This document shows, piece by piece, positions 1 to 64,000 of a DNA stretch of 64,000 nucleotides. The translations under genes and the position numbers were made by a program. The notes below the pieces were generated by a model that ran no database searches, was not told the DNA's origin, and saw only the letters and a list, made by a program, of their open reading frames with translations. The DNA is taken from assembly GCF_014699075.1 (NCBI RefSeq), contig NZ_JACXAB010000010.1, forward strand, positions 62,001-126,000, read 5' to 3'. The stretch comes from Microvirga sp. (GTDB lineage: Bacteria > Pseudomonadota > Alphaproteobacteria > Rhizobiales > Beijerinckiaceae). The stretch's first letter is position 1; each line of letters starts with the position of its first letter.

Positions 1-576
1 CTCCACGTGCCGGCGGCCTGGCTGTCCCTGTTCTTCTACATGATCATGGCCACCTCGGCGCTCGGCACCCTTGTCTGGCGCCACCCTCTCGCGGACGTGT
101 CGCAGAAGGCGGCCGCTCCCATCGGCGCGGCGTTCACGCTGATCTGCCTCTTCACCGGATCACTCTGGGGCAAGCCGATGTGGGGCACCTATTGGCAGTG
201 GGATGCCAGGCTCACCTCCATGCTGGTGATGCTGCTGATCTATCTCGGCATCCTCGCGCTCTGGCGCGCCATCGAGGAGCCGAACCGCGCCGCCAGGGCC
301 GTGTCGATCCTCACGCTTGTCGGCGCGGTGAACGTGCCGATCGTGAAGTTCTCCGTCGACTGGTGGAATACCCTGCACCAGCCGGCCTCCGTGTTCCGCA
401 TCGACGGGCCGACGATCCATCCCTCCATGCTCGTGCCGCTCCTGATCATGGCCGTCGCCTTCTCGCTTCTCGGCGTCGCGCTGCACCTGTCCGGCATGCG
501 CACCGAGATCCTGCGCCGCCGGGTGCGCACCCTCACGATCCTCGAGGCCGAGCGCCTCGACGCACAGGCGGCCTGA
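1..576 (+). CDS. ccmC: Heme exporter CcmC, 5'-truncated by the window edge
   Basis: CcmC is the inner-membrane protein that, with CcmD, presents heme to the chaperone CcmE in system I cytochrome c maturation. The frame is open from base 1, and the first visible residues (HVPAAWLS) are the conserved periplasmic WWD-side motif of CcmC, so the start lies outside the window; the GTG at 7 is internal. Hydrophobic segments fill the 191 visible residues. The conserved P-(V/T)-(V/I)-x-(F/W)-S-V-x-W-W-N-(T)-L-H-Q-P motif is present near residues 112-127. The gene ends 5 bp before ccmD, as in the usual ccmABCDG order. Confidence 0.93.
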   Translation, partial: LHVPAAWLSLFFYMIMATSALGTLVWRHPLADVSQKAAAPIGAAFTLICLFTGSLWGKPMWGTYWQWDARLTSMLVMLLIYLGILALWRAIEEPNRAARAVSILTLVGAVNVPIVKFSVDWWNTLHQPASVFRIDGPTIHPSMLVPLLIMAVAFSLLGVALHLSGMRTEILRRRVRTLTILEAERLDAQAA

Positions 577-581
577 CGCCC

Positions 582-737
582 ATGTCGCACACGTTCTTCA
601 TCGCGTTTTCCTACATCGTGACCGCCCTGGTGGTCGCGGGCCTGATCCTGCGCGCCGTGATCGACCACCGCATCCAGCTGCGCGCGCTGGCCGACCTCGA
701 ATCCCGCGGCATCGGCCGGAGGTCCCGCCGTGGCTGA
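582..737 (+). CDS. ccmD: Heme exporter subunit CcmD
   Basis: This 51-residue protein has a single hydrophobic segment (about residues 5-23) followed by a basic tail rich in Arg, which is the size and layout of CcmD. CcmD stabilises the CcmABC-CcmE complex and helps release holo-CcmE. Sequence identity in the family is low, so the call rests on position between ccmC and ccmG, length and topology. The ATG at 582 follows the ccmC stop by 5 bp, and the stop codon overlaps the GTG start of ccmG by 8 bp, which suggests translational coupling. Confidence 0.85.
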   Translation: MSHTFFIAFSYIVTALVVAGLILRAVIDHRIQLRALADLESRGIGRRSRRG

Positions 738-1308
738 GGCTGTCGAGCGCTCCCGGTCGCGCCTGATCTTCATCCTGCCGGGCCTCGTCTTTGTGGCTCT
801 GGTGGGGCTTTTCGCCGTGCAGCTGTTCTCCGGCCGCAACCCGGCCGAGCTGCCCTCGGTTCTCATCAACAAGCCCGTTCCCACCTTCAGCCTTGCGCCG
901 CTCGAAGGCCTCACAGCTGCCGGCAAGCCCGTGCCGGGCTTCTCCAACGAGGACCTGAAGGGCCGTGTCACGGTGGTGAATGTGTGGGCCTCCTGGTGCG
1001 GCCCCTGCCGCCAGGAGCATCCGCTGCTCGTCGATCTCGCCCGGGACCCGTCGATCCGCGTGGTGGGCATCAACCAGCGCGACAACCCGGACAACGCCCG
1101 CCGCTTCCTCGGCGCGCTCGGCAATCCCTATGCCGCCGTCGGTGTCGACTCCAACGGGCGCGCCTCCATTGACTGGGGCGTCTACGGCGTGCCCGAGACC
1201 TTCATCGTCGGCCCCGACGGCACCATCCGCCACAAGCATATCGGGCCCCTGACCCCGCAGAATATTTCAGGGTTTAAGCAGAAGTTGCGAGTGGTGACGT
1301 CGAAATAA
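730..1308 (+). CDS. ccmG: Thiol:disulfide interchange protein CcmG/DsbE
   Basis: This is a membrane-anchored periplasmic thioredoxin-like reductant for apocytochrome c heme-binding cysteines. An N-terminal membrane anchor (about 12-33) is followed by a thioredoxin fold with WASWCGPC (active-site C90 and C93) and the family cis-Pro region GVPETF. It begins at GTG 730, inside the ccmD end, and is 192 residues long. The last ~16 codons (from about 1260, after GPLTP) switch to AT-rich codons that match the following island, not the rest of the gene, so the native C-terminus may have been replaced. The catalytic domain itself is complete. Confidence 0.92.
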   Translation: MAEAVERSRSRLIFILPGLVFVALVGLFAVQLFSGRNPAELPSVLINKPVPTFSLAPLEGLTAAGKPVPGFSNEDLKGRVTVVNVWASWCGPCRQEHPLLVDLARDPSIRVVGINQRDNPDNARRFLGALGNPYAAVGVDSNGRASIDWGVYGVPETFIVGPDGTIRHKHIGPLTPQNISGFKQKLRVVTSK

Positions 1309-1345
1309 TATTATATCTCTGGCAGGTGTGTCAGAGAGTTTTAGG

Positions 1346-1903
1346 ATGTCGGCTGAGCTAAAGTATTCTGGAAGTCCCAACCGGCGGTACTTCTTTCGCA
1401 GATTTAAGGCACTAGGCTTTGCCACTCTTGGGATCGCCCTTGCGTTTCTGTTTCTCTTTATGGCGTATGATCTTTCTGATCCCAACTGGTACCCCACGAG
1501 CAAACGGGCGCGAAACAAACTTTTCAGTGAGTTTCTATTTTCTCTGCCACCATGGGGACGTATAGCAATCATTGCGAGTTTAGCGCTAATTCTACTATCG
1601 ATCTCCTTAGGAATTCTGTTTCATTCCATCGATAGGAAGCCCGACTTTACGATTGGGCCTGATGGTATCAGCAGAAATGTGCTCTTTCGGTTTCGAACGA
1701 TATCTTGGACTGAGCTTCAACTTGTAAGGGTTCAGGAGAAGAAAATTGTGTTTGGAGGCCAAAGAGCGTCTGGCTCCCGGCGAAAAGGCATTTTGATCGA
1801 ATTTGACTCGAAGTTTTTTAGTGGTGAAAGGGAGGAGGTGCTGAGTGTCGTCCGATATTACCGTCCAGACCTTACTATCGAGCAGCATTCCTCCATTTCT
1901 TAA
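1346..1903 (+). CDS. Two-TM membrane protein with PH-like domain, AT-rich island
   Basis: Function unknown. The 185-residue protein has two membrane segments (about 25-45 and 72-95 counted from this ATG) and then a C-terminal region whose pattern (FTIGPDGIS...[11 protein letters not shown]...GILIEF) resembles the PH-like domains of small membrane proteins such as the STM3941 family; that similarity is by eye only. Base composition is far lower in GC than its neighbours and codon use differs, suggesting recent acquisition. ATG 1346 is chosen because AGAG lies about 8 bp upstream; GTG 1328 in the same frame would add six residues. The stop overlaps the convergent yaiI-family gene by 4 bp. Confidence 0.6.
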
Positions 1904-2379
1904 ATGTCAAATCCCGCGCGCTTGAGCCGGTTGATCGCGACATCCAGCGCCGACAGGAAGGCCGAGCGGTCCTTGGCCGAAAACGGCTTCGGCCCGCCGG
2001 TCACGTCGCCCATGGCGCGCAGGTCCTCCATCAGGTTGCGGGTGGCGAGCGCCATGCCGATGGAGGCTTGCGTGAAGGGCTTGCCCGTCGGCCCGATCAC
2101 GTCGGCGCCCGCCGTCACGCAGCGATGGGCGAGCGGGATGTCGGCGGTGATCACGATGGCGCCGCGCCGGGCACGTTCGGCGATCCAGTCGTCAGCCGCG
2201 TCGAACCCTGAACTCACCACCACGCGCTCGATCAGCGGATCGGGTGGCACCTGCAGGAAGGAATTCGACACCACGAACACCTTCACCCGGTGGCGCCCGG
2301 CGACCTTGTAGATCTCGGCCTTCACCGGGCAGGCATCCGCATCCACATAGACCGTGATCGCTTGGCTGGCTTCGCTCAT
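1900..2379 (-). CDS. YaiI/YqxD family protein (UPF0178, DUF188)
   Basis: A 159-residue PIN-fold-like protein of the YaiI/YqxD family, whose biochemical role is not established. Visible family marks are the N-terminal [10 protein letters not shown] motif, SNSF about 25 residues later, the DDWIAE segment and ADIPLA, which carry the conserved acidic residues of the putative nuclease-like site. The frame stays open well upstream, but the family begins at the short leader before ITVYVDADA, so the ATG at 2379 is taken. It converges on the AT-rich gene with a 4-bp overlap of the stop codons and diverges from the adenylate cyclase gene. Confidence 0.88.
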
Positions 2380-2487
2380 GAACCATATATTCCTGTGAGG
2401 TGCGGGGGTGCTGCCAAGGTTAAACGGCCCTTCATGGTGGCGTAACGGATCCGTAATGGGCACTGGGGCAGTCCAGTGACATAGTGC

Positions 2488-3861
2488 ATGAACCTGCCGG
2501 CGAGCAAAAGGAAGCCCGTGACCCCACGATCCCGCACCCGTGCCGCCCTGGGCCTCATCAACTCGCTGAGAACGACGCCGGTCTTGAGCGATGCCACCCA
2601 TCTGCTGATTCGCGAGGCCGATACCGGAGCGCTGCAGCGGGCCGGCATGGCCCGCATGGTCACAGGGGGGCTTCTGCTGCTGGCCGTTGTGTTCGCCACG
2701 GCCGGGGTCGAACTCGACACTCCCATGGCGCGCAAGCAGATCAGCGCGGCGGAACTCACCCTCGTCCTGTTCGGGGCCTCGGGGTGGTTCGGCGCCTGGC
2801 TCGCCTCGAAGCGGATCGCCATTGCGCAACTGCCGGTGATCACGGCCGTGACCGATGCCCTCCTGGTTCTCGGCAACCTCGCCTACAGCCACTGGGGCTT
2901 AGGCATTCCCGGCAGCCTCTTCGCGGCGTTTCCGGTGTCCTGGGTGGTGCCGATCACCATGGCGGCGGCGGCGATTCACTATCAGCCGCGGCTCCAGGCT
3001 TTCGTGGCCGCCATCTATGTGGTCGGCCTCACGCTCATCGCCTTCAGCGGCGGGTTCATGAGCCTTGAGGAGCGACAGCAGGATCTCGCTGCGATCGCGG
3101 GCCTGTTCTCGATGCAGACCAACATGGTTCGCATCGTGATGGTCTTTGCCGCCGGCCTGATCCTGATCCTCGTGGCGCGCCAGGGGCGGCTGATGCTGGA
3201 ACGGGCCGTGCGGGAGACGACGCTGCGGGCCAATCTCACCCGCTACCTGCCGCGCGAGCTCGCACCCATCCTCACCGACCAGGCATTTGCCTCGTTGCGC
3301 CAGGGACGGCGCATTCCGGTGACGGTGATGTTCGTGGACATCCGCGCCTCGACCACCTTCGGCGAGACCATGGAGCCGGCGCAGCTCGCGGTGTTCATCA
3401 CGTCCTTCCGCCGGCGCGTGCTGCGCGCAGCCTCCCGGCACGGCGGCGTCATCGACAAGTTCACCGGCGACGGAGCGCTCATCCTCTTCGGGGTTCCGGG
3501 CGCGCAGGACGGCGACGCGAGGCGCGCGCTTGCGTGCGGACGCACCCTGCTCACCCTGATCGAACGCTGGAACGCCAAGCGGGGCTTTACCCCGCCGGTG
3601 CGCCTCGGCATCGGGATTCATACGGGCGACGTGTTCTGCGGCGTGGTGGGCGACGAGAGCCGGCTCGAATTCACCGTTGTGGGCGAGACCGTCAACATCG
3701 CGTCGCGGATCGAGCAGGCGACGAAAGCCACGGATTGCGAGCTTCTCGCCTCGCAGGAAACCATCGTGGCGGCGGGCGAGGAGGATCTCTGGACGGAGGT
3801 GGAGTGCGATCCGCTGCCGGGCGTCACGCGCAGGATGGTCCTGATGAAGCCGGTGGGGTGA
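2488..3861 (+). CDS. Membrane-bound class III adenylate/guanylate cyclase
   Basis: Predicted to make cAMP (or cGMP) from the NTP. The 457-residue protein has about five or six hydrophobic segments between residues 57 and 230, then a class III cyclase domain from about 275. Metal-binding aspartates are D284 in FVDIRAS and D328 in KFTGDGA; the transition-state Asn/Arg pair is N403 and R407 in GETVNIASR. All key residues appear intact, so it should be active as a homodimer. The membrane part shows no recognisable sensor domain; MASE2-like topology is possible. It is a single gene, divergent from the yaiI-family gene, and ends 15 bp before a palindromic repeat. Confidence 0.9.
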
Positions 3862-3876
3862 GGGTTTCGCTTCGCT

Positions 3877-4016
3877 GTCATTCCGGGGCCGCGTAGCGGG
3901 GCCCGGAATCCATAAACACCAGCATCTCAGGATGGAACACCTATCCGTGCGCTTTGCCTTGGACTGTCAGCGATTATGGATTCCGGGCTCAGCTCTATGA
4001 GCCGCCCCGGAATGAC
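3877..4016. repeat. Palindromic repeat A, solo copy
   Basis: A 140-bp imperfect palindrome bounded by GTCATTCCGGGG at the left and CCCCGGAATGAC at the right. It contains a second inverted pair, GGAATCCATAA and TTATGGATTCC-like, nearer the centre. The same outer and inner pairs occur at 6986-7089 and 14694-14818. This copy fills the gap between the convergent cyclase and yciB genes and could serve as a bidirectional terminator. Confidence 0.85.
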
Positions 4017-4031
4017 AGTGTCGAGGTTGTT

Positions 4032-4628
4032 TTAAACCTCTTCCGCCTTCTTGATCTCGTGCTTGAGCAGCAGCGGTGTCTGGGCCAATGCAAAGGCAAT
4101 GGTGAGCGGCATGATGCCGAAGACCTTGAAGCTCACCCAGAAATCCGTGGTCTGCGTGCGCCAGACGATCTCATTGATCGCCGCGAGCGCGAAGAAGAAC
4201 AGCGCCCAGCGCAAGGTGAGCTTGCGCCAGCCCTCCTCGGTCAGGTCGAACACGCTGTCGAGCACGATCTGGAGCAGCGGCTTGCGGAAATAGAGGCCGC
4301 CCAGCAGCACGAGCCCGAACAGGGTGTTCACGATGGTGGGCTTGAGCTTGATGAAAAAATCGTCCTGCAGGAAGAGCGTCAGCCCGCCGAACACCACCAC
4401 GACGATGGCCGACACCACCGGCATGATCGGCAGCTTGCGGGTGAGCCCGTAGCTGATGCCGAGGGCGATCACCGTCGCCACGATGAAGACTCCCGTGGCG
4501 GCGAAGATGCGCTGGTCTTCCGCGAAGCCGAAGCGGTCGCCATAGGCATTGCCGATGAAGAACAGGGCCAGCGGCCCGAGTTCGAGGGCGAGCTTGAGGA
4601 GGGGAGGGAGGCGTTTTTCGTCGGTCAT
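4032..4628 (-). CDS. yciB: Septation protein A family (YciB/IspZ)
   Basis: Polytopic inner-membrane protein of 198 residues, the normal size for YciB. Hydrophobic helices occur at about 13-30, 40-60, 68-88, 100-115, 137-155 and 170-190. Family features visible are [10 protein letters not shown] near the N-terminus, RRxPxMP-like [12 protein letters not shown] and the [12 protein letters not shown] segment. YciB in enterobacteria interacts with the elongation/division machinery and affects envelope integrity; the exact activity is unresolved. It lies just downstream of ftsY on the same strand (41-bp gap), a common alphaproteobacterial order. Confidence 0.9.
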
Positions 4629-4669
4629 GAGGTTCTTCTAGTGGATTTTCATGCGAAGGAACACCGGTG

Positions 4670-6001
4670 TCATCCCTCGATTCCGGCGATGGCTTTGGCG
4701 AAATCCCGTGCGGTGAAAGGCTCCAGGTCCTCCACCCCTTCGCCGACGCCGATGAAATGCACAGGGATGCGGAATTTCTCCGCCAGCGCCACCAGGATGC
4801 CGCCCCGGGCCGTGCCGTCGAGCTTGGTCATCACGAGGCCCGTCACGCCCGCCGCCTTCTGGAACAGCTCCACCTGGCTCATGGCGTTCTGGCCGACTGT
4901 CGCGTCGAGCACGAGGAGGGTGGCGTGGGGTGCCGACGGGTCGAACTTCTTGACCACGCGCACGATCTTTTCGAGCTCGGCCATGAGTCCGGCCTTGTTC
5001 TGCAGGCGGCCCGCCGTGTCGATGAGCAGCACGTCGCTGCCGTTGGCCTTGGCCTCCTGGAGCGCATCGAAGGCAAGACCCGCCGCATCCGCCCCTTGCT
5101 CGCGGGAGAGCACCGGCGCGCCGACGCGCTCGCCCCAGACTTTGAGCTGCTCGATGGCGGCGGCCCGGAAGGTGTCGCCGGCCGCGAGCATGACTTTCAG
5201 ACCTTGGCTGCGGAATTTCTGGGAGAGCTTGCCGACGGTGGTGGTCTTGCCGGCGCCGTTCACGCCGATCATCAGGATGACGAAGGGTTTTTGCGAACGG
5301 TCGACGATGAGTGGCTGGGCCACGGGCTGCAGCGTCTTCTCCACCTCGCCGGCCAGAATGGTCTTTACCTCCTGGGGCGAGATCTCCTTGTTGTAGCGGC
5401 CGGCGGAAATCGCCTCGGTGATCCGCATGGCGGTGGGTACGCCGAGATCGGCCTGGACCAGCGCGTCCTCCAGCTCCTCGAGGGTCGCCGCATCGAGCCG
5501 GCGCTTGGTGAAGAGACCGGTGACGCTGTCGGAGAGCGACGAGGAGGTGCGGCGCATGCCGTCCGTCAGGCGCTGCCACCAGCCGCGAGCCGCGGCAGGC
5601 TGGAGCTCAGGCACGACTTCGGCGGGAGCGGGCTCGGGAGTTCCTAAGTCCGCCGCCGTGATGTCCGGGCGCAGCTCGGGGCCGTGCTCGGTGACGATGC
5701 GCGGCAGCGGCTCCTGCGGGTTGGTGCCCTCCGGGTCCAGCCCCTCGATGGGCTGGAGATCGGCGCCGGCCAGCTCCGGCGGCGTCTTGTTCTCCGCAGG
5801 CGTATCGGGGGAGGCGGTGGTCACGGTGGAGGGAGCGGCCGCGAGATCGTCCGCGCCCGTGGTGGGCGGGGAGGGCATCGCCTCGGGCTCGCCGCCGGCC
5901 TGTGGCGTACCCGGAGCCGGTGCGGGAGCCGCAGGCGTGTCAGCCTTGCGCCCGAACAGACGGGAAAGGAATCCGGGCTTATCGGGCTTTGTATCCGCCA
6001 T
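4670..6001 (-). CDS. ftsY: Signal recognition particle receptor FtsY
   Basis: FtsY is the membrane-associated GTPase receptor that docks ribosome-SRP complexes to the Sec translocon. The 443-residue protein has an acidic, Pro/Ala-rich variable A domain (1 to about 138), an N domain (about 140-235) and a G domain with the P-loop GVNGAGKTT (246-254), DTFRAAA (276-282), DTAGR (328-332) and TKLDGTARGG (392-401). It ends in the usual GEGxxDLxPF closing region. Its partner Ffh is encoded at 15427-16983 in this window. It is likely cotranscribed with yciB. Confidence 0.96.
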   Translation of the reverse strand: MADTKPDKPGFLSRLFGRKADTPAAPAPAPGTPQAGGEPEAMPSPPTTGADDLAAAPSTVTTASPDTPAENKTPPELAGADLQPIEGLDPEGTNPQEPLPRIVTEHGPELRPDITAADLGTPEPAPAEVVPELQPAAARGWWQRLTDGMRRTSSSLSDSVTGLFTKRRLDAATLEELEDALVQADLGVPTAMRITEAISAGRYNKEISPQEVKTILAGEVEKTLQPVAQPLIVDRSQKPFVILMIGVNGAGKTTTVGKLSQKFRSQGLKVMLAAGDTFRAAAIEQLKVWGERVGAPVLSREQGADAAGLAFDALQEAKANGSDVLLIDTAGRLQNKAGLMAELEKIVRVVKKFDPSAPHATLLVLDATVGQNAMSQVELFQKAAGVTGLVMTKLDGTARGGILVALAEKFRIPVHFIGVGEGVEDLEPFTARDFAKAIAGIEG

Positions 6002-6067
6002 GGGTCTCGCTGTGCCTTTTCATTCTTGTGCTTGATTTAGCGCGTTCGCCTCGATAGCCGAGGCGCT

Positions 6068-6979
6068 ATGAATGCGGAAGAGATAGTAAGCCGATTGCTG
6101 TATCGCGATGCCCTGATGCTCGTGATCGACAAGCCCGCCGGTTTGCCGGTGCATCCGGGCCCCAAGGGCGGCGAGACCCTGTTTCATCATCTCGACGCCT
6201 TGCGCTTCGGCCTGCCTCGTCGGCCGGAGGCCGCACATCGCCTGGACAAGGACACCTCCGGCTGCCTCATCCTGGGTCGTCACCCGAAGGCCATCGCCCG
6301 GATGAACGAGATGTTCAAGAAGGGCGAGATAGACAAGGTCTATTGGGCCGTGGTCGAGGGCGGCCCCGAGGCCGACGAGGGCCAAATCGATTTGGCCCTT
6401 GCGCCGAAATCGCCGGATCGCGGCTGGTGGATGAAGGTGGACCCGAAGGGCCAGCCGTCGCTGACGCAGTGGCGTGTGCTGGGGCGCACGCACACCTCCC
6501 CCTTGAGGGGGGAGGTCGCGCCGGAGGCGCGGGAGGGGGTGGGAAACTCCACATCTGCGAATGTCGCGCTGCCACCCCACCCCGGAGCACTGACGCGCTC
6601 CGACCCTCCCCCACCCAAGTCGGATGTTTCCGACTTGGGCAGGCAAGAACGCATCTCGGGAACACCCGAGATCCGAGGGGAGGATGGAAAGGGTCTCACC
6701 CTGCTCGAACTGCGCCCCATCACCGGCCGCACCCATCAGCTGCGCGTCCATTGCCAGGCCTCGGGATTTCCGATCCTCGGCGATCCGATCTACGGCACGG
6801 CGCCACGCTTCGGGGGGCCGGGCCTGCATCTCCACGCCCGCAGCGTTACGGTGCCGCTATATCCGAAGAAGCCGCCAATCACGGTCGAGGCTCCGGTGCC
6901 GGCGCATATGCACGAGCGGGTGAGGATATGCGGCGTCATCCCGGACGGCACCGCCGATCCGGGATCGTCGGTAGAATAG
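6068..6979 (+). CDS. RluA-family pseudouridine synthase carrying an in-frame palindromic repeat
   Basis: RluA-family enzymes isomerise uridine to pseudouridine in rRNA or tRNA. The catalytic motif HRLDKDTSG is intact with D60, as are PLYP-type closing motifs and RPITGRTHQLRVH (216-228). The normal family fold is interrupted between WRVLGR (135-140) and GLTLLELRP: residues about 141-207 are encoded by a C-type palindromic repeat (6488-6688) inserted without breaking the frame. The last ~14 residues (from GVIPDG) are encoded by the left arm of a B composite. The insert sits in a strand-to-strand loop before the RTHQLR motif, so the protein may still fold. Which RNA site it modifies cannot be told. 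Confidence 0.85.
   Translation: MNAEEIVSRLLYRDALMLVIDKPAGLPVHPGPKGGETLFHHLDALRFGLPRRPEAAHRLDKDTSGCLILGRHPKAIARMNEMFKKGEIDKVYWAVVEGGPEADEGQIDLALAPKSPDRGWWMKVDPKGQPSLTQWRVLGRTHTSPLRGEVAPEAREGVGNSTSANVALPPHPGALTRSDPPPPKSDVSDLGRQERISGTPEIRGEDGKGLTLLELRPITGRTHQLRVHCQASGFPILGDPIYGTAPRFGGPGLHLHARSVTVPLYPKKPPITVEAPVPAHMHERVRICGVIPDGTADPGSSVE
6488..6688. repeat. Palindromic repeat C inside the rluA-family gene
   Basis: About 200 bp of low-complexity palindromes inside coding sequence. The left hairpin is ACCTCCCCC/GGGGGAGGT-like at 6493-6513; the right part contains CACCCC and CCTCCCCC motifs typical of the other C copies. Two extra perfect small hairpins sit in it: CCCAAGTCGG at 6614-6623 pairs with 6630-6639, and TCTCGGG at 6654-6660 pairs with 6665-6671. 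The length keeps the host frame open and adds about 67 codons. Confidence 0.8.
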
Positions 6980-7159
6980 GACACTGTCATTCCGGGGCAG
7001 CCATGGCCCGAGCCCGGAAGCCATAACCACGACTTGAGATCAGTTCGGCGCCGTCAGCGGTTATGGATTCCCGCCTGCGCGGGAATGACAACGTTGAGGT
7101 TCAATCGCGATTTCCTGCACCCGATCCCGGATCTCCGCTGACGCTCCGTCTGGGATGAC
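6935..7159. repeat. Composite repeat B-A-B
   Basis: Left arm 6935-6967 (GTCATCCCGGACG...GATCCGGGATCG) and right arm 7122-7159 are inverted copies of each other; between them lies a complete A palindrome (6986-7089). The left arm overlaps the 3' end of the rluA-family gene and supplies its last codons and stop. The element fills the gap between two convergent genes. Confidence 0.82.
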
Positions 7160-7166
7160 GATGCGG

Positions 7167-8420
7167 TTATGCTGCCAGCAACTCGTTGCCGTCGTGCCCG
7201 TCGATGGTGACCGACATGATCTCGCCCCGCGTCACCGGTCTGGTGAACCGCACCGGCGTAAACCCTTCCGTGCGGCCGAGCTGGTTCAACTCAATCAGCA
7301 CGTTGCGGCGCGTGCCGACCTCTGCGGTGAGATGCTTGAGCAAAGCGGTTTGCCCCTTTTCGCGAAGCCTGCGCGCCCGGTCCTTCACGATGTCGCGCGC
7401 CACCTGGGGCATCTTCGCAGCCGGGGTGCCGGGACGGGGCGAGAAGGGGAAGACGTGGAGATGCGTCAGCTCGCATTCCTCGACGATGTCGAGGGAGCGG
7501 GCGAACATCTCTTCCGTTTCCGTTGGGAAGCCTGCGATGATGTCGGCGCCAAAAATCATGTTGGGGCGAAGCCGCTTCACCTGCTCGCAGAACGCGATGG
7601 CATCTTCCCGCAGGTGTCGGCGCTTCATGCGCTTGAGGATCATGTCGTCGCCGGCCTGCAACGAGAGGTGCAAGTGCGGCATGAGGCGGTGCTCATTGGC
7701 GATTACGTCCAAAAGGTCGTCGTCGGCTTCGACCGAATCGATGGACGAGATGCGCAGTCGCTCCAATTCCGGCACGTGCCGGAGGATGCCCTTCACCAGG
7801 GTGCCGAGCTTGGGCTCGCCCGGCAGGTCCCGGCCGTAGCTCGTGATGTCGACGCCGGTGAGCACCACCTCGCGGGAGCCGTGCTCCACGAGGGTGCGCA
7901 CCTGATCCACCACCGCGCCCATGGGCACGGAGCGGGAGTTGCCGCGGCCGTAAGGGATGATGCAGAAGGTGCAGCGGTGGTCGCAGCCGTTCTGCACCTG
8001 CACGAAGGCACGGGTGTGCCCGCGTAGGCCGTCGATGAGGTGCATGGCGGTTTCCCTCACCGCCATGATGTCGTTGACGAGGATCCTCTCTGATGCGCCG
8101 ATGCCGAAATCGCGCATGCCGGCCCAGGTCTCGGCCTTCATCTTTTCGTGGTTGCCGAGAATTTGAGACACCTCCGGCATGGCGGCAAACGTTTCCGGCT
8201 CCACTTGAGCCGCGCAGCCCGTCACGATGATGCGGGCACCGGGCTTCTCGCGGGCGATCCTGCGGATCGTCTGGCGGGCTTGGCGCGTCGCCTCGCCCGT
8301 CACGGCGCAGGTGTTGACGATCACCACCTCGCCGAGACCCGCGCCTTCCGCGTGGCGCTGCATGGTCTCCGACTCGTAGATGTTGAGCCGGCAGCCGAAG
8401 GTGACGACCTCGACGGCCAT
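7167..8420 (-). CDS. mtaB: tRNA (N6-threonylcarbamoyladenosine(37)-C2)-methylthiotransferase MtaB
   Basis: MtaB is a radical-SAM methylthiotransferase converting t6A37 to ms2t6A37 in ANN-decoding tRNAs. The 417-residue protein has the N-terminal UPF0004 domain with cluster cysteines C10, C38 and C69, the radical-SAM motif CDHRCTFC (C146, C150, C153) and a C-terminal TRAM-like stretch (about 355-415). The frame is open further upstream, but the family starts at [13 protein letters not shown], and this ATG overlaps the dapF stop as TGATG, implying translational coupling. The sequence after the motif (IIPYGRGNSRS) is typical of MtaB, not MiaB. Confidence 0.93.
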   Translation of the reverse strand: MAVEVVTFGCRLNIYESETMQRHAEGAGLGEVVIVNTCAVTGEATRQARQTIRRIAREKPGARIIVTGCAAQVEPETFAAMPEVSQILGNHEKMKAETWAGMRDFGIGASERILVNDIMAVRETAMHLIDGLRGHTRAFVQVQNGCDHRCTFCIIPYGRGNSRSVPMGAVVDQVRTLVEHGSREVVLTGVDITSYGRDLPGEPKLGTLVKGILRHVPELERLRISSIDSVEADDDLLDVIANEHRLMPHLHLSLQAGDDMILKRMKRRHLREDAIAFCEQVKRLRPNMIFGADIIAGFPTETEEMFARSLDIVEECELTHLHVFPFSPRPGTPAAKMPQVARDIVKDRARRLREKGQTALLKHLTAEVGTRRNVLIELNQLGRTEGFTPVRFTRPVTRGEIMSVTIDGHDGNELLAA

Positions 8421-9304
8421 CAGGCCACCTCGGTGAAGAGGGCAGCCGGGAGGGTGCCCTCGTGCTCCAGCTCGGTCGGGCCGGTCATGAGCACGTGGTC
8501 GTCGGTCTCGCGCCATTCAATGACGAGATCGCCGCCGGGCAGGGCCACGAGCGCTTTCCGGCCGGTGAGCCCCTTGCGGGCGGCGGCCACGAGAGTGGCG
8601 CAGGCGGCCGAACCGCACGCGCGGGTGGCTCCGGCGCCGCGCTCCCAGACCCGTAGGATGATGTGCTCGGGGCCGGTCACCTGGGCCAACGAGATGTTGG
8701 CGCGCTCCGGCAGGGCCGGATCGTGCTCGAAGACCGGGCCTATGGCCGCGAGATCATAGGCGAGCGCATCTTCGACCCAGAAGATCACATGCGGATTGCC
8801 CATGCTCACCGCTGACGGCCCCTGCAGCTCGGGAGCGTCGGGGAGCCGGGTGTCGAGCGCGATGGTGCGGGTGTCCGGATAGGGATCGCGCAGGGGGATC
8901 TCGTTCCAGGCGAGCCGCGGCGGGCCCATATCGACCGTGAAAACCCGATCCGAGACGCGCTCGACGGGCAGGAGTCCGGCCCTGGTCTCGAGCACGAGGT
9001 CGTGGTCCATCGGTCGGCTCATGATGGGATCGGCGGTCATCGCCCAGGCGACGCAGCGGGTGCCGTTGCCGCAGGCGCCGGATTCCGAGCCGTCCGTGTT
9101 GTAGATCCGCATGAAGGCGTCCGTGCCCGGCGTCGCGGGATCGTGCAGCACCATCAGCTGGTCGAAGCGCGAGCGCGGGTCCGCCGCAATGGCACGCGCC
9201 TCCCCCGGGCTCACCCGATGGCTTGAGCCGCGCAGGTCCAGCACGGTGATCTCGTTGCCGAGACCGTTCATTTTCAGGAAGCGGCTGTTCGAAAGAGCAT
9301 TCAT
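8420..9304 (-). CDS. dapF: Diaminopimelate epimerase
   Basis: DapF interconverts LL- and meso-diaminopimelate for lysine and peptidoglycan synthesis. The 294-residue protein has both catalytic cysteines: C78 in GACGNGTR and the second in RACGSAAC near residue 230. N-terminal [10 protein letters not shown] and central MGNPH motifs are present. It is the first gene of the dapF-mtaB pair, with a 1-bp overlap. asd, for an earlier step of the same pathway, lies elsewhere in the window (36771). Confidence 0.96.
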
Positions 9305-9371
9305 GCGGCCGTATATGGCTTAAAATCCCGGAAATCGCGAGAGGGGTCGAAAAGCCCTGCGGCAATATCGT

Positions 9372-10112
9372 TTAAAAAGCCGCGAGGATCCGCGGAATGC
9401 TGGTGGCGATGATGATGAGGCCGACGGCGACCATCAGGGGGCGGGTCGGCAGGCGGCTGACCAGGAAGCCGCCGAGCGGTGCGGCCAAGACGCCGCCGAC
9501 GATGAGGCCCGCGGCCGAACGCAGCTCCGACCAGCCCAGCGTCACGATGAAGGTGGCGGAGATCACGGTGGTGACCAGGAACTCGGTGAGGTTCGTCGAG
9601 CCGATCACCTGCCGGGGCGCATGGCCCCGGCCGATCAGGGAGCTGGTGACGATGGGGCCCCATCCGCCGCCCCCCATGGCGTCGAGCAGACCGCCGCCCG
9701 CCCCAATCCAGGGCACCATCCAGTCGCGCACCTCCCTGGGCCAGAGGGGCTGGAAGGCCTTGAACAGGATGTAGAGGCCGATCGCCAGGAGATAGGCCGA
9801 TACCACCGGCTGGATGGTCTTGGCGTCGATATTGGCCAGGATGAAGGCCCCGACTCCGCCGCCGATCATGCCGGCCGGCGCCAGCCGGGCGACGAGGCGC
9901 CAGTTCACGTTGCGGTGGACCACATGGGACGTGCCCGAGGCGGCCGTGGTGAAGATCTCGGTCACGTGGGTGACGGCGCTGGCGGTCGCCGGCGGCACCC
10001 CGAAGGCGAGCAGGCTCGTGGTGGAAAGCACCCCGAACGCCATGCCGAGCGCCCCGTCGACGAGCTGGGCCCCGAAGCCGATCAGCGCAAAGATCAGAAA
10101 CTCTTCCGTCAT
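9372..10112 (-). CDS. TauE/SafE-family sulfite/organic-anion permease
   Basis: Inner-membrane protein of about 246 residues with seven to eight hydrophobic segments and the family repeats FGAQLVDGALGMAFG near the N-terminus and GAGGGLLDAMGGGGWGP in the middle. Family members are implicated in export or uptake of sulfite, sulfoacetate or other small anions; the substrate here is unknown. A sulfite-oxidase-like enzyme at 34014 is not adjacent. The start is ambiguous: ATG 10112 is used; GTG 10136 and ATG 10124 in frame add up to eight residues. Confidence 0.85.
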   Translation of the reverse strand: MTEEFLIFALIGFGAQLVDGALGMAFGVLSTTSLLAFGVPPATASAVTHVTEIFTTAASGTSHVVHRNVNWRLVARLAPAGMIGGGVGAFILANIDAKTIQPVVSAYLLAIGLYILFKAFQPLWPREVRDWMVPWIGAGGGLLDAMGGGGWGPIVTSSLIGRGHAPRQVIGSTNLTEFLVTTVISATFIVTLGWSELRSAAGLIVGGVLAAPLGGFLVSRLPTRPLMVAVGLIIIATSIPRILAAF

Positions 10113-10327
10113 GGGTGAGCCCATGGGTAAGGACACGAAGCACGAGCATATGGCATCGGTTCCGGCTTGTGGGAGAGCATCATGCTGTCAATCAGACCAA
10201 TTGTTGTGCAGCCCTGCTGCAATCCGTCTCTCCACAGCGGCTTGGTGATCCTCTCGCAGCCTTGTTCAAAGCCCCTTATGGTGCAGCAAGGTATCCCTTC
10301 TTGATTCGCGGGTAAGGCGTTCTTCTC

Positions 10328-11080
10328 ATGCGGCTGCGCTTCTCTCTTCCTGTCCTGATCCTGGCCCTCTGCTCCGGCGTGGCGCTGGCGCAGACACCCC
10401 CGCCGGCGAGCCCGCCGCCGGCCGCAATCGAGACGCCTGCGCCCGCTCCTGCGGCACCGCCGGTCACACCCCCGCAGGCACCAACAGCCCAGCCCCAGGC
10501 TCCCGCGACGGCTCAGCCTGCGCCCGCCACCCCGACGTCCCCGCCTCCCGCCAGCCCGGCCCCGGTGCAGGAGGCGGCTCGCGCGACCCTGTTCCCGAAC
10601 CCGAGCGATCCGACCGGGGTGGAGGAGGGCGTACTCGTGTCCAAGGATACGGTGATGCTCGCCGGCACCAGTACCTGGGATGAGGCTTACGACAACCTAA
10701 AAAACGCTTTCGCCAAGATCGACGGCGAGATGAAAAAGGCCGGGATCGCGCCCGCGGGCCGGCCGCTCACGATCTTCGTCGACACCGACGACAACGGCTT
10801 CAAGTACGAGGCCATGGTGCCGGTCGCCAAGGTGCCGGAGGGCAAGACGGAACTGACGCCTGAGATCAAGTTCGGCCGCACGCCGGAGGGCAAGTCCTTC
10901 CGCTTCGTGCACAAGGATGCCTATGACGAGATCGACGGCACCTACGAGACGATCACGGCCTATCTCGACATCAAGGAGATCGTGGCCAAGGACGCGTTCA
11001 TCGAGGAATACGTAAGCGACTTCACGGATGCGCAGGACACCAACTTCGAGGTTAACATCTACGTTCAGCCCAAAGAATGA
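10328..11080 (+). CDS. Exported GyrI-like effector-binding-domain protein with Pro-rich linker
   Basis: 250 residues: signal peptide (1 to about 21, cleavage after ALAQ-type site), then an Ala/Pro-rich low-complexity linker (about 22-82) and a globular domain (about 95-250). The domain resembles the GyrI-like/AraC effector-binding fold by its TIFVDTDDNGFKYEAMVPV pattern and the KSFRFVHKDAYDEIDGTYETI region. No enzymatic motif is seen; it may bind a small molecule in the periplasm. Its TGA overlaps the ATG of the downstream HAD gene (ATGA), so the two were probably coupled before the HAD gene was split. Confidence 0.75.
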   Translation: MRLRFSLPVLILALCSGVALAQTPPPASPPPAAIETPAPAPAAPPVTPPQAPTAQPQAPATAQPAPATPTSPPPASPAPVQEAARATLFPNPSDPTGVEEGVLVSKDTVMLAGTSTWDEAYDNLKNAFAKIDGEMKKAGIAPAGRPLTIFVDTDDNGFKYEAMVPVAKVPEGKTELTPEIKFGRTPEGKSFRFVHKDAYDEIDGTYETITAYLDIKEIVAKDAFIEEYVSDFTDAQDTNFEVNIYVQPKE

Positions 11081-11447
11081 TCGCGCTCTTCGACCTCGAC
11101 GGGACCCTGACCAATCCGAAAACAGGCATCACCCGCTCGGTCCAATACGCCCTGGACAAACTGGGACGTCCTGCTCGGGAACCAGATGAACTCACCTGGA
11201 TGATAGGGCCGCCGATATTCGCAGGCTTTACAGAACTTCTGGGCGAATCGGACGAGGTGCGGGACGCCGTGCGCCTTTATCGCGAACGCTATGGCACTAT
11301 CCGCCTGTTCGATCATGATTCGTTAAATGTGCGATAGCCACTAAGGCCCTCTTCGAATGGATTTCCTCAACACCTATGGATTAGATACTTCCTCCAATTC
11401 TTGCCTTATAAACCTCACACGTCGAACGACGACATAAGGGGACATAA

Positions 11448-12791
11448 ATGGCGAGCATTAAGCCAGTGACGCTGGCAAACGGCGTTCTGACCTTCAACAA
11501 CAGCGGTGACTACAGCTTCGAAACCCTCGCTAACGGCAGGGTTAAAATCTACTTCGTGGATGGGGCAACCAGTGTCCTGACCAAGGACGAGTGGGCTTCC
11601 GTCACCACTTTCGATATCAAGGATGCTGGCGCCAACGTGACGATGGCGGCGTCGTACCTCGACGGCAAGTCCTATGTCTTCAAGGGTGCTGGCGATCTTA
11701 ACGTGACCGGTGTTACGATCTCCGAGGCTGTACCGGGCACGGGGGTAAGCCAGAACGTCAACCTCGACGGCATCAACTTCGGCGGCGTGCTCGACACTGT
11801 CAACGGCTCCAAGGCTGACTACTTCAAGCTGATGTGGGACGCCTATGACGAAGTCTATTCGACCGGCTCCTATTACAACACGCAGATCAACGTCGCCTTC
11901 ATCAAGCTTGGTGTCGAATATCTGGAGTACCTGAAGGCCGGTGGTGAGCCCCTGACGGAGTTCACTGGCAAGTCGAACGCAACCCGTGATCAGTCGATTC
12001 ACGACAACCTTCTCGGCAACTTCAATCCGGTTGATTTCGACAGCCGATTCCCTGTGGGCACACAGGAACGCGCGGACCTGCTCGCCCGCATCGAAGCCAC
12101 GGGCAACAGCGGCATCTTCCAGCGCGGCGTGTTCAGCGGCAACAGCGGAGATGTGGGCGGCGCGTCGCACGACAAGGTGCGCGCCTACGACTACGATCAG
12201 GGCTGGGAACGTCCCGACTGGACCGACAGCTACTTCGGCATGGCTGACGAGCGGGCTCAGAAGGCTGGCACGGACGATCTGATCATCGGCACCGGCAACA
12301 GCGCTGCCAAGATGGTGATCACACGCCATGAAGGGGCAGGCATTGAGCTTGCTATCAAGGCCAAGGAGTTCGGCCCGAATGGCGGCGACACGCTGAATGC
12401 TCCGACCTTTGTGGATGGCGTGGCTCATTACGCCGTAAGCGCTGGCGCTTCCCCGGACAACGCGGATCGCGCTGACTGGAGCGTGGACGTGGCCGCTACG
12501 ATCCTTGCAGCCGGTGAGGACGACGCGTTCACGTTCAAGTTACTGATCGATGTGGACGCCACGGCTGGAACGAAGATGGTCGAGTATCCGACCTTCGTTG
12601 CCAACGGCCAGCTTTCACTCAACTATGGATTCGCGGCGATCAAGAACCAGATCGACATCGACCCGACCACGGACGGCATTCAGGCTTACAACTACGGCGC
12701 AGGCCAGTTCGATTTCGAACTGCAAGCCTTCGACAAGGACAATGGCAAGTACCTTGCTAGCACCAAGATGGTCGTTGATGTGCTGGCCTGA
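11448..12791 (+). CDS. Unknown 447-residue acidic, cysteine-free protein carried by the insertion
   Basis: I do not recognise the family with certainty. The protein has no signal peptide, no membrane segment and no cysteine. It is rich in Asp, Gly, Asn and aromatic residues. The first ~110 residues look like successive beta-strands; a middle region (about 120-270) is helical at first and then Gly/Asn-rich; a GTDDLIIGTGN segment near 275 is faintly RTX-like but no nonapeptide array is present. The C-terminus is short and hydrophobic. These traits fit a type I-secreted or surface protein, which is inference. A strong ribosome site (AAGGGGA, 6 bp before ATG) and a perfect terminator indicate that it is expressed as a single unit. 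Confidence 0.8.
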   Translation: MASIKPVTLANGVLTFNNSGDYSFETLANGRVKIYFVDGATSVLTKDEWASVTTFDIKDAGANVTMAASYLDGKSYVFKGAGDLNVTGVTISEAVPGTGVSQNVNLDGINFGGVLDTVNGSKADYFKLMWDAYDEVYSTGSYYNTQINVAFIKLGVEYLEYLKAGGEPLTEFTGKSNATRDQSIHDNLLGNFNPVDFDSRFPVGTQERADLLARIEATGNSGIFQRGVFSGNSGDVGGASHDKVRAYDYDQGWERPDWTDSYFGMADERAQKAGTDDLIIGTGNSAAKMVITRHEGAGIELAIKAKEFGPNGGDTLNAPTFVDGVAHYAVSAGASPDNADRADWSVDVAATILAAGEDDAFTFKLLIDVDATAGTKMVEYPTFVANGQLSLNYGFAAIKNQIDIDPTTDGIQAYNYGAGQFDFELQAFDKDNGKYLASTKMVVDVLA

Positions 12792-12816
12792 AGCCATCCG
12801 CAGGTGAACAATCATG

Positions 12817-12845
12817 AAAAGGCGGGCTTCTCGGCCCGCCTTTTT
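12817..12845 (+). terminator. Rho-independent terminator of the inserted gene
   Basis: GGCGGGC and GCCCGCC form a perfect stem around a short loop, flanked by AAAA on the left and TTTTT on the right, 26 bp after the stop of the 447-residue gene. It would work in both directions. Confidence 0.9.
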
Positions 12846-13483
12846 CTTTAGCGGGCGATCCAGAGCAATTCCCTCTCTCCTTGAGCTCGGCCTGAAGCTG
12901 CGCGATTTCTTCCTCAACGCCCTCTATGTCGTTTTCGTGGGCGGCAATCGCTTCTTCCTTGCTGACCAACTGCCGCGACGCAGGTCGCACGCCTCGCGAA
13001 GCAACAGGCGCAGAACGGCTGACCTCATGCGACCACAGTAAACGCTTTCGTGATTTTCCGTCTAACAAGAAAGTCGCACCGGCCTGTTCGAAAACGAAGT
13101 CTATGCGGGCATTCCGGCCCTGCTTCAGCATCTGCAGGAGAAGGGTGTCCGCCTCTATGTGGCGACATCGAAGCTCCAGGTCTTCGCGCGCCGGATCCTC
13201 GATCATTTCGAGCTGTCACGATTCTTCATCGATATCTATGGCTCGGAGCTCGACAACCGGAACGCGGACAAGCGCGATCTCATCCGGCATATCCTCGAGC
13301 AGGAGCGCTTCGACCCGTCAGCAGCCGTCATGATCGGCGACCGGAAGCATGACGTTATCGGGGCGAAGGCCAATGAACTTTCGTCCATCGGCGTAACCTG
13401 GGGCTACGGTTCGCGGCAGGAGTTGCTGGATGCCGGCGTCTCCTGCCTCGTGGACGCTCCGAAGGATCTCGTGGAGCCGGTCG

Positions 13484-14548
13484 TCACACGGACGGCGACC
13501 ATGCCTCGCCGGGCCGCAACGCCCTGAAACGTTCCCCCGGAATCTCGGCCGTCTGCAAAGCGACGGCCAGCTCCTGCAGCGGTTCCTCAACGCCCTCATC
13601 CGTGAGCCGGAAGGTGCCCCAATGGTGGCCGAGGGCCTGCTCGGCCTCGACGATGCGCAGCACCTTCACGGCATCGTCCGGGTTCATGTGCTGCGGCTGC
13701 ATGAACCAGCGCGGCTCATAAGCACCGATGGGCAGGTGCGCGAGGCGAGGCTTGCCGAAACGCTCGCGCACCGCATGGAAGATCCTGCCGTCGCCGAAGC
13801 CCGTGTCGCCGATGTGGTAGATCGTACCCGCCGGGGTCGTGAGCACATAGGCGCACCACAGCGCCATGCGCCGGTCGTTGATGCCCCGCGCCGACCAGTG
13901 ATAGGCGGGCTCGAAATGGGCCGTGACGCCGTTGCCCAAGTCAATGGCGCCGCCCCAGTCGCGTGTTTCGACCGGGATCTCCGGATGCTCGGCCCGGATC
14001 ACCGCATCGTTCCCGAGCGGCGCCACGAATTTCGGGCGGTTTCGCTGCCACAGACGGCCCAAGGTGTCGGTGTCGAGATGGTCGTAGTGGTTGTGGGTGA
14101 TCAGCACCACGTGGATGGGCGGCAGGTCCTCGAAGGCGATGCCGGGCGGATTGACCCGCGTGGGGCCGGCAAAGGAGACCGGGCTCGCCCGCTCGGAAAA
14201 GACCGGATCGGTGAGGATGTTGAGGCCCGCCACCTGGATCAGGAACGACGCGTGACCGATGAGCGCCGAGCGCAGGCCCGGCACTTGGGCCGGGGGCTTG
14301 TCCCGGAAGGGGCTCGGAAAGCTCTCCGGCCAGTCCTTGCGCCCGCCGCCAAGGCGCCAGCGTGCCAATTCGAGCAGACCCTTGTCCTGCGGCTGCCCGG
14401 GCGTGAAGAACCGCACCCCATCGAAATGATCGCTGACCGGGCCGTCATAGTAGCGGTTCTTCGAGCGCGCGGCGGTCACCCAGCCCAGCGCCCCGGTGGC
14501 GGCGATGACGGGAAGGCCTAGCGCTTTGAGCAGGGTGCGGCGGTTCAT
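13484..14548 (-). CDS. Tat-type exported MBL-fold hydrolase (NAPE-PLD/UlaG-like)
   Basis: 354 residues from the chosen ATG. The N-terminus MNRRTLLKAL followed by a hydrophobic stretch to about residue 28 is a Tat-like or lipid-anchor-like signal (only one Arg pair). The metallo-beta-lactamase motif THNHYDHLD lies at about 151-159, with later metal ligands in GDTGFGDG and GHHWGTF. The order of motifs resembles NAPE-hydrolysing phospholipase D and L-ascorbate-6-phosphate lactonase relatives; substrate unknown. The frame runs upstream to about 14698 through repeat sequence, so the start before the RR motif is preferred. It overlaps the 3' end of the split HAD gene by 44 bp, convergently. Confidence 0.82.
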   Translation of the reverse strand: MNRRTLLKALGLPVIAATGALGWVTAARSKNRYYDGPVSDHFDGVRFFTPGQPQDKGLLELARWRLGGGRKDWPESFPSPFRDKPPAQVPGLRSALIGHASFLIQVAGLNILTDPVFSERASPVSFAGPTRVNPPGIAFEDLPPIHVVLITHNHYDHLDTDTLGRLWQRNRPKFVAPLGNDAVIRAEHPEIPVETRDWGGAIDLGNGVTAHFEPAYHWSARGINDRRMALWCAYVLTTPAGTIYHIGDTGFGDGRIFHAVRERFGKPRLAHLPIGAYEPRWFMQPQHMNPDDAVKVLRIVEAEQALGHHWGTFRLTDEGVEEPLQELAVALQTAEIPGERFRALRPGEAWSPSV

Positions 14549-14629
14549 CGGAGCAGGGATCCTCGGCGAAGCTTTAAGCGTGGGGATGCGGGAGCGGATC
14601 GGCAAGGGTTCAGCTGACATCACCTTGGC

Positions 14630-14873
14630 GTCATCTCGGACGGTGAAACCAATCTGGGATCGCGTGCAGGATGTGGCTGTGAACCTCGACACTGTCATCC
14701 CCCCGCAGGCGGGGATCCATAACCACGACGTTTCAGAACAGAGCGAACAGCGTCACGCTTCATTCTGCATCGTTGCCGGTTATGGATCCCGGGCTCCGCT
14801 GCGCGGCCCCGGGATGACAGTACTAGGCTGGTTTGCACGATCCCGGATCTGCGCTGCGCTTCGTCCGGGATGA
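14630..14873. repeat. Composite repeat B-A-B
   Basis: Left B arm 14630-14662 (diverged: GTCATCTCGGACGG...CTGGGATCG), A palindrome 14694-14818 (GTCATCCCCCCG...CCCCGGGATGAC with inner GGATCCATAACC/GGTTATGGATCC), right B arm 14838-14873. This is the same nesting order as at 6935-7159. Confidence 0.8.
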
Positions 14874-15069
14874 CTGGGGTTGAAAGCTCCAATACTTTCC
14901 ATCGTCGGGCTTTTCCTTGACTCTCGTGCCGTTTGCCCTTAATTGCTGGCCGCAAATCTGTAGAGCGAGCCCTTTTGAGCCGCCGACCAGCCCGAGAGGC
15001 TGGAGGTCAACGTCCGACAGCGCGATGCGCCCTCGGGCGCGCTTTCATTTGGGTTTCTCCACAACACAG

Positions 15070-15182
15070 ACCCTCGTCCTGAGGAGCCTGCGGAGCAGGC
15101 GTCTCGAAGGAGGGTCCAGCGGGCGCTGGAGACGCCTCGTCCTTCGAGACGGATTGCCCACGCAATCCTCCTCAGGATGAGG
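15070..15182. repeat. Palindromic repeat D
   Basis: Outer arms CCTCGTCCTGAGGAG and CTCCTCAGGATGAGG are inverted; inside are CGTCTCGAAGGAGG and CCTTCGAGACG. A second copy lies at 52342-52461. Confidence 0.8.
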
Positions 15183-15208
15183 CTGCGAAGGTGCCAAGGG
15201 ATGAACGG

Positions 15209-15424
15209 ATGTCGGACAAGGCCTTGCGTATCGAGGACGCGATCAACGAGACCTGCCCGTGGTCGGGACAACCGATCGCGGCGGATTCGCTCACCCTCTA
15301 TCGCGGCGAAGTGGTCGGCTTCTGCAATCCCGGCTGCCGCGACAAGTTCGAGGCGGCCATAAGCCACTTTGAAAAAGCCCTTGAGGATCGCGATGTACCT
15401 CTCATCGCAAGAGGAATTGAGTGA
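15209..15424 (+). CDS. Small TRASH/YHS-like zinc-binding protein
   Basis: 71 residues with a treble-clef-like cysteine pattern: CPWSG near residue 16 and GFCNPGCRDKFE near 38-49, typical of TRASH/YHS-type metal-binding modules, followed by a helix. Proteins like this are sometimes labelled glutathione S-transferase in databases, without basis visible here. ATG 15209 has AAGGGA 8 bp upstream; an upstream in-frame start at 15191 would lie against the D repeat. The stop lies 2 bp before the ffh ATG, so coexpression with ffh is likely. Confidence 0.7.
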   Translation: MSDKALRIEDAINETCPWSGQPIAADSLTLYRGEVVGFCNPGCRDKFEAAISHFEKALEDRDVPLIARGIE

Positions 15425-15426
15425 TC

Positions 15427-16983
15427 ATGTTCGAAGGCCTGTCCGATAAGCTTTCCAGTATCCTCAACGGGCTGACGCGCCGCGGCGCGCTCACCGAGGA
15501 AGACGTCAACGCGGCCCTGCGTGAGGTCCGCCGCGCCCTGCTCGAGGCGGACGTGGCGCTGGAGGTGGTGCGCTCGTTCACCGACAAGGTGCGCGCCCGT
15601 GCGGTCGGCGCCGAGGTGGTGAAGTCCGTCTCGCCCGGCCAGCAGGTGGTCAAAATCGTCCACGACCAGCTCGTGGAGATGCTGGGCGCGGACGCGGAGG
15701 TCATCAGCCTCAACGCGGTGCCCCCCGTGGGCATCCTCATGGTCGGTCTCCAGGGCTCGGGCAAGACGACGACCACGGCCAAGATCGCCCGGCGCCTGAA
15801 GGATCGCGAGAGCCGCAAGGTGCTCATGGCCTCCCTCGACACCCGCCGCCCCGCCGCGATGGAGCAGCTCGCGGTGCTGGGCAAGCAGGTGGGCGTCGAC
15901 ACGTTGCCGATCGTCGCCGGCCAGTCGGCGGTGCAGATCGCCCGGCGTGCCATGGAAGCCGCTCGTCTTGGCGGCTACGACGTGGTCATGCTCGACACCG
16001 CCGGCCGCGTCACCGTGGACGAGGCCCTGATGGTGGAGGCGGCCGAAGTGCGCACCGCCACCGGCCCGCACGAGGTTCTGCTCGTCGCCGATGCGCTCAC
16101 CGGCCAGGACGCGGTCAACACCGCGCGCGCCTTCGATCAGCGCCTCGGCGTCACCGGCATCGTGCTGACGCGAATGGACGGTGACGCCCGCGGCGGTGCG
16201 GCCCTGTCGATGCGCGCCGTGACCGGTAAGCCGATCAAACTCATCGGCACGGGCGAGAAGGTGGATGCGCTTGAGGAGTTTCATCCGTCGCGCGTCGCCA
16301 ATCGCATCCTCGGCATGGGCGACATCGTCTCGCTCGTGGAAAAGGCCGCCGAGAATTTCGACGCCGAAAAAGCCCAGCGCATGGCCGACAAGATGCGCAA
16401 GGGCAAGTTCGACCTGGACGACCTGCGCGACCAGCTCGCCCAGATGGAGAAGATCGGCGGCATCGGCGGGATGCTCGGCATGCTGCCCGGCATCGCCAAG
16501 ATGAAGTCGCAGCTCGAGAACGCCAATCTCGACGACAAGGTCATCAAGCGCCAGCGCGCCATCATCGATTCCATGACGCCAGCCGAGCGCCGCAACCCCG
16601 ACATCCTCAAGGCCTCGCGGAAGAAGCGCATCGCGGCCGGTGCCGGCATGAAGGTCGAGGACATCAACAAGCTCCTCAAGATGCACCGCCAGATGGCCGA
16701 CATGATGAAGATGATGGGCGGCGGCAAGGGCAAAGGCATGGCCGGCCAGCTCGGCAAGATGTTCGGCATCGGCGGGGGCGGCATGGGCGGCATGCCCCAG
16801 CCGACGCCGGAACAGATGGAGGCCCTGCAGAAGCAGATGGGCGGCAAGCTGCCCGACTTCCCCGCTGGCGCCGGCGGTCTTCCGTCGATGCCGAAGGGTG
16901 TGCCTGGTCTCCCAGGTTTGGGCAGCGGCAAGATCCCGGGTCTTCCCGGCATCGGCGGCTTCCCGTTCGGGAAGAAGAAGTAA
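15427..16983 (+). CDS. ffh: Signal recognition particle protein Ffh
   Basis: Ffh is the SRP GTPase that binds 4.5S RNA and hydrophobic signal sequences. The 518-residue protein has an N domain (1 to about 95), P-loop GLQGSGKTTTT (107-117), DTRRPAA, DTAGR, and TRMDGDARGG, then a Met-rich M domain (about 300-435) with the RNA-binding GSG-like SRKKRIAAGAG. A long Gly/Met/Pro tail follows. ATG 15427 is preferred over the in-frame GTG 15421 because proteins of the family begin MFEGLS and AGAGGA is well placed. It heads the ffh-aroQ-rpsP-rimM-trmD run. Confidence 0.96.
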   Translation: MFEGLSDKLSSILNGLTRRGALTEEDVNAALREVRRALLEADVALEVVRSFTDKVRARAVGAEVVKSVSPGQQVVKIVHDQLVEMLGADAEVISLNAVPPVGILMVGLQGSGKTTTTAKIARRLKDRESRKVLMASLDTRRPAAMEQLAVLGKQVGVDTLPIVAGQSAVQIARRAMEAARLGGYDVVMLDTAGRVTVDEALMVEAAEVRTATGPHEVLLVADALTGQDAVNTARAFDQRLGVTGIVLTRMDGDARGGAALSMRAVTGKPIKLIGTGEKVDALEEFHPSRVANRILGMGDIVSLVEKAAENFDAEKAQRMADKMRKGKFDLDDLRDQLAQMEKIGGIGGMLGMLPGIAKMKSQLENANLDDKVIKRQRAIIDSMTPAERRNPDILKASRKKRIAAGAGMKVEDINKLLKMHRQMADMMKMMGGGKGKGMAGQLGKMFGIGGGGMGGMPQPTPEQMEALQKQMGGKLPDFPAGAGGLPSMPKGVPGLPGLGSGKIPGLPGIGGFPFGKKK

Positions 16984-16986
16984 GCG

Positions 16987-17328
16987 ATGATGTCGGCTGT
17001 GACGCACCAGAAGAGTGAAGCGGGCGCTGAGCTGCAGCGCCTGCGTGACTCCATCGACAATCTCGATGCGGTGCTCGTTCACACGTTGGCTGAGCGCTTC
17101 AAGTGCACACAGAAGGTGGGAGAGTATAAGGCTCGCTACAGCCTGCCTCCCGCTGATCCGATCCGTGAGGAAGCCCAGATCAAACGACTGCGCTCCCTCG
17201 CTGAAACCGCGAAGCTCGATCCCGACTTCGCTGAAAAGTTCTTGGCCTTCATCGTCAAGGAAGTCATCCGCCATCATGAGGCCACTGGCACGGTTGGCGG
17301 TTTAAAAACTGAAGCACTAGGAGAATAG
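16987..17328 (+). CDS. Chorismate mutase, AroQ class
   Basis: A stand-alone all-helical chorismate mutase of 113 residues converting chorismate to prephenate for Phe/Tyr synthesis. The AroQ signature is visible: [13 protein letters not shown] (helix 1 with the catalytic Arg), KVGEYKA (catalytic Lys) and a C-terminal helix [14 protein letters not shown]. It starts 3 bp after the ffh stop and ends 1 bp before the rpsP ATG, the arrangement seen in several Hyphomicrobiales. Two adjacent ATG codons (16987, 16990) could both start it. Confidence 0.9.
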
Positions 17329-17329
17329 A

Positions 17330-17695
17330 ATGTCCCTGAAAATCCGTCTCACCCGTGGTGGTGCGAAGAAGCGTCCCTACTACCGCATCGTCGTCGCCGA
17401 CTCGCGCTCCCCGCGCGATGGCCGCTTCATCGAGAAGGTCGGCACCTACGACCCGATGAAGCCGAAGGATGATGCCGGCCGCGTCGTTCTCGAGACCGAG
17501 AAGATCCAGGCCTGGCTCGCCAAGGGCGCCCAGCCGACCGACCGCGTCCTGCGCTTCCTCGATGCCGCCGGCCTCATGAAGCGCCCGGCCCGCAACAACC
17601 CTGAGAAGGCCGTCCCGGGCAAGAAGTCCCAGGAGCGCGCCGACGCCAAGGCCGCCGCGGCTGCCGCTCCTGCCGGTGAAGGCGAGGCTGCGTAA
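17330..17695 (+). CDS. rpsP: 30S ribosomal protein S16
   Basis: 121 residues with the family start [30 protein letters not shown] and GTYDP motif; S16 stabilises the 5' domain of 16S rRNA. The last ~40 residues are an Ala/Lys/Gln-rich extension common in alphaproteobacteria. AGGAG lies 6 bp before the ATG. It is followed by rimM after 8 bp. Confidence 0.97.
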
Positions 17696-17703
17696 GCATC
17701 CCG

Positions 17704-18432
17704 ATGAAGCGGGGGCGTTCGAACAAGCAGGACCTTCGCCCTCTCCCCGCAGCGGGAGAGGGTGGCCCTCGCGTCAGCGAGGGTCGGGAGAGGGGCCGTA
17801 CTCAGGTGAAGAACGCCCCCTCTCCCGGCTCGCTCCGCTCGCCCCCCTCCCCCGCACAGGGGGGAGGGGGTGCGGCGGCTCTCCGAGACGAGCTCGTCCT
17901 TGTCGGCGAGTTCGGTCGTGCCCATGGCCTGAAAGGTGAAGTGCGGCTGAAATCCCATACGGGCGATCCGCGAGCGATTGCCGATTATCGGCCGCTGATT
18001 GCCAGCAACGGCAAAATCTATTCCCTCAAGAGCGTGCGGGCCGCTCCCGGCGACGCACCTGATCTGCTCATCGCCATCGTCGACGGCGTCACCACGCGCG
18101 AGGCTGCGGAAGCCCTCAACCGCGTGCAGCTCCACGTCGAGCGCGACAAGCTCCCGCCGCCCGACGAGGACGACGAATTTCTGTTGGCCGACCTGATCGG
18201 CTTATCCGTTCAGACGGAAGCCGGCGACATCATCGGCACTGTTGTGGCGGTGCCCAATTACGGCGGCGGCGACCTTCTTGAAATTGCCCCCGTGCAAAAG
18301 GGGCCCACGGCGCTCCTGCCGTTTACCAAAGCCTTCGTGCCGGTGGTCGACATCGCGGCAAAGCGCATCGTGGCAGCAGCACCCGACGATCTGTTCGAGC
18401 CGGCCAAGCCTCAGCCCGAGGACGAGGCGTGA
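17704..18432 (+). CDS. rimM: Ribosome maturation factor RimM with a repeat-encoded N-terminal extension
   Basis: RimM assists assembly of the 30S head by binding S19. The RimM core begins at [21 protein letters not shown] (about 64-84) and has the PRC-barrel C-terminal part ([24 protein letters not shown]). The first ~60 residues are not RimM-like: codons about 8-58 are encoded by a C-type palindromic repeat (17727-17876) lying between the start region and the core, without frame loss. No better ATG exists after the repeat; GTG 17806 inside it is a possible alternative. The stop overlaps the trmD GTG as GTGA. Confidence 0.9.
17727..17876. repeat. Palindromic repeat C inside rimM
   Basis: About 150 bp composed of hairpins such as CTCTCCCCGC/GCGGGAGAG and CCCTCGCGTCAGCGAGGG on the left and CCCCTCCCCC/GGGGGAGGGG on the right. 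It lies inside the reading frame near its 5' end and encodes the Pro/Gly/Arg-rich extension of RimM. Confidence 0.78.
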
Positions 18433-19112
18433 GCTTTTCCGCCACCATCCTCACCCTTTATCCGGACATGTTCCCAGGCCCGCTCGGGATGTCGCTCTCC
18501 GGCGATGCGCTGGCGCGCGGCGTGTGGTCGTTGGAAGCGAAGAACATCCGCGACCACGGCCTCGGCCGTCACCGCACCGTCGACGACACGCCGGCGGGCG
18601 GCGGTCCCGGCATGGTGATCCGCTGCGACGTGCTAGCCTCTGCCATCGATGCGAATGTAGCAGCCGACGATCCGCGCCCGAAGCTCCTCATGAGCCCGCG
18701 CGGAAAACCGCTCACGCAAGGCTACGTGCGCGAGCTGGCCGCCGGTCCCGGTGTGGTCATCGTGTGCGGCCGGTTCGAGGGCGTGGACGAGCGCGTGATC
18801 GAGGCGCGCGGCCTGCAAGAGGTGTCCATCGGCGACTATGTGCTCTCCGGCGGCGAGATGGCCGCCATGATCGTGCTCGACTCATGCGTGCGGCTTCTGC
18901 CCGGCGTCATGGGCAAGGAAGCCTCGGGCACGGAGGAGAGCTTCGAGTCGAACCGCCTCGAATACCCGCATTACACGCGCCCCCGCGAGTGGGAGGGGCG
19001 GCCCATTCCCGACGTGCTGCTCTCCGGCAACCACGCCATGATCGAGCGCTGGCGCCATGAGGAATCCGAGCGCATCACGCGTGAGCGGCGGCCGGACTTG
19101 CTGGAGAGGTGA
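18429..19112 (+). CDS. trmD: tRNA (guanine(37)-N1)-methyltransferase TrmD
   Basis: TrmD makes m1G37 in tRNAs reading CNN-type codons, preventing frameshifts. The 227-residue SPOUT enzyme shows the start [18 protein letters not shown], the conserved [12 protein letters not shown] loop, [11 protein letters not shown] and the knot region [10 protein letters not shown] with [10 protein letters not shown]. It begins at GTG 18429, which overlaps the rimM stop. In many relatives rplS follows immediately; here it is about 4 kb away. Confidence 0.96.
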
Positions 19113-19187
19113 AGCGGCTCTGCCTGCGGAACGTCGCATGCGGTCCGTGGATTAATGAGGCGGGGCACCCGATCATGGGAGATCGAC

Positions 19188-19532
19188 ATGGTCAGCCGCA
19201 TCATCCTTGGGACAATCCTCACTCTCATTTCCGTCAGCCCCGGCTTGGCCGGACCCTGCACGCAACGGCTCGCTGAACTGGAGAAATCCATCTCTGCGCG
19301 GCAGGAGGGAGCCGGCCCTGCGATCGATGCGCCCGCGACCACAGGCTCTGCAAATCCGAGCTCGCCCTCTGCGTCAGGCCAAGGTGTGAATGTCACGGCT
19401 CAGAACCAGGGCCACAACCAGGCCATGCAGATGATCCAGCAGGCGAAGCAGCTCGACCAGCAGGGCAAGGAAGCCGAGTGCATGGACATGGCCGGCAGGG
19501 CTCAGGCCCTGGCGCCGCCAGCTATCAAGTAA
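19188..19532 (+). CDS. Small exported protein, unknown function
   Basis: 114 residues with a signal peptide (about 1-20, ending SPGLAG), one early cysteine pair-mate (PCTQRL) and another in AECMDMAGRA, and a Gln-rich central helix. The remainder is Ser/Ala-rich. The ATG at 19188 has GGGAGA 6 bp upstream, which decides the start over the in-frame ATG 19155. I do not recognise the family. It converges on the DMT exporter gene. Confidence 0.65.
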   Translation: MVSRIILGTILTLISVSPGLAGPCTQRLAELEKSISARQEGAGPAIDAPATTGSANPSSPSASGQGVNVTAQNQGHNQAMQMIQQAKQLDQQGKEAECMDMAGRAQALAPPAIK

Positions 19533-19612
19533 GCAGCAGGTTTACTCGTCATCGATGCTGCCGTGAACCGGTGAGGCATGGCAGCATCGCGGACTGTCGG
19601 CTTCGAACGCCC

Positions 19613-20533
19613 TCACGTCTTGGCGGGCCGTGCATGCTGCCCCATGCCGGAGCGGTTCATACTCAGGCGCCACTTGAGATTCACCCCGGCGCTGCCGAGC
19701 AGGATCAGCCCGATGCCGCTCCATTGGCCGAGCGTCAGGTCGCGGCCATAGGCGACGTAGTCCACGAGAATGGCGACGGCCGGATAGGTGAACGAGAGCA
19801 CGGCGATGATCGGCGTCGGCAGCTTCTGGAGCGCCGCATAGAGCAGGATGTACATGATGCCGGTGTGCACCACGCCGAGCACTGCCAGATATCCCCATGG
19901 CAGGAAATTTGTCGGCAGGTTGGAGAAGTTGGCCAACGGCAGGAGCATCACGGTGCCGAGCATGGCTTGCATGAGGGCGATCACATGCGGCGGGATTCCT
20001 TTGAGCTGTTTCACAATGACGGACGCCACCGCATAGAGGAAGGCAGCGCCCAGCGCCTGCAGAAGCCCGATTCCATAGCCGCTGCTCCAGGAGAGGCCGC
20101 CGGCCTCGACCTGGGTGACCATCAGAAGGCCCACGAAGGCAAGCGCAATGAAACCGAGCGCGTCTCCGGTCGGCCGCTCGCCGAACAGGATCATCCCGAG
20201 CAGGATCAGGAAGAAGGGCTGCGTGTTGTAGACGGCCGTCGCAACCGAGATCGACGCATGCCCGTAGGACGAGAACAGCAGCACCCAGTTGAGCACGATG
20301 GCCGCACCGCTCACAATGGCGAGCATCAGCGTCCGGGCGGAGAACGGCCAAGGCGCGAGAAGCCCCTTCGCCCAGCAATAAGCAAACAGGCTCAAGGCCC
20401 CGAACAGGCAGCGGAAGAACACCACGTTCCAGACGCTCTGGCCCGATTCGACGACGAAGTACCCAATGGTGCCCGAGAGCGCCATCGCGGCGATCATCTC
20501 AAGCCGTCCCGACAACCTAACTTGCGATCTCAT
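19613..20533 (-). CDS. EamA-family (DMT superfamily) transporter
   Basis: A ten-helix drug/metabolite-transporter-type protein of 306 residues with two EamA repeats (about 14-140 and 155-290); the junction carries the family GERPTG-type motif (LFGERPTGDALGF). Such proteins usually export amino acids or other metabolites. The ATG at 20533 is preceded by AGGAGG at 7 bp, which decides it over ATG 20551. It is divergent from an Lrp-type regulator gene, so export under amino-acid control is plausible but inferred. Confidence 0.87.
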   Translation of the reverse strand: MRSQVRLSGRLEMIAAMALSGTIGYFVVESGQSVWNVVFFRCLFGALSLFAYCWAKGLLAPWPFSARTLMLAIVSGAAIVLNWVLLFSSYGHASISVATAVYNTQPFFLILLGMILFGERPTGDALGFIALAFVGLLMVTQVEAGGLSWSSGYGIGLLQALGAAFLYAVASVIVKQLKGIPPHVIALMQAMLGTVMLLPLANFSNLPTNFLPWGYLAVLGVVHTGIMYILLYAALQKLPTPIIAVLSFTYPAVAILVDYVAYGRDLTLGQWSGIGLILLGSAGVNLKWRLSMNRSGMGQHARPAKT

Positions 20534-20630
20534 GGCTGCGCCTCCTGTCATGAGGGCAGAACTTTATCTTTTGCCGGGATCGGCGTACTTTCAGGATCGA
20601 AAGCAGCTTGAACGATCGGCCTTCGAAGCA

Positions 20631-21107
20631 ATGGCAGTTTCCGCAAGGAACCTTAAAAGCAGAAACTCGGTTCTGGACGAGATCGATCAAGCGCTGATCG
20701 CGCTCCTGAGCGACAATGCCAGGCTCTCCCACGCGGAGCTCGCCCGCAGCGTCGGCCTGTCGCCTCCGAGCGTCGCGGAACGGCTGCGGCGGCTAGAGGA
20801 GGACGGCGTGGTCAGTGCCTATACCGTCGAACTCGACCCGAAGGCCCTGGGCTACACCCTCACGGCCATCGTGCGCATCAGGCCCCTGCCGGGACAGCTG
20901 CACCACGTGGAGAAACTCCTGATCGAGAGTCCCGAGGTCATCGAGTGCGATAAGGTGACCGGGGACGATTGCTTCGTGGCGCGCTATCTCCTGCGCTCCA
21001 TCGACGAGCTCGACCCGATCCTGGAGCGCATTGCGCAACGCGCCCAGACCAGCACCTCCATCGTCAAGGCTTCCCCGGTCAAGCGCCGGCTGCCGCCCGT
21101 TCCTTGA
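20631..21107 (+). CDS. Lrp/AsnC-family transcriptional regulator
   Basis: 158 residues: N-terminal winged HTH (LDEIDQALIALLSDNARLSHAELA...) and a C-terminal RAM/AsnC ligand-binding domain with the usual TGDDCFVARY segment. Members bind amino acids and regulate adjacent genes. It is divergent from the EamA exporter and lies 13 bp from the convergent cysteine-synthase-like gene, so both are candidate targets. The frame is open further upstream, but ATG 20631 gives the standard family length. Confidence 0.9.
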   Translation: MAVSARNLKSRNSVLDEIDQALIALLSDNARLSHAELARSVGLSPPSVAERLRRLEEDGVVSAYTVELDPKALGYTLTAIVRIRPLPGQLHHVEKLLIESPEVIECDKVTGDDCFVARYLLRSIDELDPILERIAQRAQTSTSIVKASPVKRRLPPVP

Positions 21108-21120
21108 CGCGGCTTCGGCG

Positions 21121-22074
21121 TCAGGGGTGGGCGTTGGCTGCCAGCCTTGCCCCGAAGGTCTTCAGGTATTTCATGCCCGTGTCGCACATGACCGTCACGA
21201 CAGTGGCTTCCGGCCCCAGCCGTTCGGCGAGCCGCAGGGCTGCGACGACGTTGGCGCCCGTGGACGTGCCGGCGAACAGGCCTTCCTCGCGGGCGAGGCG
21301 GAACGCCATCGCCATGGCTTCCTCGGTCGAAACGCGTTCAATTGCATCGGTCATCGCTGGCTGCCAGAGCGGCACCACGTAGCCTGCCCCGATGCCGTCG
21401 ATCTTGTGCGCGCCGGATAGGCCGCCGGAGAGGACCGCCGACTCGGCAGGCTCCACGGCGACGATCCGAATGTCGTCGCGACGGCCGCGCAACCCCTCGG
21501 CAATGCCGCGCAACGAAGCCGCGGTGCCGACGCTCTGCACGAAGCCGTCGATGCGACCGCCCGTCTGCTCCCAGATCTCGTCCGCCATCCGATGGTAGGC
21601 GGCGAGCTGGTCCCGGTTCTTCATCTGGTCGGTCCAGAACGAGCCTTTCGCCTCCGCGATGATGCGGGCCTGCTCGATCATGTCCTTGGTGAGCTTTTCC
21701 GTCATGCGCCCGCCGTCGCTCTCCACGATATGGAGCGTCGCCCCGAGCAGCCGCATGTGATCGAGCTTTTCCTGAGCGAACGCGTCCGACGTCACCACGT
21801 CGAGCGGATATCCCTTCACGGCGCAGACAAGCGCCAGCGACACCCCGGTGCTGCCGCCGGTATATTCCACGACCGAGCCGCCGGGTTTGAGGCCTCCATC
21901 CGCTTCTGCCGCCTCGATCATGGCGAGCGCCATGCGGTCCTTCATGCTGCCGGTGGGGTTCTCGTTCTCGAGTTTCAGCAGAATGCACGCGCCGTTGCTC
22001 GGTACGATGTGGCGCAGGGCGATCAGAGAGGTGCTGCCGATGCGGTCGAGAATGCTGCGGGGCTGTGCGGTCAT
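21121..22074 (-). CDS. PLP-dependent cysteine synthase/cystathionine beta-synthase family enzyme
   Basis: 317 residues of the fold-type II PLP family. The cofactor lysine is K45 in NPTGSMKDR, and the phosphate cup TGGSTGVSLA lies near 71-80; the C-terminal GTSTGANV loop is present. The overall pattern matches O-acetylserine sulfhydrylase-like enzymes but the classical cysteine-synthase substrate loop TSGNTG is TGGSTG here, so the substrate may differ from O-acetylserine. Its neighbours (Lrp regulator, exporter) suggest amino-acid metabolism. Confidence 0.87.
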   Translation of the reverse strand: MTAQPRSILDRIGSTSLIALRHIVPSNGACILLKLENENPTGSMKDRMALAMIEAAEADGGLKPGGSVVEYTGGSTGVSLALVCAVKGYPLDVVTSDAFAQEKLDHMRLLGATLHIVESDGGRMTEKLTKDMIEQARIIAEAKGSFWTDQMKNRDQLAAYHRMADEIWEQTGGRIDGFVQSVGTAASLRGIAEGLRGRRDDIRIVAVEPAESAVLSGGLSGAHKIDGIGAGYVVPLWQPAMTDAIERVSTEEAMAMAFRLAREEGLFAGTSTGANVVAALRLAERLGPEATVVTVMCDTGMKYLKTFGARLAANAHP

Positions 22075-22178
22075 GGCTTCGCTCCAAGAACTCTGACTTC
22101 GTTAAGCCGAGGCCGCTGGCCTGTCAGGTCCGGAATCCGGACTTCCCGGCCCTTGGCCGCCATGGTAGCGCTTGGCCC

Positions 22179-22850
22179 ATGGCAGATTACGGTCAGTTCT
22201 GTTCCGTGGCCCGCGCTCATGAAGCCATCGGCGGGCGCTGGACCCTTCTCGTGGTGCGCGAGCTTCTCTGCGGCAGCCGCCGCTTCAACGACATCCGCCG
22301 CGGCATCCCGCGCATCTCCCGCACCATGCTGTCCGAGCGCCTGCAGGCGCTGGTGCAGACAGGCGTCGTGCTGCGCATCGAGGGCGAGCATGGCCCCGAA
22401 TATGCGCTCACGGAAGCCGGCCAGGAGTTGATGGGCATCGTCGGCGCGCTCGGCACCTGGGGCCAGCGCTGGATGCCGCGCAATGCTGAGGACGAAGACC
22501 TCGATCTTGAGCCTGTTTTGGTCGACATGCAGCGGCGGGTGCGCGTGGAGGCCCTGCCAAAGGAGCCGCTTGTCGTCCGCTTCGAAATCGAGGGGCAGCG
22601 CCAGCCACGCTTCCTGCTGCTGAAGGAGGCTGAGGTCTCGCTCTGCACCCAGAACCCCGGCTTTCCTGAGCCGCTCCGCGTCCGCGCCCGCCTGCCGGCG
22701 CTGGTCGCCTGGTGGCGCGGCGAAGTGAGCTTTGCCGAGGCGCAAAGGATGGGGCTGACGGTGGAAGGGCCGCGAGATTTCGCAAAGGCGTTTCCGGACT
22801 GGTTCGAGCGGTATCTGTTTGCGGAGGTCGGGCCTGCGGCGAAGACTTAA
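22179..22850 (+). CDS. HxlR-type winged-helix transcriptional regulator
   Basis: 223 residues. The N-terminal half is an HxlR winged helix (CSVARAHEAIGGRWTLLVVRELL...RFNDIRRGIPRISRTMLSERL). The C-terminal ~110 residues look like the SCP2-sterol-carrier-like extension found in a subset of HxlR proteins. No cysteine sensor pair is obvious. It is divergent from the cysteine-synthase-like gene, with a 104-bp gap. A B-C-B composite begins 7 bp after its stop. Confidence 0.9.
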   Translation: MADYGQFCSVARAHEAIGGRWTLLVVRELLCGSRRFNDIRRGIPRISRTMLSERLQALVQTGVVLRIEGEHGPEYALTEAGQELMGIVGALGTWGQRWMPRNAEDEDLDLEPVLVDMQRRVRVEALPKEPLVVRFEIEGQRQPRFLLLKEAEVSLCTQNPGFPEPLRVRARLPALVAWWRGEVSFAEAQRMGLTVEGPRDFAKAFPDWFERYLFAEVGPAAKT

Positions 22851-22856
22851 AGGCCG

Positions 22857-23078
22857 GTCATCCCGGACGGCGCAGCCGATCCGGGATCGCAAGACGAGTG
22901 TGGCTCCTTTCACCTCTCCCGGTGGGAGAGGTCGGACCACAGGTCTGGGTGAGGGGTTACAGGTTTATCCGGACAGGACAGTAACCCCTCACCCCAACCC
23001 TCTCCCTCAGGGAGAGGGAGATCAGAGGCCAATCCTACACGCGATCCCGGATCTACGCTGCGCTTCGTCCGGGATGAC
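22857..23078. repeat. Composite repeat B-C-B
   Basis: Left B arm 22857-22889 followed by GACGAGTGTGGC, C palindrome about 22911-23021 (CCTCTCCCGGTGGGAGAGG at left; CCCTCTCCCTCAGGGAGAGGG at right, with GGTGAGGGGTTA and TAACCCCTCACC between), then right B arm 23042-23078. It occupies most of the 356-bp gene-free gap between the HxlR gene and rplS; the remaining ~125 bp should carry the rplS promoter. Confidence 0.83.
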
Positions 23079-23206
23079 GGGAGGTGGATAGGCTCGACAA
23101 CCCCCCTGAACTCCTGTATAGGCGCGGCCTCAACTTAAAACAGGACGCCGAAATCCAGCGGGTCCGGGGCTTGCCCTGAGGCCACGCAACGGCAGGAGTT
23201 AAGACC

Positions 23207-23584
23207 ATGAACCTCATTCAGCAGCTCGAGCAAGAGCAGATCGCCAAGCTCGCCAAGACCATTCCCGATTTCCAGCCCGGCGACACCGTCATCGTCAACG
23301 TGAAGGTGAAGGAAGGCGAGCGCTCGCGTATCCAGGCCTACGAGGGCGTCTGCATCGCCCGTTCGGGTGGCGGCCTCCAGGAGAGCTTCACGGTTCGCAA
23401 GATCTCCTACGGCGAAGGCGTCGAGCGCGTGTTCCCGATCTATTCGCCCAACGTCGACTCGATCAAGGTCGTGCGCCGCGGTGCCGTTCGCCGCGCCAAG
23501 CTGTACTACCTGCGTGACCGTCGCGGTAAGTCGGCCCGTATCACCGAGCGCGTCGAGAAGAAGCCCCAGGCTGCAGCCGAGTAA
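23207..23584 (+). CDS. rplS: 50S ribosomal protein L19
   Basis: 125 residues with the L19 features [30 protein letters not shown] and [29 protein letters not shown]19 lies at the 30S-50S interface. AGGAG is 9 bp before the ATG. It is a single gene here, followed by a strong terminator, and so is uncoupled from the rpsP-rimM-trmD run. Confidence 0.97.
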
Positions 23585-23611
23585 GGCACGCCTTTTCCGG
23601 CAAAGTTTTGC

Positions 23612-23639
23612 AAAAGCGCGGTGCAAACCGCGCTTTTTT
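23612..23639 (+). terminator. Rho-independent terminator after rplS
   Basis: AAAAGCGCGG pairs with CCGCGCTTTT around the loop TGCAAA and ends in a T run, 28 bp after the rplS stop. Confidence 0.92.
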
Positions 23640-23813
23640 GCTGATGGACGAAGCTTTGCGCAAAGCCGGCGCGACAAAAATATAATTGCGCGTTTTATCA
23701 TCTCTGCTATGCGATCGTTTCAAGGCGGTGTGCGCTCAGAGCATCTTCTCCCGAGAGTGCGAACCCGTTAAACACGCTGAAATCACCATTGTTGAGACCG
23801 TTGGAAGAGAACC

Positions 23814-25220
23814 ATGGCCAAAGCCCGCACCCTCTATGACAAGATCTGGGACGATCACGTCGTCGATCAGCAGGATGACGGGACGTGCCTTCTCTACATC
23901 GACCGCCACCTCGTCCATGAGGTGACCAGCCCCCAGGCCTTCGAGGGCCTGCGCCTGACCGGCCGTCAGGTGCGCCAGCCGCACAAGACGCTCGCTGTGG
24001 TCGATCACAACGTGCCGACCTCCGACCGCTCGCACGGCATCGAGGATCCCGAAGCCGCCACCCAGGTGGCGGCTCTGGCCCAGAACGCCAAGGATTTCGG
24101 CGTCGAGTACTTTAATGAGCTCGACACCCGCCAGGGCATCGTCCACGTGGTCGGCCCCGAGCAGGGCTTCACGCTGCCGGGCATGACCATCGTGTGCGGC
24201 GACAGCCACACCTCGACCCACGGTGCCTTCGGCTCGCTCGCCCACGGCATCGGCACGTCCGAGGTGGAGCACGTGCTCGCCACGCAGACACTGATCCAGA
24301 AGAAGGCCAAGAACATGCGCGTGACCGTGGACGGGCAGCTGCCCGCCGGCGTCACCGCCAAGGACATCATCCTGGCCATCATCGGCGAGATCGGCACCGC
24401 CGGCGGCACCGGCCACGTGATCGAATATGCGGGCGAGGCCATCCGGTCCCTGTCGATGGAAGGCCGCATGACGGTCTGCAACATGGCCATCGAGGGCGGC
24501 GCCCGTGCCGGCATGGTGGCGCCCGACGAGAAGACCTATGCCTATCTGAAAGACCGCCCCAAGGCTCCCAAGGGCGAGGCCTGGGATGCGGCCGTACGCT
24601 ATTGGGACAGCCTTCGCACCGACGAGGGCGCGTTCTTCGACTCCGAGATCCGCCTCGATGCCGCAAGCCTGCCGCCCATCGTCACCTGGGGCACGTCTCC
24701 TGAGGACGTGATCTCGGTGGCCGGCGTGGTGCCGAACCCGGACGACATCCAGGACGAGAACAAGCGTCGCTCCAAGTGGCGCGCCCTGGAATATATGGGC
24801 CTCACCCCCGGCACGAAGATCACCGACATCGCGCTCGACCGCGTGTTCATCGGCTCCTGCACCAACGGGCGCATCGAGGACCTGCGGGAGGTGGCCAAGG
24901 TGGTCGAAGGCAAGCGCGTGGCCGAGACCGTCAGCGCCATGATCGTGCCCGGCTCCGGCATCGTGAAGATGCAGGCCGAGGCCGAAGGTCTGGACAAGAT
25001 CTTCAAGGCCGCCGGCTTCGACTGGCGTGAGCCCGGCTGCTCCATGTGCCTGGCCATGAACGCGGATCGCCTCGCTCCGGGCGAGCGCTGCGCCTCGACC
25101 TCGAACCGCAACTTCGAAGGCCGTCAAGGCTTCAAGGGCCGCACCCACCTCGTCTCGCCCGCCATGGCGGCGGCGGCGGCGATCGCGGGCCGCTTCGTGG
25201 ACATCCGTACCTTCGGCTGA
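23814..25220 (+). CDS. leuC: 3-isopropylmalate dehydratase large subunit
   Basis: LeuC, with LeuD, isomerises 2-isopropylmalate to 3-isopropylmalate in leucine synthesis. The 468-residue aconitase-type subunit has the 4Fe-4S ligands C349 (GSCTNGR), C409 and C412 (CSMCLAMN), and substrate motifs [12 protein letters not shown] and [17 protein letters not shown] precedes the ATG. leuD and leuB are on the same strand further along (27339, 32400) but in separate transcription contexts. Confidence 0.97.
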
Positions 25221-25241
25221 TCCACAGCGTCAAAACAAAAG

Positions 25242-25277
25242 AAAAGGCCGTGGCTCGGGTGAGCCACGGCCTTTTTT
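25242..25277 (+). terminator. Bidirectional terminator after leuC
   Basis: AAGGCCGTGGCTC pairs with GAGCCACGGCCTT around GGGT, with A and T runs on the two sides; it can also end the convergent 97-residue gene. Confidence 0.93.
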
Positions 25278-25296
25278 ACAAAGGAAGCTTTAGAGC

Positions 25297-25590
25297 CTAG
25301 TCGACATAAACCCGGCGGCCGGCCACCACCTGGCGGCAGCGCTCGACGGGACGACGGACGACGACGCCGTTCCGGCGGACGCGCTCCTCGACCACCGTGC
25401 GGCACACCGTGCGGGTGCGGGCGGGACGCACCACGCGGCGCTCGATGATGCGCTCGCGATAGGCCGGGCGGTTCTGCTCCAGGCGAACGCCGTTCGGACC
25501 GATCCGCACGTCAACGCCCTGGGCGGACGCCGTGCCGGTGCCGAGGAAAGTCAGCCCGGCCACAGCCAGGACACCGAGAATCGTACGCAT
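25297..25590 (-). CDS. Small exported Arg-rich protein
   Basis: 97 residues: signal peptide of about 23 residues (ends TASAQG) and a basic, Arg/Val-rich mature part (VRIGPNGVRLEQNR...ERIIERRVVRP) with two cysteines (TVCRTV and ERCRQV) that could form a disulfide. Similar small proteins beginning with a GVxVxIGPxG-like motif are common in Hyphomicrobiales, with unknown function. Confidence 0.75.
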   Translation of the reverse strand: MRTILGVLAVAGLTFLGTGTASAQGVDVRIGPNGVRLEQNRPAYRERIIERRVVRPARTRTVCRTVVEERVRRNGVVVRRPVERCRQVVAGRRVYVD

Positions 25591-25710
25591 TGTTGCCTCT
25601 TCAAGAATTGGTTATCCGGGGCAGTTAACGGCTGAGCCTCGGAGGCGTTCCGTTGCGAAGCCATTCACCAGACGCCATGGTGAAGCCAATGTTAAGCCGG
25701 GAGGGGACCA

Positions 25711-25980
25711 ATGAACGACCGGGAGCGCGAGAATCGCGAAGCCTCCGAGGCCCGTGAGGCGCTGGAGCGCGTACAGCGGGATACGGAAACCCTGGGCTCC
25801 TCGGCGCTTGCCCGCATGGGCCGGCGGGCGGGCGATCATTTCGGCGCCAAGGACGCCATGGATCCGGAGGGCGGCACGGACCCGATCGAGCTCTGGGGCC
25901 GGCGCATCGGGCGCATCCTGTCCCTGATCGGCGTCGTGGTCCTCGGCTTCTGGCTCCTCGTTCAGCTCGACATTCTGTAA
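25711..25980 (+). CDS. Small tail-anchored membrane protein
   Basis: 89 residues: a charged, helix-forming N-terminal half (REASEAREALERVQRD) and one membrane segment at the C-terminus (about 68-86). No catalytic motif. It lies 4 bp before the metallopeptidase gene, so the two are probably cotranscribed. Function unknown. Confidence 0.75.
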   Translation: MNDRERENREASEAREALERVQRDTETLGSSALARMGRRAGDHFGAKDAMDPEGGTDPIELWGRRIGRILSLIGVVVLGFWLLVQLDIL

Positions 25981-25984
25981 GACC

Positions 25985-26392
25985 ATGACCGATCTCGCCG
26001 CCCTTCAGGCCCCCTCCCTCGACGACATGGAAGCCCTGGCGCAGGACGCCTATGCCCGCCTGCCGGAGGCGTTTCGCGCCCTGTGCGAGGGCGTGGTGAT
26101 CCGGGTCGAGGATTTTCCCGATGACGAGACCATGCGTGAGATGGGCTGCGAAACGCCCTTCGATCTTTTAGGCCTCTTTCGCGGCATCGGCCTCGCTCAG
26201 GGCGGCGCCATGATGCAGACGGGGCAATTTCCAAACATGGTCTGGCTCTACCGCCGCCCGATCCTCGATTACTGGGCCGAGCACGAAGAAACCTTAGGAT
26301 CCATCGTCACCCACGTGCTGGTCCACGAGATCGGCCACCATTTCGGCCTCTCCGACGAGGACATGGAAGCCATCGAGGCGGCGGCTGGCTAA
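25985..26392 (+). CDS. Minigluzincin-type metallopeptidase family protein
   Basis: 135 residues of the short zincin family often annotated as metallopeptidase family protein (COG3824). The zinc motif HEIGHHFGLSDEDM lies at about 112-125 near the C-terminus, with the catalytic Glu in HExxH. The upstream TPFDLLGLFRGIGL segment is family-typical. No signal peptide, so cytoplasmic. Substrate unknown. Confidence 0.87.
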   Translation: MTDLAALQAPSLDDMEALAQDAYARLPEAFRALCEGVVIRVEDFPDDETMREMGCETPFDLLGLFRGIGLAQGGAMMQTGQFPNMVWLYRRPILDYWAEHEETLGSIVTHVLVHEIGHHFGLSDEDMEAIEAAAG

Positions 26393-26428
26393 TCCCCTGC
26401 CGCAACCTCCTACCTGTGAAGCTCACGC

Positions 26429-27241
26429 ATGGATCAGAACGCCGTTCGGCTCACTCCGCAGAGTGTAGCGGCCCTCAACGAAGTGGCTGCATTCCTGGCT
26501 TTGGACGATTTCGGTCCCAAGGGATCTGACGGTTTGCCGGAGAATATGGCACCTGGATCCGTCGATTGCGTCATCCTGGCAGGCAATTGCGTTCTCGAGA
26601 CAGCCGAGGGTGCGTTTCGTGCCATGAAGGGCGGTGTCAGCCCCAAACTCTTGATCACGGGCGGCATCGGTCACGCAACGGAGGTTCTGCGCCGGAAGGT
26701 TGCAAGGCATCCGGCCTATCGAGCCGTGGTCACGGAGGCACGAACTGAGGCTCACATTCTTGCAGACATCGCCGAGCGGTTCTGGAGCATTGACCGCTCA
26801 AGCATTCTCATCGAGCCGGATTCCACCAACAGCGGCGAGAACGCCCGGCTCTCGCTTAAGGTTCTGGAGAATGCCGGCCTGCCGGTGAGAACGATCCTGC
26901 TCATCCAGGACCCGACCATGCAAAGGCGGGCCGATGCCACATTCCGTCACGTCTGGAGCAATCGCGCTGACCTGACGGTCCTCAACTGGCCGACATTCAC
27001 CCCTCGCGTTCGCCTGGCCAAAGAGGAGCTTCAATTCGACCTGAATGGGATTGCCGGATTGTGGTCGATGGACCGCTTCCTGGCCCTCGTCATGGGAGAG
27101 ATCCCCCGTTTGCGCGACGCCCCTCACGGCTATGGCCCCAAAGGCAAGGGCTTCATTGCGCATGTGGACATTCCTGAACCCATCGAAGCAGCCTATGCGC
27201 AATTGGAGAACAGCTTGGCCAGCCATTCTGTAAGACACTAA
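26429..27241 (+). CDS. YdcF-like DUF218 protein
   Basis: 270 residues, the length of E. coli YdcF. The DUF218 core has CVILAGNCVLETAEGA, LITGGIGHAT, a TEAHIL helix and EPDSTNSGENARLS, corresponding to the SAM/nucleotide-like binding pocket. The C-terminal GPKGKGFIAHVDIPEP is also YdcF-like. There is no membrane segment, unlike SanA/ElyC relatives. YdcF has been reported to bind S-adenosylmethionine, but its role is unknown. Confidence 0.83.
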   Translation: MDQNAVRLTPQSVAALNEVAAFLALDDFGPKGSDGLPENMAPGSVDCVILAGNCVLETAEGAFRAMKGGVSPKLLITGGIGHATEVLRRKVARHPAYRAVVTEARTEAHILADIAERFWSIDRSSILIEPDSTNSGENARLSLKVLENAGLPVRTILLIQDPTMQRRADATFRHVWSNRADLTVLNWPTFTPRVRLAKEELQFDLNGIAGLWSMDRFLALVMGEIPRLRDAPHGYGPKGKGFIAHVDIPEPIEAAYAQLENSLASHSVRH

Positions 27242-27338
27242 GTCATCATGCGGCTATCGTTGCCCTAGCCGATCTAGGAACCCTTTGGTATGAGGCACCT
27301 GAAAAGCGGCTCAGGCGCCGCCTGAAGGATTGAGGACC

Positions 27339-27941
27339 ATGGACAAGTTCACCGTGCTGGAAAGCGTCGCGGCGCCGCTGCGGATCATCAATATCGACAC
27401 CGATATGATCATCCCCAAGCAGTACCTGAAGACGATCAAGCGCACGGGGCTCGGCACCGGCCTGTTCTCGGAAATGCGCTACCGCGAGGACGGCTCGGAG
27501 AACCCGGATTTCGTCCTCAACCAGCCGGCCTACCGCAATGCCAAGATCCTGGTGGCGGGCGACAATTTCGGCTGCGGCTCGTCCCGCGAGCATGCTCCCT
27601 GGGCGCTGCTCGATTTCGGCATCCGCTGCGTGATCTCCACGAGCTTCGCCGACATTTTCTACAACAACTGCTTCCAGAACGGCATCCTGCCGATCAAGGT
27701 GTCGCCGGAAGACCTGGAGAAGCTCTTCGACGATGCCAGCCGCGGGGCCAACGCGACGCTCACCGTCGACCTGGAAAAGCAGGAAATCCGCGGCCCTGAC
27801 GGCGGCTCCATCACCTTCGACATCGACCCGTTCAAGAAGCACTGCATGCTCAACGGCCTCGACGGCATCGGCCTGACTATGGAAAAGGCCTCCGCCATCG
27901 ACACCTTCGAGAAGAAGCTCTCGGAACGCGCCTGGGCTTAA
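27339..27941 (+). CDS. leuD: 3-isopropylmalate dehydratase small subunit
   Basis: 200 residues, full length for LeuD, with [14 protein letters not shown], the substrate-recognising loop region and FNNCFQNG-like [15 protein letters not shown] 27339 matches family starts ([14 protein letters not shown]); TTG 27330 upstream in frame is unlikely. It is 97 bp after the YdcF-like gene and is followed by a cupin gene after 30 bp. Confidence 0.96.
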
Positions 27942-27971
27942 GATATCATCCTCAGTGACAGGGGATGACCG

Positions 27972-28352
27972 ATGACGAAAGCCAAGCCTAAGGTCCTCAG
28001 CCGTGCCGATTGGGCGACTCACCCCGACCTTTTCTGGAAAGGCCATGTCGAGGGCCACGCCCTCGGCACCGGCGCGACCGTGCTCTTCTATTCCACGGAA
28101 GAAGTCGGCGGCGGGCCCAAATGGCACGTCCATCCCTACGACGAGATCTTCATCATCCGTGAGGGGCGGGCGCTTTTCACCGTGGGCGACGAGCGCTTCG
28201 AATGCGAAAAGGGTCAGGTGGTTTTCGGCCCGGCCCATGTTCCGCATAAGTTCGTCAACCTCGGCCCAGGGCGGCTGGAGACCACCGACGTTCATGTGAG
28301 CGACCGCTGGATCCAGTGCAATCTGCCCGATCCGGAGATCGAGGCCGGCTGA
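27972..28352 (+). CDS. Single-domain cupin protein
   Basis: 126 residues. The cupin motif 1 (WHVHPYDEIFIIREG) and motif 2 (GPAHVPHKFVNLG) supply three His and one Glu for a metal. No fused domain. Function unknown; placement directly after leuD may mean cotranscription. Confidence 0.88.
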   Translation: MTKAKPKVLSRADWATHPDLFWKGHVEGHALGTGATVLFYSTEEVGGGPKWHVHPYDEIFIIREGRALFTVGDERFECEKGQVVFGPAHVPHKFVNLGPGRLETTDVHVSDRWIQCNLPDPEIEAG

Positions 28353-28433
28353 GCCGAGGATGCCTTATGACGAAAGCGTGAGGTGCGGCTCCGTTTTCAC
28401 AAGATTAACCAAATTCCCTGCAAGGTGCGGCGC

Positions 28434-29624
28434 ATGAAGAATCTCCTTGCCCCCACTCTGTTCGTTCTCGCAGGCCTTGGCCTTGCCACCCCAGCCATGG
28501 CCCAGGCCGATTTCGGCTCATGCCTTGCCGGCCTGAGATCCCAGGCCGCCGCCAAGGGCATTTCCGGCCAGGCTTTCGATGTCGCGACCCGCGGCGTCAC
28601 CCCGGATCTGACCATCCTTGACCTCATGAGCAACCAGCCGGAGTTCAAGACGCCGATCTGGGACTACCTCGCGGCCCTCGTCGACGAAGAGCGGGTGCAG
28701 GACGGCCGCACGGCCATGCGGCAATGGGGCCAGGCCCTGGCCTCGGCGGAGGCCCGCTTCGGCGTCGACCGCCACGCGATTGCCGGCGTCTGGGGCGTGG
28801 AGTCGAATTTCGGCAAGGATATCGGCGGCCGGCCGCTCGTGCAGTCGCTCTCGACGCTGGTCTGCTATGCGCCCCGCCGCAATGATTATTTCAAGGGCGA
28901 GCTGATGGCGACGCTCAAGATCGTGCAGGACGGGGACATCAACCCGGCAGCCTTGCGCGGCTCCTGGGCCGGCGCCTTCGGCCACACCCAGTTCATGCCC
29001 TCCACGTTCCAGCGCCTCGCCGTCGACGGCGACGGCGACGGGCGGCGCGACATCATGGCCTCCGTGCCGGATGCGGTGCATTCCACGGCCAACTTCCTCA
29101 AAAAAGCCGGCTGGGTGAATGGGTTGCCCTGGGGCTACGAGGTACGCCTGCCCGCAAACTTCAACGCTGGCCTTGCCGGACGCAAGAACAAGAAGCCGCT
29201 GAGCACCTGGGCCGCCATGGGCGTGCGCCGCGTCGATGGGCGTCCGCTCGAGGGTGGTTATGCTGCCGGCATCATCATCCCGGCGGGCGCGAACGGCCCG
29301 GCCTTCATCGTCACCAAGAATTTTGATGCGGTCTATTCCTACAACGCCGCCGAGTCCTATGGGCTCGCCATCGCGCTGCTCGGCGACCGCATGAAAGGCC
29401 TGCCCGGCATCCAGACCGCCTGGCCCACGGACGATCCGCCGCTGTCGCGCGCCCAGCGCCGCGAGCTGCAGACCCTCCTCACCGCCCGCGGCTACGATGT
29501 GGGCGAGCCGGACGGCAAGATCGGCTCCAAGACCCGCGAGGCCATCAAGGACGTGGAGCGCCGCATCGGCCTCGAGCCGCGCGGCCGGCCCGGCGGCAAG
29601 GTGCTGCAGGCCTTGAGAGGCTAA
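28434..29624 (+). CDS. Lytic murein transglycosylase (MltB/SLT_2 family) with peptidoglycan-binding domain
   Basis: 396 residues: signal peptide (about 1-23, AMAQA), SLT_2 catalytic domain with the general acid E123 in VWGVESNFG and the AFGHTQFMPST motif, then a C-terminal PG_binding_1 domain (about 335-394, LQTLLTARGYDVGEPDGKIG). It cleaves MurNAc-GlcNAc bonds to 1,6-anhydro products in the periplasm. The start is taken at the ATG before KNLLAPTLF because it gives a proper signal peptide. No lipobox cysteine is seen at the cleavage site. Confidence 0.92.
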   Translation: MKNLLAPTLFVLAGLGLATPAMAQADFGSCLAGLRSQAAAKGISGQAFDVATRGVTPDLTILDLMSNQPEFKTPIWDYLAALVDEERVQDGRTAMRQWGQALASAEARFGVDRHAIAGVWGVESNFGKDIGGRPLVQSLSTLVCYAPRRNDYFKGELMATLKIVQDGDINPAALRGSWAGAFGHTQFMPSTFQRLAVDGDGDGRRDIMASVPDAVHSTANFLKKAGWVNGLPWGYEVRLPANFNAGLAGRKNKKPLSTWAAMGVRRVDGRPLEGGYAAGIIIPAGANGPAFIVTKNFDAVYSYNAAESYGLAIALLGDRMKGLPGIQTAWPTDDPPLSRAQRRELQTLLTARGYDVGEPDGKIGSKTREAIKDVERRIGLEPRGRPGGKVLQALRG

Positions 29625-29682
29625 GGCTCTGCCAGCCATTCGCTGGTTGCGGTGGCGATGCGTTTGGAGTTGAACTGCTCCC

Positions 29683-30423
29683 ATGCTCATCGCCATCCTC
29701 ACCGACATCCACGGCAACCGCGAAGCGCTCTCCGCCTGCCTCGCCCACGCGCGCCTGCTCAAGGTCGACCGCTTCGTCTTCCTCGGCGATTATGTGGGCT
29801 ATGGGGCCGATCCGGCCTGGGTCGTGGATACGATCAGGACCATGGTGGACCAAGGCGCCGTCGCGCTGCTGGGCAACCACGATGCGGCCATCGATGGCCC
29901 TGACGAGGACATGAACAGCACGGCCCGGCAGGCGATCCAGTGGACCCGCGGCCAGCTCGGGCCCGAGCAGCGCCGGTTCCTGGCCGATCTTCCGCTCATC
30001 CATGAGGACGGCAACGTCCTCTACGTCCATGCCAACGGCTATGCCCCGCGCAACTGGGACTACATGGACGGACCCATGGAGGCCATCCGCCACTTCTCCC
30101 GGGTCGAGGCGCACATCACCTTCTGCGGCCATGTGCATGTGCCCATGCTCTACCACATGAGCACCACCGCGAAGGTGGGCAGCTTCTCGCCGGTGGCCGA
30201 CAACGACATCCCGCTGCTGCCGACCCGCACATGGCTTGCCGTCATCGGCGCCGTCGGGCAGCCGCGGGACGGGGTGGCGGCGGCGAACTACGCGGTCTTC
30301 GACACGGCCCGCCAGACCCTGCGCTATCTGCGCGTGCCCTATGACACGGCGACGGCCGCCCGCAAGGTGCGGGAGGCGGGCTTGCCTGAAAAGCTCGCGG
30401 TTCGTCTCGAACAGGGCCGCTGA
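29683..30423 (+). CDS. Calcineurin-like metallophosphatase
   Basis: 246 residues with all five metallophosphoesterase blocks: TDIHGN (D8, H10), GDYVGYG, GNHDAA, a lone His in YVHANG and GHVHVP. This is the YfcE/ApaH-like small cytoplasmic class. It ends 3 bp before the Ser/Thr-kinase-Usp gene, so it may be the opposing phosphatase of that kinase; that is inference from spacing only. Confidence 0.9.
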   Translation: MLIAILTDIHGNREALSACLAHARLLKVDRFVFLGDYVGYGADPAWVVDTIRTMVDQGAVALLGNHDAAIDGPDEDMNSTARQAIQWTRGQLGPEQRRFLADLPLIHEDGNVLYVHANGYAPRNWDYMDGPMEAIRHFSRVEAHITFCGHVHVPMLYHMSTTAKVGSFSPVADNDIPLLPTRTWLAVIGAVGQPRDGVAAANYAVFDTARQTLRYLRVPYDTATAARKVREAGLPEKLAVRLEQGR

Positions 30424-30426
30424 CGC

Positions 30427-31836
30427 ATGCGTTGGCGTCTTGAGCCCGGCATGGTGATCAATGGTTTCACGCTGCAGGAGCACATCAGCACCGGCGGCAT
30501 GGCGCTGGTCTGGACGGTGACCCGCGAGGATGATGCGACACCACTGATCATGAAGATCCCGCTGCTCCTCGACAGCGACGATCCTCTCCCCATCGTCTGT
30601 TTCGAGACCGAGCAGATGATCATGCCGCGCCTCACCGGGCCGCATGTGCCGCGTTTCGTGGCGGCCGGGCCCCTCGATCCCATGCCCTATATCGTCATGG
30701 AGCGGATTCCGGGCGAGTCCCTCAAAAGCCGCCTCGACGAGGTGCCTTTGCCCTGGGCTGAGGTGGTGGCGATCGGCGCGAAGGTGGCCAAGGCACTGCA
30801 CGACCTGCATCTGCAGAAGGTCATCCATCTCGACATCAAGCCAAGCAACGTGATGATCCGCGAGACGGGCGAGATCGTGCTCATCGATTACGGGTTCGCC
30901 CGGCACGAGCAATTGCCCGATCTTCTGGCCGAGGAGTTCCGTGAGCCCTTCGGCACCACGCCCTACATGGCCCCCGAGCAGGTGCTGCAGGACCGAGCCG
31001 ATCCGCGCAGCGACCTCTTCGCGCTCGGCGTGATGCTGTATTTTTTCGTCACCGGCGAGCGCCCCTTCGGCAACCCGCGCGGCGGACAGATTCGCAAGCG
31101 CCTGTGGCGCGATCCGGTGCCGCCGCGGGCGCTCAACCCCGATTGCCCGCCCTGGCTGCAGGAGATCATCCTGCGCTGCCTGGAGGTTCACCCGCAGGAC
31201 CGTTATGCGACGGCTGCCCAGCTGGCGCTGGACCTGGACAACCCCGACCAGGTGAAGCTCACCGAGCGAGCCGATCGGCTGGCCCGGGACAGCGGGATGA
31301 AGACCTTCCGACGCTGGCTCAAGGCAAGGAAAGCGCAGCCGCTCGAGACGCCGAACATCGTCGGGCAGCTCTCCCGAGCGCCCATCGTGCTTGCCGCCGT
31401 CGATCTCTCCCCCGGCAGCGAGGATCTGGCCGAAGCCTTACGCCTGATGGTCCAGCGCATCCTGTCGCTCGAGACCGAGGCGCGCATCGCCTGCGTCAAC
31501 ATCCTGAAGACCTCGCGCATCGCCGTCGACATCCTGGAGGATGCGGAGGGCAACAGCCTCCACGTTCAGCGCCTCGTGCAGCTCAAGCACTGGGGCTCGT
31601 CCTTGGGAGTTCCGGAGGAGCGGATCTCCTACAGCGTGCTGGAGGCCCCCGATCCGGCGGCGGCGCTCGTGGATTACGCCCGCCACAACAATGTGGACCA
31701 CATCGTGATCGGCGCGCGAGCGTCCTCGGCGCTCCGGCGCTACCTCGGGAGCGTCTCGTCCCAGGTGGTCGCGGAGGCGCCGTGCTCGGTGACGGTGGTG
31801 CGGACACCCAAGGACCGGCGCGCGCAGAACGGCTGA
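30427..31836 (+). CDS. Ser/Thr protein kinase fused to a universal stress protein domain
   Basis: 469 residues. Kinase domain about 10-270: Gly-loop STGGMALVW, Lys K43, Glu E60, catalytic loop HLDIKPSN (D136), DYG in place of DFG (154-156) and GTTPYMAPE (176-184); all essential residues are present. A linker with Arg/Lys-rich helix (about 280-310) leads to a UspA domain (about 319-458) ending in the ATP-binding type pattern GARASSALRRYLGSVS. The fusion could let nucleotide or stress binding by Usp control kinase activity. No membrane segment. It follows a metallophosphatase by 3 bp. Confidence 0.92.
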   Translation: MRWRLEPGMVINGFTLQEHISTGGMALVWTVTREDDATPLIMKIPLLLDSDDPLPIVCFETEQMIMPRLTGPHVPRFVAAGPLDPMPYIVMERIPGESLKSRLDEVPLPWAEVVAIGAKVAKALHDLHLQKVIHLDIKPSNVMIRETGEIVLIDYGFARHEQLPDLLAEEFREPFGTTPYMAPEQVLQDRADPRSDLFALGVMLYFFVTGERPFGNPRGGQIRKRLWRDPVPPRALNPDCPPWLQEIILRCLEVHPQDRYATAAQLALDLDNPDQVKLTERADRLARDSGMKTFRRWLKARKAQPLETPNIVGQLSRAPIVLAAVDLSPGSEDLAEALRLMVQRILSLETEARIACVNILKTSRIAVDILEDAEGNSLHVQRLVQLKHWGSSLGVPEERISYSVLEAPDPAAALVDYARHNNVDHIVIGARASSALRRYLGSVSSQVVAEAPCSVTVVRTPKDRRAQNG

Positions 31837-31923
31837 CCGGCTTTTCTGTCCGCTCGGGGCGGCGGAGGCTTGCAGGCCATGGAAATCCGTTGCTACGCTT
31901 GCGGCGACATCAAGGGATCTTTC

Positions 31924-32313
31924 ATGATGCGCCAGCTTCTTTCCTCCGGTTCTCCCATGGAGAAGGCTTACGGATATTCGCGCGCGGTTGTGCAGGATCC
32001 CTGGGTCTTCATGGCAGGCACGACCGGGTATGACTATGAGACCATGCAGATCCCGGACGACGTGGTGCAGCAGACGCGCAACTGCTGGCGGACGATCGAG
32101 CGCTTCCTCAAGGAGGCAGGGTCCAGCCTCAAGGATATCGTTCGCGTGACCTATTATGCGACCGAGACGGACGATGCCGAGGCCATTCTCGCAATCTGCG
32201 GGGAGGTCCTGCGCGATATCCGTCCGGCAACGTCCTTCCTGGTCGTCAAATCGCTTTTCCTCCCCGAGATGAAAATCGAGATCGAGGTCACGGCTTTGAA
32301 GGGCTCCGCCTAA
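31924..32313 (+). CDS. Rid-family (YjgF/YER057c/UK114) protein
   Basis: 129 residues with GYSRAVV, VFMAGTTG, and the C-terminal EMKIEIEVTAL strand of the Rid fold. RidA deaminates reactive enamine/imine intermediates; the key Arg of RidA (before the IExxxxA strand) is not clearly conserved, so this may belong to another Rid subgroup. AAGGGA lies 7-10 bp before the double ATG at 31924/31927. The frame is open further upstream (ATG 31879), giving a possible longer form. Confidence 0.82.
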   Translation: MMRQLLSSGSPMEKAYGYSRAVVQDPWVFMAGTTGYDYETMQIPDDVVQQTRNCWRTIERFLKEAGSSLKDIVRVTYYATETDDAEAILAICGEVLRDIRPATSFLVVKSLFLPEMKIEIEVTALKGSA

Positions 32314-32399
32314 CGATCAACGCGATGAAAGCTTGCCAAGCGGCCTGTTCGGCATTTTAAGAACCCTGCATCCGATCACAGCAGAACAGGGGTCTTCCC

Positions 32400-33506
32400 A
32401 TGGCAACGCACAAGCTTCTCCTTCTCCCCGGCGACGGCATCGGCCCGGAGGTCATGCGCGAGGTCGAGAAGATTGTAGGCTGGTTCCGCAAGCGCGGCGT
32501 GGGGTTCGAGACCGAGACCGATCTCGTCGGCGGCTCGGCCTATGACGCTCATGGAGCGGCGATCTCGGAAGATGCCATGAAGCTGGCTCAAGCGGCCGAT
32601 GCGGTGCTTTTCGGCGCGGTCGGCGGCGCGAAATGGGACAGCGTGCCTTACGCGGTGCGCCCCGAGGCGGGCCTGCTGCGCCTGCGCAAGGATCTCGGCC
32701 TGTTCGCGAATCTTCGCCCGGCGATCTGCTACCCGGCGCTGGCCGATGCCTCCTCGCTCAAGCGCGAGGTGGTGGAAGGCCTCGACATCATGATCGTGCG
32801 CGAGCTCACCGGCGGCGTCTATTTCGGCGAGCCGAAGGAGATCGTGACCCTGGAGGACGGCTCCCAGCGTGCCGTCGACACCCAGATCTATCACACCCAT
32901 GAGGTGGAGCGCATCACGCGTGTCGCCTTCGATCTTGCCAAGAAGCGCCGCAACAAGGTCTCGTCGGCGGAAAAATTCAATGTGATGAAGACCGGCGTGT
33001 TCTGGCGCCAGGTGGTCACGCGCGTCCACAAGGCGGAGTTCTCCGACGTCGAACTCGAGCATGTGCTCGCCGACAACTGCGCCATGCAGCTCGTGCGCTA
33101 TCCCAAGCAGTTCGACGTGATCGTCACCGACAACCTCTTTGGCGATATCCTGTCGGATATTGCGGCGATGCTCACCGGCTCGCTCGGCATGCTGCCCTCC
33201 GCATCGCTCGGTGCCGAGGATCCGGCCACCGGCCAGCGCAAGGCGCTTTACGAACCGGTCCACGGCTCGGCGCCGGATATCGCCGGCAAGGGATTGGCTA
33301 ATCCGATCGCGATGATCGGCTCCTTCGGCATGGCGCTGCGCTATTCCTTCGGTCTTCTCGACGAGGCGGATCGTCTCGACAAGGCCATCGCCAACGTGCT
33401 GGCCTCCGGCACCCGCACCAAGGACATCGCCGGCCCCGGCATGAACGCAGTGGGCACGCAGGATGTGGGCGATGCCATCGTCAAGGAACTGGAAGCTCTC
33501 GCGTAA
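32400..33506 (+). CDS. leuB: 3-isopropylmalate dehydrogenase
   Basis: 368 residues; oxidises 3-isopropylmalate to the 2-oxo acid with NAD. Family marks: [47 protein letters not shown], the catalytic NFVMKTG-like [18 protein letters not shown] and [14 protein letters not shown]. It completes the leucine set with leuC and leuD. A terminator follows. Confidence 0.97.
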
Positions 33507-33512
33507 AATGAC

Positions 33513-33541
33513 AAAAGCCCGGATTGCTCCGGGGCTTTTTT
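33513..33541 (+). terminator. Terminator after leuB
   Basis: AAAAGCCCGG and CCGGGGCTTTT (one bulged G) flank ATTGCT and end in a T run, 6 bp after the leuB stop; it also lies 3' of the convergent 106-residue gene. Confidence 0.85.
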
Positions 33542-33552
33542 ACTCAGAGGCC

Positions 33553-33873
33553 TTAGCGAATCGACCCGGTCGAATCGATGTCCGAGAACGGGTTGCGCGC
33601 GCCCACGAATGGCCCGCCGATCGGATCGGGCAGGGAGCCCTCGCCGAAGCGGTCGCGCTGATGGCTCCAGGGCGGGTTCGCCACGGACGAGATCATCGGC
33701 GCCGTGACGTAGCGGTTGAGCGTGCCCGGCTGGGCCACGGGACCGGGATCGAGGAAGCTGCGGGGCTGCACGCGAAGAACGAGGGGACGGTCCTGAGCCT
33801 GCGCGTCCGCCACCATCGAGACGGTCGTGAGCGCAGCCAGGGAAGCCAGACCCAGAAGGGCGAAGCGGCGCAT
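33553..33873 (-). CDS. Small exported protein, unknown function
   Basis: 106 residues with a signal peptide (about 1-27, ending AQAQ) and a Pro/Ser-rich mature region with no cysteine. The sequence after the signal (RPLVLRVQPRSFLDPG) and the tail NPFSDIDSTGSI look like those of small Hyphomicrobiales periplasmic proteins of unknown role. Confidence 0.7.
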   Translation of the reverse strand: MRRFALLGLASLAALTTVSMVADAQAQDRPLVLRVQPRSFLDPGPVAQPGTLNRYVTAPMISSVANPPWSHQRDRFGEGSLPDPIGGPFVGARNPFSDIDSTGSIR

Positions 33874-34013
33874 GGGTAAACCTCCAGGGGTGACGCCGGC
33901 TTGATGGGCCGGGCGCCGTCGATACGTGTGAAGACTGTCAGAACAAGCCAGCCTCGCTTAAATGGTTCCGTGAGGTCATGGTGTTCACTGCAAGGTGAGA
34001 AGGACAGCGTGCG

Positions 34014-35138
34014 ATGGAGCACAAGCGCGAAGAGCGGGAAGGCCTTGAAGGCAAGGACGGCTTAAGCCTGCTGGGCGATGTGCCCCTCGTGGCCGAGACG
34101 CCCGAGGAGCTTCTCGATGATGAGACGACGCCGATCGCGCGTTTCTTCGTGCGCAACAACGGCCTGCTGCCGGAGCCGGTGATGGATGCGGACGGCTGGA
34201 CCTTCACGGTTGACGGCGAGGTGGAGCACCCGCTGAGTCTGTCGCTCGCGGATCTCAAGAGCCGCTTCCCGCACAAAACCTTCCGCATGGTGCTCGAATG
34301 CGGCGGCAATGGCCGCTCGTTCTTCGAGCCGAAGGCCGAAGGCAATCCCTGGACCAACGGCGGCGTCGGCTGCGCGGAATGGACGGGCGTGTCCCTGGCC
34401 GACGTGCTGCGCGAGGCGGGTCTGAAGGAGAGCGCACTCTTCACCGGCCATTTCGGTGCCGATCCCGACAAGCATGGTAGCCGCGAGCATCAGGCCATGT
34501 CCCGCGGCGTGCCCATCGCCAAGGCCCTGGAGGAGCACACGCTTCTGGTCTGGGGCATGAACGGCGAGCCGCTGCCCTTCATCCATGGCGGTCCCTTGCG
34601 CCTCGTCGTGCCGGGGTGGCCCGGATCGTTGAGCCAGAAATGGCTCAAGCGCATCTGGGTTCGCGACCGGGAGCATGACGGGCCGGGTATGACAGGCTTG
34701 TCCTATCGCCTGCCGGTCCGCCCCCTGGCGCCGGGCTCGGACGGCAGGGACGTGGAGAACCGCATCATCGAATCGATGCCGGTGCGCAGCATCGTCACGG
34801 CACCGGCCGATGGCAGCCGTTATCCGGCGGGCACACGCAGTCTCGCCATTCGCGGCGCGGCCTGGGCGGGAGACGACGCGGTGGCGCGGGTCGAGGTGAC
34901 CCTCGACGGCGGCGCGACCTGGACCGAGGCCGCGATGACGCCGCCGCGCAACCGCTACGACTGGACACGCTGGCAGGTGTCACTCGCCCTGCCTGAGGAT
35001 GGATTTTACGAGATCTTTGCCCGTGCCACAGACTCGACAGGGCGGGCGCAGCCCTTCCGCGCCGCGAACTGGAATCCGAACGGCTATGGCTGCAACGTCA
35101 TGCACCGGGTGGCGGTTACGGTCGGGCCGGAGGTTTGA
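34014..35138 (+). CDS. Sulfite-oxidase-like molybdopterin oxidoreductase
   Basis: 374 residues: a molybdopterin-binding domain (about 50-235) with the Mo-ligand cysteine C96 in LECGGNGR and HGGPLRLVVPGWPG, then an Ig-like Mo-co dimerisation domain (about 255-370). No heme domain and no signal peptide, so it is either cytoplasmic or exported with a partner; the gene next to it encodes no cytochrome. Sulfite is the likely substrate class, not proven. The 3' end overlaps a convergent gene by 23 bp. Confidence 0.88.
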   Translation: MEHKREEREGLEGKDGLSLLGDVPLVAETPEELLDDETTPIARFFVRNNGLLPEPVMDADGWTFTVDGEVEHPLSLSLADLKSRFPHKTFRMVLECGGNGRSFFEPKAEGNPWTNGGVGCAEWTGVSLADVLREAGLKESALFTGHFGADPDKHGSREHQAMSRGVPIAKALEEHTLLVWGMNGEPLPFIHGGPLRLVVPGWPGSLSQKWLKRIWVRDREHDGPGMTGLSYRLPVRPLAPGSDGRDVENRIIESMPVRSIVTAPADGSRYPAGTRSLAIRGAAWAGDDAVARVEVTLDGGATWTEAAMTPPRNRYDWTRWQVSLALPEDGFYEIFARATDSTGRAQPFRAANWNPNGYGCNVMHRVAVTVGPEV

Positions 35139-35925
35139 CGGAGACGGAGGCCGTGCGGGCAACAGGGCCGCAAGCCTCGGTCCGGCTGCGTTCGGCCTTG
35201 GCGAAGACCGCCTTGAGGGATGGGCTTGAGCCGCCGGCCAGTGTCATCCCGTCGATGAAGCACGCCAGCTGCGCATCGTCGGGCGTGGAAGATCCGCAGA
35301 GCCAGCCCTGGAAGCTGAATTCTGTCTCCGCATCCGCAAACCGGAAGGCCTGACAGGCCTGCTCGCCCTTGGCCGCAAGAGTCAGGGGAGCGGCCTCGAG
35401 GGTGCCGAACTTCGTCGCCACCGACCGGCCCTGGCCCTGATGCGCCACGGCCAGGCCCGCACGGGCGGCCCGGCGCACGATGTCGATGTAGAAGCTGCCC
35501 GCCGTCTCAGGCGCACCCTGCACGAGGGAGACCTGGGCGTAACGGAAGTCGCCGAAGCGACCGAGGACGAGGGTATCCTCCCGCGCGCCGTTCGTGTGCT
35601 GGCGCGCCTCCGTGGTGACGGGACCCGGAGCGCCCGTAAGAGCATAGGGAGCCGGGGCGGCCGGGACCGGTTTCCAGGCCGGTGCGGGCGCGACCAGGAC
35701 GGAAGAGGGCACCGTCTTCTCGCGCTCGGTCGGGCGGCGGGCCGGCTCCAGCTGCAGGGCCAGATAGGCAAGCCCTGCGATACTGCAGACGGACATCAGG
35801 ATCACCCGCAGCCAGGATGGCCCCTTACGCCTCAGGCGACGGGCCGGGCGCTCCTCGACCCAGTCGGCGAGATCATCCTCGTCCCATTCGGCATAGCCTG
35901 CCCTCGGCATCGCGCCACCACTCAC
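35116..35925 (-). CDS. Membrane-anchored protein of unknown function
   Basis: 269 residues: acidic/basic cytoplasmic N-terminus (DEDDLADWVEERPARRLRRK), one membrane segment (about 38-60), a Pro/Ala linker, and a periplasmic domain with four cysteines (ACQAF, LCGSS, ACFIDG, ACGPV) that may pair. No recognised enzyme motif. ATG 35910 is an alternative start. Seen in many Hyphomicrobiales by general appearance, but unnamed. Confidence 0.75.
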   Translation of the reverse strand: MSGGAMPRAGYAEWDEDDLADWVEERPARRLRRKGPSWLRVILMSVCSIAGLAYLALQLEPARRPTEREKTVPSSVLVAPAPAWKPVPAAPAPYALTGAPGPVTTEARQHTNGAREDTLVLGRFGDFRYAQVSLVQGAPETAGSFYIDIVRRAARAGLAVAHQGQGRSVATKFGTLEAAPLTLAAKGEQACQAFRFADAETEFSFQGWLCGSSTPDDAQLACFIDGMTLAGGSSPSLKAVFAKAERSRTEACGPVARTASVSVKPPARP

Positions 35926-36026
35926 GTCGACGGATCACGTCATCACCATGTTCTACCGTGACACTGGCCAGGGTTCGAAAGGTTTTGCTAAGCAAGGTAA
36001 ACCAAAGCTTGAAGCGCTGAGCTCCG

Positions 36027-36509
36027 ATGCCCGAGACTGCTGTCCGCCTTGCCAATTTCGAAGACGCGGCCGATATCGCGGCGCTGATCCGCGCCTTGGA
36101 TCTGCACTATGTCGGCCCTGAGGTCGCGCAGCCCCTTGAGCCTACGCTGGTCATGGTCGAGCGTTCGATGCGCGAACAGGAGGGCACCCGCTATGCCCTT
36201 GCCTACCGGGATGGGCGCCCGGTGGGCCTCGCCTGCTTCGCCGTGCTGCGGCCCGGCTTCAAGCTGTCGGGGCTTCTCTTCGTCAAGGAACTCTTCGTCG
36301 AGAGGGAGGTCCGGGGCCAGGCGGTGGGGCTGGTGCTGATGCGCTGGCTGGCGGATCATGCCCGGGCGCAGGGCCTCACCCGCATCGACCTCACCACGGA
36401 TGGCACCAACACGGGCGCTCAGGCGTTCTACGAGCGCCTCGGGGCCGAGCGAATGAACAAGGTCTTCTACCGCTTCAATCTCTCGACCGATGTGCTGACG
36501 GGCGATTGA
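36027..36509 (+). CDS. GNAT-family N-acetyltransferase
   Basis: 160 residues with the acetyl-CoA-binding motif A region (VEREVRGQAVGLVLMRWLADHAR) and motif B (TNTGAQAFYERLGAE). Substrate unknown. A 261-bp gap to asd follows, which has no gene; it contains a CTCTCCCACGGGGCGAGAG hairpin near 36693 and should carry the asd promoter. Confidence 0.88.
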   Translation: MPETAVRLANFEDAADIAALIRALDLHYVGPEVAQPLEPTLVMVERSMREQEGTRYALAYRDGRPVGLACFAVLRPGFKLSGLLFVKELFVEREVRGQAVGLVLMRWLADHARAQGLTRIDLTTDGTNTGAQAFYERLGAERMNKVFYRFNLSTDVLTGD

Positions 36510-36770
36510 CCGCGCGAGCCCAAGGAAACGCTTGACGAAAGCGTGTCTTTGGTGTGTTTGTGGCGGGATCAAAGCCGCAACCAGGCTTTGGATGGACGAT
36601 GGCAATGGCGCTGCTCACCCACACGACGAGCAAAACGAAAACCGCCACGACGGCTGTGAAAACAGCCGAATAAGCCTCGTCGTCCCCGGTCCTCTCTCCC
36701 ACGGGGCGAGAGGCAGCACCCGAGCAGGGTTTTCAAGATCTCCGGGGAGAGCCACAATAGGAGAAGTCAT

Positions 36771-37802
36771 ATGGGTTTCAAGATCGCCGTCGTCGGTGCG
36801 ACCGGCAATGTGGGCCGCGAGATGCTGAGCATCCTTGCCGAGCGGGCCTTCCCGGCCGATGAGGTGGTGGCGCTGGCCTCCCGCCGCAGCCAGGGGTCGG
36901 AAGTCTCCTTCGGCGACCGGACGCTCAAGACAAAGACCCTCGACACCTATGACTTCTCCGACGTCGATATCTGCCTCATGTCCGCCGGCGGCGAGGTCTC
37001 CAAGGAATGGTCGCCGAAGATCGCAGCCCAGGGCGCCGTCGTGATCGACAACTCCTCCGCGTGGCGTTACGACCAGGACGTGCCGCTCGTGGTGCCCGAG
37101 GTGAATGCCGAGGCCCTGCGCGACATGAAGAAGGGCATCATCGCCAACCCGAACTGCTCGACGGCGCAGCTCGTGGTGGCCCTCAAGCCGCTCCATGACC
37201 GCGCCACCATCAAGCGCGTGGTGGTGGCTACCTACCAGTCCGTTTCCGGCGCCGGCAAGGACGGCATGGACGAGCTCGACCGCCAGACCAAGGCGCTCTA
37301 TTCGCTGCAGGACGTGCAGGAGAAGAAGTTCCCCAAGCGCATCGCCTTCAACCTGATCCCGCACATCGACACGTTCATGGAGGACGGGTACACGAAGGAA
37401 GAGTGGAAGATGATGGTCGAGACAAAGAAGATTCTCGACCCGAAAATCAAGCTCACCGCCACCTGCGTGCGCGTGCCGGTCTTCATCAGCCACTCGGAAG
37501 CCGTGAACGTGGAGTTCGAGAACCCGATCTCCGCCGACGAGGCCCGCGACATCCTGCGGTCGTCGCCCGGTGTCATGGTTGTCGATAAGCGCGAGCCCGG
37601 CGGCTACATCACCCCGCACGAGGCCGCCGGCGAAGACGCCACCTACATCTCCCGCATCCGCGAGGACATTACGGTGGAGAACGGCCTGTCGTTCTGGTGC
37701 GTGTCCGACAACCTACGCAAGGGCGCGGCGCTCAACGCGATTCAGATTGCAGAGTCCATGGTCAATCGTGGCCTGCTGAAGCCGAAGAAGCAGGCGGCGT
37801 AA
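36771..37802 (+). CDS. asd: Aspartate-semialdehyde dehydrogenase
   Basis: 343 residues. Reduces aspartyl phosphate to the semialdehyde for Lys/DAP, Thr and Met synthesis. NADP motif GATGNVGREM, active-site C129 in NPNCST, and the second half with RVPVFISHSEAVNVEFE. AGGAGAAG lies before the ATG. It ends at a strong terminator. dapF for the DAP branch is at 8420-9304. Confidence 0.96.
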   Translation: MGFKIAVVGATGNVGREMLSILAERAFPADEVVALASRRSQGSEVSFGDRTLKTKTLDTYDFSDVDICLMSAGGEVSKEWSPKIAAQGAVVIDNSSAWRYDQDVPLVVPEVNAEALRDMKKGIIANPNCSTAQLVVALKPLHDRATIKRVVVATYQSVSGAGKDGMDELDRQTKALYSLQDVQEKKFPKRIAFNLIPHIDTFMEDGYTKEEWKMMVETKKILDPKIKLTATCVRVPVFISHSEAVNVEFENPISADEARDILRSSPGVMVVDKREPGGYITPHEAAGEDATYISRIREDITVENGLSFWCVSDNLRKGAALNAIQIAESMVNRGLLKPKKQAA

Positions 37803-37823
37803 GCAGCTCACTCATCACAATGA

Positions 37824-37850
37824 AAAGGCCGCCTCCGGGCGGCCTTTTTG
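37824..37850 (+). terminator. Terminator after asd
   Basis: AAAAGGCCGCC pairs with GGCGGCCTTTTT around a very short loop, 22 bp after the stop and close to the end of the convergent GH43 gene. Confidence 0.92.
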
Positions 37851-37870
37851 CTTCCAGCATCAGATGGCGG

Positions 37871-39478
37871 TCAAGCGGTCCCGGACAAGGCTTCGCGATA
37901 GCTGAAGAAGTCGAAATCCGCCGGGAATGCGCGCCCGGTCATGTCGTGCGCGGCCATGCCCACGAAGGCTCCCGTGAAGGAACCGTGGGCGCCTGGTCCC
38001 GCCTCGTCGGACAGGATGCTGGCATCGAGAACCGGGCCGACCGGATTCCAGGTTACGCCGTCCTTGGACCAGCGGAATTGCAGCTCCGCCAGGCGCACAT
38101 CGACGCCGAGATGAATCGGACCCTCCGGCAGGAGCAGGTCGCTCTCCAGGGCATAGGTCATCAACGCGTCGGGATGATCCCCGAGGCATGAGATGACCTG
38201 CAGCACGCGCCGTCCGTCGTCATCGGCGGACACTGCCAGGTAATGGAAGCGGGCGCGGTCGTAGTAGCAGATCAGGCCTGCCAGCTGCTGGTAGGTTTCA
38301 GGCTGGAACTCCAGCGATGTTTCGGCCGAGTAGACCCAGGAGGTCTGGCGGCGGGCCACCAGGGCCTGCTCGAACCAGCTGCCGATCGACTCGCGTCCAT
38401 AGAGGCGCAAAAAGCCCGGGCGCGCCGAGAGCGAGAAGATCCGCCCCGGCTCCGGCGTCCGCAGCCACTGGAACGGGGAGGGCAGTTCGGCCTCGTCGAA
38501 ATCGTGGCGCTCGGGCTCCGGCGGGAACGGATGCGGCGGAAGATCCGGCCCTTCGATCTGGAGCGCGGGCACCTGCCCGCCATGGGCTAGGTGGAGCCAG
38601 CCGTCCTCGCCCCAGACCACCCGCTGGATGGCCGTCTCGCGGCCCAGAGGCGAGCGCCGAGTTCCCAGCAGGGGGCGGCTGCACAGATGGGTGTGGAACA
38701 CCTCCCCGGTGGACGTCTCCACATAGAAGCCGTGGCCTGCGCGCTGGAGCGGCGCGTCCGGCGCGTCCTTGCTGGTGATGAGATGGGTGTTGGGGTGAAG
38801 CTCGTAAGGTCCGTCGATGGTTTTTGAGCGCGCCATCGTGACCGCATGGTTGTAGGCGGTGCCGCCTTCGGCCACGGTCAGGTAATACCAGCCGTTGCGC
38901 TTCCAGAGATGCGGCCCTTCGACGAGACCGAGCGGAGAGCCCTTGAAGATGTTCTTGATCGGGCCGACGAGGCGCTGCTCCGTCGGCGAGTACTCCTGCA
39001 GCAGGATGCCGTCGAAGGAGCTGCGGCGGCGGCGATGATCCCACACCATATTGACGAACCACTTGCGGCCGTCATCGTCGTGGAACAGCGACGGGTCGAA
39101 GCCCGAGGAATTCATATAGCTGGGGTCGGACCACGGACCCTCGATGGACGGTGCGGTGACCAGATAATTGTGCGTGTCCTTGAAGTTGCCGAGGCGCCGC
39201 TTCACGTCGGTGTAGATCAGCCAGAACAGGCCATCCGCATAGGTGAGCGCCGGCGCCCAGACGCCGCAGCTGTCCGGGTTGCCCCGCATGTCGAGCTGGG
39301 ATTGGCGGTTCAGCGGACGGCCAGCCAGTCGCCAGTTCACCAGATCGCGCGAGTGGTGGATCTGCACGCCCGGATACCATTCGAAGGTCGAGGTTGCGAT
39401 GTAGTAATCGTCGCCGACCCGGCAGAAGGCCGGGTCCGGGTTGAAGCCCGGCAGGATGGGGTTGCGAATGATGGCCAT
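37871..39478 (-). CDS. Glycoside hydrolase family 43 (beta-xylosidase-like)
   Basis: 535 residues, the two-domain layout of XynB-type GH43: a five-bladed propeller (1 to about 320) with the catalytic base D15 (FNPDPA), pKa modulator D128 (GFDPSLF) and general acid E187 (LVEGPH), and a C-terminal beta-sandwich (about 340-530). No signal peptide, so it acts in the cytoplasm on imported xylo- or arabino-oligosaccharides. No transporter or regulator for sugars is adjacent; it lies 57 bp after the carbonic anhydrase gene. Confidence 0.93.
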   Translation of the reverse strand: MAIIRNPILPGFNPDPAFCRVGDDYYIATSTFEWYPGVQIHHSRDLVNWRLAGRPLNRQSQLDMRGNPDSCGVWAPALTYADGLFWLIYTDVKRRLGNFKDTHNYLVTAPSIEGPWSDPSYMNSSGFDPSLFHDDDGRKWFVNMVWDHRRRRSSFDGILLQEYSPTEQRLVGPIKNIFKGSPLGLVEGPHLWKRNGWYYLTVAEGGTAYNHAVTMARSKTIDGPYELHPNTHLITSKDAPDAPLQRAGHGFYVETSTGEVFHTHLCSRPLLGTRRSPLGRETAIQRVVWGEDGWLHLAHGGQVPALQIEGPDLPPHPFPPEPERHDFDEAELPSPFQWLRTPEPGRIFSLSARPGFLRLYGRESIGSWFEQALVARRQTSWVYSAETSLEFQPETYQQLAGLICYYDRARFHYLAVSADDDGRRVLQVISCLGDHPDALMTYALESDLLLPEGPIHLGVDVRLAELQFRWSKDGVTWNPVGPVLDASILSDEAGPGAHGSFTGAFVGMAAHDMTGRAFPADFDFFSYREALSGTA

Positions 39479-39535
39479 GGATCTTTCCGGGGAACCAACG
39501 GAAGGGCGAGAAACCGTGTGAGCGGCCGAGAGATC

Positions 39536-40213
39536 CTAGCCTTTGACCTCGCGGGCGGAAAACATCGACACGCGTTCCGGCATGTCTTCCACGGCTGGCC
39601 TGAACTCGCCGGTCTCGGGATCGCGCACCATCAGCACGCCGCTGGCGACGCCGAAATAAGCGCCGTGGAGCTGCAGCTTGCCGCGCTCCACCAGGATACG
39701 CACGCACGGGAACGTCATCAGGTTTTTCAGGCTGTTCTCGATGGCGGCGAGCTCCAGCCGCGGCAGATATTCTTCCAGGTTGCCGTCATGGGGCCCCAGC
39801 CGCTCGCCGGCGGGCTTGATCAGGTTCATCCAGCGGCCGATGAAATCGCCCGGGGAGAGCGGGGCGGTCTCGTCGGCAAAGGCGCGCACGCCGCCGCAGC
39901 GGGCATGGCCCAGCACCACGATGTGCTTCACGCGCAGCGCCTGCACGGCGAATTCGAGGGCCGCGGAGGTGCCGTGATAATCGCCGCCGGTCTCGTAGGG
40001 CGGCACGAGGTTCGCCACGTTGCGCACCACGAACAGCTCGCCGGGGCTCGCGTCGAAGATGACTTCGGGCGACACGCGGCTGTCGCAGCAGCCGATCACC
40101 ATCACCTCCGGCGACTGGCCTTTTTCCGCAAGCGCCTCGAAGCGGTTCTTCTCGCGCGGGAAGCGCTCGTCGAGAAACGCGCGATAGCCGTCGGTCAGGC
40201 GAACTGGGAACAT
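39536..40213 (-). CDS. Beta-class carbonic anhydrase
   Basis: 225 residues interconverting CO2 and bicarbonate. Zinc ligands are C42 (with D44 and R46 in CCDSR), H103 and C106 (HARCGG). Cytoplasmic. It lies downstream, on the same strand, of the PII-like and SbtA-type genes, forming a bicarbonate module. Confidence 0.95.
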   Translation of the reverse strand: MFPVRLTDGYRAFLDERFPREKNRFEALAEKGQSPEVMVIGCCDSRVSPEVIFDASPGELFVVRNVANLVPPYETGGDYHGTSAALEFAVQALRVKHIVVLGHARCGGVRAFADETAPLSPGDFIGRWMNLIKPAGERLGPHDGNLEEYLPRLELAAIENSLKNLMTFPCVRILVERGKLQLHGAYFGVASGVLMVRDPETGEFRPAVEDMPERVSMFSAREVKG

Positions 40214-40279
40214 GGGGTCACTCCTATCGTCAGGGACTTATAGGTCGCCGGTCCGCAAGCCTCAACGGGGTCGAGGCGG

Positions 40280-40591
40280 TCAAAAGTGGTCGGAGCGGAT
40301 GACCTGCACGTCGGAGATGGTGACGATGCCGATATGACGGGCCACCACCGCATAGACCTCGTCGAGAACGGGATCGAGCCGGGCCGGGTCGGTGATGCAG
40401 ATCACCATCATCATGCGGCCCGCATCGCCCGCGAGCCCTTCGCTGCTCCAGAGGCCGTCATGGCCGCGGCCGGCGAGGGCGGGCACCACCGTGTAGCCCG
40501 TCACCTGGGCGCGGTCGAGACGATCCAGGAGCCGCCGGAGAGCCGGATATTCGACGACGATCTCGATGCGCTTCTTCGGATGGGTCTGCAT
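40280..40591 (-). CDS. PII-like protein, SbtB-type
   Basis: 103 residues. The fold pattern is PII-like: an opening beta strand (KKRIEIVVEYPALRRLLDRLD), a T-loop region in GYTVVPALAGRGHDGLWSS and a closing strand IGIVTISDVQVIRSD. SbtB proteins bind adenine nucleotides and control the bicarbonate transporter SbtA. The start just after the AGGAAACGATC stretch is used, 22 bp after the SbtA-type gene. The cyanobacterial C-terminal redox cysteines are absent. Confidence 0.82.
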   Translation of the reverse strand: MQTHPKKRIEIVVEYPALRRLLDRLDRAQVTGYTVVPALAGRGHDGLWSSEGLAGDAGRMMMVICITDPARLDPVLDEVYAVVARHIGIVTISDVQVIRSDHF

Positions 40592-40613
40592 GATCGTTTC
40601 CTCCGCGAGAGCG

Positions 40614-41594
40614 CTACTCTGCCACGAGACCGGCCAGGGCCAGATAGAGGGGGATCCCAAGGGACAGATTGAACGGAAAAGTCACCCCGAGCGAGAGGGT
40701 GAGATAGATGGCGGGCTTCGCCTCCGGCAAGGCGAGACGCATGGCGGCCGGAACTGCGATGTAGGAAGCCGAAGCTGCGAGCGTCACGAACAGGGCAGCT
40801 CCCCCTAAGGAGAGCCCCAGCGGCCAGATGGCGAGGGTGGCGAGCGCTGCGCTGATCAGCGGCATGACGATGCCGAAGCCCAGCACCGGCGCCGAGAGAT
40901 GGCGCGCGCCCTCGCGCATGCCGCGCCCCGCCACGAGGCCCATGTCGAGCAGGAACAGGCACAGCACGCCGCGGAACGGATCGACGATGAAGGGTGCAAT
41001 CATCCCTAGGCCCTTGGGACCGGTGGCCCAGCCGATGAGGAATGAGCCCACCAGCATCACCACCGAGCCGTTGAGGCCGACCTCATGCAGAAGAGGCCCA
41101 AGCCCCTCGTTTCCGTTCCTCGTCGGCTGTCTACTGCGGGCGAGCAGCAGCGCGGAGAGAATGGCGGGTGTTTCCATCACGGCCGCCACGGCGACGATGT
41201 AGCCCTCGAAGGGCAGGTTCTGCCCGCGCACGATCTCGGTCGCGGCAATGAAGGTGACGATGGAGATCGAGCCGTAATGGGCCGCCACCGCGGCCGCATC
41301 CATCGTGGAGAGGCCGGAGACCGCACGCAGGATCATGAAGCCGATGACCGGCAGGGCGAAGGACAGGGCGATTCCCACTCCCATCACGCCGATCATGCGA
41401 AGGGTGATGCCGTTGGCCGCCACCTCCACCCCGCCCTTGAAGCCGATGGAGAGCATCAGGTAGAGCGCGAGCGTCTTGGCCACCGCCTCGGGCACCGTGA
41501 GGTCCGAGCGTGCGAGCGCTGCGGCCAATCCCAGGGCGAAGAACAGCACCATGGGCGACAGCAGATTTTGGGCGGCGAGGTTGACAAGACTCAC
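40614..41594 (-). CDS. SbtA-type sodium-dependent bicarbonate permease (DUF897)
   Basis: 326 residues with about ten membrane helices in two inverted halves; the family cores GFKGGVE (first half), HYGSISIVTFIAATE, and the second-half LLDMGLVAG and ASASYIAVPAAMRLALPEA are visible. SbtA imports bicarbonate with Na+. It heads a same-strand set with the PII-like (SbtB-type) gene and a beta carbonic anhydrase, which supports the function. Confidence 0.9.
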   Translation of the reverse strand: MSLVNLAAQNLLSPMVLFFALGLAAALARSDLTVPEAVAKTLALYLMLSIGFKGGVEVAANGITLRMIGVMGVGIALSFALPVIGFMILRAVSGLSTMDAAAVAAHYGSISIVTFIAATEIVRGQNLPFEGYIVAVAAVMETPAILSALLLARSRQPTRNGNEGLGPLLHEVGLNGSVVMLVGSFLIGWATGPKGLGMIAPFIVDPFRGVLCLFLLDMGLVAGRGMREGARHLSAPVLGFGIVMPLISAALATLAIWPLGLSLGGAALFVTLAASASYIAVPAAMRLALPEAKPAIYLTLSLGVTFPFNLSLGIPLYLALAGLVAE

Positions 41595-41648
41595 GGCAAC
41601 AAACCCGTATGTGCGGAGAGAGGGATTAGGACAGAGAAGCCTCTGGCA

Positions 41649-42587
41649 TCATGCCGTCAGTTCCGCCAGGCGCACGAGCTCCACATTGGCCCCGCAGAGC
41701 AGCACGCCGACGCGCTCACCCGGCTGGGGCGTGTAGGCACCTGACATCAGCGCGGCCAGCGCCGCCGCGCCGCCGGGCTCGGACGCGATGCGGTAGTCGC
41801 GCCAGAGCAGCCTTTGCGCGTCGCGGATGGCCGCATCGGTGACCAGCGCCACGTGATCGACGCTCTCACGGCAGACCTCGTAGACCAGATCGCCGGTGTT
41901 CTTGGCGCCGAGCGAATCGGCCGCCACCGAATCGATCTCCACGTCGACCGGGCCGCCGGCTTCAAGCGCTGCATGGAGCGCCCGCGAGCCTTCCGGCTCC
42001 ACGCCCACCACCTTCACGCGGCCGGCCCACCAGCTCGCGACACCGCTGATGAGGCCGCCGCCGCCCACCGCGATGAGCACCGTGTCGAGGGCAGGGCCGT
42101 CCTGCTCCCATTCCAGCGCCGCCGTGCCCTGGCCGATCATGGTGCTTTCCGCAGCAAAAGGATGGATGCGCAGGGCGCCCGATTCCGCAACGAAGCGGTC
42201 GCAGGCTTCCTGGGCGTCGGCGTAGCGTGCGCCGCCGATCACCACCTCGGCGCCGTGCGAGCGGATGACCGCGATCTTCGCGGGGCTCGAGATCTCCGGC
42301 ACGAAGATGCGGGCCTTCACGCCGAGCCGGCTCGCCGCATAGGCCACAGCGGCTCCATGGTTTCCGCCGGAGGCTGCCGCCACGCCGGCGGACGGCACCT
42401 CCTGCGACAGGAGAGCGTTGAAGGCGCCGCGCGTCTTAAACGAGCCGGCGTGCTGCAGGAACTCGAGCTTCAGGCTCACCGGCCCGTCATGGCCGAAGGC
42501 ATTTCCCAAGTGCAGGACCGGGGTGCGGCGCACGTACGGGGCGATGCGGGCATGGGCGGTTTCGATCTCGGCGCGGGTGATGGTCAT
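41649..42587 (-). CDS. Threonine/serine dehydratase-like PLP enzyme
   Basis: 312 residues, fold-type II PLP family. Cofactor K51 in GSFKTRGA; SGGNHGAAVAYAA substrate loop; Gly-rich GGGGLISG phosphate cup. The length, lacking a C-terminal regulatory domain, fits catabolic or serine/threonine dehydratase or racemase relatives. The ATG overlaps the stop of the DUF429 gene (ATGA), so the two are translated together. Confidence 0.9.
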   Translation of the reverse strand: MTITRAEIETAHARIAPYVRRTPVLHLGNAFGHDGPVSLKLEFLQHAGSFKTRGAFNALLSQEVPSAGVAAASGGNHGAAVAYAASRLGVKARIFVPEISSPAKIAVIRSHGAEVVIGGARYADAQEACDRFVAESGALRIHPFAAESTMIGQGTAALEWEQDGPALDTVLIAVGGGGLISGVASWWAGRVKVVGVEPEGSRALHAALEAGGPVDVEIDSVAADSLGAKNTGDLVYEVCRESVDHVALVTDAAIRDAQRLLWRDYRIASEPGGAAALAALMSGAYTPQPGERVGVLLCGANVELVRLAELTA

Positions 42588-43324
42588 GAGCTGCGCAGCG
42601 TCCAGATGGCGACCGGCAGGCCTTGGGCGTCGCGGCCGAGCGGGTCGGGAAAGGGTTGTCCTCCACCTCTCGCGATATCCAGCGCCACGGTCAACCCCGC
42701 GAGCGCATCGAGCAGATCGTCCTGCGCCGCTCCGCGCGGCGGCGATGCGTGGATCAAGCCCTCGGGCAGGAGACCGGACCGGCTGAGAAGCCCGCGCCGC
42801 AGGGCCATCCCCGGCCCATAGGGCGTGCCCTTGACCTTCTTCGGCTGTTCGAGAGCCTGACGGCCGTTCAGCGCCCAGAACGCGAGTTCCGGATGCACTT
42901 CGTAGACGCGCGTCGTCAGGTCGGGCCGGGCGCGCAGCAGGGCGTCGATCTCGCGGATCTTGGGAAAGATCGCAAAGCCCTGGCGCGAGACTTTCCGGGG
43001 CGGCTCGGAGGTGGCGGCTGCGATTGCGCAGGCGTCCCCATAATCCTCTGCCTCCACGGCGCGGCGCGAGGGAATGGCGAAGACGGAGGATTGCCGCTGC
43101 CCGAGGAGCGGACGGATCAGCTGCTCCGGCAACCGCCCCGAGCCTTGGGTTGTCTCGGGCAGGCCGATGGGCATGTCGACGGCGATGACGGCGGGCTGCT
43201 CCGGGGCATCCGCGATGGCGGCAAACGCCGGAGCCGTCATGATGCGGTGGGTGTGCGGATCGTCCACACGCATCAGCACCGCGATCCACCCGGCCCGGCA
43301 GCCATCGACTCCTGCAACCCACAT
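42584..43324 (-). CDS. DUF429 family protein (predicted RNase H-like fold)
   Basis: 246 residues with the family start VAGVDGCRAGW, AVDMPIGLP, the RQSSVFAIPSRRAV segment and EVHPELAFWALNG; acidic residues in these motifs resemble an RNase H-like active site. Biological role unknown. GGAGGAG 6 bp before the ATG decides the start; an in-frame GTG at 43339 overlaps that site. It is the first gene of a pair with the dehydratase. Confidence 0.88.
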   Translation of the reverse strand: MWVAGVDGCRAGWIAVLMRVDDPHTHRIMTAPAFAAIADAPEQPAVIAVDMPIGLPETTQGSGRLPEQLIRPLLGQRQSSVFAIPSRRAVEAEDYGDACAIAAATSEPPRKVSRQGFAIFPKIREIDALLRARPDLTTRVYEVHPELAFWALNGRQALEQPKKVKGTPYGPGMALRRGLLSRSGLLPEGLIHASPPRGAAQDDLLDALAGLTVALDIARGGGQPFPDPLGRDAQGLPVAIWTLRSS

Positions 43325-43341
43325 TCGTGTCTCCTCCACCT

Positions 43342-43440
43342 GTCATCCCCGGCGAGCCGCAGGCGAGGGAAGGGGATCCACCCGCACGCTTAGCGCTACG
43401 GATTCCCTTCCCCTCCGCTGACGCTCCGGCCGGGAATGAC
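43342..43440. repeat. Palindromic repeat, shortened A-like copy
   Basis: 99 bp bounded by GTCATCCCCGGC and CCGGGAATGAC, with an inner pair GGGAAGGGGATCC and GGATTCCCTTCCCC. It sits between divergent genes and therefore upstream of both starts. Confidence 0.75.
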
Positions 43441-43496
43441 ACTGTTCTTCAACCTCGGCCACGATTAAAACCAGTCTGCCGTTTTAAGGAAAAGCC

Positions 43497-44378
43497 ATGA
43501 CCGCCATCCGCCCGCGCCGCAGCGCGCTCTACATGCCGGGCTCCAACGCCAGAGCCATCGAGAAGGCGAAGACGCTGCCCACGGATGTTGTGATCTTCGA
43601 CCTCGAGGACGCGGTGGCGCCGGACGTGAAGGCTGTAGCGCGCGAGCAGGTCTGCGCGGCGGTGCAGGCCGGCGGCTACGGGAGACGCGAGCTGGTGATT
43701 CGCATCAACGCCCTTGAGACACCCTGGGGCGAGGCGGATCTCGCGGCGGCCGTGGCGGCGGCGCCCGACGCGATCCTTGTGCCGAAGGTGTCGGCGGCGG
43801 AGACGCTCGCGGCTGTGGGCCTGCGCCTGCGCCGCTTAGGTGGCGCGGAGCGCACCCGGGTCTGGGCCATGATCGAGACGCCGCTTGCGATCCTGAATGC
43901 GGAATCGATTGCCAGTGCAGCCCGCGATGTGGACACGCGGCTCGACTGCCTTGTGATGGGCACGAACGATCTCGCCAAGGACACCCGCACACGGCTGCTG
44001 CCGGGACGGGCCGCGATGCTGCCCTGGCTCATGACGGCGCTTGCCGCCGCACGCGCCCATGGCATCGACATTCTCGACGGGGTCTACAACAATCTCTCCG
44101 ATGCGGAGGGCTTCCGCACCGAGTGCGAGCAGGGCCGCGATGGCGGCTTCGACGGCAAGACGCTGATCCACCCGGATCAGATCGCCGCCGCCAACGAGAT
44201 TTTCGCGCCGTCAACGGAGGAGGTGGAGAGCGCCCGCGCCATCGTGGCGGCCTTCGACCAGCCGGAGAATGCAGGCAAGGGCGCAATCAATCTCAACGGT
44301 CGCATGGTCGAGCGGCTGCATGCGGAGATGGCGCGGCGCGTGCTGGCATTGGCGCAGGTGATAGCGGAACGCACTTAA
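43497..44378 (+). CDS. HpcH/HpaI-family CoA ester lyase (citrate-lyase-beta/malyl-CoA-lyase-like)
   Basis: 293 residues of the CitE superfamily. Features: RRSALYMPGSNARAIEKA, DLEDAV with a metal-binding acid, RINALETPWGEAD, a second metal Glu in AMIETPLAI, and GFDGKTLIHPDQI. Family enzymes cleave or form malyl-, beta-methylmalyl- or citramalyl-CoA. No neighbouring gene settles the substrate. A B-C-B repeat starts 2 bp after the stop. Confidence 0.9.
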   Translation: MTAIRPRRSALYMPGSNARAIEKAKTLPTDVVIFDLEDAVAPDVKAVAREQVCAAVQAGGYGRRELVIRINALETPWGEADLAAAVAAAPDAILVPKVSAAETLAAVGLRLRRLGGAERTRVWAMIETPLAILNAESIASAARDVDTRLDCLVMGTNDLAKDTRTRLLPGRAAMLPWLMTALAAARAHGIDILDGVYNNLSDAEGFRTECEQGRDGGFDGKTLIHPDQIAAANEIFAPSTEEVESARAIVAAFDQPENAGKGAINLNGRMVERLHAEMARRVLALAQVIAERT

Positions 44379-44380
44379 GC

Positions 44381-44603
44381 GTCATCCCGGACGAAGCGCA
44401 GCGTAGATCCGGGATCGTTGGACGAGTGTGGCACTACTAGCCCTCCTCCCCCTTTTGGGGAGGAGTTGGAGGTGGGGGTGCCGGCGCCACGTTCTGACAT
44501 CTTGGCGCTCACACCCCCACCTTGGCCCTCCCCACAAGGGGGAGGGAAAATACGCGCTCTATCCTGCACCCGATCCCGGATCGGCTACGCCGTCCGGGAT
44601 GAC
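44381..44603. repeat. Composite repeat B-C-B
   Basis: Left B arm 44381-44417 followed by GACGAGTGTGGC as at 22857, C palindrome about 44439-44547 (CCTCCTCCCCC...GGAGGTGGGGGTG and CACCCCCACC...CCCTCCCC), right B arm 44571-44603. It fills the gap between convergent genes. Confidence 0.84.
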
Positions 44604-44617
44604 ACTTCATGAAGAGA

Positions 44618-44833
44618 CTAATCCCCCAGCGGCCGCGCCTCTTCCGGCAGCATGATCGGGATGCCGTCGCGGATCGGGTAGGCGAGCTTGGCGCGGCGGC
44701 TGATCAGCTCCTGGCGGGCCGCATCGTATTCCAGCGTTTCCTTGGTGAGCGGGCAGACGAGCAGCTCCAGGAGCTTGGGGTCGATCCGCGTCGCCTCCAC
44801 GGCCTGGGGCGTCTCGGGTGTATCGGGAACCAT
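44618..44833 (-). CDS. Trm112/YcaR-family protein
   Basis: 71 residues with [17 protein letters not shown] and the conserved [18 protein letters not shown]. Trm112-like proteins activate methyltransferases in eukaryotes/archaea; bacterial YcaR-type roles are unclear. Only one of the zinc cysteines is retained, which is usual in alphaproteobacterial members. It lies 11 bp after the LON-domain gene. Confidence 0.9.
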
Positions 44834-44844
44834 CGTCGAAATTC

Positions 44845-45516
44845 CTATTGCAGGGTCGAGTCGGAGCCGGCGCTGCTGCGGGCCAGCTCGATCTCGGTGA
44901 GGGCGATGAGCACCTCCGCCCGTGACTTGAGATCGGGCGCTTCCAGCAGCGCCTGCTTCTCGCGGATCCCGAACGGGCTCATCATGCACAGCGCGTTCAC
45001 GAGAGCCTCGTTGGGCGCCTCCTCGATGCCGCGCCAATCGACCTTCACATGCACGGCGTCGACGAAGTCGCGCAGAGCCTTCACCACGCCGGCGCGGTCG
45101 ACCTCGGTCTCGCCGGCACGGGCCGTGAAGTCGGGCGTGAAGGGCTCGAAACTCACGCGGCAGCGGCGGAAGAGATCGATCGGCGGCAGCTCCTCCTCGA
45201 TGCGGAAGCGCGCGACGCCGATCAGCGTGATCAGATAGCGTCCGTCGCCGGTCTCAGCGAATTGGGTGATGCGGCCGGCGCAGCCGACCTTGTAGAGCTT
45301 CGGCGCCGTCGCGTTGGGGTCATTGTCCGCGTCGGGCTGGACCATGCCGATGATGCGATCGGTTTTCAGCGCCTCATCCACCATCGCGAGATAGCGCGGC
45401 TCGAAGATGTTGAGCGGCATCTGCCCGCGCGGAAGAAGAAGCGCGCCGGGAAGGGGAAAGACCGGGATGACCGACGGGCAATCCTCCGGCCCTCGGTATA
45501 CCGCGTTCATTCCCAT
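44845..45516 (-). CDS. LON peptidase substrate-binding-domain protein
   Basis: 223 residues consisting of the Lon N-terminal (PUA-like) domain alone: [26 protein letters not shown] and GCAGRITQF, with a helical C-terminal part. No ATPase or protease domain. It may bind unfolded or specific proteins. GGGGAG precedes the ATG 45516. Located between the CnoX-type gene and the Trm112-like gene on one strand, likely one operon. Confidence 0.92.
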
Positions 45517-45541
45517 TCCGATCTCCCCAAACTTGGGCGCG

Positions 45542-46438
45542 TCAGGAGAACAGGAGCGAGGAGAGCCTCCGCCGCCCTGCCAGCGTCATCTCGTCCATCG
45601 GGCCCCAGGCCTCGAAGAACTGAACGAGCTGCTTGCGCGCGCCGTCCTCGTTCCAATTGCGGTCGCGCCGGACGATTTCAAGGAGGTGATCGACAGCTTC
45701 TCCACGCCGCCCGCGGCCGTTCAACCCGATGGCGAGATCGAACCGCGCCTGATGGTCGCTGGGATCGGTCTCGACTTGGCGCTGGAGATCCGCGAGATCG
45801 CCGAGCGAGCCTGCCTGCTCGGCGAGTTCGATGGCCGCGCGGGCGCCGGCGATGGCCGGGTCGCCCGCCTTCGCCTGAGGCGCCATGGCGAGGAAGCGCT
45901 TGGCGCCTTCGAGATCGCCCACCTCCACATGAAGCTTCACGAGGGCGGCGAGCGCCGCGACATTCTCGGGATCCTGCGAGAGCACGGCAGCGTAGAGCTC
46001 GGCGGCTCCACCCATGTCGCCGGCGGCCGCCAGCTGGTCGGCCTCGGCCAGGATCTCCTCAACGGCGCTGGGGCCGAGCGGGCCCACCAGGCGCTCGATG
46101 AAGCCCTTGATCTGGCTTTCCGGCAGGGCGCCCATGAAGCCGTCCACCGGCTGGCCGCGCTGGAAGGCGAAGACCGCGGGAATCGATTGCACGCCGAGCT
46201 GGCCGGCGATCTGCGGATGCTCGTCGATGTTCATCTTCACGAGCTTCACTTTGCCGCCGGCGGCGCGCACGGCCTTTTCCAGGATCGGCGTCAGCTGCTT
46301 GCAGGGGCCGCACCAGGGCGCCCAGAAATCCACCAGCACCGGCTGCTGCATGGACTCGGCTAGCACGTCCTGGCGGAATGCCGCCGTGGTGGTGTCCTTC
46401 ACCAGATCATCGGAGGGGGCGGGGTTGTCGGAGAGCAT
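45542..46438 (-). CDS. cnoX: Thioredoxin-TPR chaperedoxin CnoX (YbbN)
   Basis: 298 residues: thioredoxin domain (about 10-120) with FWAPWCGPC (C43, C46) and a C-terminal TPR-like helical half (about 125-295). CnoX protects proteins from over-oxidation and hands them to GroEL/DnaK. The active-site CxxC is intact here, unlike in E. coli CnoX where it is degraded, so it may also reduce disulfides as reported for alphaproteobacteria. Confidence 0.92.
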   Translation of the reverse strand: MLSDNPAPSDDLVKDTTTAAFRQDVLAESMQQPVLVDFWAPWCGPCKQLTPILEKAVRAAGGKVKLVKMNIDEHPQIAGQLGVQSIPAVFAFQRGQPVDGFMGALPESQIKGFIERLVGPLGPSAVEEILAEADQLAAAGDMGGAAELYAAVLSQDPENVAALAALVKLHVEVGDLEGAKRFLAMAPQAKAGDPAIAGARAAIELAEQAGSLGDLADLQRQVETDPSDHQARFDLAIGLNGRGRRGEAVDHLLEIVRRDRNWNEDGARKQLVQFFEAWGPMDEMTLAGRRRLSSLLFS

Positions 46439-46490
46439 GCGATCCTCGAATCGAGAGAAGAACTTCCCTTAGATGGCCTTAGATGGGAGC

Positions 46491-47018
46491 TTAAGCGTTG
46501 TCTGGCAATTCCGCCGGCGGCTCCGGCAGGCGGAGAATGAGGGGGTCATGTCCCGTGGCGCGCAGGAACGCGACCAGATCCTCCCGCGACACCCCGGTGG
46601 TCATGGAATTGATGAGCGGATGGAAGTTCACCCGCTCGTGCTCCATGAGGTTGGCGTCGAGCACCATGGTGACCTTGCCGTCTGTGTCGTTCACCACCGC
46701 GAAGGCCGTGACGGAGCCGGGCTCCACCCCGAGCAGAGCGCGCAGCTGCTCGGCGGAGCCGAAGGACAGGCGGCCGGAGGCGCCGAGAACCTCGTGGGTG
46801 CGCTTGAGGTCGATGGCCGTGTCGTGCTTGGCGGAGATCAGGAAGAACCGCCCCTTCTTGTCCTTCACGAACAGGTTCTTGGAGTGGGCTCCCGGAATGC
46901 GTTCCTTGACGGAAGCCGACTCGGCCACCGTGAACACGGGCTCATGCTCCGTCGTCTCGGCCTGGATGCCGAGTTCCTGAAGGCGCTCCAAGAGTTCTTG
47001 CGGGGAGAGATGGACCAA
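46491..47018 (-). CDS. ProX-type (YbaK-like) prolyl-tRNA editing protein
   Basis: 175 residues of the INS/YbaK fold, which hydrolyses Ala-tRNA(Pro). Family marks: EHEPVFTVAESA, KNLFVKDKKGRFFLI, GSAEQLRALLGVEPGSVTAFA and HPLINSMTTGVS. No ATG is suitably placed. TTG 47018 lies 7 bp after GGAGA and gives the usual N-terminus (HLSPQELLERL), so it is used as start. Upstream reading continues through the tRNA region and is not real. Confidence 0.88.
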   Translation of the reverse strand: MVHLSPQELLERLQELGIQAETTEHEPVFTVAESASVKERIPGAHSKNLFVKDKKGRFFLISAKHDTAIDLKRTHEVLGASGRLSFGSAEQLRALLGVEPGSVTAFAVVNDTDGKVTMVLDANLMEHERVNFHPLINSMTTGVSREDLVAFLRATGHDPLILRLPEPPAELPDNA

Positions 47019-47168
47019 GGCAGTTCTCCGAAAACCTGCTGCGCTTCTAGCGACCGGATGAAGCAGGCTCAAGGGCTCGTCCGAAAAGATCGCCAAGACC
47101 CTCTTGCAATGCGCCTCGTTTTGGGGCACATCAACGGCCTCGCAACGATGCCTCACGCATCGCGGAGC

Positions 47169-47243
47169 GCGGGTGTAGCTCAGGGGTAGAGCACAACCTT
47201 GCCAAGGTTGGGGTCGAGGGTTCGAATCCCTTCGCCCGCTCCA
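47169..47243 (+). tRNA. tRNA-Gly (anticodon GCC)
   Basis: Acceptor GCGGGTG pairs with CGCCCGC (one T-G), the D arm, anticodon loop TTGCCAA (anticodon at 47201-47203), and TTCGAATC T loop are all present; CCA is encoded at 47241-47243. A terminator follows. Confidence 0.97.
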
Positions 47244-47271
47244 ATTTCCGGAAACCCACCGGAACCACAAG

Positions 47272-47292
47272 AACCGCCTTCGGGCGGTTTTT
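47272..47292 (+). terminator. Terminator after tRNA-Gly
   Basis: AACCGCC, loop TTCG, GGCGGTT and a T run. Confidence 0.92.
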
Positions 47293-47313
47293 TGTTGCCT
47301 GATCGAGACTTGC

Positions 47314-47808
47314 TCAATCCGTCCGTTTCGACAGGGGCAGAGAAATCGGCAGCGCATGGGACCGCTTCACCTGACCCAGGGCGAAGCTCGATTCGATCGA
47401 CGCCACGCCGTCCAGGCGCGTCAGCTTGTCCTTGAGAAAGCGCTCGTAGGATTCGAGATCGCTCACCACGATCCGCAGCAGATAATCCCGCTGCCCGGTC
47501 ATCAGGTAGCAATCGACCACCTCGGGCCAGCGGGCAACCGCCTGCGAGAAGCGGTCGAGATCGTCCTCCCGTTGCCGCTCCAGCTTCACCGAGGCGAAGA
47601 CGCTGATCGGCAGCCCGACCTTGGCTTGGTCGATCACCGCCACATAGCCCTTCACGACTCCGGCCTCCTCCAGGAGGCGCACGCGCCGCGCGCAGGGGGA
47701 GGGGGACAAGCCAACCCGGTCTGCGATCTCCTGGGCGGTCATGCGGCCGTCCGCCTGCAACGCAGCGAGGATGCGGCGGTCAATATCGTCAAGCTTGCGA
47801 TCTGCCAT
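47314..47808 (-). CDS. Lrp/AsnC-family transcriptional regulator
   Basis: 164 residues: HTH (LDDIDRRILAALQADGR...VGLSPSPCARRVRLLEEAGVV) and RAM domain (YLMTGQRDYLLRIVVSDLESYERF). It is divergent from the E1 enzyme gene, with a 124-bp gap containing a 10-bp perfect inverted repeat beside its own start, so autoregulation and control of the E1 gene are likely. Confidence 0.93.
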   Translation of the reverse strand: MADRKLDDIDRRILAALQADGRMTAQEIADRVGLSPSPCARRVRLLEEAGVVKGYVAVIDQAKVGLPISVFASVKLERQREDDLDRFSQAVARWPEVVDCYLMTGQRDYLLRIVVSDLESYERFLKDKLTRLDGVASIESSFALGQVKRSHALPISLPLSKRTD

Positions 47809-47842
47809 GATTCACCAAGAAGCGGCACATGATTGGTGAATC
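47809..47842. promoter_or_regulatory. Candidate Lrp-type operator
   Basis: GATTCACCAA (47809-47818) and TTGGTGAATC (47833-47842) form a perfect 10-bp inverted repeat with 14-bp spacing, immediately upstream of the Lrp-family start and in the divergent control region shared with the E1 gene. Confidence 0.65.
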
Positions 47843-47932
47843 GAGTTAAAACATTCATCGCCATAGTGCCAATTTGATCTCGCCAGCCAAACGGACCGCA
47901 TTAGACTTGTCCCAAGAAAAGGGAGGGACCCC

Positions 47933-50326
47933 ATGGCTGACGCACGGCACCTGAGCATCTTGAAGGAACTCGAGCGCAAGGTGCTCTGGCTCTCCACCTG
48001 GACGATCCACAACGCCAATCACCTGCGCGCCAACGAGGACGGGATGAAGATCGGCGGGCATCAGGCCTCCTCCGCGTCCCTCTCAACCATCCTGGCGGCG
48101 CTCTACTTCTCGGTGCTGCGCCCCGAGGACCGGGTGGCGGTGAAGCCCCATGCCAGCCCAGTCTACCACGCGATCCAGTATCTCTTCGGCCGGCAGACCC
48201 GCGAGAAGCTCGAAAACTTCCGCGGCTACAAGGGCGCGCAGTCCTATCCCTCCCGCACCAAGGACATCGACGACGTGGATTTCTCCACCGGCTCGGTGGG
48301 CTTAGGGGTCGCCCAGACGCTGTTTGCCAGCCTCGTGCAGGATTACGTGAAGGCCCATGGCTGGATGAAGGATGCTCCTGAGGGCCGCATGATCTCGCTG
48401 GTGGGCGATGCGGAGATGGACGAGGGCAACATCTTCGAGGCCCTGCTCGAGGGCTGGAAACACGGCATCCGCAACACGTGGTGGATCATCGACTACAACC
48501 GCCAGAGCCTGGACGCGGTGATTCGCGAGGGCCTGTGGCAGCGCTTCGAGGCGCTGTTCCGCAATTTCGGCTGGGACGTGGTGGTGCTCAAGCACGGCTC
48601 CCTCATGCAGGCGGCCTTCAAGGAGCCCGGCGGCGAGAAACTGCGCGATTGGATCGATTCCTGCCCGAACCAGCTCTATTCGGCTCTGACGTATCAAGGC
48701 GGTGCCGCGTGGCGCAAGCGCCTGCTCGACGATCTGGGCGACCAGGGGCCGGTGACCCGCCTCATCGAGAAGCGTTCGGACGAGGAACTCGCCGAACTCA
48801 TGGCCAATCTCGGCGGCCATGACCTGCCGAGCCTGCTCGACGCGTTCGAGAAGGCTCGGCAGCACGACCGGCCGGTCTGCTTCCTGGCGTACACCATCAA
48901 GGGTTTCGGGCTGCCGCTCGCCGGCCACAAGGACAACCATTCCGGCATGCTGACGCCCTCCCAGATGGAGGCTTGGCAGAAGACGCAAGGGGTTCGCCCC
49001 GGCCATGAATGGGACAAGTTCGAGGGGCTAAAGGTGCCGCAGGCCGAGGTCGAGCGCTTCCTGAGCGCGGTCCCGTTCATCCAGAAGGGCACCCGCTGCT
49101 ATACGGCGCCCCAGGTGCCGGTGCCGGAAAAGCTCGCCTTCCCGGCCAATCCGGCCATGTCGACCCAGCAGGGATTCGGGTTCATCCTCAACGAGCTGGC
49201 GCGCTCGGACAATCCGCTCGCCTCGCGCATCGTCACCACGGCGCCGGACGTGACGGTCTCGACCAATCTCGGCGCCTGGGTGAACCGGCGCGGGCTCTAT
49301 GCCCGCGAGAGCCTGGTCGACACCTTCAAGAAGGAGCGGATTCCCTCCACCTATAACTGGGAATTCTCGCCATCCGGCCAGCATATCGAACTCGGCATCG
49401 CCGAGATGAACCTGTTCATCGTGCTCTCGGCCTTGGGCCTCTCGCACTCCCTCTTCGGCGAGCGCATCCTGCCCATCGGCACCCTCTACGACCCGTTCAT
49501 CTATCGCGGTGCCGACGCCCTGAACTATGCCTGCTACCAGGATGCCCGCTTCATGATCGTCGCCACGCCGTCCGGCGTGACGCTGGCCCCGGAGGGCGGT
49601 GCGCACCAGTCCATCGGCACGCCGCTGGTCGGCATGGCGCAGGATGGGCTGGCCTCCTTCGAGCCGGCCTTCGTGGACGAGTTGGCCGTCATCATGCGCT
49701 GGGCCTTCGACTACATGCAGCGCGAGGGCGGCGAGCCCGACGAGCGGACCTGGCTGCGCGACGAGACCGGCGGCTCGGTTTATCTGCGCCTGTCCACCCG
49801 CAACTTGGAGCAGCCGCAGCGCGAGATGACACCGGAGCTCGCCGACGACATCAGGGCCGGCGCCTATTGGCTGCGCAAGCCCGGGCCGAACGCTCAAGTG
49901 GTCGTTGCCTATACGGGCGCGGTGGCGCCGGAGGCCATTGAGGCGGTGGGCCTCATGGCCGAGGACCGGCGCGACATCGGGCTCTTGGCCATCACCTCGG
50001 CCGACCGGCTCAATGCGGGCTGGACGGCGGCGCAGCGCGCCCGCGAGCGCGGCCTCGTTCATGCCCGCTCCCACGTGGAGCGCCTGCTCGGCGACGTGCC
50101 GCCCCATTGCGGTCTGGTGACGGTGATCGACGGCCATCCGGCGACGCTCGCCTGGATGGGTTCCGTCATGGGCCACCGCACCCGCTCGCTCGGCGTGGAG
50201 CATTTCGGCCAGACCGGCACGGTCAAGGACCTCTACCGCCATTTCGGCATCGACGCGCAGGGCATCATCGCGGCCGCCGAGATGATCGCGCCGGGCCGGC
50301 CCATGCGCCACCTGCGGGCGGTGTAG
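47933..50326 (+). CDS. AceE-type (homodimeric) 2-oxo-acid dehydrogenase E1-like enzyme
   Basis: 797 residues, TPP-dependent. The TPP/Mg motif GDAEMDEGN...IDYNRQ lies at 158-190; GGHQASSASL near 41 and HIELGIAEMN in the central domain match AceE-like E1 and transketolase relatives. It is shorter than E. coli AceE (887). No E2 or E3 gene is adjacent, so the true substrate (pyruvate or a branched 2-oxo acid) or a non-complexed role cannot be told. AGGGAGG precedes the ATG. Divergent Lrp regulator suggests amino-acid-responsive control. Confidence 0.85.
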   Translation: MADARHLSILKELERKVLWLSTWTIHNANHLRANEDGMKIGGHQASSASLSTILAALYFSVLRPEDRVAVKPHASPVYHAIQYLFGRQTREKLENFRGYKGAQSYPSRTKDIDDVDFSTGSVGLGVAQTLFASLVQDYVKAHGWMKDAPEGRMISLVGDAEMDEGNIFEALLEGWKHGIRNTWWIIDYNRQSLDAVIREGLWQRFEALFRNFGWDVVVLKHGSLMQAAFKEPGGEKLRDWIDSCPNQLYSALTYQGGAAWRKRLLDDLGDQGPVTRLIEKRSDEELAELMANLGGHDLPSLLDAFEKARQHDRPVCFLAYTIKGFGLPLAGHKDNHSGMLTPSQMEAWQKTQGVRPGHEWDKFEGLKVPQAEVERFLSAVPFIQKGTRCYTAPQVPVPEKLAFPANPAMSTQQGFGFILNELARSDNPLASRIVTTAPDVTVSTNLGAWVNRRGLYARESLVDTFKKERIPSTYNWEFSPSGQHIELGIAEMNLFIVLSALGLSHSLFGERILPIGTLYDPFIYRGADALNYACYQDARFMIVATPSGVTLAPEGGAHQSIGTPLVGMAQDGLASFEPAFVDELAVIMRWAFDYMQREGGEPDERTWLRDETGGSVYLRLSTRNLEQPQREMTPELADDIRAGAYWLRKPGPNAQVVVAYTGAVAPEAIEAVGLMAEDRRDIGLLAITSADRLNAGWTAAQRARERGLVHARSHVERLLGDVPPHCGLVTVIDGHPATLAWMGSVMGHRTRSLGVEHFGQTGTVKDLYRHFGIDAQGIIAAAEMIAPGRPMRHLRAV

Positions 50327-50531
50327 CGGGAATAGGGTCAGGACGGATCGGCTCTCGCGGATCGGCAACTTGTGCCGGTCGCGAACCGCCTGCGCGCTCA
50401 CGGGTGCGCAGGGGGAGGCAGGCCTGCAAGCGGCAAAGCACCGCTGAGGCCCTGTAAGCATTTCGAAAGATTTGCGGCAGAACGGTTCACATGCTAACCG
50501 CGAGCCTTCAATCGGGAATTTCACAGAGTCC

Positions 50532-52313
50532 ATGGCGTCCAAGAGCCACCTTCGGGGCGACACCCTTCCCTTGATCAGCCGTCTGTGGCGGGACTGGATG
50601 CGTCCGCACCGGAAGACGCTGGCCGTGGTGCTCGTGCTCGTCGCATTGGTGTCGGGCGCGACGGGGCTCTACCCGGTCCTGATCAAGGCGGCTTTCGACG
50701 CCTTCGACATGAAGGATGCCCGGGCCATCATGCTGGCCCCGCTCTTCGTGATCGCCGTGACCTCCGTCAAAGGCTTCTCGCTGCTTGCGCTCACCGTGCT
50801 CACCAACAAGGTGGTGACCCGGATCGAGGCCGACATGCAGACGGCGCTCTACGGCCACATGATCGAGGCCGATCTCTCCCAGATCGACCGGGAGAGCCCG
50901 GCCGCCCTCACCCAGCGTTTCACCACGGACTTTTCCTTCATCCGGGAGGCGCTGACCCGCCTGTCGACGGTGTTCCTGCGCGAGTCGACGACCCTCATGG
51001 CGTTGATCGCCGCCATGCTCTGGATCGACCCGGTGCTGACCATCGTGGCGGCCGTGATCGCGCCGTTCTTCGCCTACCCGGTCAACAAGATCGGCCGCAG
51101 GCTGCGCCAGGTGGCCGCCTCGACCCAGGAGCAGACCGGCGTGATGGCGAGCCTCATCACCGAGAGCCTCGCCGGCACCCGCATCGCCAAGACCTATGGG
51201 CTCGAGCGCTACCTGAAGGCCAAGGCCGCTAAGACCTTCGACGATGTCCGCAGCCTCAAGATGAAGGCGGCCAACGCCCGCGGGCGGATGGATCCGGTGC
51301 TGGAGACGGGCGGCGGCCTCGCCGTGGCCATCGTGTTGATGCTGATCGGCCAGCGCATTCTCTCCGGCGCCAGCACCGTGGGCGATTTCACCGGCTTCGT
51401 CAGCGCCCTTGTCATGGCAGCACACCCGGTTCGGGCGCTCGGCAACCTCAATGCCATCGTCCAGGAGGCGGCGGCAGCCCTGCATCGCACCTTCGATGTG
51501 ATGGATCAGGCGCCCCGGATCCAGGACAAGCCGGGTGCCGAGCCCCTGCGGCTGGCGGGCGGCGAGATCCGGTTTGCGGACCTGTCCTTCTCCTATGACG
51601 GGGAGGCGGCGGCCCTCGACCACGTCACCCTCGTGGCCGAGGCCGGGCAGACGACGGCACTCGTCGGCCGCTCCGGCTCGGGCAAGTCGACGCTCCTATC
51701 CCTCGTGCCGCGCCTCTACGATGCAACCCGGGGCGCCGTCCTGGTCGACGGGCAGGACGTGCGGGACGTCTCCCTGGCGAGCCTGAGGCAGGCTGTTGCG
51801 GTGGTGAGCCAGGACGTGATCCTCTTCGACGACACGATCCGGGCCAACATTGCCTTCGGACGGTCCGACGCCTCCGACGAGGAGATCGTGAATGCCGCCA
51901 AGGCGGCGGCGGCCCACGACTTCATCATGAGAATGCCGGAGGGCTACGACACGGTGGTCGGGCCAGGCGGCGGGCGCATGTCGGGCGGCGAGCGTCAGCG
52001 CATTTCGCTGGCCCGCGCCTTCCTGAAGGACGCGCCGATCCTGCTCCTCGACGAGGCGACGAGCGCGCTGGACTCCGAATCGGAGCGGCTGGTGCAGGAT
52101 GCCATCCGCAAGCTCATGAAGGGCCGCACCACCCTGGTGATCGCCCACCGCCTCTCTACGGTCCGCAACGCGGAGAAGATCGTCGTGATGGAGAAGGGCC
52201 GGGTTGCGGAAACAGGATCGCACGAGGCTCTCATCGCCAAGGCGGGAGCCTATGCCCGCCTGCACCGCCTGCAGCTGTCCGACGACAGCGAGACCAGCCT
52301 GGCGGTCTCCTGA
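50532..52313 (+). CDS. MsbA-type ABC exporter (fused permease-ATPase)
   Basis: 593 residues: six-helix permease (about 20-310) and an ATPase domain with Walker A GRSGSGKSTLL, Q-loop VVSQDV, signature MSGGERQRISLARAF, Walker B ILLLDEATSALD and H-loop AHRLST. This is the half-size lipid flippase/exporter class. It lies about 1.2 kb from the acpXL lipid A cluster, which would fit MsbA-like lipid A export, but other substrates are possible. The frame extends to 50472; ATG 50532 fits family starts but has no clear ribosome site. Confidence 0.88.
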   Translation: MASKSHLRGDTLPLISRLWRDWMRPHRKTLAVVLVLVALVSGATGLYPVLIKAAFDAFDMKDARAIMLAPLFVIAVTSVKGFSLLALTVLTNKVVTRIEADMQTALYGHMIEADLSQIDRESPAALTQRFTTDFSFIREALTRLSTVFLRESTTLMALIAAMLWIDPVLTIVAAVIAPFFAYPVNKIGRRLRQVAASTQEQTGVMASLITESLAGTRIAKTYGLERYLKAKAAKTFDDVRSLKMKAANARGRMDPVLETGGGLAVAIVLMLIGQRILSGASTVGDFTGFVSALVMAAHPVRALGNLNAIVQEAAAALHRTFDVMDQAPRIQDKPGAEPLRLAGGEIRFADLSFSYDGEAAALDHVTLVAEAGQTTALVGRSGSGKSTLLSLVPRLYDATRGAVLVDGQDVRDVSLASLRQAVAVVSQDVILFDDTIRANIAFGRSDASDEEIVNAAKAAAAHDFIMRMPEGYDTVVGPGGGRMSGGERQRISLARAFLKDAPILLLDEATSALDSESERLVQDAIRKLMKGRTTLVIAHRLSTVRNAEKIVVMEKGRVAETGSHEALIAKAGAYARLHRLQLSDDSETSLAVS

Positions 52314-52341
52314 AGTCTGTACAAAACAAAATACAACGAAG

Positions 52342-52461
52342 CCTCACCCTGAGGAGCGCAGCGTCTTGAGGTCCCGGACTTTGTCCGGGCGCGAGGCGTC
52401 TCCAGAGAGCACTGGATCCTCCTTCGAGACGGTCGCTCCGCGACCTCCTCAGGATGAGGAC
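52342..52461. repeat. Palindromic repeat D
   Basis: Arms CCTCACCCTGAGGAG and CTCCTCAGGATGAGG with inner CCCGGACTTTGTCCGGG and a CCTTCGAGACGGTC segment; matches the copy at 15070-15182. It lies between convergent genes. Confidence 0.8.
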
Positions 52462-52502
52462 TGAAGGGGGCTGGCTGAGGCAACGAGGCTGCCGCGTGCG
52501 GC

Positions 52503-53225
52503 CTACTCGCGCCGCATGATACGGTCGACGAGGAGATGGGACCAGAAACCGTAGCGGAAATTTCGCTCCAGATCGTCCGCGTCGTAACGGGTTTCGATCC
52601 AGGTGAGGAACGGAATGCCCTTGGCTTCGCCGTCGCGGCGGTAGAGGTCGAAGAACGCGTCCAGGATGCCTGTCTTCGAGAAGCGGAAATGCCCATAGCG
52701 CATGGACAATTGCCGCTGGGCCTCGTCGATGGACTTGCCTTCATAGACCACGAGATAGAGAGCGGCCACGAAGCCCGCCCGGTCCGCCCCCGACTTGCAG
52801 TGCAGCACTGCAGGGTATTCGATCGTGTCGAAGAATTCCTTGGCGGAGAGCAGGGTCTCCCGGTCCGGTGCGCCGCGGGAGCGCACCACGAACTCCACCA
52901 GATCAATGCCGAGCCGGTCGCAGGCTTCCTTCTGGAGCTGCCACGAGCCGTGCTCCCGGCCGCCGCGCAGGTTGATGATGGTCTTGATGCCTTCGGCCTT
53001 CAGGGCGGCGATCTGGTGCGGAGCCGGCTGGGCCGAGCGCCAGAGCCGGTCCGTGACCGGGTGCTTGTTCAGGTAGAAAAGGCGGAAGACGCCGTGATCG
53101 GCGATGAGCATGTGGGCCCAGGCGCGCAGGCGTCCCGACAGACCCTCGACGGGTCTGTCCCATCGGGCGATCCGGGCCATGCGGCGGGCATAGCGGACTT
53201 CAGGCTTGAGGAACCTGTTGAGCAC
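52503..53225 (-). CDS. Dual-specificity/tyrosine protein phosphatase-like
   Basis: 240 residues with the cysteine-phosphatase loop HCKSGADRAG (CX5R) at about 142-151 and the upstream RSAQPAPHQIAALKAEGIKTIINLRG region typical of DSP-like bacterial phosphatases. Possible substrates are phosphotyrosine proteins or phospholipid/phosphoinositide-like groups. Position beside the lipid A acyl cluster is suggestive but not diagnostic. Confidence 0.88.
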   Translation of the reverse strand: MLNRFLKPEVRYARRMARIARWDRPVEGLSGRLRAWAHMLIADHGVFRLFYLNKHPVTDRLWRSAQPAPHQIAALKAEGIKTIINLRGGREHGSWQLQKEACDRLGIDLVEFVVRSRGAPDRETLLSAKEFFDTIEYPAVLHCKSGADRAGFVAALYLVVYEGKSIDEAQRQLSMRYGHFRFSKTGILDAFFDLYRRDGEAKGIPFLTWIETRYDADDLERNFRYGFWSHLLVDRIMRRE

Positions 53226-53531
53226 GTTGATCCAGCAATCTCTTTTTATGTAAGATCATTCGGTTCAAGCCCGAAGGCGGCCCTTATCGACGATAGAGGC
53301 CGAATAATCAATCGGCTGCTTCCTATGCCGTTGCCGCAGGCAAAGTTCCCGCTCTCCCGGCAGGCTGATTCGTCCCGATACAACCAATCGGTTGCCGGTC
53401 CGGCGCCTGTCGTGTAAGGGGAGCGCTTCGAAACAACCCTCGTCAACGACAAGAGCGTCTGGACACCGGCCTTCCCAAGCTTGCCGGCGCCGCATCGTTG
53501 AGACCAACATGCATTTCAGGAGAGCGGCGTC
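53226..53531. other. 306-bp gap upstream of acpXL
   Basis: No gene or repeat is seen. It separates the divergent phosphatase and acpXL genes and should contain both promoters; AGGAGAG lies 8 bp before the acpXL ATG. The stretch at 53245-53275 is AT-richer than the rest. Confidence 0.6.
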
Positions 53532-53813
53532 ATGTCGTCCACCTTCGAGACCGTCGCCGGCATCATTTCAGAGACCGCCGATATCCCGCGCGAGCAGATT
53601 ACGCCCGAGAGCCACGCCATCGAGGACCTGGGCATCGACTCGCTCGCCTTCCTCGACATCGCGTTCGCGATCGACAAGGCTTTCGGCATCAAGCTGCCTT
53701 TGGAGCAGTGGACCCAGGAAGTGAACGAGGGCAAGGCTCCGGCCGAGGAATACTTCGTGCTGAAGAACCTCGTGGCGCGCATCGACGCGCTGGTGGCCGC
53801 CAAGCAGGCCTGA
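53532..53813 (+). CDS. acpXL: Acyl carrier protein AcpXL
   Basis: 93 residues, longer than ordinary AcpP, with the phosphopantetheine serine S37 in [10 protein letters not shown] and the extra tail ALVAAKQA. AcpXL carries the very-long-chain 27-hydroxyoctacosanoyl-type acyl group for lipid A of Rhizobiales. It heads the cluster fabZXL-fabF2XL-fabF1XL-reductase-adh2XL-lpxXL. A C repeat lies between it and fabZXL. Confidence 0.95.
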
Positions 53814-53879
53814 AGACAAGACAACCATCCCGGCGGTTAAGCCCTAAGAGGTTTGCCGGGATGCAAGGCGCGACGCAGC

Positions 53880-53990
53880 CCTCCTCCCCCTTGAGGGGAG
53901 GAGTTGGAGGTGGGGGTGTAAGCGTCACGCTGGTCCAGTTCATCGCTGGCACCCCCGCCCCTAGCCCCTCCCCACAAGGGGGAGGGGGAC
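53880..53990. repeat. Palindromic repeat C, between acpXL and fabZXL
   Basis: 111 bp with the same ends as the C core at 44439: CCCTCCTCCCCCTT...GGAGGTGGGGGTG at left, GGCACCCCC...CCCCTCCCCACAAGGGGGAGG at right. No B arms. Confidence 0.82.
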
Positions 53991-54005
53991 AGGTTCTGCA
54001 AAACC

Positions 54006-54467
54006 ATGCGCCTCGAATATTTTGAAATGATCGACCAGGTGACGAGCCTCGACCGCGAGACCAAGCGGATCGAGGTGACCTCCGTGGTCCCCCAGGAAAG
54101 CCCTGTCTTCGAAGGGCATTTCCCCGGCCACCCTCTTGTGCCCGGCGTTCTCCTCACCGAGACCATGGCCCAGGCCTCCGGCTATCTCGTGCTCGGCCTC
54201 ATGGGCTTCACCCACATGCCGTTCCTGATGGGCGTCGACAAGGCGCGCTTTCGCACCTTCGTCGGACCGGGTACGGTGCTCACCGTCACGGCTTCGCTGG
54301 AGCATGAAGGCTCGGGCTATGCGGTGACCAAGGCCAGGATCACGGCCGAGGGCAAGCCGATCTGCGATGCGGAGCTGCGGTTCCGGATCATGCCCTTTCC
54401 TGACGGCATGGACGGCCTGATGCGCGCGCAAGCCAGGCGCATCGGCCTCCTGGAGGAGAGTGTCTGA
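54006..54467 (+). CDS. fabZXL: 3-hydroxyacyl-ACP dehydratase FabZXL
   Basis: 153 residues, hot-dog fold. Catalytic His in EGHFPGHPLVPG and Glu/Asp partner in LLTETMAQASG. It would dehydrate very-long-chain 3-hydroxyacyl-AcpXL. ATG 54006 follows the C repeat directly; the stop overlaps the fabF2XL ATG as TGATG. Confidence 0.92.
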   Translation: MRLEYFEMIDQVTSLDRETKRIEVTSVVPQESPVFEGHFPGHPLVPGVLLTETMAQASGYLVLGLMGFTHMPFLMGVDKARFRTFVGPGTVLTVTASLEHEGSGYAVTKARITAEGKPICDAELRFRIMPFPDGMDGLMRAQARRIGLLEESV

Positions 54468-55588
54468 TGCGCGATGTCGTCATTACGGGAGTGGGCCTCG
54501 CCTCCTCGGCGGGAGAAGGCCTTGAGGCGCACCTGACGGCGCTGGCCGGCGGCAGCCCGAACACGGACGCGGCCAGTTTCGAGCCCTTCCCGGTCCACCC
54601 GGCTGTTCCCCTCGAATGGGACCGGCAGATCCCGAAGAAATCCGATCAGCGCCAGATGGAGCCGTGGCAGAAGCTCGGCTGCTATGCGGCGGGCCTCGCC
54701 CTCGACGCGGCCGGCGCCAAGGACGATGCGGCTCTAAAAGGCCGCATGCAGCTTATCGTCTCGGCCGGCGGCGGCGAGCGGGATTACGCGGTCGACGGGC
54801 AGATCCTCACGGGATTGCGCCAGGCCGACAACCCCGGCGTCATCCTCAACGAGCGCCTGATGGGCGACCTGCGCCCGACCCTCTTTCTCGCGCAGCTCTC
54901 CAACCTGCTCGCCGGCAACATCTCCATCGTCCACGGGGTGACCGGCGCGTCCCGCACCTTCATGGGCGAGGAATCGAGCGGCGTCGATGCCATCCGCATC
55001 GCCCGCGAGCGCATCGCCTCGGGCCAGGACGAGATCTTCCTCGTCGGCGGCTCGTACAATGCCGAGCGGCCCGACGTGCTCCTCATCTACGAGATGGGCG
55101 GCTTCCTCTGGAAGAAGCCCTACGCACCCGTCTGGGAGCGTTCCGCCGATGGCGGCGGTATGATCCTCGGCAGCGGGGGCTGCTTCCTGGTGCTCGAATC
55201 CCGCGAGCACGCCGCCGCTCGCGGCGCAAAGCCCCTTGCGGCCATCGCGGGCGTCGCCTCCGACCGTTCCCGCCGCCAGCCCGGCAGCGTCGAAGGCGCG
55301 CTTCATGGCCTGTCGCGGCAGCTCGGGGCCAAGCCCGAACTGGTGATCTCCGGCGCCACGGGCATCAAGGGCATCACGGACGAGGAACGGGCGGCGCTCA
55401 AGGACATCGCGCCAGGCGCCGCCATCCACGCGACCGGCGATCTCGTCGGCCACACCATGGAAGCCCAGGCGCCCATCGGCGTCGCGCTGGCCGCCGACCT
55501 GATTGCCGGAGGCGGGCCGAGCGAGGCGCTCGTCACCTCCATCGGACATTGGCGCGGCGAAGGCGCCATCCGGCTCACCAAGGCTTGA
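54467..55588 (+). CDS. fabF2XL: Degenerate beta-ketoacyl-ACP synthase FabF2XL (KS-beta-like)
   Basis: 373 residues with the thiolase-fold layout but without the catalytic cysteine: where FabF has ACSSG, this protein has VTGASRTFMGEES (about 158-170). The first catalytic His motif (NAHGT) is also not seen, though GHTMEAQ keeps the second His. This mirrors chain-length-factor (KS-beta) partners. It probably pairs with FabF1XL. Overlap with fabZXL is 1 bp; fabF1XL starts 10 bp after. Confidence 0.9.
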   Translation: MRDVVITGVGLASSAGEGLEAHLTALAGGSPNTDAASFEPFPVHPAVPLEWDRQIPKKSDQRQMEPWQKLGCYAAGLALDAAGAKDDAALKGRMQLIVSAGGGERDYAVDGQILTGLRQADNPGVILNERLMGDLRPTLFLAQLSNLLAGNISIVHGVTGASRTFMGEESSGVDAIRIARERIASGQDEIFLVGGSYNAERPDVLLIYEMGGFLWKKPYAPVWERSADGGGMILGSGGCFLVLESREHAAARGAKPLAAIAGVASDRSRRQPGSVEGALHGLSRQLGAKPELVISGATGIKGITDEERAALKDIAPGAAIHATGDLVGHTMEAQAPIGVALAADLIAGGGPSEALVTSIGHWRGEGAIRLTKA

Positions 55589-55598
55589 GGAGAAGGCT

Positions 55599-56879
55599 AT
55601 GGCGCTTCGCGACAAACAGGGCCGCCCGCTCGTTGCCGTCACCGGCATGGGCGTGGTCACGTCCCTCGGCCAGGGCAAGGACGACACCTGGGCCGCGCTG
55701 ACGGCCGGCCAGTCCGGCATCCACCGCATCGAGCGCTTCCCCACGGAACGGCTGCGCACCACGATCGCCGGCACCATCGACTCGGTCGATGTGGAGCCCT
55801 TCTGCGCCCCCATGCTGTCCGAGCGACTCGCCATGCTGGCGGCCGAAGAGGCGGTGGGGCAGTCGGGGCTGGCGTCCAGCGATTTCCCGGGCGCGCTGTT
55901 CATCGCCGTGCCGCCCGTCGAGATGGAATGGCCGCAGCGCCAAGCCCTGGCTGAGGCTGCGGGCCAAAGCGATGAGGTGACTTACAAGGATCTTCTCAAG
56001 GCCGCGGCCACGGGCCGCTTCAAGCCGTGGCACGATCTCTTCATCTTCGGCACGGTGGCCGACCGGGTGGCCGATCGCTTCGGCACCAGGGGCTCGCCGA
56101 TCTCACTCTCGACCGCCTGCTCGTCCGGCGCCACGGCGATCCAGCTCGGCGTCGAGGCGATCCGCCGGGGCGAGACCGATGCCGCGCTGTGCATCGGCAC
56201 CGACGGCTCCGTGAACCCGGAATCGCTGATCCGCTTCTCCCTGCTCTCGGCGCTCTCGACCCAGAACGACAACCCGGAAGGGGCGTCAAAACCCTTCTCC
56301 AAGAACCGCGACGGCTTCGTCATGGGCGAAGGCGGCGCGGCGCTCGTGCTGGAGGACGCCGAGAAGGCGAAGGCGCGCGGTGCCAAGATTCTTGGCTATG
56401 TGCTCGGCTGCGGCGAGAAGGGCGACGGATTTCACCGCACCCGCTCGTCCCCGGACGGCATGCCGGCCATCACGGCGATCCGGCAGGCGCTGGAGGATGC
56501 GGGCCTCGCACCCGACGACATCGATTATGTGAACGCCCACGGCACCTCGACGCCGGAGAACGACAAGATGGAGGCCATGAGCTGCACCGCCGTGTTCGGC
56601 GAGCGCATGGCAAGCGTTCCGATCTCATCCAACAAGTCGATGATCGGCCATACGCTCACGGCCGCCGGTGCGGTCGAGGCGGTGATGTCGCTCATGACCA
56701 TCGGCACCGGCCGCATCGCCCCGACAATCAATTATCAGGTGCCGGACCCGGCTATCCCGCTCGACGTGGTGCCCAACGTCGCCCGCGACGCGCAGGTGAA
56801 TTACGTGCTCTCGAACTCCTTCGGCTTCGGCGGCCAGAACACCTGCCTGGTCTTCGGGGCCGAGCCGAAAGGGGCTTGA
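55599..56879 (+). CDS. fabF1XL: Beta-ketoacyl-ACP synthase FabF1XL
   Basis: 426 residues with the full Cys-His-His triad: C174 in STACSSG, H314 in NAHGTST and H351 in GHTLTAAG, plus K346. It catalyses elongation of the very-long-chain acyl chain on AcpXL, probably as a heterodimer with the inactive-looking FabF2XL. GAGGAGAAGG before ATG 55599 decides the start; reading is open upstream into fabF2XL. Confidence 0.95.
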   Translation: MALRDKQGRPLVAVTGMGVVTSLGQGKDDTWAALTAGQSGIHRIERFPTERLRTTIAGTIDSVDVEPFCAPMLSERLAMLAAEEAVGQSGLASSDFPGALFIAVPPVEMEWPQRQALAEAAGQSDEVTYKDLLKAAATGRFKPWHDLFIFGTVADRVADRFGTRGSPISLSTACSSGATAIQLGVEAIRRGETDAALCIGTDGSVNPESLIRFSLLSALSTQNDNPEGASKPFSKNRDGFVMGEGGAALVLEDAEKAKARGAKILGYVLGCGEKGDGFHRTRSSPDGMPAITAIRQALEDAGLAPDDIDYVNAHGTSTPENDKMEAMSCTAVFGERMASVPISSNKSMIGHTLTAAGAVEAVMSLMTIGTGRIAPTINYQVPDPAIPLDVVPNVARDAQVNYVLSNSFGFGGQNTCLVFGAEPKGA

Positions 56880-56881
56880 TC

Positions 56882-57628
56882 ATGACTCGGGTTCTGGTGA
56901 CGGGCGGCGGCAAGGGCGTCGGTGCCGCCATCGTGCGGGCGCTCGTGGCGGCCGGCCACGATGTCGACTTCACCTATCGCTCGTCCGGTGACGCCGCGAA
57001 GGCGCTTAGCCAGGAGCTGATGCAGGCGGATGCCGGCCGTATCATCAAGGCCCATGAGGTTGATCTCGCCGACAAGGCGGCGCTGGAAGCCTTCTGCGAG
57101 ACCATCGAGGGCGAGAGCTTCTTCGGGCTCATCCACAATGCGGGTCAGCCCTACGATGCGCTCGCCGCCATGATGCAGCAGGACAAGGCCGAAGCGGCCA
57201 TGCAGGTGAACTTCTGGTCGCTGACCCGCATCGCCAAGGCGCTCATGCGCGGCATGATCCGCGCCAAGCAGGGCCGCATCGTCGCTATCGGGTCGGTGGC
57301 GGCGCTCCAGGGCAACCCCGGCAACGCGGCCTATGCCGCGTCCAAGGGGGCGCTGATCTCCTATTGCCGCACGTTGTCTGTCGAGACGGCCAAGCGCGGC
57401 GTCACCGTCAACGTGATCGCCCCGGGCTTCATCGATACGGACATGATGGCGCCGTATGCGGCCTATCGCGACAACATGGAAAAGCAGATCCCGGCCGGAC
57501 GCTTCGCGAAGCCTGAGGAGATCGCCGGCCTCGCCGCCTTCCTCCTGAGCGAGCCCGCCGCCTACATCACCGGCACGGTTCTGCCCATCGACGGCGGGCT
57601 GACCTCGATGCTCGGTGTGCATCGCTGA
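56882..57628 (+). CDS. SDR-family 3-oxoacyl-ACP reductase (FabG-like)
   Basis: 248 residues: cofactor loop TGGGKGVG near the N-terminus, HNAG, catalytic Ser in GSVAALQ, YAASK (Tyr/Lys) and the closing LPIDGGLTSM. It starts 2 bp after fabF1XL, so it should supply the ketoreductase for the VLCFA cycle. This step completes, with FabZXL, FabF1XL and the dehydrogenase, a dedicated elongation set. Confidence 0.92.
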   Translation: MTRVLVTGGGKGVGAAIVRALVAAGHDVDFTYRSSGDAAKALSQELMQADAGRIIKAHEVDLADKAALEAFCETIEGESFFGLIHNAGQPYDALAAMMQQDKAEAAMQVNFWSLTRIAKALMRGMIRAKQGRIVAIGSVAALQGNPGNAAYAASKGALISYCRTLSVETAKRGVTVNVIAPGFIDTDMMAPYAAYRDNMEKQIPAGRFAKPEEIAGLAAFLLSEPAAYITGTVLPIDGGLTSMLGVHR

Positions 57629-57656
57629 TCCGCTTCATGCCCTGGCAGGAGCCCTC

Positions 57657-58463
57657 ATGACCCGGTTCGTGTGCGTTCAGTGCGGCACCCAGTTTGCAGA
57701 GACGTCAGCACAGCCTCCCGCTTGTCCGATCTGCGAGGACGAGCGCCAGTATGTGCGCTGGTCCGGACAGGAATGGACGACCTGCGAGGAATTGCGTGCG
57801 AGGCATCGCAACGTCTTCACCGAGGAAGGTGGCCCCATCGGTATCGGGATCGATCCTGATTTTGCCATTGGGCAGCGTGCGCTCGCAATACCTTCGGGAG
57901 ATGGCGTGATTCTGTGGGATTGTGTGCCCCTGGTGACGGGCGAGGCGGTCGAGCGCATCCGCAGCATGGGCGGCCTCAAGGCCATTGCGATCTCGCATCC
58001 GCATTTCTACTCAGCACATGCGGAATGGAGCGAAGCGTTCGGGGGTGTGCCGGTTTATCTGCACGAGGATGACCGCCTATGGGTGATGAACCCACACCGG
58101 GCAATCCGGTTCTGGTCGGGCGAAGCCCTTGAGATCGCATCAGGCTTTACACTGATCCGCACCGGCGGGCATTTCGAGGGCAGCACGGTGCTGCATCATG
58201 CAGCCGGCGCGGATGGCCGGGGCGATCTGTTCGTGGGGGACAGCCTCTCGGTTCTCCAGGATCGCCGCCACGTCAGCTTCATGCGCAGCTATCCCAACGC
58301 CATTCCGCTCAATCGCCCCGCCGTGGAGCGGATCGGTGCGGCCGTGGCTCCTTACCCGTTCGAGCGGATCTTCGGGACCTCTGCACAGCGGCATATCTCG
58401 CAGGACGGAAAGGCGGCGGTGGCCCGCTCCATCGAACGATACTTGACTGCGATCCGTGACTGA
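57657..58463 (+). CDS. MBL-fold hydrolase with N-terminal zinc-ribbon/rubredoxin-like motif
   Basis: 268 residues. The first ~30 residues carry CVQCG...CPIC, a rubredoxin-like or zinc-ribbon knuckle; the rest has MBL-fold features (SHPHFYSAH at about 116-124, TGGHFEGS and FVGDSLS). The motif is SHPHFYSAH where HxHxDH is usual, so the metal site is changed. AGGAG precedes the ATG. It lies inside the acpXL cluster between the reductase and the alcohol dehydrogenase, an unusual place. Confidence 0.85.
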   Translation: MTRFVCVQCGTQFAETSAQPPACPICEDERQYVRWSGQEWTTCEELRARHRNVFTEEGGPIGIGIDPDFAIGQRALAIPSGDGVILWDCVPLVTGEAVERIRSMGGLKAIAISHPHFYSAHAEWSEAFGGVPVYLHEDDRLWVMNPHRAIRFWSGEALEIASGFTLIRTGGHFEGSTVLHHAAGADGRGDLFVGDSLSVLQDRRHVSFMRSYPNAIPLNRPAVERIGAAVAPYPFERIFGTSAQRHISQDGKAAVARSIERYLTAIRD

Positions 58464-58546
58464 GCAGGTCGCTATGGCGCCGAGGTCACGGACCTTGCCA
58501 TCCGCCCCAACGCGCTTTAAGCCCCCGCAAACAGTTTCTCCACGTC

Positions 58547-58569
58547 ATGGCCGGGCTTGTCCCGGCCAT
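58547..58569. repeat. Short palindrome E
   Basis: ATGGCCGGG (58547-58555) and CCCGGCCAT (58561-58569) form a perfect hairpin around CTTGT. It lies in the 176-bp gap between the MBL gene and adh2XL; the ATG of adh2XL comes about 70 bp later. No gene is supported in this gap. Confidence 0.75.
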
Positions 58570-58639
58570 CCACGTTTTGCCCAGCAAGACGCTGATCCCT
58601 GGAACAGGTCTGGGGTTGACGCCGAACAGGATTTTACCC

Positions 58640-59662
58640 ATGCGCTCCCTCCAGCTCTTCGGCGACCGTGACCTTCGCATCACCGAGATCGACGCGCCAC
58701 CGCCGCCCGCTCCCGGCGAGGTGCAGGTGCGGGTGAAGGCGCTGGCGCTGAACTTCCTCGATGTCTGGGGCTTTCGCGGCATGGCGTTTGCCAAGCGCAA
58801 GATGCCCCAGGCGGTGGGTGTCGAGGCCTCGGGCGAGATTGCGGCCGTGGGCGAGGGCGTCACGCGGTTCAAGGCGGGCGATCCGGTCACCATGTACGGG
58901 GCCGAGACCTGCGGCCATTGTGCGGCCTGCCGCAAAGGCTGGGACAATCTCTGCGAAAACGTCGCCGGCATCATGGGCTTTCACATCGACGGCTTTGCTC
59001 GCGAACTGATCAACCGGCCGGAGCGTCTCGTGATCCCGGTGCCGAACGGAGTGTCCTTCGAGCAGGCGGCCTGCGCGCCCATCGGCTTCGGCACCGTGCA
59101 GCACATGCTGTTCGACAACGCCAAGCTCGAGCCGGGTGAGTCGATCCTCGTCCATGCCGGGGGCTCCGGCATCGGCACGGCGGCGATCAAGATGGCCAAG
59201 GCCATCGGTTGCACGGTCTACACGACGGTGGGCGACGACGAGAAGGGCGAGAAGGCGAAGGCCCTGGGCGCCGATTACGTGGTCAACTACCGCACCGAGC
59301 GCTTCGAGGGCGAGGTGAGACGCCTCACCAAGCGCAAGGGCGTCGACGTGGTGTTCGAGCATGTGGGCGCCGAGACCTGGAACGGTTCGCTTCTCTGCCT
59401 CAAGCGCGGCGGAAGGCTCGTCACCTGCGGCTCCACCTCGGGCGTCTCCACCACCATGAACCTGATGCAGCTCTTCCAGCAGCAGTACCGCATCTTCGGC
59501 TCCTTCGGCTGCCGGATCGAGAACATCAGCCAGTCGCTCGACAAGATGGCCCAAGGGATGAGCCCGGTGATCGATGCGGTCTTCCCGCTCGACGAGTTCC
59601 AGCAGGGACTGGAGCGGCTCGAGGGCCGCAAGGTCTTCGGCAAGGTGCTCGTGACGTTCTGA
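58640..59662 (+). CDS. adh2XL: Zinc-type alcohol dehydrogenase (adh2XL)
   Basis: 340 residues, medium-chain dehydrogenase: GVEASGEIAAVGEGV, structural zinc cysteines in CGHCAACRKGWDNLC, NAD(P) loop HAGGSGIGTAAIKMAKAIG. It lies at the position of adh2XL in the Rhizobium acpXL cluster; reported lpxXL neighbours suggest it reduces or oxidises the VLCFA intermediate. The frame opens well upstream, but ATG 58640 gives the family N-terminus. Confidence 0.9.
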   Translation: MRSLQLFGDRDLRITEIDAPPPPAPGEVQVRVKALALNFLDVWGFRGMAFAKRKMPQAVGVEASGEIAAVGEGVTRFKAGDPVTMYGAETCGHCAACRKGWDNLCENVAGIMGFHIDGFARELINRPERLVIPVPNGVSFEQAACAPIGFGTVQHMLFDNAKLEPGESILVHAGGSGIGTAAIKMAKAIGCTVYTTVGDDEKGEKAKALGADYVVNYRTERFEGEVRRLTKRKGVDVVFEHVGAETWNGSLLCLKRGGRLVTCGSTSGVSTTMNLMQLFQQQYRIFGSFGCRIENISQSLDKMAQGMSPVIDAVFPLDEFQQGLERLEGRKVFGKVLVTF

Positions 59663-59770
59663 GCCGGAAGCCGGCCGCTGGAACAATGAGCGGCGACGGA
59701 AGACCTTGACGAAACCGTCTCCCCGCGGAAAGACCCAGGGAGCTTCTTTTCAGGCCAGGATCCCGACAAC

Positions 59771-60730
59771 GTGCAGCAGCCCCACCGCCCCCGCAGCCTC
59801 GTCTCGCGCCTGACCGAGACGGTCATGGTCGGCGTCGTGCGCGGCGTCTTCGGCCTGGCGCGGGCACTCGGCCCCGAGCGCTCCGGTGCCGTGGGCGCGG
59901 CGCTGACCCGCACCTTCGGTCCGCTGCTTCGCGCCCACAAGACGGCCCTCGCGAACATCCGCGCGGTCTATCCGGAGAAATCGGACGCCGAGGTCAAGGG
60001 GCTCGCCATGGCCGCCTGGGACAATCTCGGCCGCACGGCCGGCGAATACCCCCATCTCGGCCGTCTGTTCGACTTCGATCCCGAGAGCGATGTTCCCGGC
60101 CGCACCGAGGTCGACGGGATCGACCACTTCCTTGAGCTTCGCGATGACGGCAAGCCGGGCCTCATCTTCTCGGCCCATCTGGCCAATTGGGAATTGCCGG
60201 CGATCTGCGCGGCCCGCTTCGGGCTCGACACCACGGCGGTGTTCCGCGCGCCCAACGATCCGGCCATCGCCCGCGTGCTGCATGAGATCCGCAGCGAGAC
60301 CATGGGCAACTTGGAGGCGGCCCGCCAGGGCGCCGCCTTCGCCATGCAGGGAGCGCTGGAAAAGGGCGGGCATCTCGGCATGCTCATCGACCAGCATTTC
60401 ACCCGCGGGGTGATCGTCAGCTTCATGGGTCGTCCGGCCCTGGTGAACCCGATCCTGGGAAAATTCGCCCGCCGGTTCGACTGCCCTGTCCATGGGGTGC
60501 GGGTGATCCGTTTGCCCAATCACCGCTTCCGCCTCCAGCTCACGCCGCCTCTCGATCTGCCGCGCGATCCTGACGGGCAGATCAACGTGCAGGGCGCCAT
60601 GCAGGCCATGACCTCCGTGGTGGAGGAATGGGTGCGGGAATATCCCGAGCAATGGCTGTGGATGCATCGCCGCTGGCGGGTGCCTGCCAAAGTATCGGAC
60701 CCAAAAGTGGATTCCACTTTTGGGATCTGA
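59771..60730 (+). CDS. lpxXL: Very-long-chain lipid A acyltransferase LpxXL
   Basis: 319 residues of the LpxL/HtrB family with the catalytic HX4E motif HLANWE (H136-E141), VFRAPND and GMLIDQHF. LpxXL transfers the 27-hydroxyoctacosanoyl-type chain from AcpXL to lipid A in rhizobia. Start is GTG 59771. The last ~12 residues (KVSDPKVDSTFGI) are encoded by the F repeat at 60694-60736, so the native C-terminus (near WMHRRWR) has been extended. Confidence 0.93.
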   Translation: MQQPHRPRSLVSRLTETVMVGVVRGVFGLARALGPERSGAVGAALTRTFGPLLRAHKTALANIRAVYPEKSDAEVKGLAMAAWDNLGRTAGEYPHLGRLFDFDPESDVPGRTEVDGIDHFLELRDDGKPGLIFSAHLANWELPAICAARFGLDTTAVFRAPNDPAIARVLHEIRSETMGNLEAARQGAAFAMQGALEKGGHLGMLIDQHFTRGVIVSFMGRPALVNPILGKFARRFDCPVHGVRVIRLPNHRFRLQLTPPLDLPRDPDGQINVQGAMQAMTSVVEEWVREYPEQWLWMHRRWRVPAKVSDPKVDSTFGI

Positions 60731-60736
60731 TCCGAT
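60694..60736. repeat. Palindromic repeat F over the lpxXL 3' end
   Basis: Inner hairpin CCCAAAAGTGG/CCACTTTTGGG (60700-60710 with 60714-60724), outer ATCGGA/TCCGAT. It encodes the last codons and the stop of lpxXL. Confidence 0.8.
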
Positions 60737-60752
60737 GCTCCAATCGTTGAAG

Positions 60753-60801
60753 AGCGTATCGTTGAGTGCGAAAAACCGGATCCACTTTTTCGCACGATGC
60801 G
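60753..60801. repeat. Palindromic repeat F, second hairpin
   Basis: GTGCGAAAAA (60766-60775) and TTTTTCGCAC (60786-60795) enclose CCGGATCCAC-like; outer GCGTATCG and CGATGCGC pair imperfectly. Tandem with the previous F copy. Confidence 0.8.
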
Positions 60802-60861
60802 CTGGCGCTCAAGGTAAAGTGAGTTCACCTTGAACCGGAATTCGTGTTCGATGGCGGTATC

Positions 60862-61599
60862 ATGGTGTTCCGATTGAGATTGACGCTGGCGGCTCTTGGA
60901 TTGGCCGCGTTCCTGCAGCCCGCGTGGGCAGAGCCGCCGCGCGCAGTGGTCGAGCTCTTCACCAGCCAGGGCTGCTCCTCCTGCCCGCCGGCGGACGAGC
61001 TTCTGGTGGAGTTTTCCCGCCAGCCGGACATCGTGGCGCTGTCGCTGCCGGTCAATTACTGGGATTATCTCGGCTGGAAGGACACGCTGGCCCATGTGGC
61101 CTTCACCGAGCGCCAGAAGGCCTATGCCCATTCCCGCAGCGACCGGCAGGTCTTCACGCCGCAGATGATCGTCAACGGCAAGAAGTCCTCCATCGGGTCC
61201 GACCGGGCTCAGGTCGAAAAGGCGATCCAGGTCACCACGAAGGGGCGCAGGACCCTGCCGGTGAATGTCGTCGTCAATGAGCACAACGACACGGTCACCA
61301 TCACGGTCGAGGAGACCCCCGACACCACACAGCGCGAGGCCGAGATCTGGATCCTGCCCGTGCTGAGATCGCAGACAGTGCCGATCGAGCGCGGCGAGAA
61401 CCGCGGCAAGACCATCACCTACGCCAATGTGGTGCGCGGCCTGAACCGGGTCGGCGAATGGCGCGGCGGCTCCGCCCGCTTCGATGTGCCGCTCGACATG
61501 GCACGCAAGGGCGGCGACGCCTATGTGGTGCTCCTGCAAGGCACCGATGCCGCCCGGCCCGGCCTCATTCTCGGCGCTGCGAAAGGCCCCGGGCTCTGA
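60862..61599 (+). CDS. Exported DUF1223 thioredoxin-like protein
   Basis: 245 residues with a signal peptide (about 1-22, ending AWAEP) and a thioredoxin-like domain starting VVELFTSQGCSSCPPADELL, with a CxxC in GCSSCP. DUF1223 members are periplasmic proteins of unknown substrate. An in-frame GTG at 60844 adds six residues; ATG 60862 yields the better signal. Confidence 0.88.
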   Translation: MVFRLRLTLAALGLAAFLQPAWAEPPRAVVELFTSQGCSSCPPADELLVEFSRQPDIVALSLPVNYWDYLGWKDTLAHVAFTERQKAYAHSRSDRQVFTPQMIVNGKKSSIGSDRAQVEKAIQVTTKGRRTLPVNVVVNEHNDTVTITVEETPDTTQREAEIWILPVLRSQTVPIERGENRGKTITYANVVRGLNRVGEWRGGSARFDVPLDMARKGGDAYVVLLQGTDAARPGLILGAAKGPGL

Positions 61600-61648
61600 G
61601 CATCTTTCCACGCAAAACCGGTGCCCACTTTTGCGTGGAAAGATGCTC
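61598..61648. repeat. Palindromic repeat F, 20-bp perfect arms
   Basis: The left arm (61598-61617, GAGCATC...CGCAAAA) and right arm (61629-61648) are perfect inverted copies around CCGGTGCCCAC. It lies at the convergent ends of the DUF1223 gene and the TPM gene, overlapping the latter's stop, and could terminate both. Confidence 0.88.
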
Positions 61649-62259
61649 TAATCCAGCAGAATGACCTTGTTGGGCAGCTCGTCCACGTCGTCGAGGCGGG
61701 GAGGGGCGTGCTCAGCCAAGATCGCGCCCGTGCGCCGAATGGCCTCCTCCAGGCCGTCGATCATCCGGCCGGCACGGATCGCCGCCGTCAGGTCAGCAAT
61801 GATGTCGGCCCAGATTCCCGGATCCACCCGGTCGGCAACGCCCGTGTCGGCCAGGATCTCGGCGTGGTGCTCGGCGAGCGCCAGATAGATCAGCACGCCG
61901 GTCTTCTCCCCGGTGCGGGTCATCCCGCGCCGCAGGAACTCGCGCGAGGCTGCCTCGTGCGCCTGAGCGTGCTTGATGGAACGCGGCACCAAGGCGAAGC
62001 GCAGCTTCGGCCAGGAGAGCACGAGGCTCAATGCGAGCGCGACCGCGAGTTGAATCAGGACAATGCGCGAGGTGCTGATGTCTGTGAGCCAGATCAGCGG
62101 CCAGGGCGTGACGAGCGCCATGAGCATGGCCCAGAGCAGCGGAACGGCGCGGTAGTGCCCGGCCTGCTCCGCGATCACAAGAATGATCTCGCCGGAGGTG
62201 TCGTCCTCCACATCGCCGATCACGCTGGCCAGACGGGCCTGTTCGTCGCTTGAGATCAT
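61648..62259 (-). CDS. TPM-domain membrane protein
   Basis: 203 residues with an N-terminal ISSDEQARLASVIGDVEDDTSGEIILV TPM start, two membrane segments (about 38-55 and 62-82) and a C-terminal TGVLIYLALAEHHAEILAD region. TPM domains resemble phosphatases or bind metals, but the role is unsettled. It abuts the upstream TPM gene (TAG then ATG) in the lemA operon. Confidence 0.88.
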   Translation of the reverse strand: MISSDEQARLASVIGDVEDDTSGEIILVIAEQAGHYRAVPLLWAMLMALVTPWPLIWLTDISTSRIVLIQLAVALALSLVLSWPKLRFALVPRSIKHAQAHEAASREFLRRGMTRTGEKTGVLIYLALAEHHAEILADTGVADRVDPGIWADIIADLTAAIRAGRMIDGLEEAIRRTGAILAEHAPPRLDDVDELPNKVILLD

Positions 62260-63003
62260 CTACCAGCTCCCCGAAGCGCCGCCGCCGCCCGACGAGCCGC
62301 CTCCTCCCGAGAACCCGCCGCTCCCGCCGGACCACCCACCCCCGCCGCCCCACCCGCCCGTGGTGACGATCCATGGACCATGGCGGCCGCGCCGGATGCC
62401 CTGCCGTCGGCCCGCACCCATCAGGCGCGAGATCAGGAAGAAGAGGATCAGCAGGATGATGAAGGCGATGACAGGATCGATGGCGGTGGTGCTGTCCTCG
62501 CGTACTTCAGCGCGGCGCTGCCACTCCTCCGCATCGCCGGTGAGAATCGACAGCATGGCATCGGCGCCCGCATCGATGCCGCCCGCGAAGTTTCCCTTCT
62601 GGAACTGCGGTGCAATGGCCGTGCTGATGATGACCTTCGACAGGGCATCGGTGAGAGCCCCCTCCAGCCCATAGCCCACCTCGATGCGCACCTTGCGCTC
62701 CTGCGGCGCCACGAGGAGCAGGGCGCCGTTGTCCTTGCCCTTCTGGCCGAGCTGCCAGTGCCGGAACAGGCGGTTGGCGTAGTCCTCGATCTCATAGCCC
62801 TCCAGCGAGCGCAGGGTCGCGACCACCACCTGGTCGGTGGTCTTGTCCTCATGAGCCTTGAGCCTCGCTTCAAGTGCTGACCGCTCCTCGGGCTTCAGAA
62901 GGTTCGCTGCATCGACCACGCGGCCGGTGAGCGGTGGGAAGGCCTGGGCGAGGGCGGGGAGGGAGAAAAGGAAGGTCAGGAGAGCGATGATGAGCGCCAC
63001 CAT
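62260..63003 (-). CDS. YgcG/TPM-domain protein with Gly/Ser-rich tail
   Basis: 247 residues from the chosen ATG: signal peptide (about 1-21), TPM domain (FPPLTGRVVDAANLL...IRVEVGYGLEGALTDA), one membrane segment (about 190-206), and a C-terminal Gly/Ser-rich tail. The upstream reading frame continues to 63183 through a C repeat; a start inside the repeat would give a basic n-region. LemA-TPM pairs are common and envelope-related. Confidence 0.87.
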   Translation of the reverse strand: MVALIIALLTFLFSLPALAQAFPPLTGRVVDAANLLKPEERSALEARLKAHEDKTTDQVVVATLRSLEGYEIEDYANRLFRHWQLGQKGKDNGALLLVAPQERKVRIEVGYGLEGALTDALSKVIISTAIAPQFQKGNFAGGIDAGADAMLSILTGDAEEWQRRAEVREDSTTAIDPVIAFIILLILFFLISRLMGAGRRQGIRRGRHGPWIVTTGGWGGGGGWSGGSGGFSGGGGSSGGGGASGSW

Positions 63004-63166
63004 CCTTCCCCACCCCTTGCGGGGAGGGGCAGGGGTGGGGGTGGTCCGAACGGGTGAGTGCCTGGGTAAGTCGGCTCTGTAGCGACTGCGTGCTTTGACC
63101 ATGAAAGGCAGCGCTCCGACTGTCCGACCCCCACCCTCAATCCCTCCCCGCAAGGGGGAGGGAAGA
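63004..63166. repeat. Palindromic repeat C between lemA and the TPM gene
   Basis: About 163 bp with CCTTCCCCACCCCTTGCGGGG...GGTGGGGGTGG at one end and CCGACCCCCACC...CCCTCCCCGCAAGGGGGAGGG at the other; same end pattern as copies at 44439 and 53880. It lies inside an operon and runs into the TPM start codon. Confidence 0.8.
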
Positions 63167-63186
63167 CCGGCAGCTTGCGTCATGGA

Positions 63187-63792
63187 CTAGAACTTCACCG
63201 GCGGCGGGCGGTCCGATCCGGCTGTTGCGGTGAACGTCTCCATGGGCTTGGCCTCCGGATAGAGAATGCCGGCGATCCAGCGTCCGGGGATCGTGCGCAG
63301 CTCCGTGTTGTAGGCCTGAACGGTGGAGATGTAGTCGCGCCGGGCGACGGCTATGCGGTTCTCGGTGCCCTCGAGCTGCGATTGCAGGGCCAGGAAGTTG
63401 GCGTTGGATTTCAGCTCTGGGTAGCGCTCGACGGTGGCGAGCAGCCGGCCGAGCGCGCCGGAGAGCTGGTTCTGCGCCTCCTGGAACTGGCGGAATTTGT
63501 CCGGGTCGGTCACGGTGGAGGCGTCGACCTGCACCTGCGTGGCGCGGGCGCGGGCTTCCGTCACCTGGGTCAGCACCTCGCGCTCCTGCTGGGCGAAGCC
63601 TTTGACCGTCTCGACGAGGTTCGGGATGAGATCGGCCCGGCGCTGATACTGGTTCTGCACCTCGCTCCAGGCGGCCTTGGCCTGCTCCTCCAGGGTCGGG
63701 ACGTTGTTGATGCCGCAGGCCGACAATCCGAACGCCAGGATCAGGCCCATCAGGCCTAAGCGGATCCGGGCGGTTGAGAGCAATGCGGTCAT
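63187..63792 (-). CDS. lemA: LemA family protein
   Basis: 201 residues: short N-terminal signal/lipobox-like segment (SACGIN, the cysteine near residue 26), then coiled-coil helices: NVPTLEEQAKAAWSEVQNQYQRRADLIPNLVETV is diagnostic of LemA. It is the first gene of the lemA-TPM-TPM operon on the minus strand. Confidence 0.95.
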   Translation of the reverse strand: MTALLSTARIRLGLMGLILAFGLSACGINNVPTLEEQAKAAWSEVQNQYQRRADLIPNLVETVKGFAQQEREVLTQVTEARARATQVQVDASTVTDPDKFRQFQEAQNQLSGALGRLLATVERYPELKSNANFLALQSQLEGTENRIAVARRDYISTVQAYNTELRTIPGRWIAGILYPEAKPMETFTATAGSDRPPPVKF

Positions 63793-63939
63793 GTGTGTCC
63801 TTTTCGCGGTTTTTGGTTCTTCTTACCCCGCCCGGATCAACACATGGAGCAGGGGCGGCATTTCAACAAGCGGCTTTGGGGTGGCCGTGCACACGGGATT
63901 GAGGCATGATCCCACGGCCTTAGCGACAAGATTCGACCC

Positions 63940-64000
63940 ATGACCTTCCTGCCTGACGTCGGTACCCTGCTCACCTACACTCTGGCCGCGATCCTGCTCT
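63940..64000 (+). CDS. Start of a LysE/RhtB-type exporter, cut by the window end
   Basis: Only 20 codons are visible (MTFLPDVGTLLTYTLAAILL). They resemble the first helix of LysE/RhtB-family amino-acid exporters, but the diagnostic TPGP motif lies outside the window. Confidence 0.5.
   Translation, partial: MTFLPDVGTLLTYTLAAILL

Follow-up and report, generated by a model that had tools for sequence, protein, structure and literature searches.

An SbtA-family transporter, a PII-like protein and a beta-carbonic anhydrase clustered in a Rubisco-less Microvirga genome: a probable bicarbonate supply for ordinary carboxylases

SbtA and SbtB are known mainly from the cyanobacterial concentrating mechanism, and the CPII protein of Thiomonas intermedia is described as carboxysome-associated. 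An anaplerotic role of Sbt in an alphaproteobacterium without Rubisco has, however, been put forward in print before: in ‘Candidatus Phycosocius’, which is without Rubisco, Sbt was proposed to serve anaplerotic CO2 assimilation (PMC10008586, in excerpt), and in SAR11 IIIa.3/LD12 an SBT permease was noted and an anaplerotic use hinted at, growth on inorganic carbon being not known (PMC10030771, in excerpt). Genes of the inorganic-carbon toolkit are widespread in autotrophs and heterotrophs, and more abundant in autotrophs (PMC10880623, in excerpt). Experimentally, the Sbt of Thiomicrospira pelophila can rescue E. coli that is null for CA (carbonic anhydrase; PMC12628692, in excerpt), and MpsAB and CA can each stand in for the other in S. 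aureus (PMC6689103, in excerpt), both of which speak for a supply role of such transporters. Within the open-licence PubMed Central literature, as represented by its listings and the openings of abstracts, we found no report describing SbtA-SbtB-CA as a conserved cluster of bacteria without Rubisco.

Gene calls across the window (the whole stretch of DNA analyzed, 64 kb, positions 62001-126000 of its contig) placed sbtA, a PII-like gene and a beta-CA gene consecutively on the minus strand (Table 1), in a host genome of 6.62 Mb and 101 contigs that is 100% complete by its own estimate. The initial annotation had read them as a bicarbonate permease, its PII-like regulator and a beta-CA on one strand, which matches to PF05982, PF00543 and PF00484 bear out. 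The 22-bp spacing between sbtA and sbtB suggests that these two genes are co-transcribed, and the start of the PII-like protein is likely the ATG at 40591 behind a GGAGGA, rather than the TTG at 40660 overlapping sbtA. Between sbtB and the CA gene, the 66-bp gap holds a promoter-like element, noticed by eye and fixed as a pattern only afterwards, which was kept in 6/7 examined sbtAB carriers of the genus and has one occurrence in the window; a promoter scan of positions 37800-43600, with an E. coli-type consensus, reported none. Its resemblance to a promoter suggests that the CA may be expressed from it independently of sbtAB. Further upstream of sbtA is also a DUF429 gene, on the same strand as the dehydratase gene, and the GH43 gene downstream was not counted in the module, as it is patchy in the genus, occurring or missing irrespective of whether sbtAB is carried.

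Table 1. Features of the sbtA-sbtB-CA locus and its borders (positions within the window).
Feature	Position	Strand	Description
Serine/threonine dehydratase-type PLP enzyme	42626-41649	-	Upstream boundary of sbtAB; PF00291, NF006094 424.7 bits vs. 331
sbtA	41594-40614	-	326 aa, GTG start, Na+-dependent bicarbonate transporter family
sbtB / CPII-like	40591-40280	-	103-aa PII-like protein, without C-terminal cysteines
Promoter-like element TTGAGG-N17-TATAAG	40265-40237	-	Between sbtB and CA gene
Beta-carbonic anhydrase (CA)	40213-39536	-	225 aa
GH43 beta-xylosidase-type gene	39478-37871	-	Downstream of CA; PF04616, PF17851
asd, aspartate-semialdehyde dehydrogenase	36771-37802	+	Convergent; NF011456 534.1 bits

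The transporter matched PF05982 at 368.9 bits (cut-off 27) over profile positions 1-307 of 308, and a profile built from 24 sequences retrieved Synechocystis SbtA (PDB 7cye, E-value 7.5e-42). Its AlphaFold model (pLDDT 85.4) had SbtA structures as its five best PDB matches (query TM 0.83-0.91, with 0.91 to 8zor), bile-acid symporters ranking after these. This protein is most likely a Na+-dependent bicarbonate importer.

Its neighbor combines a PII-type fold with a location next to sbtA, and matched both PF00543 (58.7 bits vs. a cut-off of 25) and PF02641 (DUF190, 31.1 vs. 23.4). A 22-sequence profile ranked CPII first (5d4n, 1.6e-16), followed by the SbtB of Cyanobium (7.4e-9) and of Synechocystis (4.8e-7), and the best match of the structural model (pLDDT 89.3) was the CPII structure 5d4o, which holds ADP, AMP and bicarbonate (TM 0.88); among the 50 listed matches, TM ranges overlapped between CPII chains (0.73-0.88) and cyanobacterial SbtB chains (0.67-0.76). 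The protein is closest to CPII, and any binding of adenylates, bicarbonate and SbtA would be a prediction from this likeness. It ends in ...VIRSDHF at F103 without the C-terminal CGPxGC redox loop, as the initial annotation had pointed out in noting the missing cyanobacterial cysteines, and this is no oddity: among the best 80 of 583 confirmed loci, all 76 related PII-like proteins with a visible stop codon have position 103 as their last residue (F in 74 cases; a 77th, L092, is cut by a contig end and was left out), and none of them carries a cysteine among its final eight residues. Cyanobium SbtB is also without the loop, which is hence no requirement for SbtB membership, and cyanobacterial SbtB lacking it is reported to respond mainly to energy state (PMC10991534, in excerpt).

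The third protein matched PF00484 at 158.8 bits, has the pea beta-CA 1ekj as its nearest solved sequence (E-value 1.8e-36), and is joined by no further Pro_CA match in the genome. Residues C42, D44, R46, H103 and C106 are all present, in keeping with the zinc ligands (C, H, C) and the D/R pair of the beta-CA family. It is an ordinary Pro_CA protein, not CsoSCA, with no export signal seen by eye. The CA of bacterial CO2-concentrating mechanisms works exclusively inside the carboxysome (PMC9894237, in excerpt), so that a free CA in the cytosol, as this one is presumed to be, would not amount to such a mechanism when placed beside a pump, and the “CO2-concentrating logic” initially ascribed to the locus is misleading.

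Rubisco was not found anywhere in the genome, which extends to the genome as a whole the earlier remark that none was in view. The single RuBisCO_large match, a 421-aa gene (G000:C13), scored 208.7 bits, as compared with >400 bits for the Rubisco of relatives. It is closest to PDB 3nwr, “A rubisco-like protein” (E-value 8.9e-174), and a kinase gene resembling OiaK follows it after 14 bp, both products fitting the respective families below cut-off (412 of 700 bits for OiaX, 256.8 of 700 for OiaK). Hidden autotrophy was rejected on these grounds. The ethylmalonyl-CoA pathway, which had been named as one place to look for carboxylases, was likewise rejected, with no crotonyl-CoA carboxylase/reductase gene (ccr) above cut-off in the genome (best 88.1 bits vs. 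378.55). The suggestion that the locus feeds carboxylases other than Rubisco fares better, as the genome holds three biotin-carboxylase genes (open frames of 464, 666 and 680 aa). None of these three frames has the size that a pyruvate carboxylase would be expected to have.

The reading that we favor, and consider reasonably probable, is that of a bicarbonate-supply cluster for ordinary carboxylases in a Rubisco-less bacterium. SbtA would import bicarbonate together with Na+, and the PII-like protein, presumably a trimer, would read the adenylate charge and perhaps bicarbonate, and plug SbtA when import is unwarranted. The cytosolic beta-CA would then hold CO2 and bicarbonate in equilibrium, and bicarbonate would stay available to biotin-dependent and other carboxylases at low outside CO2. 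The family and fold of SbtA, the likeness to CPII and the three biotin carboxylases argue for this supply role, whereas the lack of a pyruvate-carboxylase-sized frame among the latter argues against it, as does the partial opposition between a pump and a CA that is free in the cytosol.

To place the transporter relative to autotrophy, we compared the occurrence of SbtA and Rubisco across the order and the class. In the order sample (297 genomes), SbtA was above cut-off in 46 genomes and Rubisco (E-value <1e-120) in 81, with only two genomes (G163 and G280) having both and 44/46 SbtA carriers without Rubisco; 15 further SbtA genomes, including that of the window, had weaker matches only, of Rubisco-like grade or possibly fragments, and the weak match of G103 was at 1.6e-34. 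Rubisco was thus found in 2/46 carriers vs. 79/251 other genomes (Fisher p-value 4.5e-5, the species being non-independent). In the class sample (385 alphaproteobacterial genomes), SbtA was detected in 73 genomes and Rubisco (at least 360 bits) in 24, and the two together in G404, G506 and G689 (where the SbtA neighborhoods were examined for the window's proteins only), leaving 70/73 SbtA genomes without a Rubisco match. Genome sizes of 1.0-1.6 Mb were found for 18 of the carriers, incomplete genomes among them. No depletion of Rubisco was seen here (3/73 vs. 21/312, p-value 0.59). The two samples share at least five genomes, not every genome is complete, and the counts ignore kinship. With depletion in the order and none in the class, it is safe to call SbtA independent of Rubisco, but not to say that it avoids Rubisco. 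These many Rubisco-less carriers speak for a supply of other carboxylases. So does, from the opposite side, the operon of G163, in which SbtA is followed by a PII gene, cbbL, cbbS, csoS2, csoSCA and a shell gene.

The rival that best withstands these data is pH control, in which imported bicarbonate and a proton would be dehydrated by the cytosolic CA and CO2 would diffuse out, so that protons are consumed, with the PII-like protein limiting the Na+ cost. This would explain why a pump is kept beside a free cytosolic CA, an arrangement that would be wasteful in a concentrating mechanism, and it is in keeping with how seldom the carriers of SbtA have Rubisco. However, the CPII-type regulator and the carboxysomal copy of SbtA point to carbon supply, a CA match is found in 47/48 genomes of the genus, mostly without sbtAB, and no acid-stress gene is among the ten annotated neighbor representatives (two of which are without a family). 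We regard pH control as unlikely, but as the rival worth testing.

The conservation of the cluster was evaluated in the best 80 of the 583 confirmed loci, a sample that leans to close relatives (the nearest SbtA, from Microvirga lenta, is 88% identical). A PII-like gene directly follows SbtA on the same strand in 77/80 of these loci, and a CA is found within 2 kb of SbtA in 36/80 (34/68 when 3 kb are available on both sides), which makes CA the commonest family among the three genes on each side as delineated by a simple gene caller, ahead of asd (19 loci; a frequent cluster neighbor in Alphaproteobacteria, at 19/80), an M17 aminopeptidase (19) and a group with LysR regulators (11). A rough gene-density estimate would predict <1 such CA locus, and the adjacency thus exceeds chance, even though 36 adjacencies in related loci are not 36 independent events. 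The CA is downstream in 15 of these loci (12 Hyphomicrobiales, two Thalassospira and one unplaced), upstream in 20 (Maritalea and 19 Rhodobacterales) and on the other strand in one. A quick CA tree separates the upstream kind, that of Rhodobacterales, from a clade made up of the 50 other rows (93% SH-aLRT, not starred; the Rhodobacterales kind has an own support of 56 only). The Thalassospira CA has a long branch, and its position is uncertain. Still more distant CAs lie beside SbtA on the opposite strand in L076 and G039. Given the two gene orders and a minimum of two CA lineages, CA and SbtA came together, or were brought together anew, on more than one occasion.

Among the other SbtA loci fetched from the order, an SbtB match was recovered in 23/29, and L005, one of the six without such a match, carries a PII gene by Pfam. 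A same-strand CA within the 1.5-kb flanks was seen in only 4/29 of them, which counts against a joint supply function (L020 has a distant CA near SbtA, on the opposite strand), and SbtAB adjoins the CA in 3/30 CA loci fetched from the family, that of the window included. Overall, the SbtA-PII-CA arrangement is widespread in Alphaproteobacteria and no curiosity of one genome.

Within the genus, full-length SbtA is present in 7/48 genomes, an eighth having a distant fragment, and the slot between the dehydratase and CA genes either holds sbtAB or lacks it cleanly. In 22/24 fetched loci without sbtAB, the dehydratase gene ends at most 50 bp from the CA start, the exceptions being L157, with ~800 bp of other sequence before the CA, and L182, which shows no dehydratase. 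In a tree of dehydratase and CA, the sbtAB-less G357, G346, G337 and G371 nest inside the carriers on starred branches, and identity to the other carriers drops roughly in parallel for sbtA, dehydratase and CA. A recent gain of sbtAB in the window's strain was set aside as the simple story on both grounds. One loss is simpler than three gains for the nested group, with locus exchange between strains as an alternative, and the trees, which need 4 and 5 changes, cannot alone separate gain from loss. Given that the order dehydratase-SbtA-SbtB-CA is also found in other families (L022, which is G181; L071; and L074, the locus of L025, which is G072), an ancient presence of sbtAB in the genus with repeated loss is the better reading, if not a proven one.

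These presence/absence data lend themselves to a second rival, in which only SbtA and the PII-like protein form a unit and the CA is a housekeeping gene next door. The CA gives the only Pro_CA match of the genome, has a conserved promoter-like element of its own, directly follows the dehydratase gene in nearly all fetched sbtAB-less loci of the genus, and has no counterpart within 2 kb of SbtA in 44 of the best 80 of 583 loci, some of which are explained by contig ends. The three-gene module of the initial annotation holds as regards adjacency but is weakened by this element and by a CA that most genomes of the genus have while lacking sbtAB, two features that also count against the supply reading. 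On the other hand, in Rhodobacterales it is the opposite flank of SbtA that bears a CA, and one of another lineage, and the still more distant CAs of L076 and G039 lie on the other strand, so that one inherited neighborhood is insufficient to account for the pattern. We consider a purely incidental housekeeping CA quite unlikely.

The binding pocket bears on a third possibility, that the alphaproteobacterial SbtA subfamily carries another small anion and that the link to CA is incidental. In Synechocystis SbtA, bicarbonate was docked to S114, Y140, S324 and S327, and alanine at any of these positions lowered transport to about 10-40% (Liu et al., 2021, PMC8352866). These residues align with S111, A137, S277 and A280 in the window's SbtA, which is 24% identical to the Synechocystis type in the structural alignment; 2/4 are thus kept, and the changes from Y140 to A137 and from S327 to A280 speak for another anion and against bicarbonate supply. 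Among 30 related sequences, the two kept serines (S111 and S277), which favor supply, are invariant, and A137 and A280 are at least 90% conserved. The carboxysomal SbtA copy L005 is likewise without Y140 and S327. Yet the SbtA of the G163 carboxysome operon, 43% identical to that of the window, has the HYGS and SASYIAVP motifs in common with it. Bicarbonate being the expected cargo in that operon, the shared pocket motifs support, but do not prove, bicarbonate as the substrate of the subfamily. With a CPII-like protein and a CA as the commonest partners of SbtA, transport of another anion seems improbable. Least credible of all, and already disfavored by the distribution of SbtA and Rubisco, is a relic of lost autotrophy left from a carboxysome-bearing ancestor, since SbtA and Rubisco rarely meet in the order and the proteins, all intact, have been conserved from one order to another, even if Rubisco occurs in four other sampled members of the host's family (G042, G082, G147, G255).

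It is tempting to speculate beyond the supply reading that in heterotrophic Alphaproteobacteria SbtA, a CPII-type regulator and a cytosolic CA make up an ancient module for bicarbonate homeostasis, whose PII-like protein would directly sense adenylates and bicarbonate, and that carboxysome-linked SbtA-PII pairs such as that of G163 were recruited from this heterotrophic stock. We put this forward as a possible but doubtful scenario; if true, the transporter step of CO2-concentrating mechanisms would predate the acquisition of carboxysomes. That the transporter part is common outside autotrophy bears in any case on how concentrating mechanisms were assembled, and bicarbonate supply in heterotrophs, with its PII-like control, becomes testable in cultivable bacteria.

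Comparison with described systems helps to situate the locus. The Sbt proteins of ‘Candidatus Phycosocius’ and SAR11 likewise belong to Alphaproteobacteria, and the excerpted accounts of these describe neither a linked PII-like gene nor a CA cluster. The MpsAB proteins are different ones, not known to be related to the SbtA system. In S. aureus they likewise take up inorganic carbon in a heterotroph, for anaplerosis and interchangeably with CA, in an account that, unlike the system of the window and as far as the excerpt goes, is without a PII-like regulator (PMC6689103). Thiomonas intermedia CPII (PDB 5D4L-5D4P, 5DRK, 5DS7) is the best match of the window's PII-like protein in both sequence and structure; the window's protein differs from it in having no carboxysome gene next to its own gene. 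Finally, unlike Synechocystis SbtA-SbtB (Slr1512-Slr1513; PDB 7CYE, 7CYF, 7EGL, 8ZOR), the system of the window is without Rubisco and without the C-terminal cysteine pair, has a cytosolic CA next door, and has two of the four modeled bicarbonate ligands changed in its SbtA, while sharing with it the same folds, a transporter and a PII-like protein.

SbtA was present in all nine stretches fetched from genomes of 1.1-1.4 Mb (L188-L196). No match to the SbtB or carbonic anhydrase of the window was found nearby in eight of these nine (L194 spanning just 3.3 kb), the one stretch with an SbtB match being L196.

Among the best 80 of 583 confirmed SbtA loci, 19 carried an M17 aminopeptidase gene, mostly two to three genes ahead of SbtA, and five (L075 and four others) had a methylmalonyl-CoA mutase gene upstream of the cluster, its identity being taken from the annotation of one representative. 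Such a neighbor may point to propionyl-CoA carboxylase as an enzyme that draws on bicarbonate.

Within the genus, one member without the usual sbtAB (G331) had ~800 bp of other sequence at the carriers' sbtAB site, between the dehydratase and carbonic anhydrase genes, and another (G347) had, at locus L154 on a separate contig, a fragment of a distant SbtA that aligned with query 214-324 at 45%. The GH43 xylosidase-type gene, flanked in the window by the carbonic anhydrase gene and asd, was patchy, being present or absent among both carriers and non-carriers of sbtAB. The best family for a sulfite dehydrogenase-like protein of the window was SorA, at 235.5 bits, below the cut-off of 600.

Coordinates of features in the window, its own genome (G000) and fetched loci (L)
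Feature	Position	Strand	Remark
M17 aminopeptidase gene	L142 7309-8697	-	example of the 19-locus group
Methylmalonyl-CoA mutase gene	L075 7277-9274		
Other sequence at sbtAB site	L157 (G331) about 700-1500		
GH43 xylosidase-type gene	window 37871-39478		
Sulfite dehydrogenase-like protein	window 34014-35138		
Rubisco-like protein gene	G000:C13:321747-322583 (L002:1489-2754)	-	adjoins OiaK-like kinase gene
OiaK-like kinase gene	L002:188-1474	-	neighbor of Rubisco-like protein gene in G000

In family-profile matches, the Rubisco-like protein of G000 scored under the OiaX cut-off and the neighboring kinase under that of OiaK; the two probably have a role in acid-sugar breakdown.
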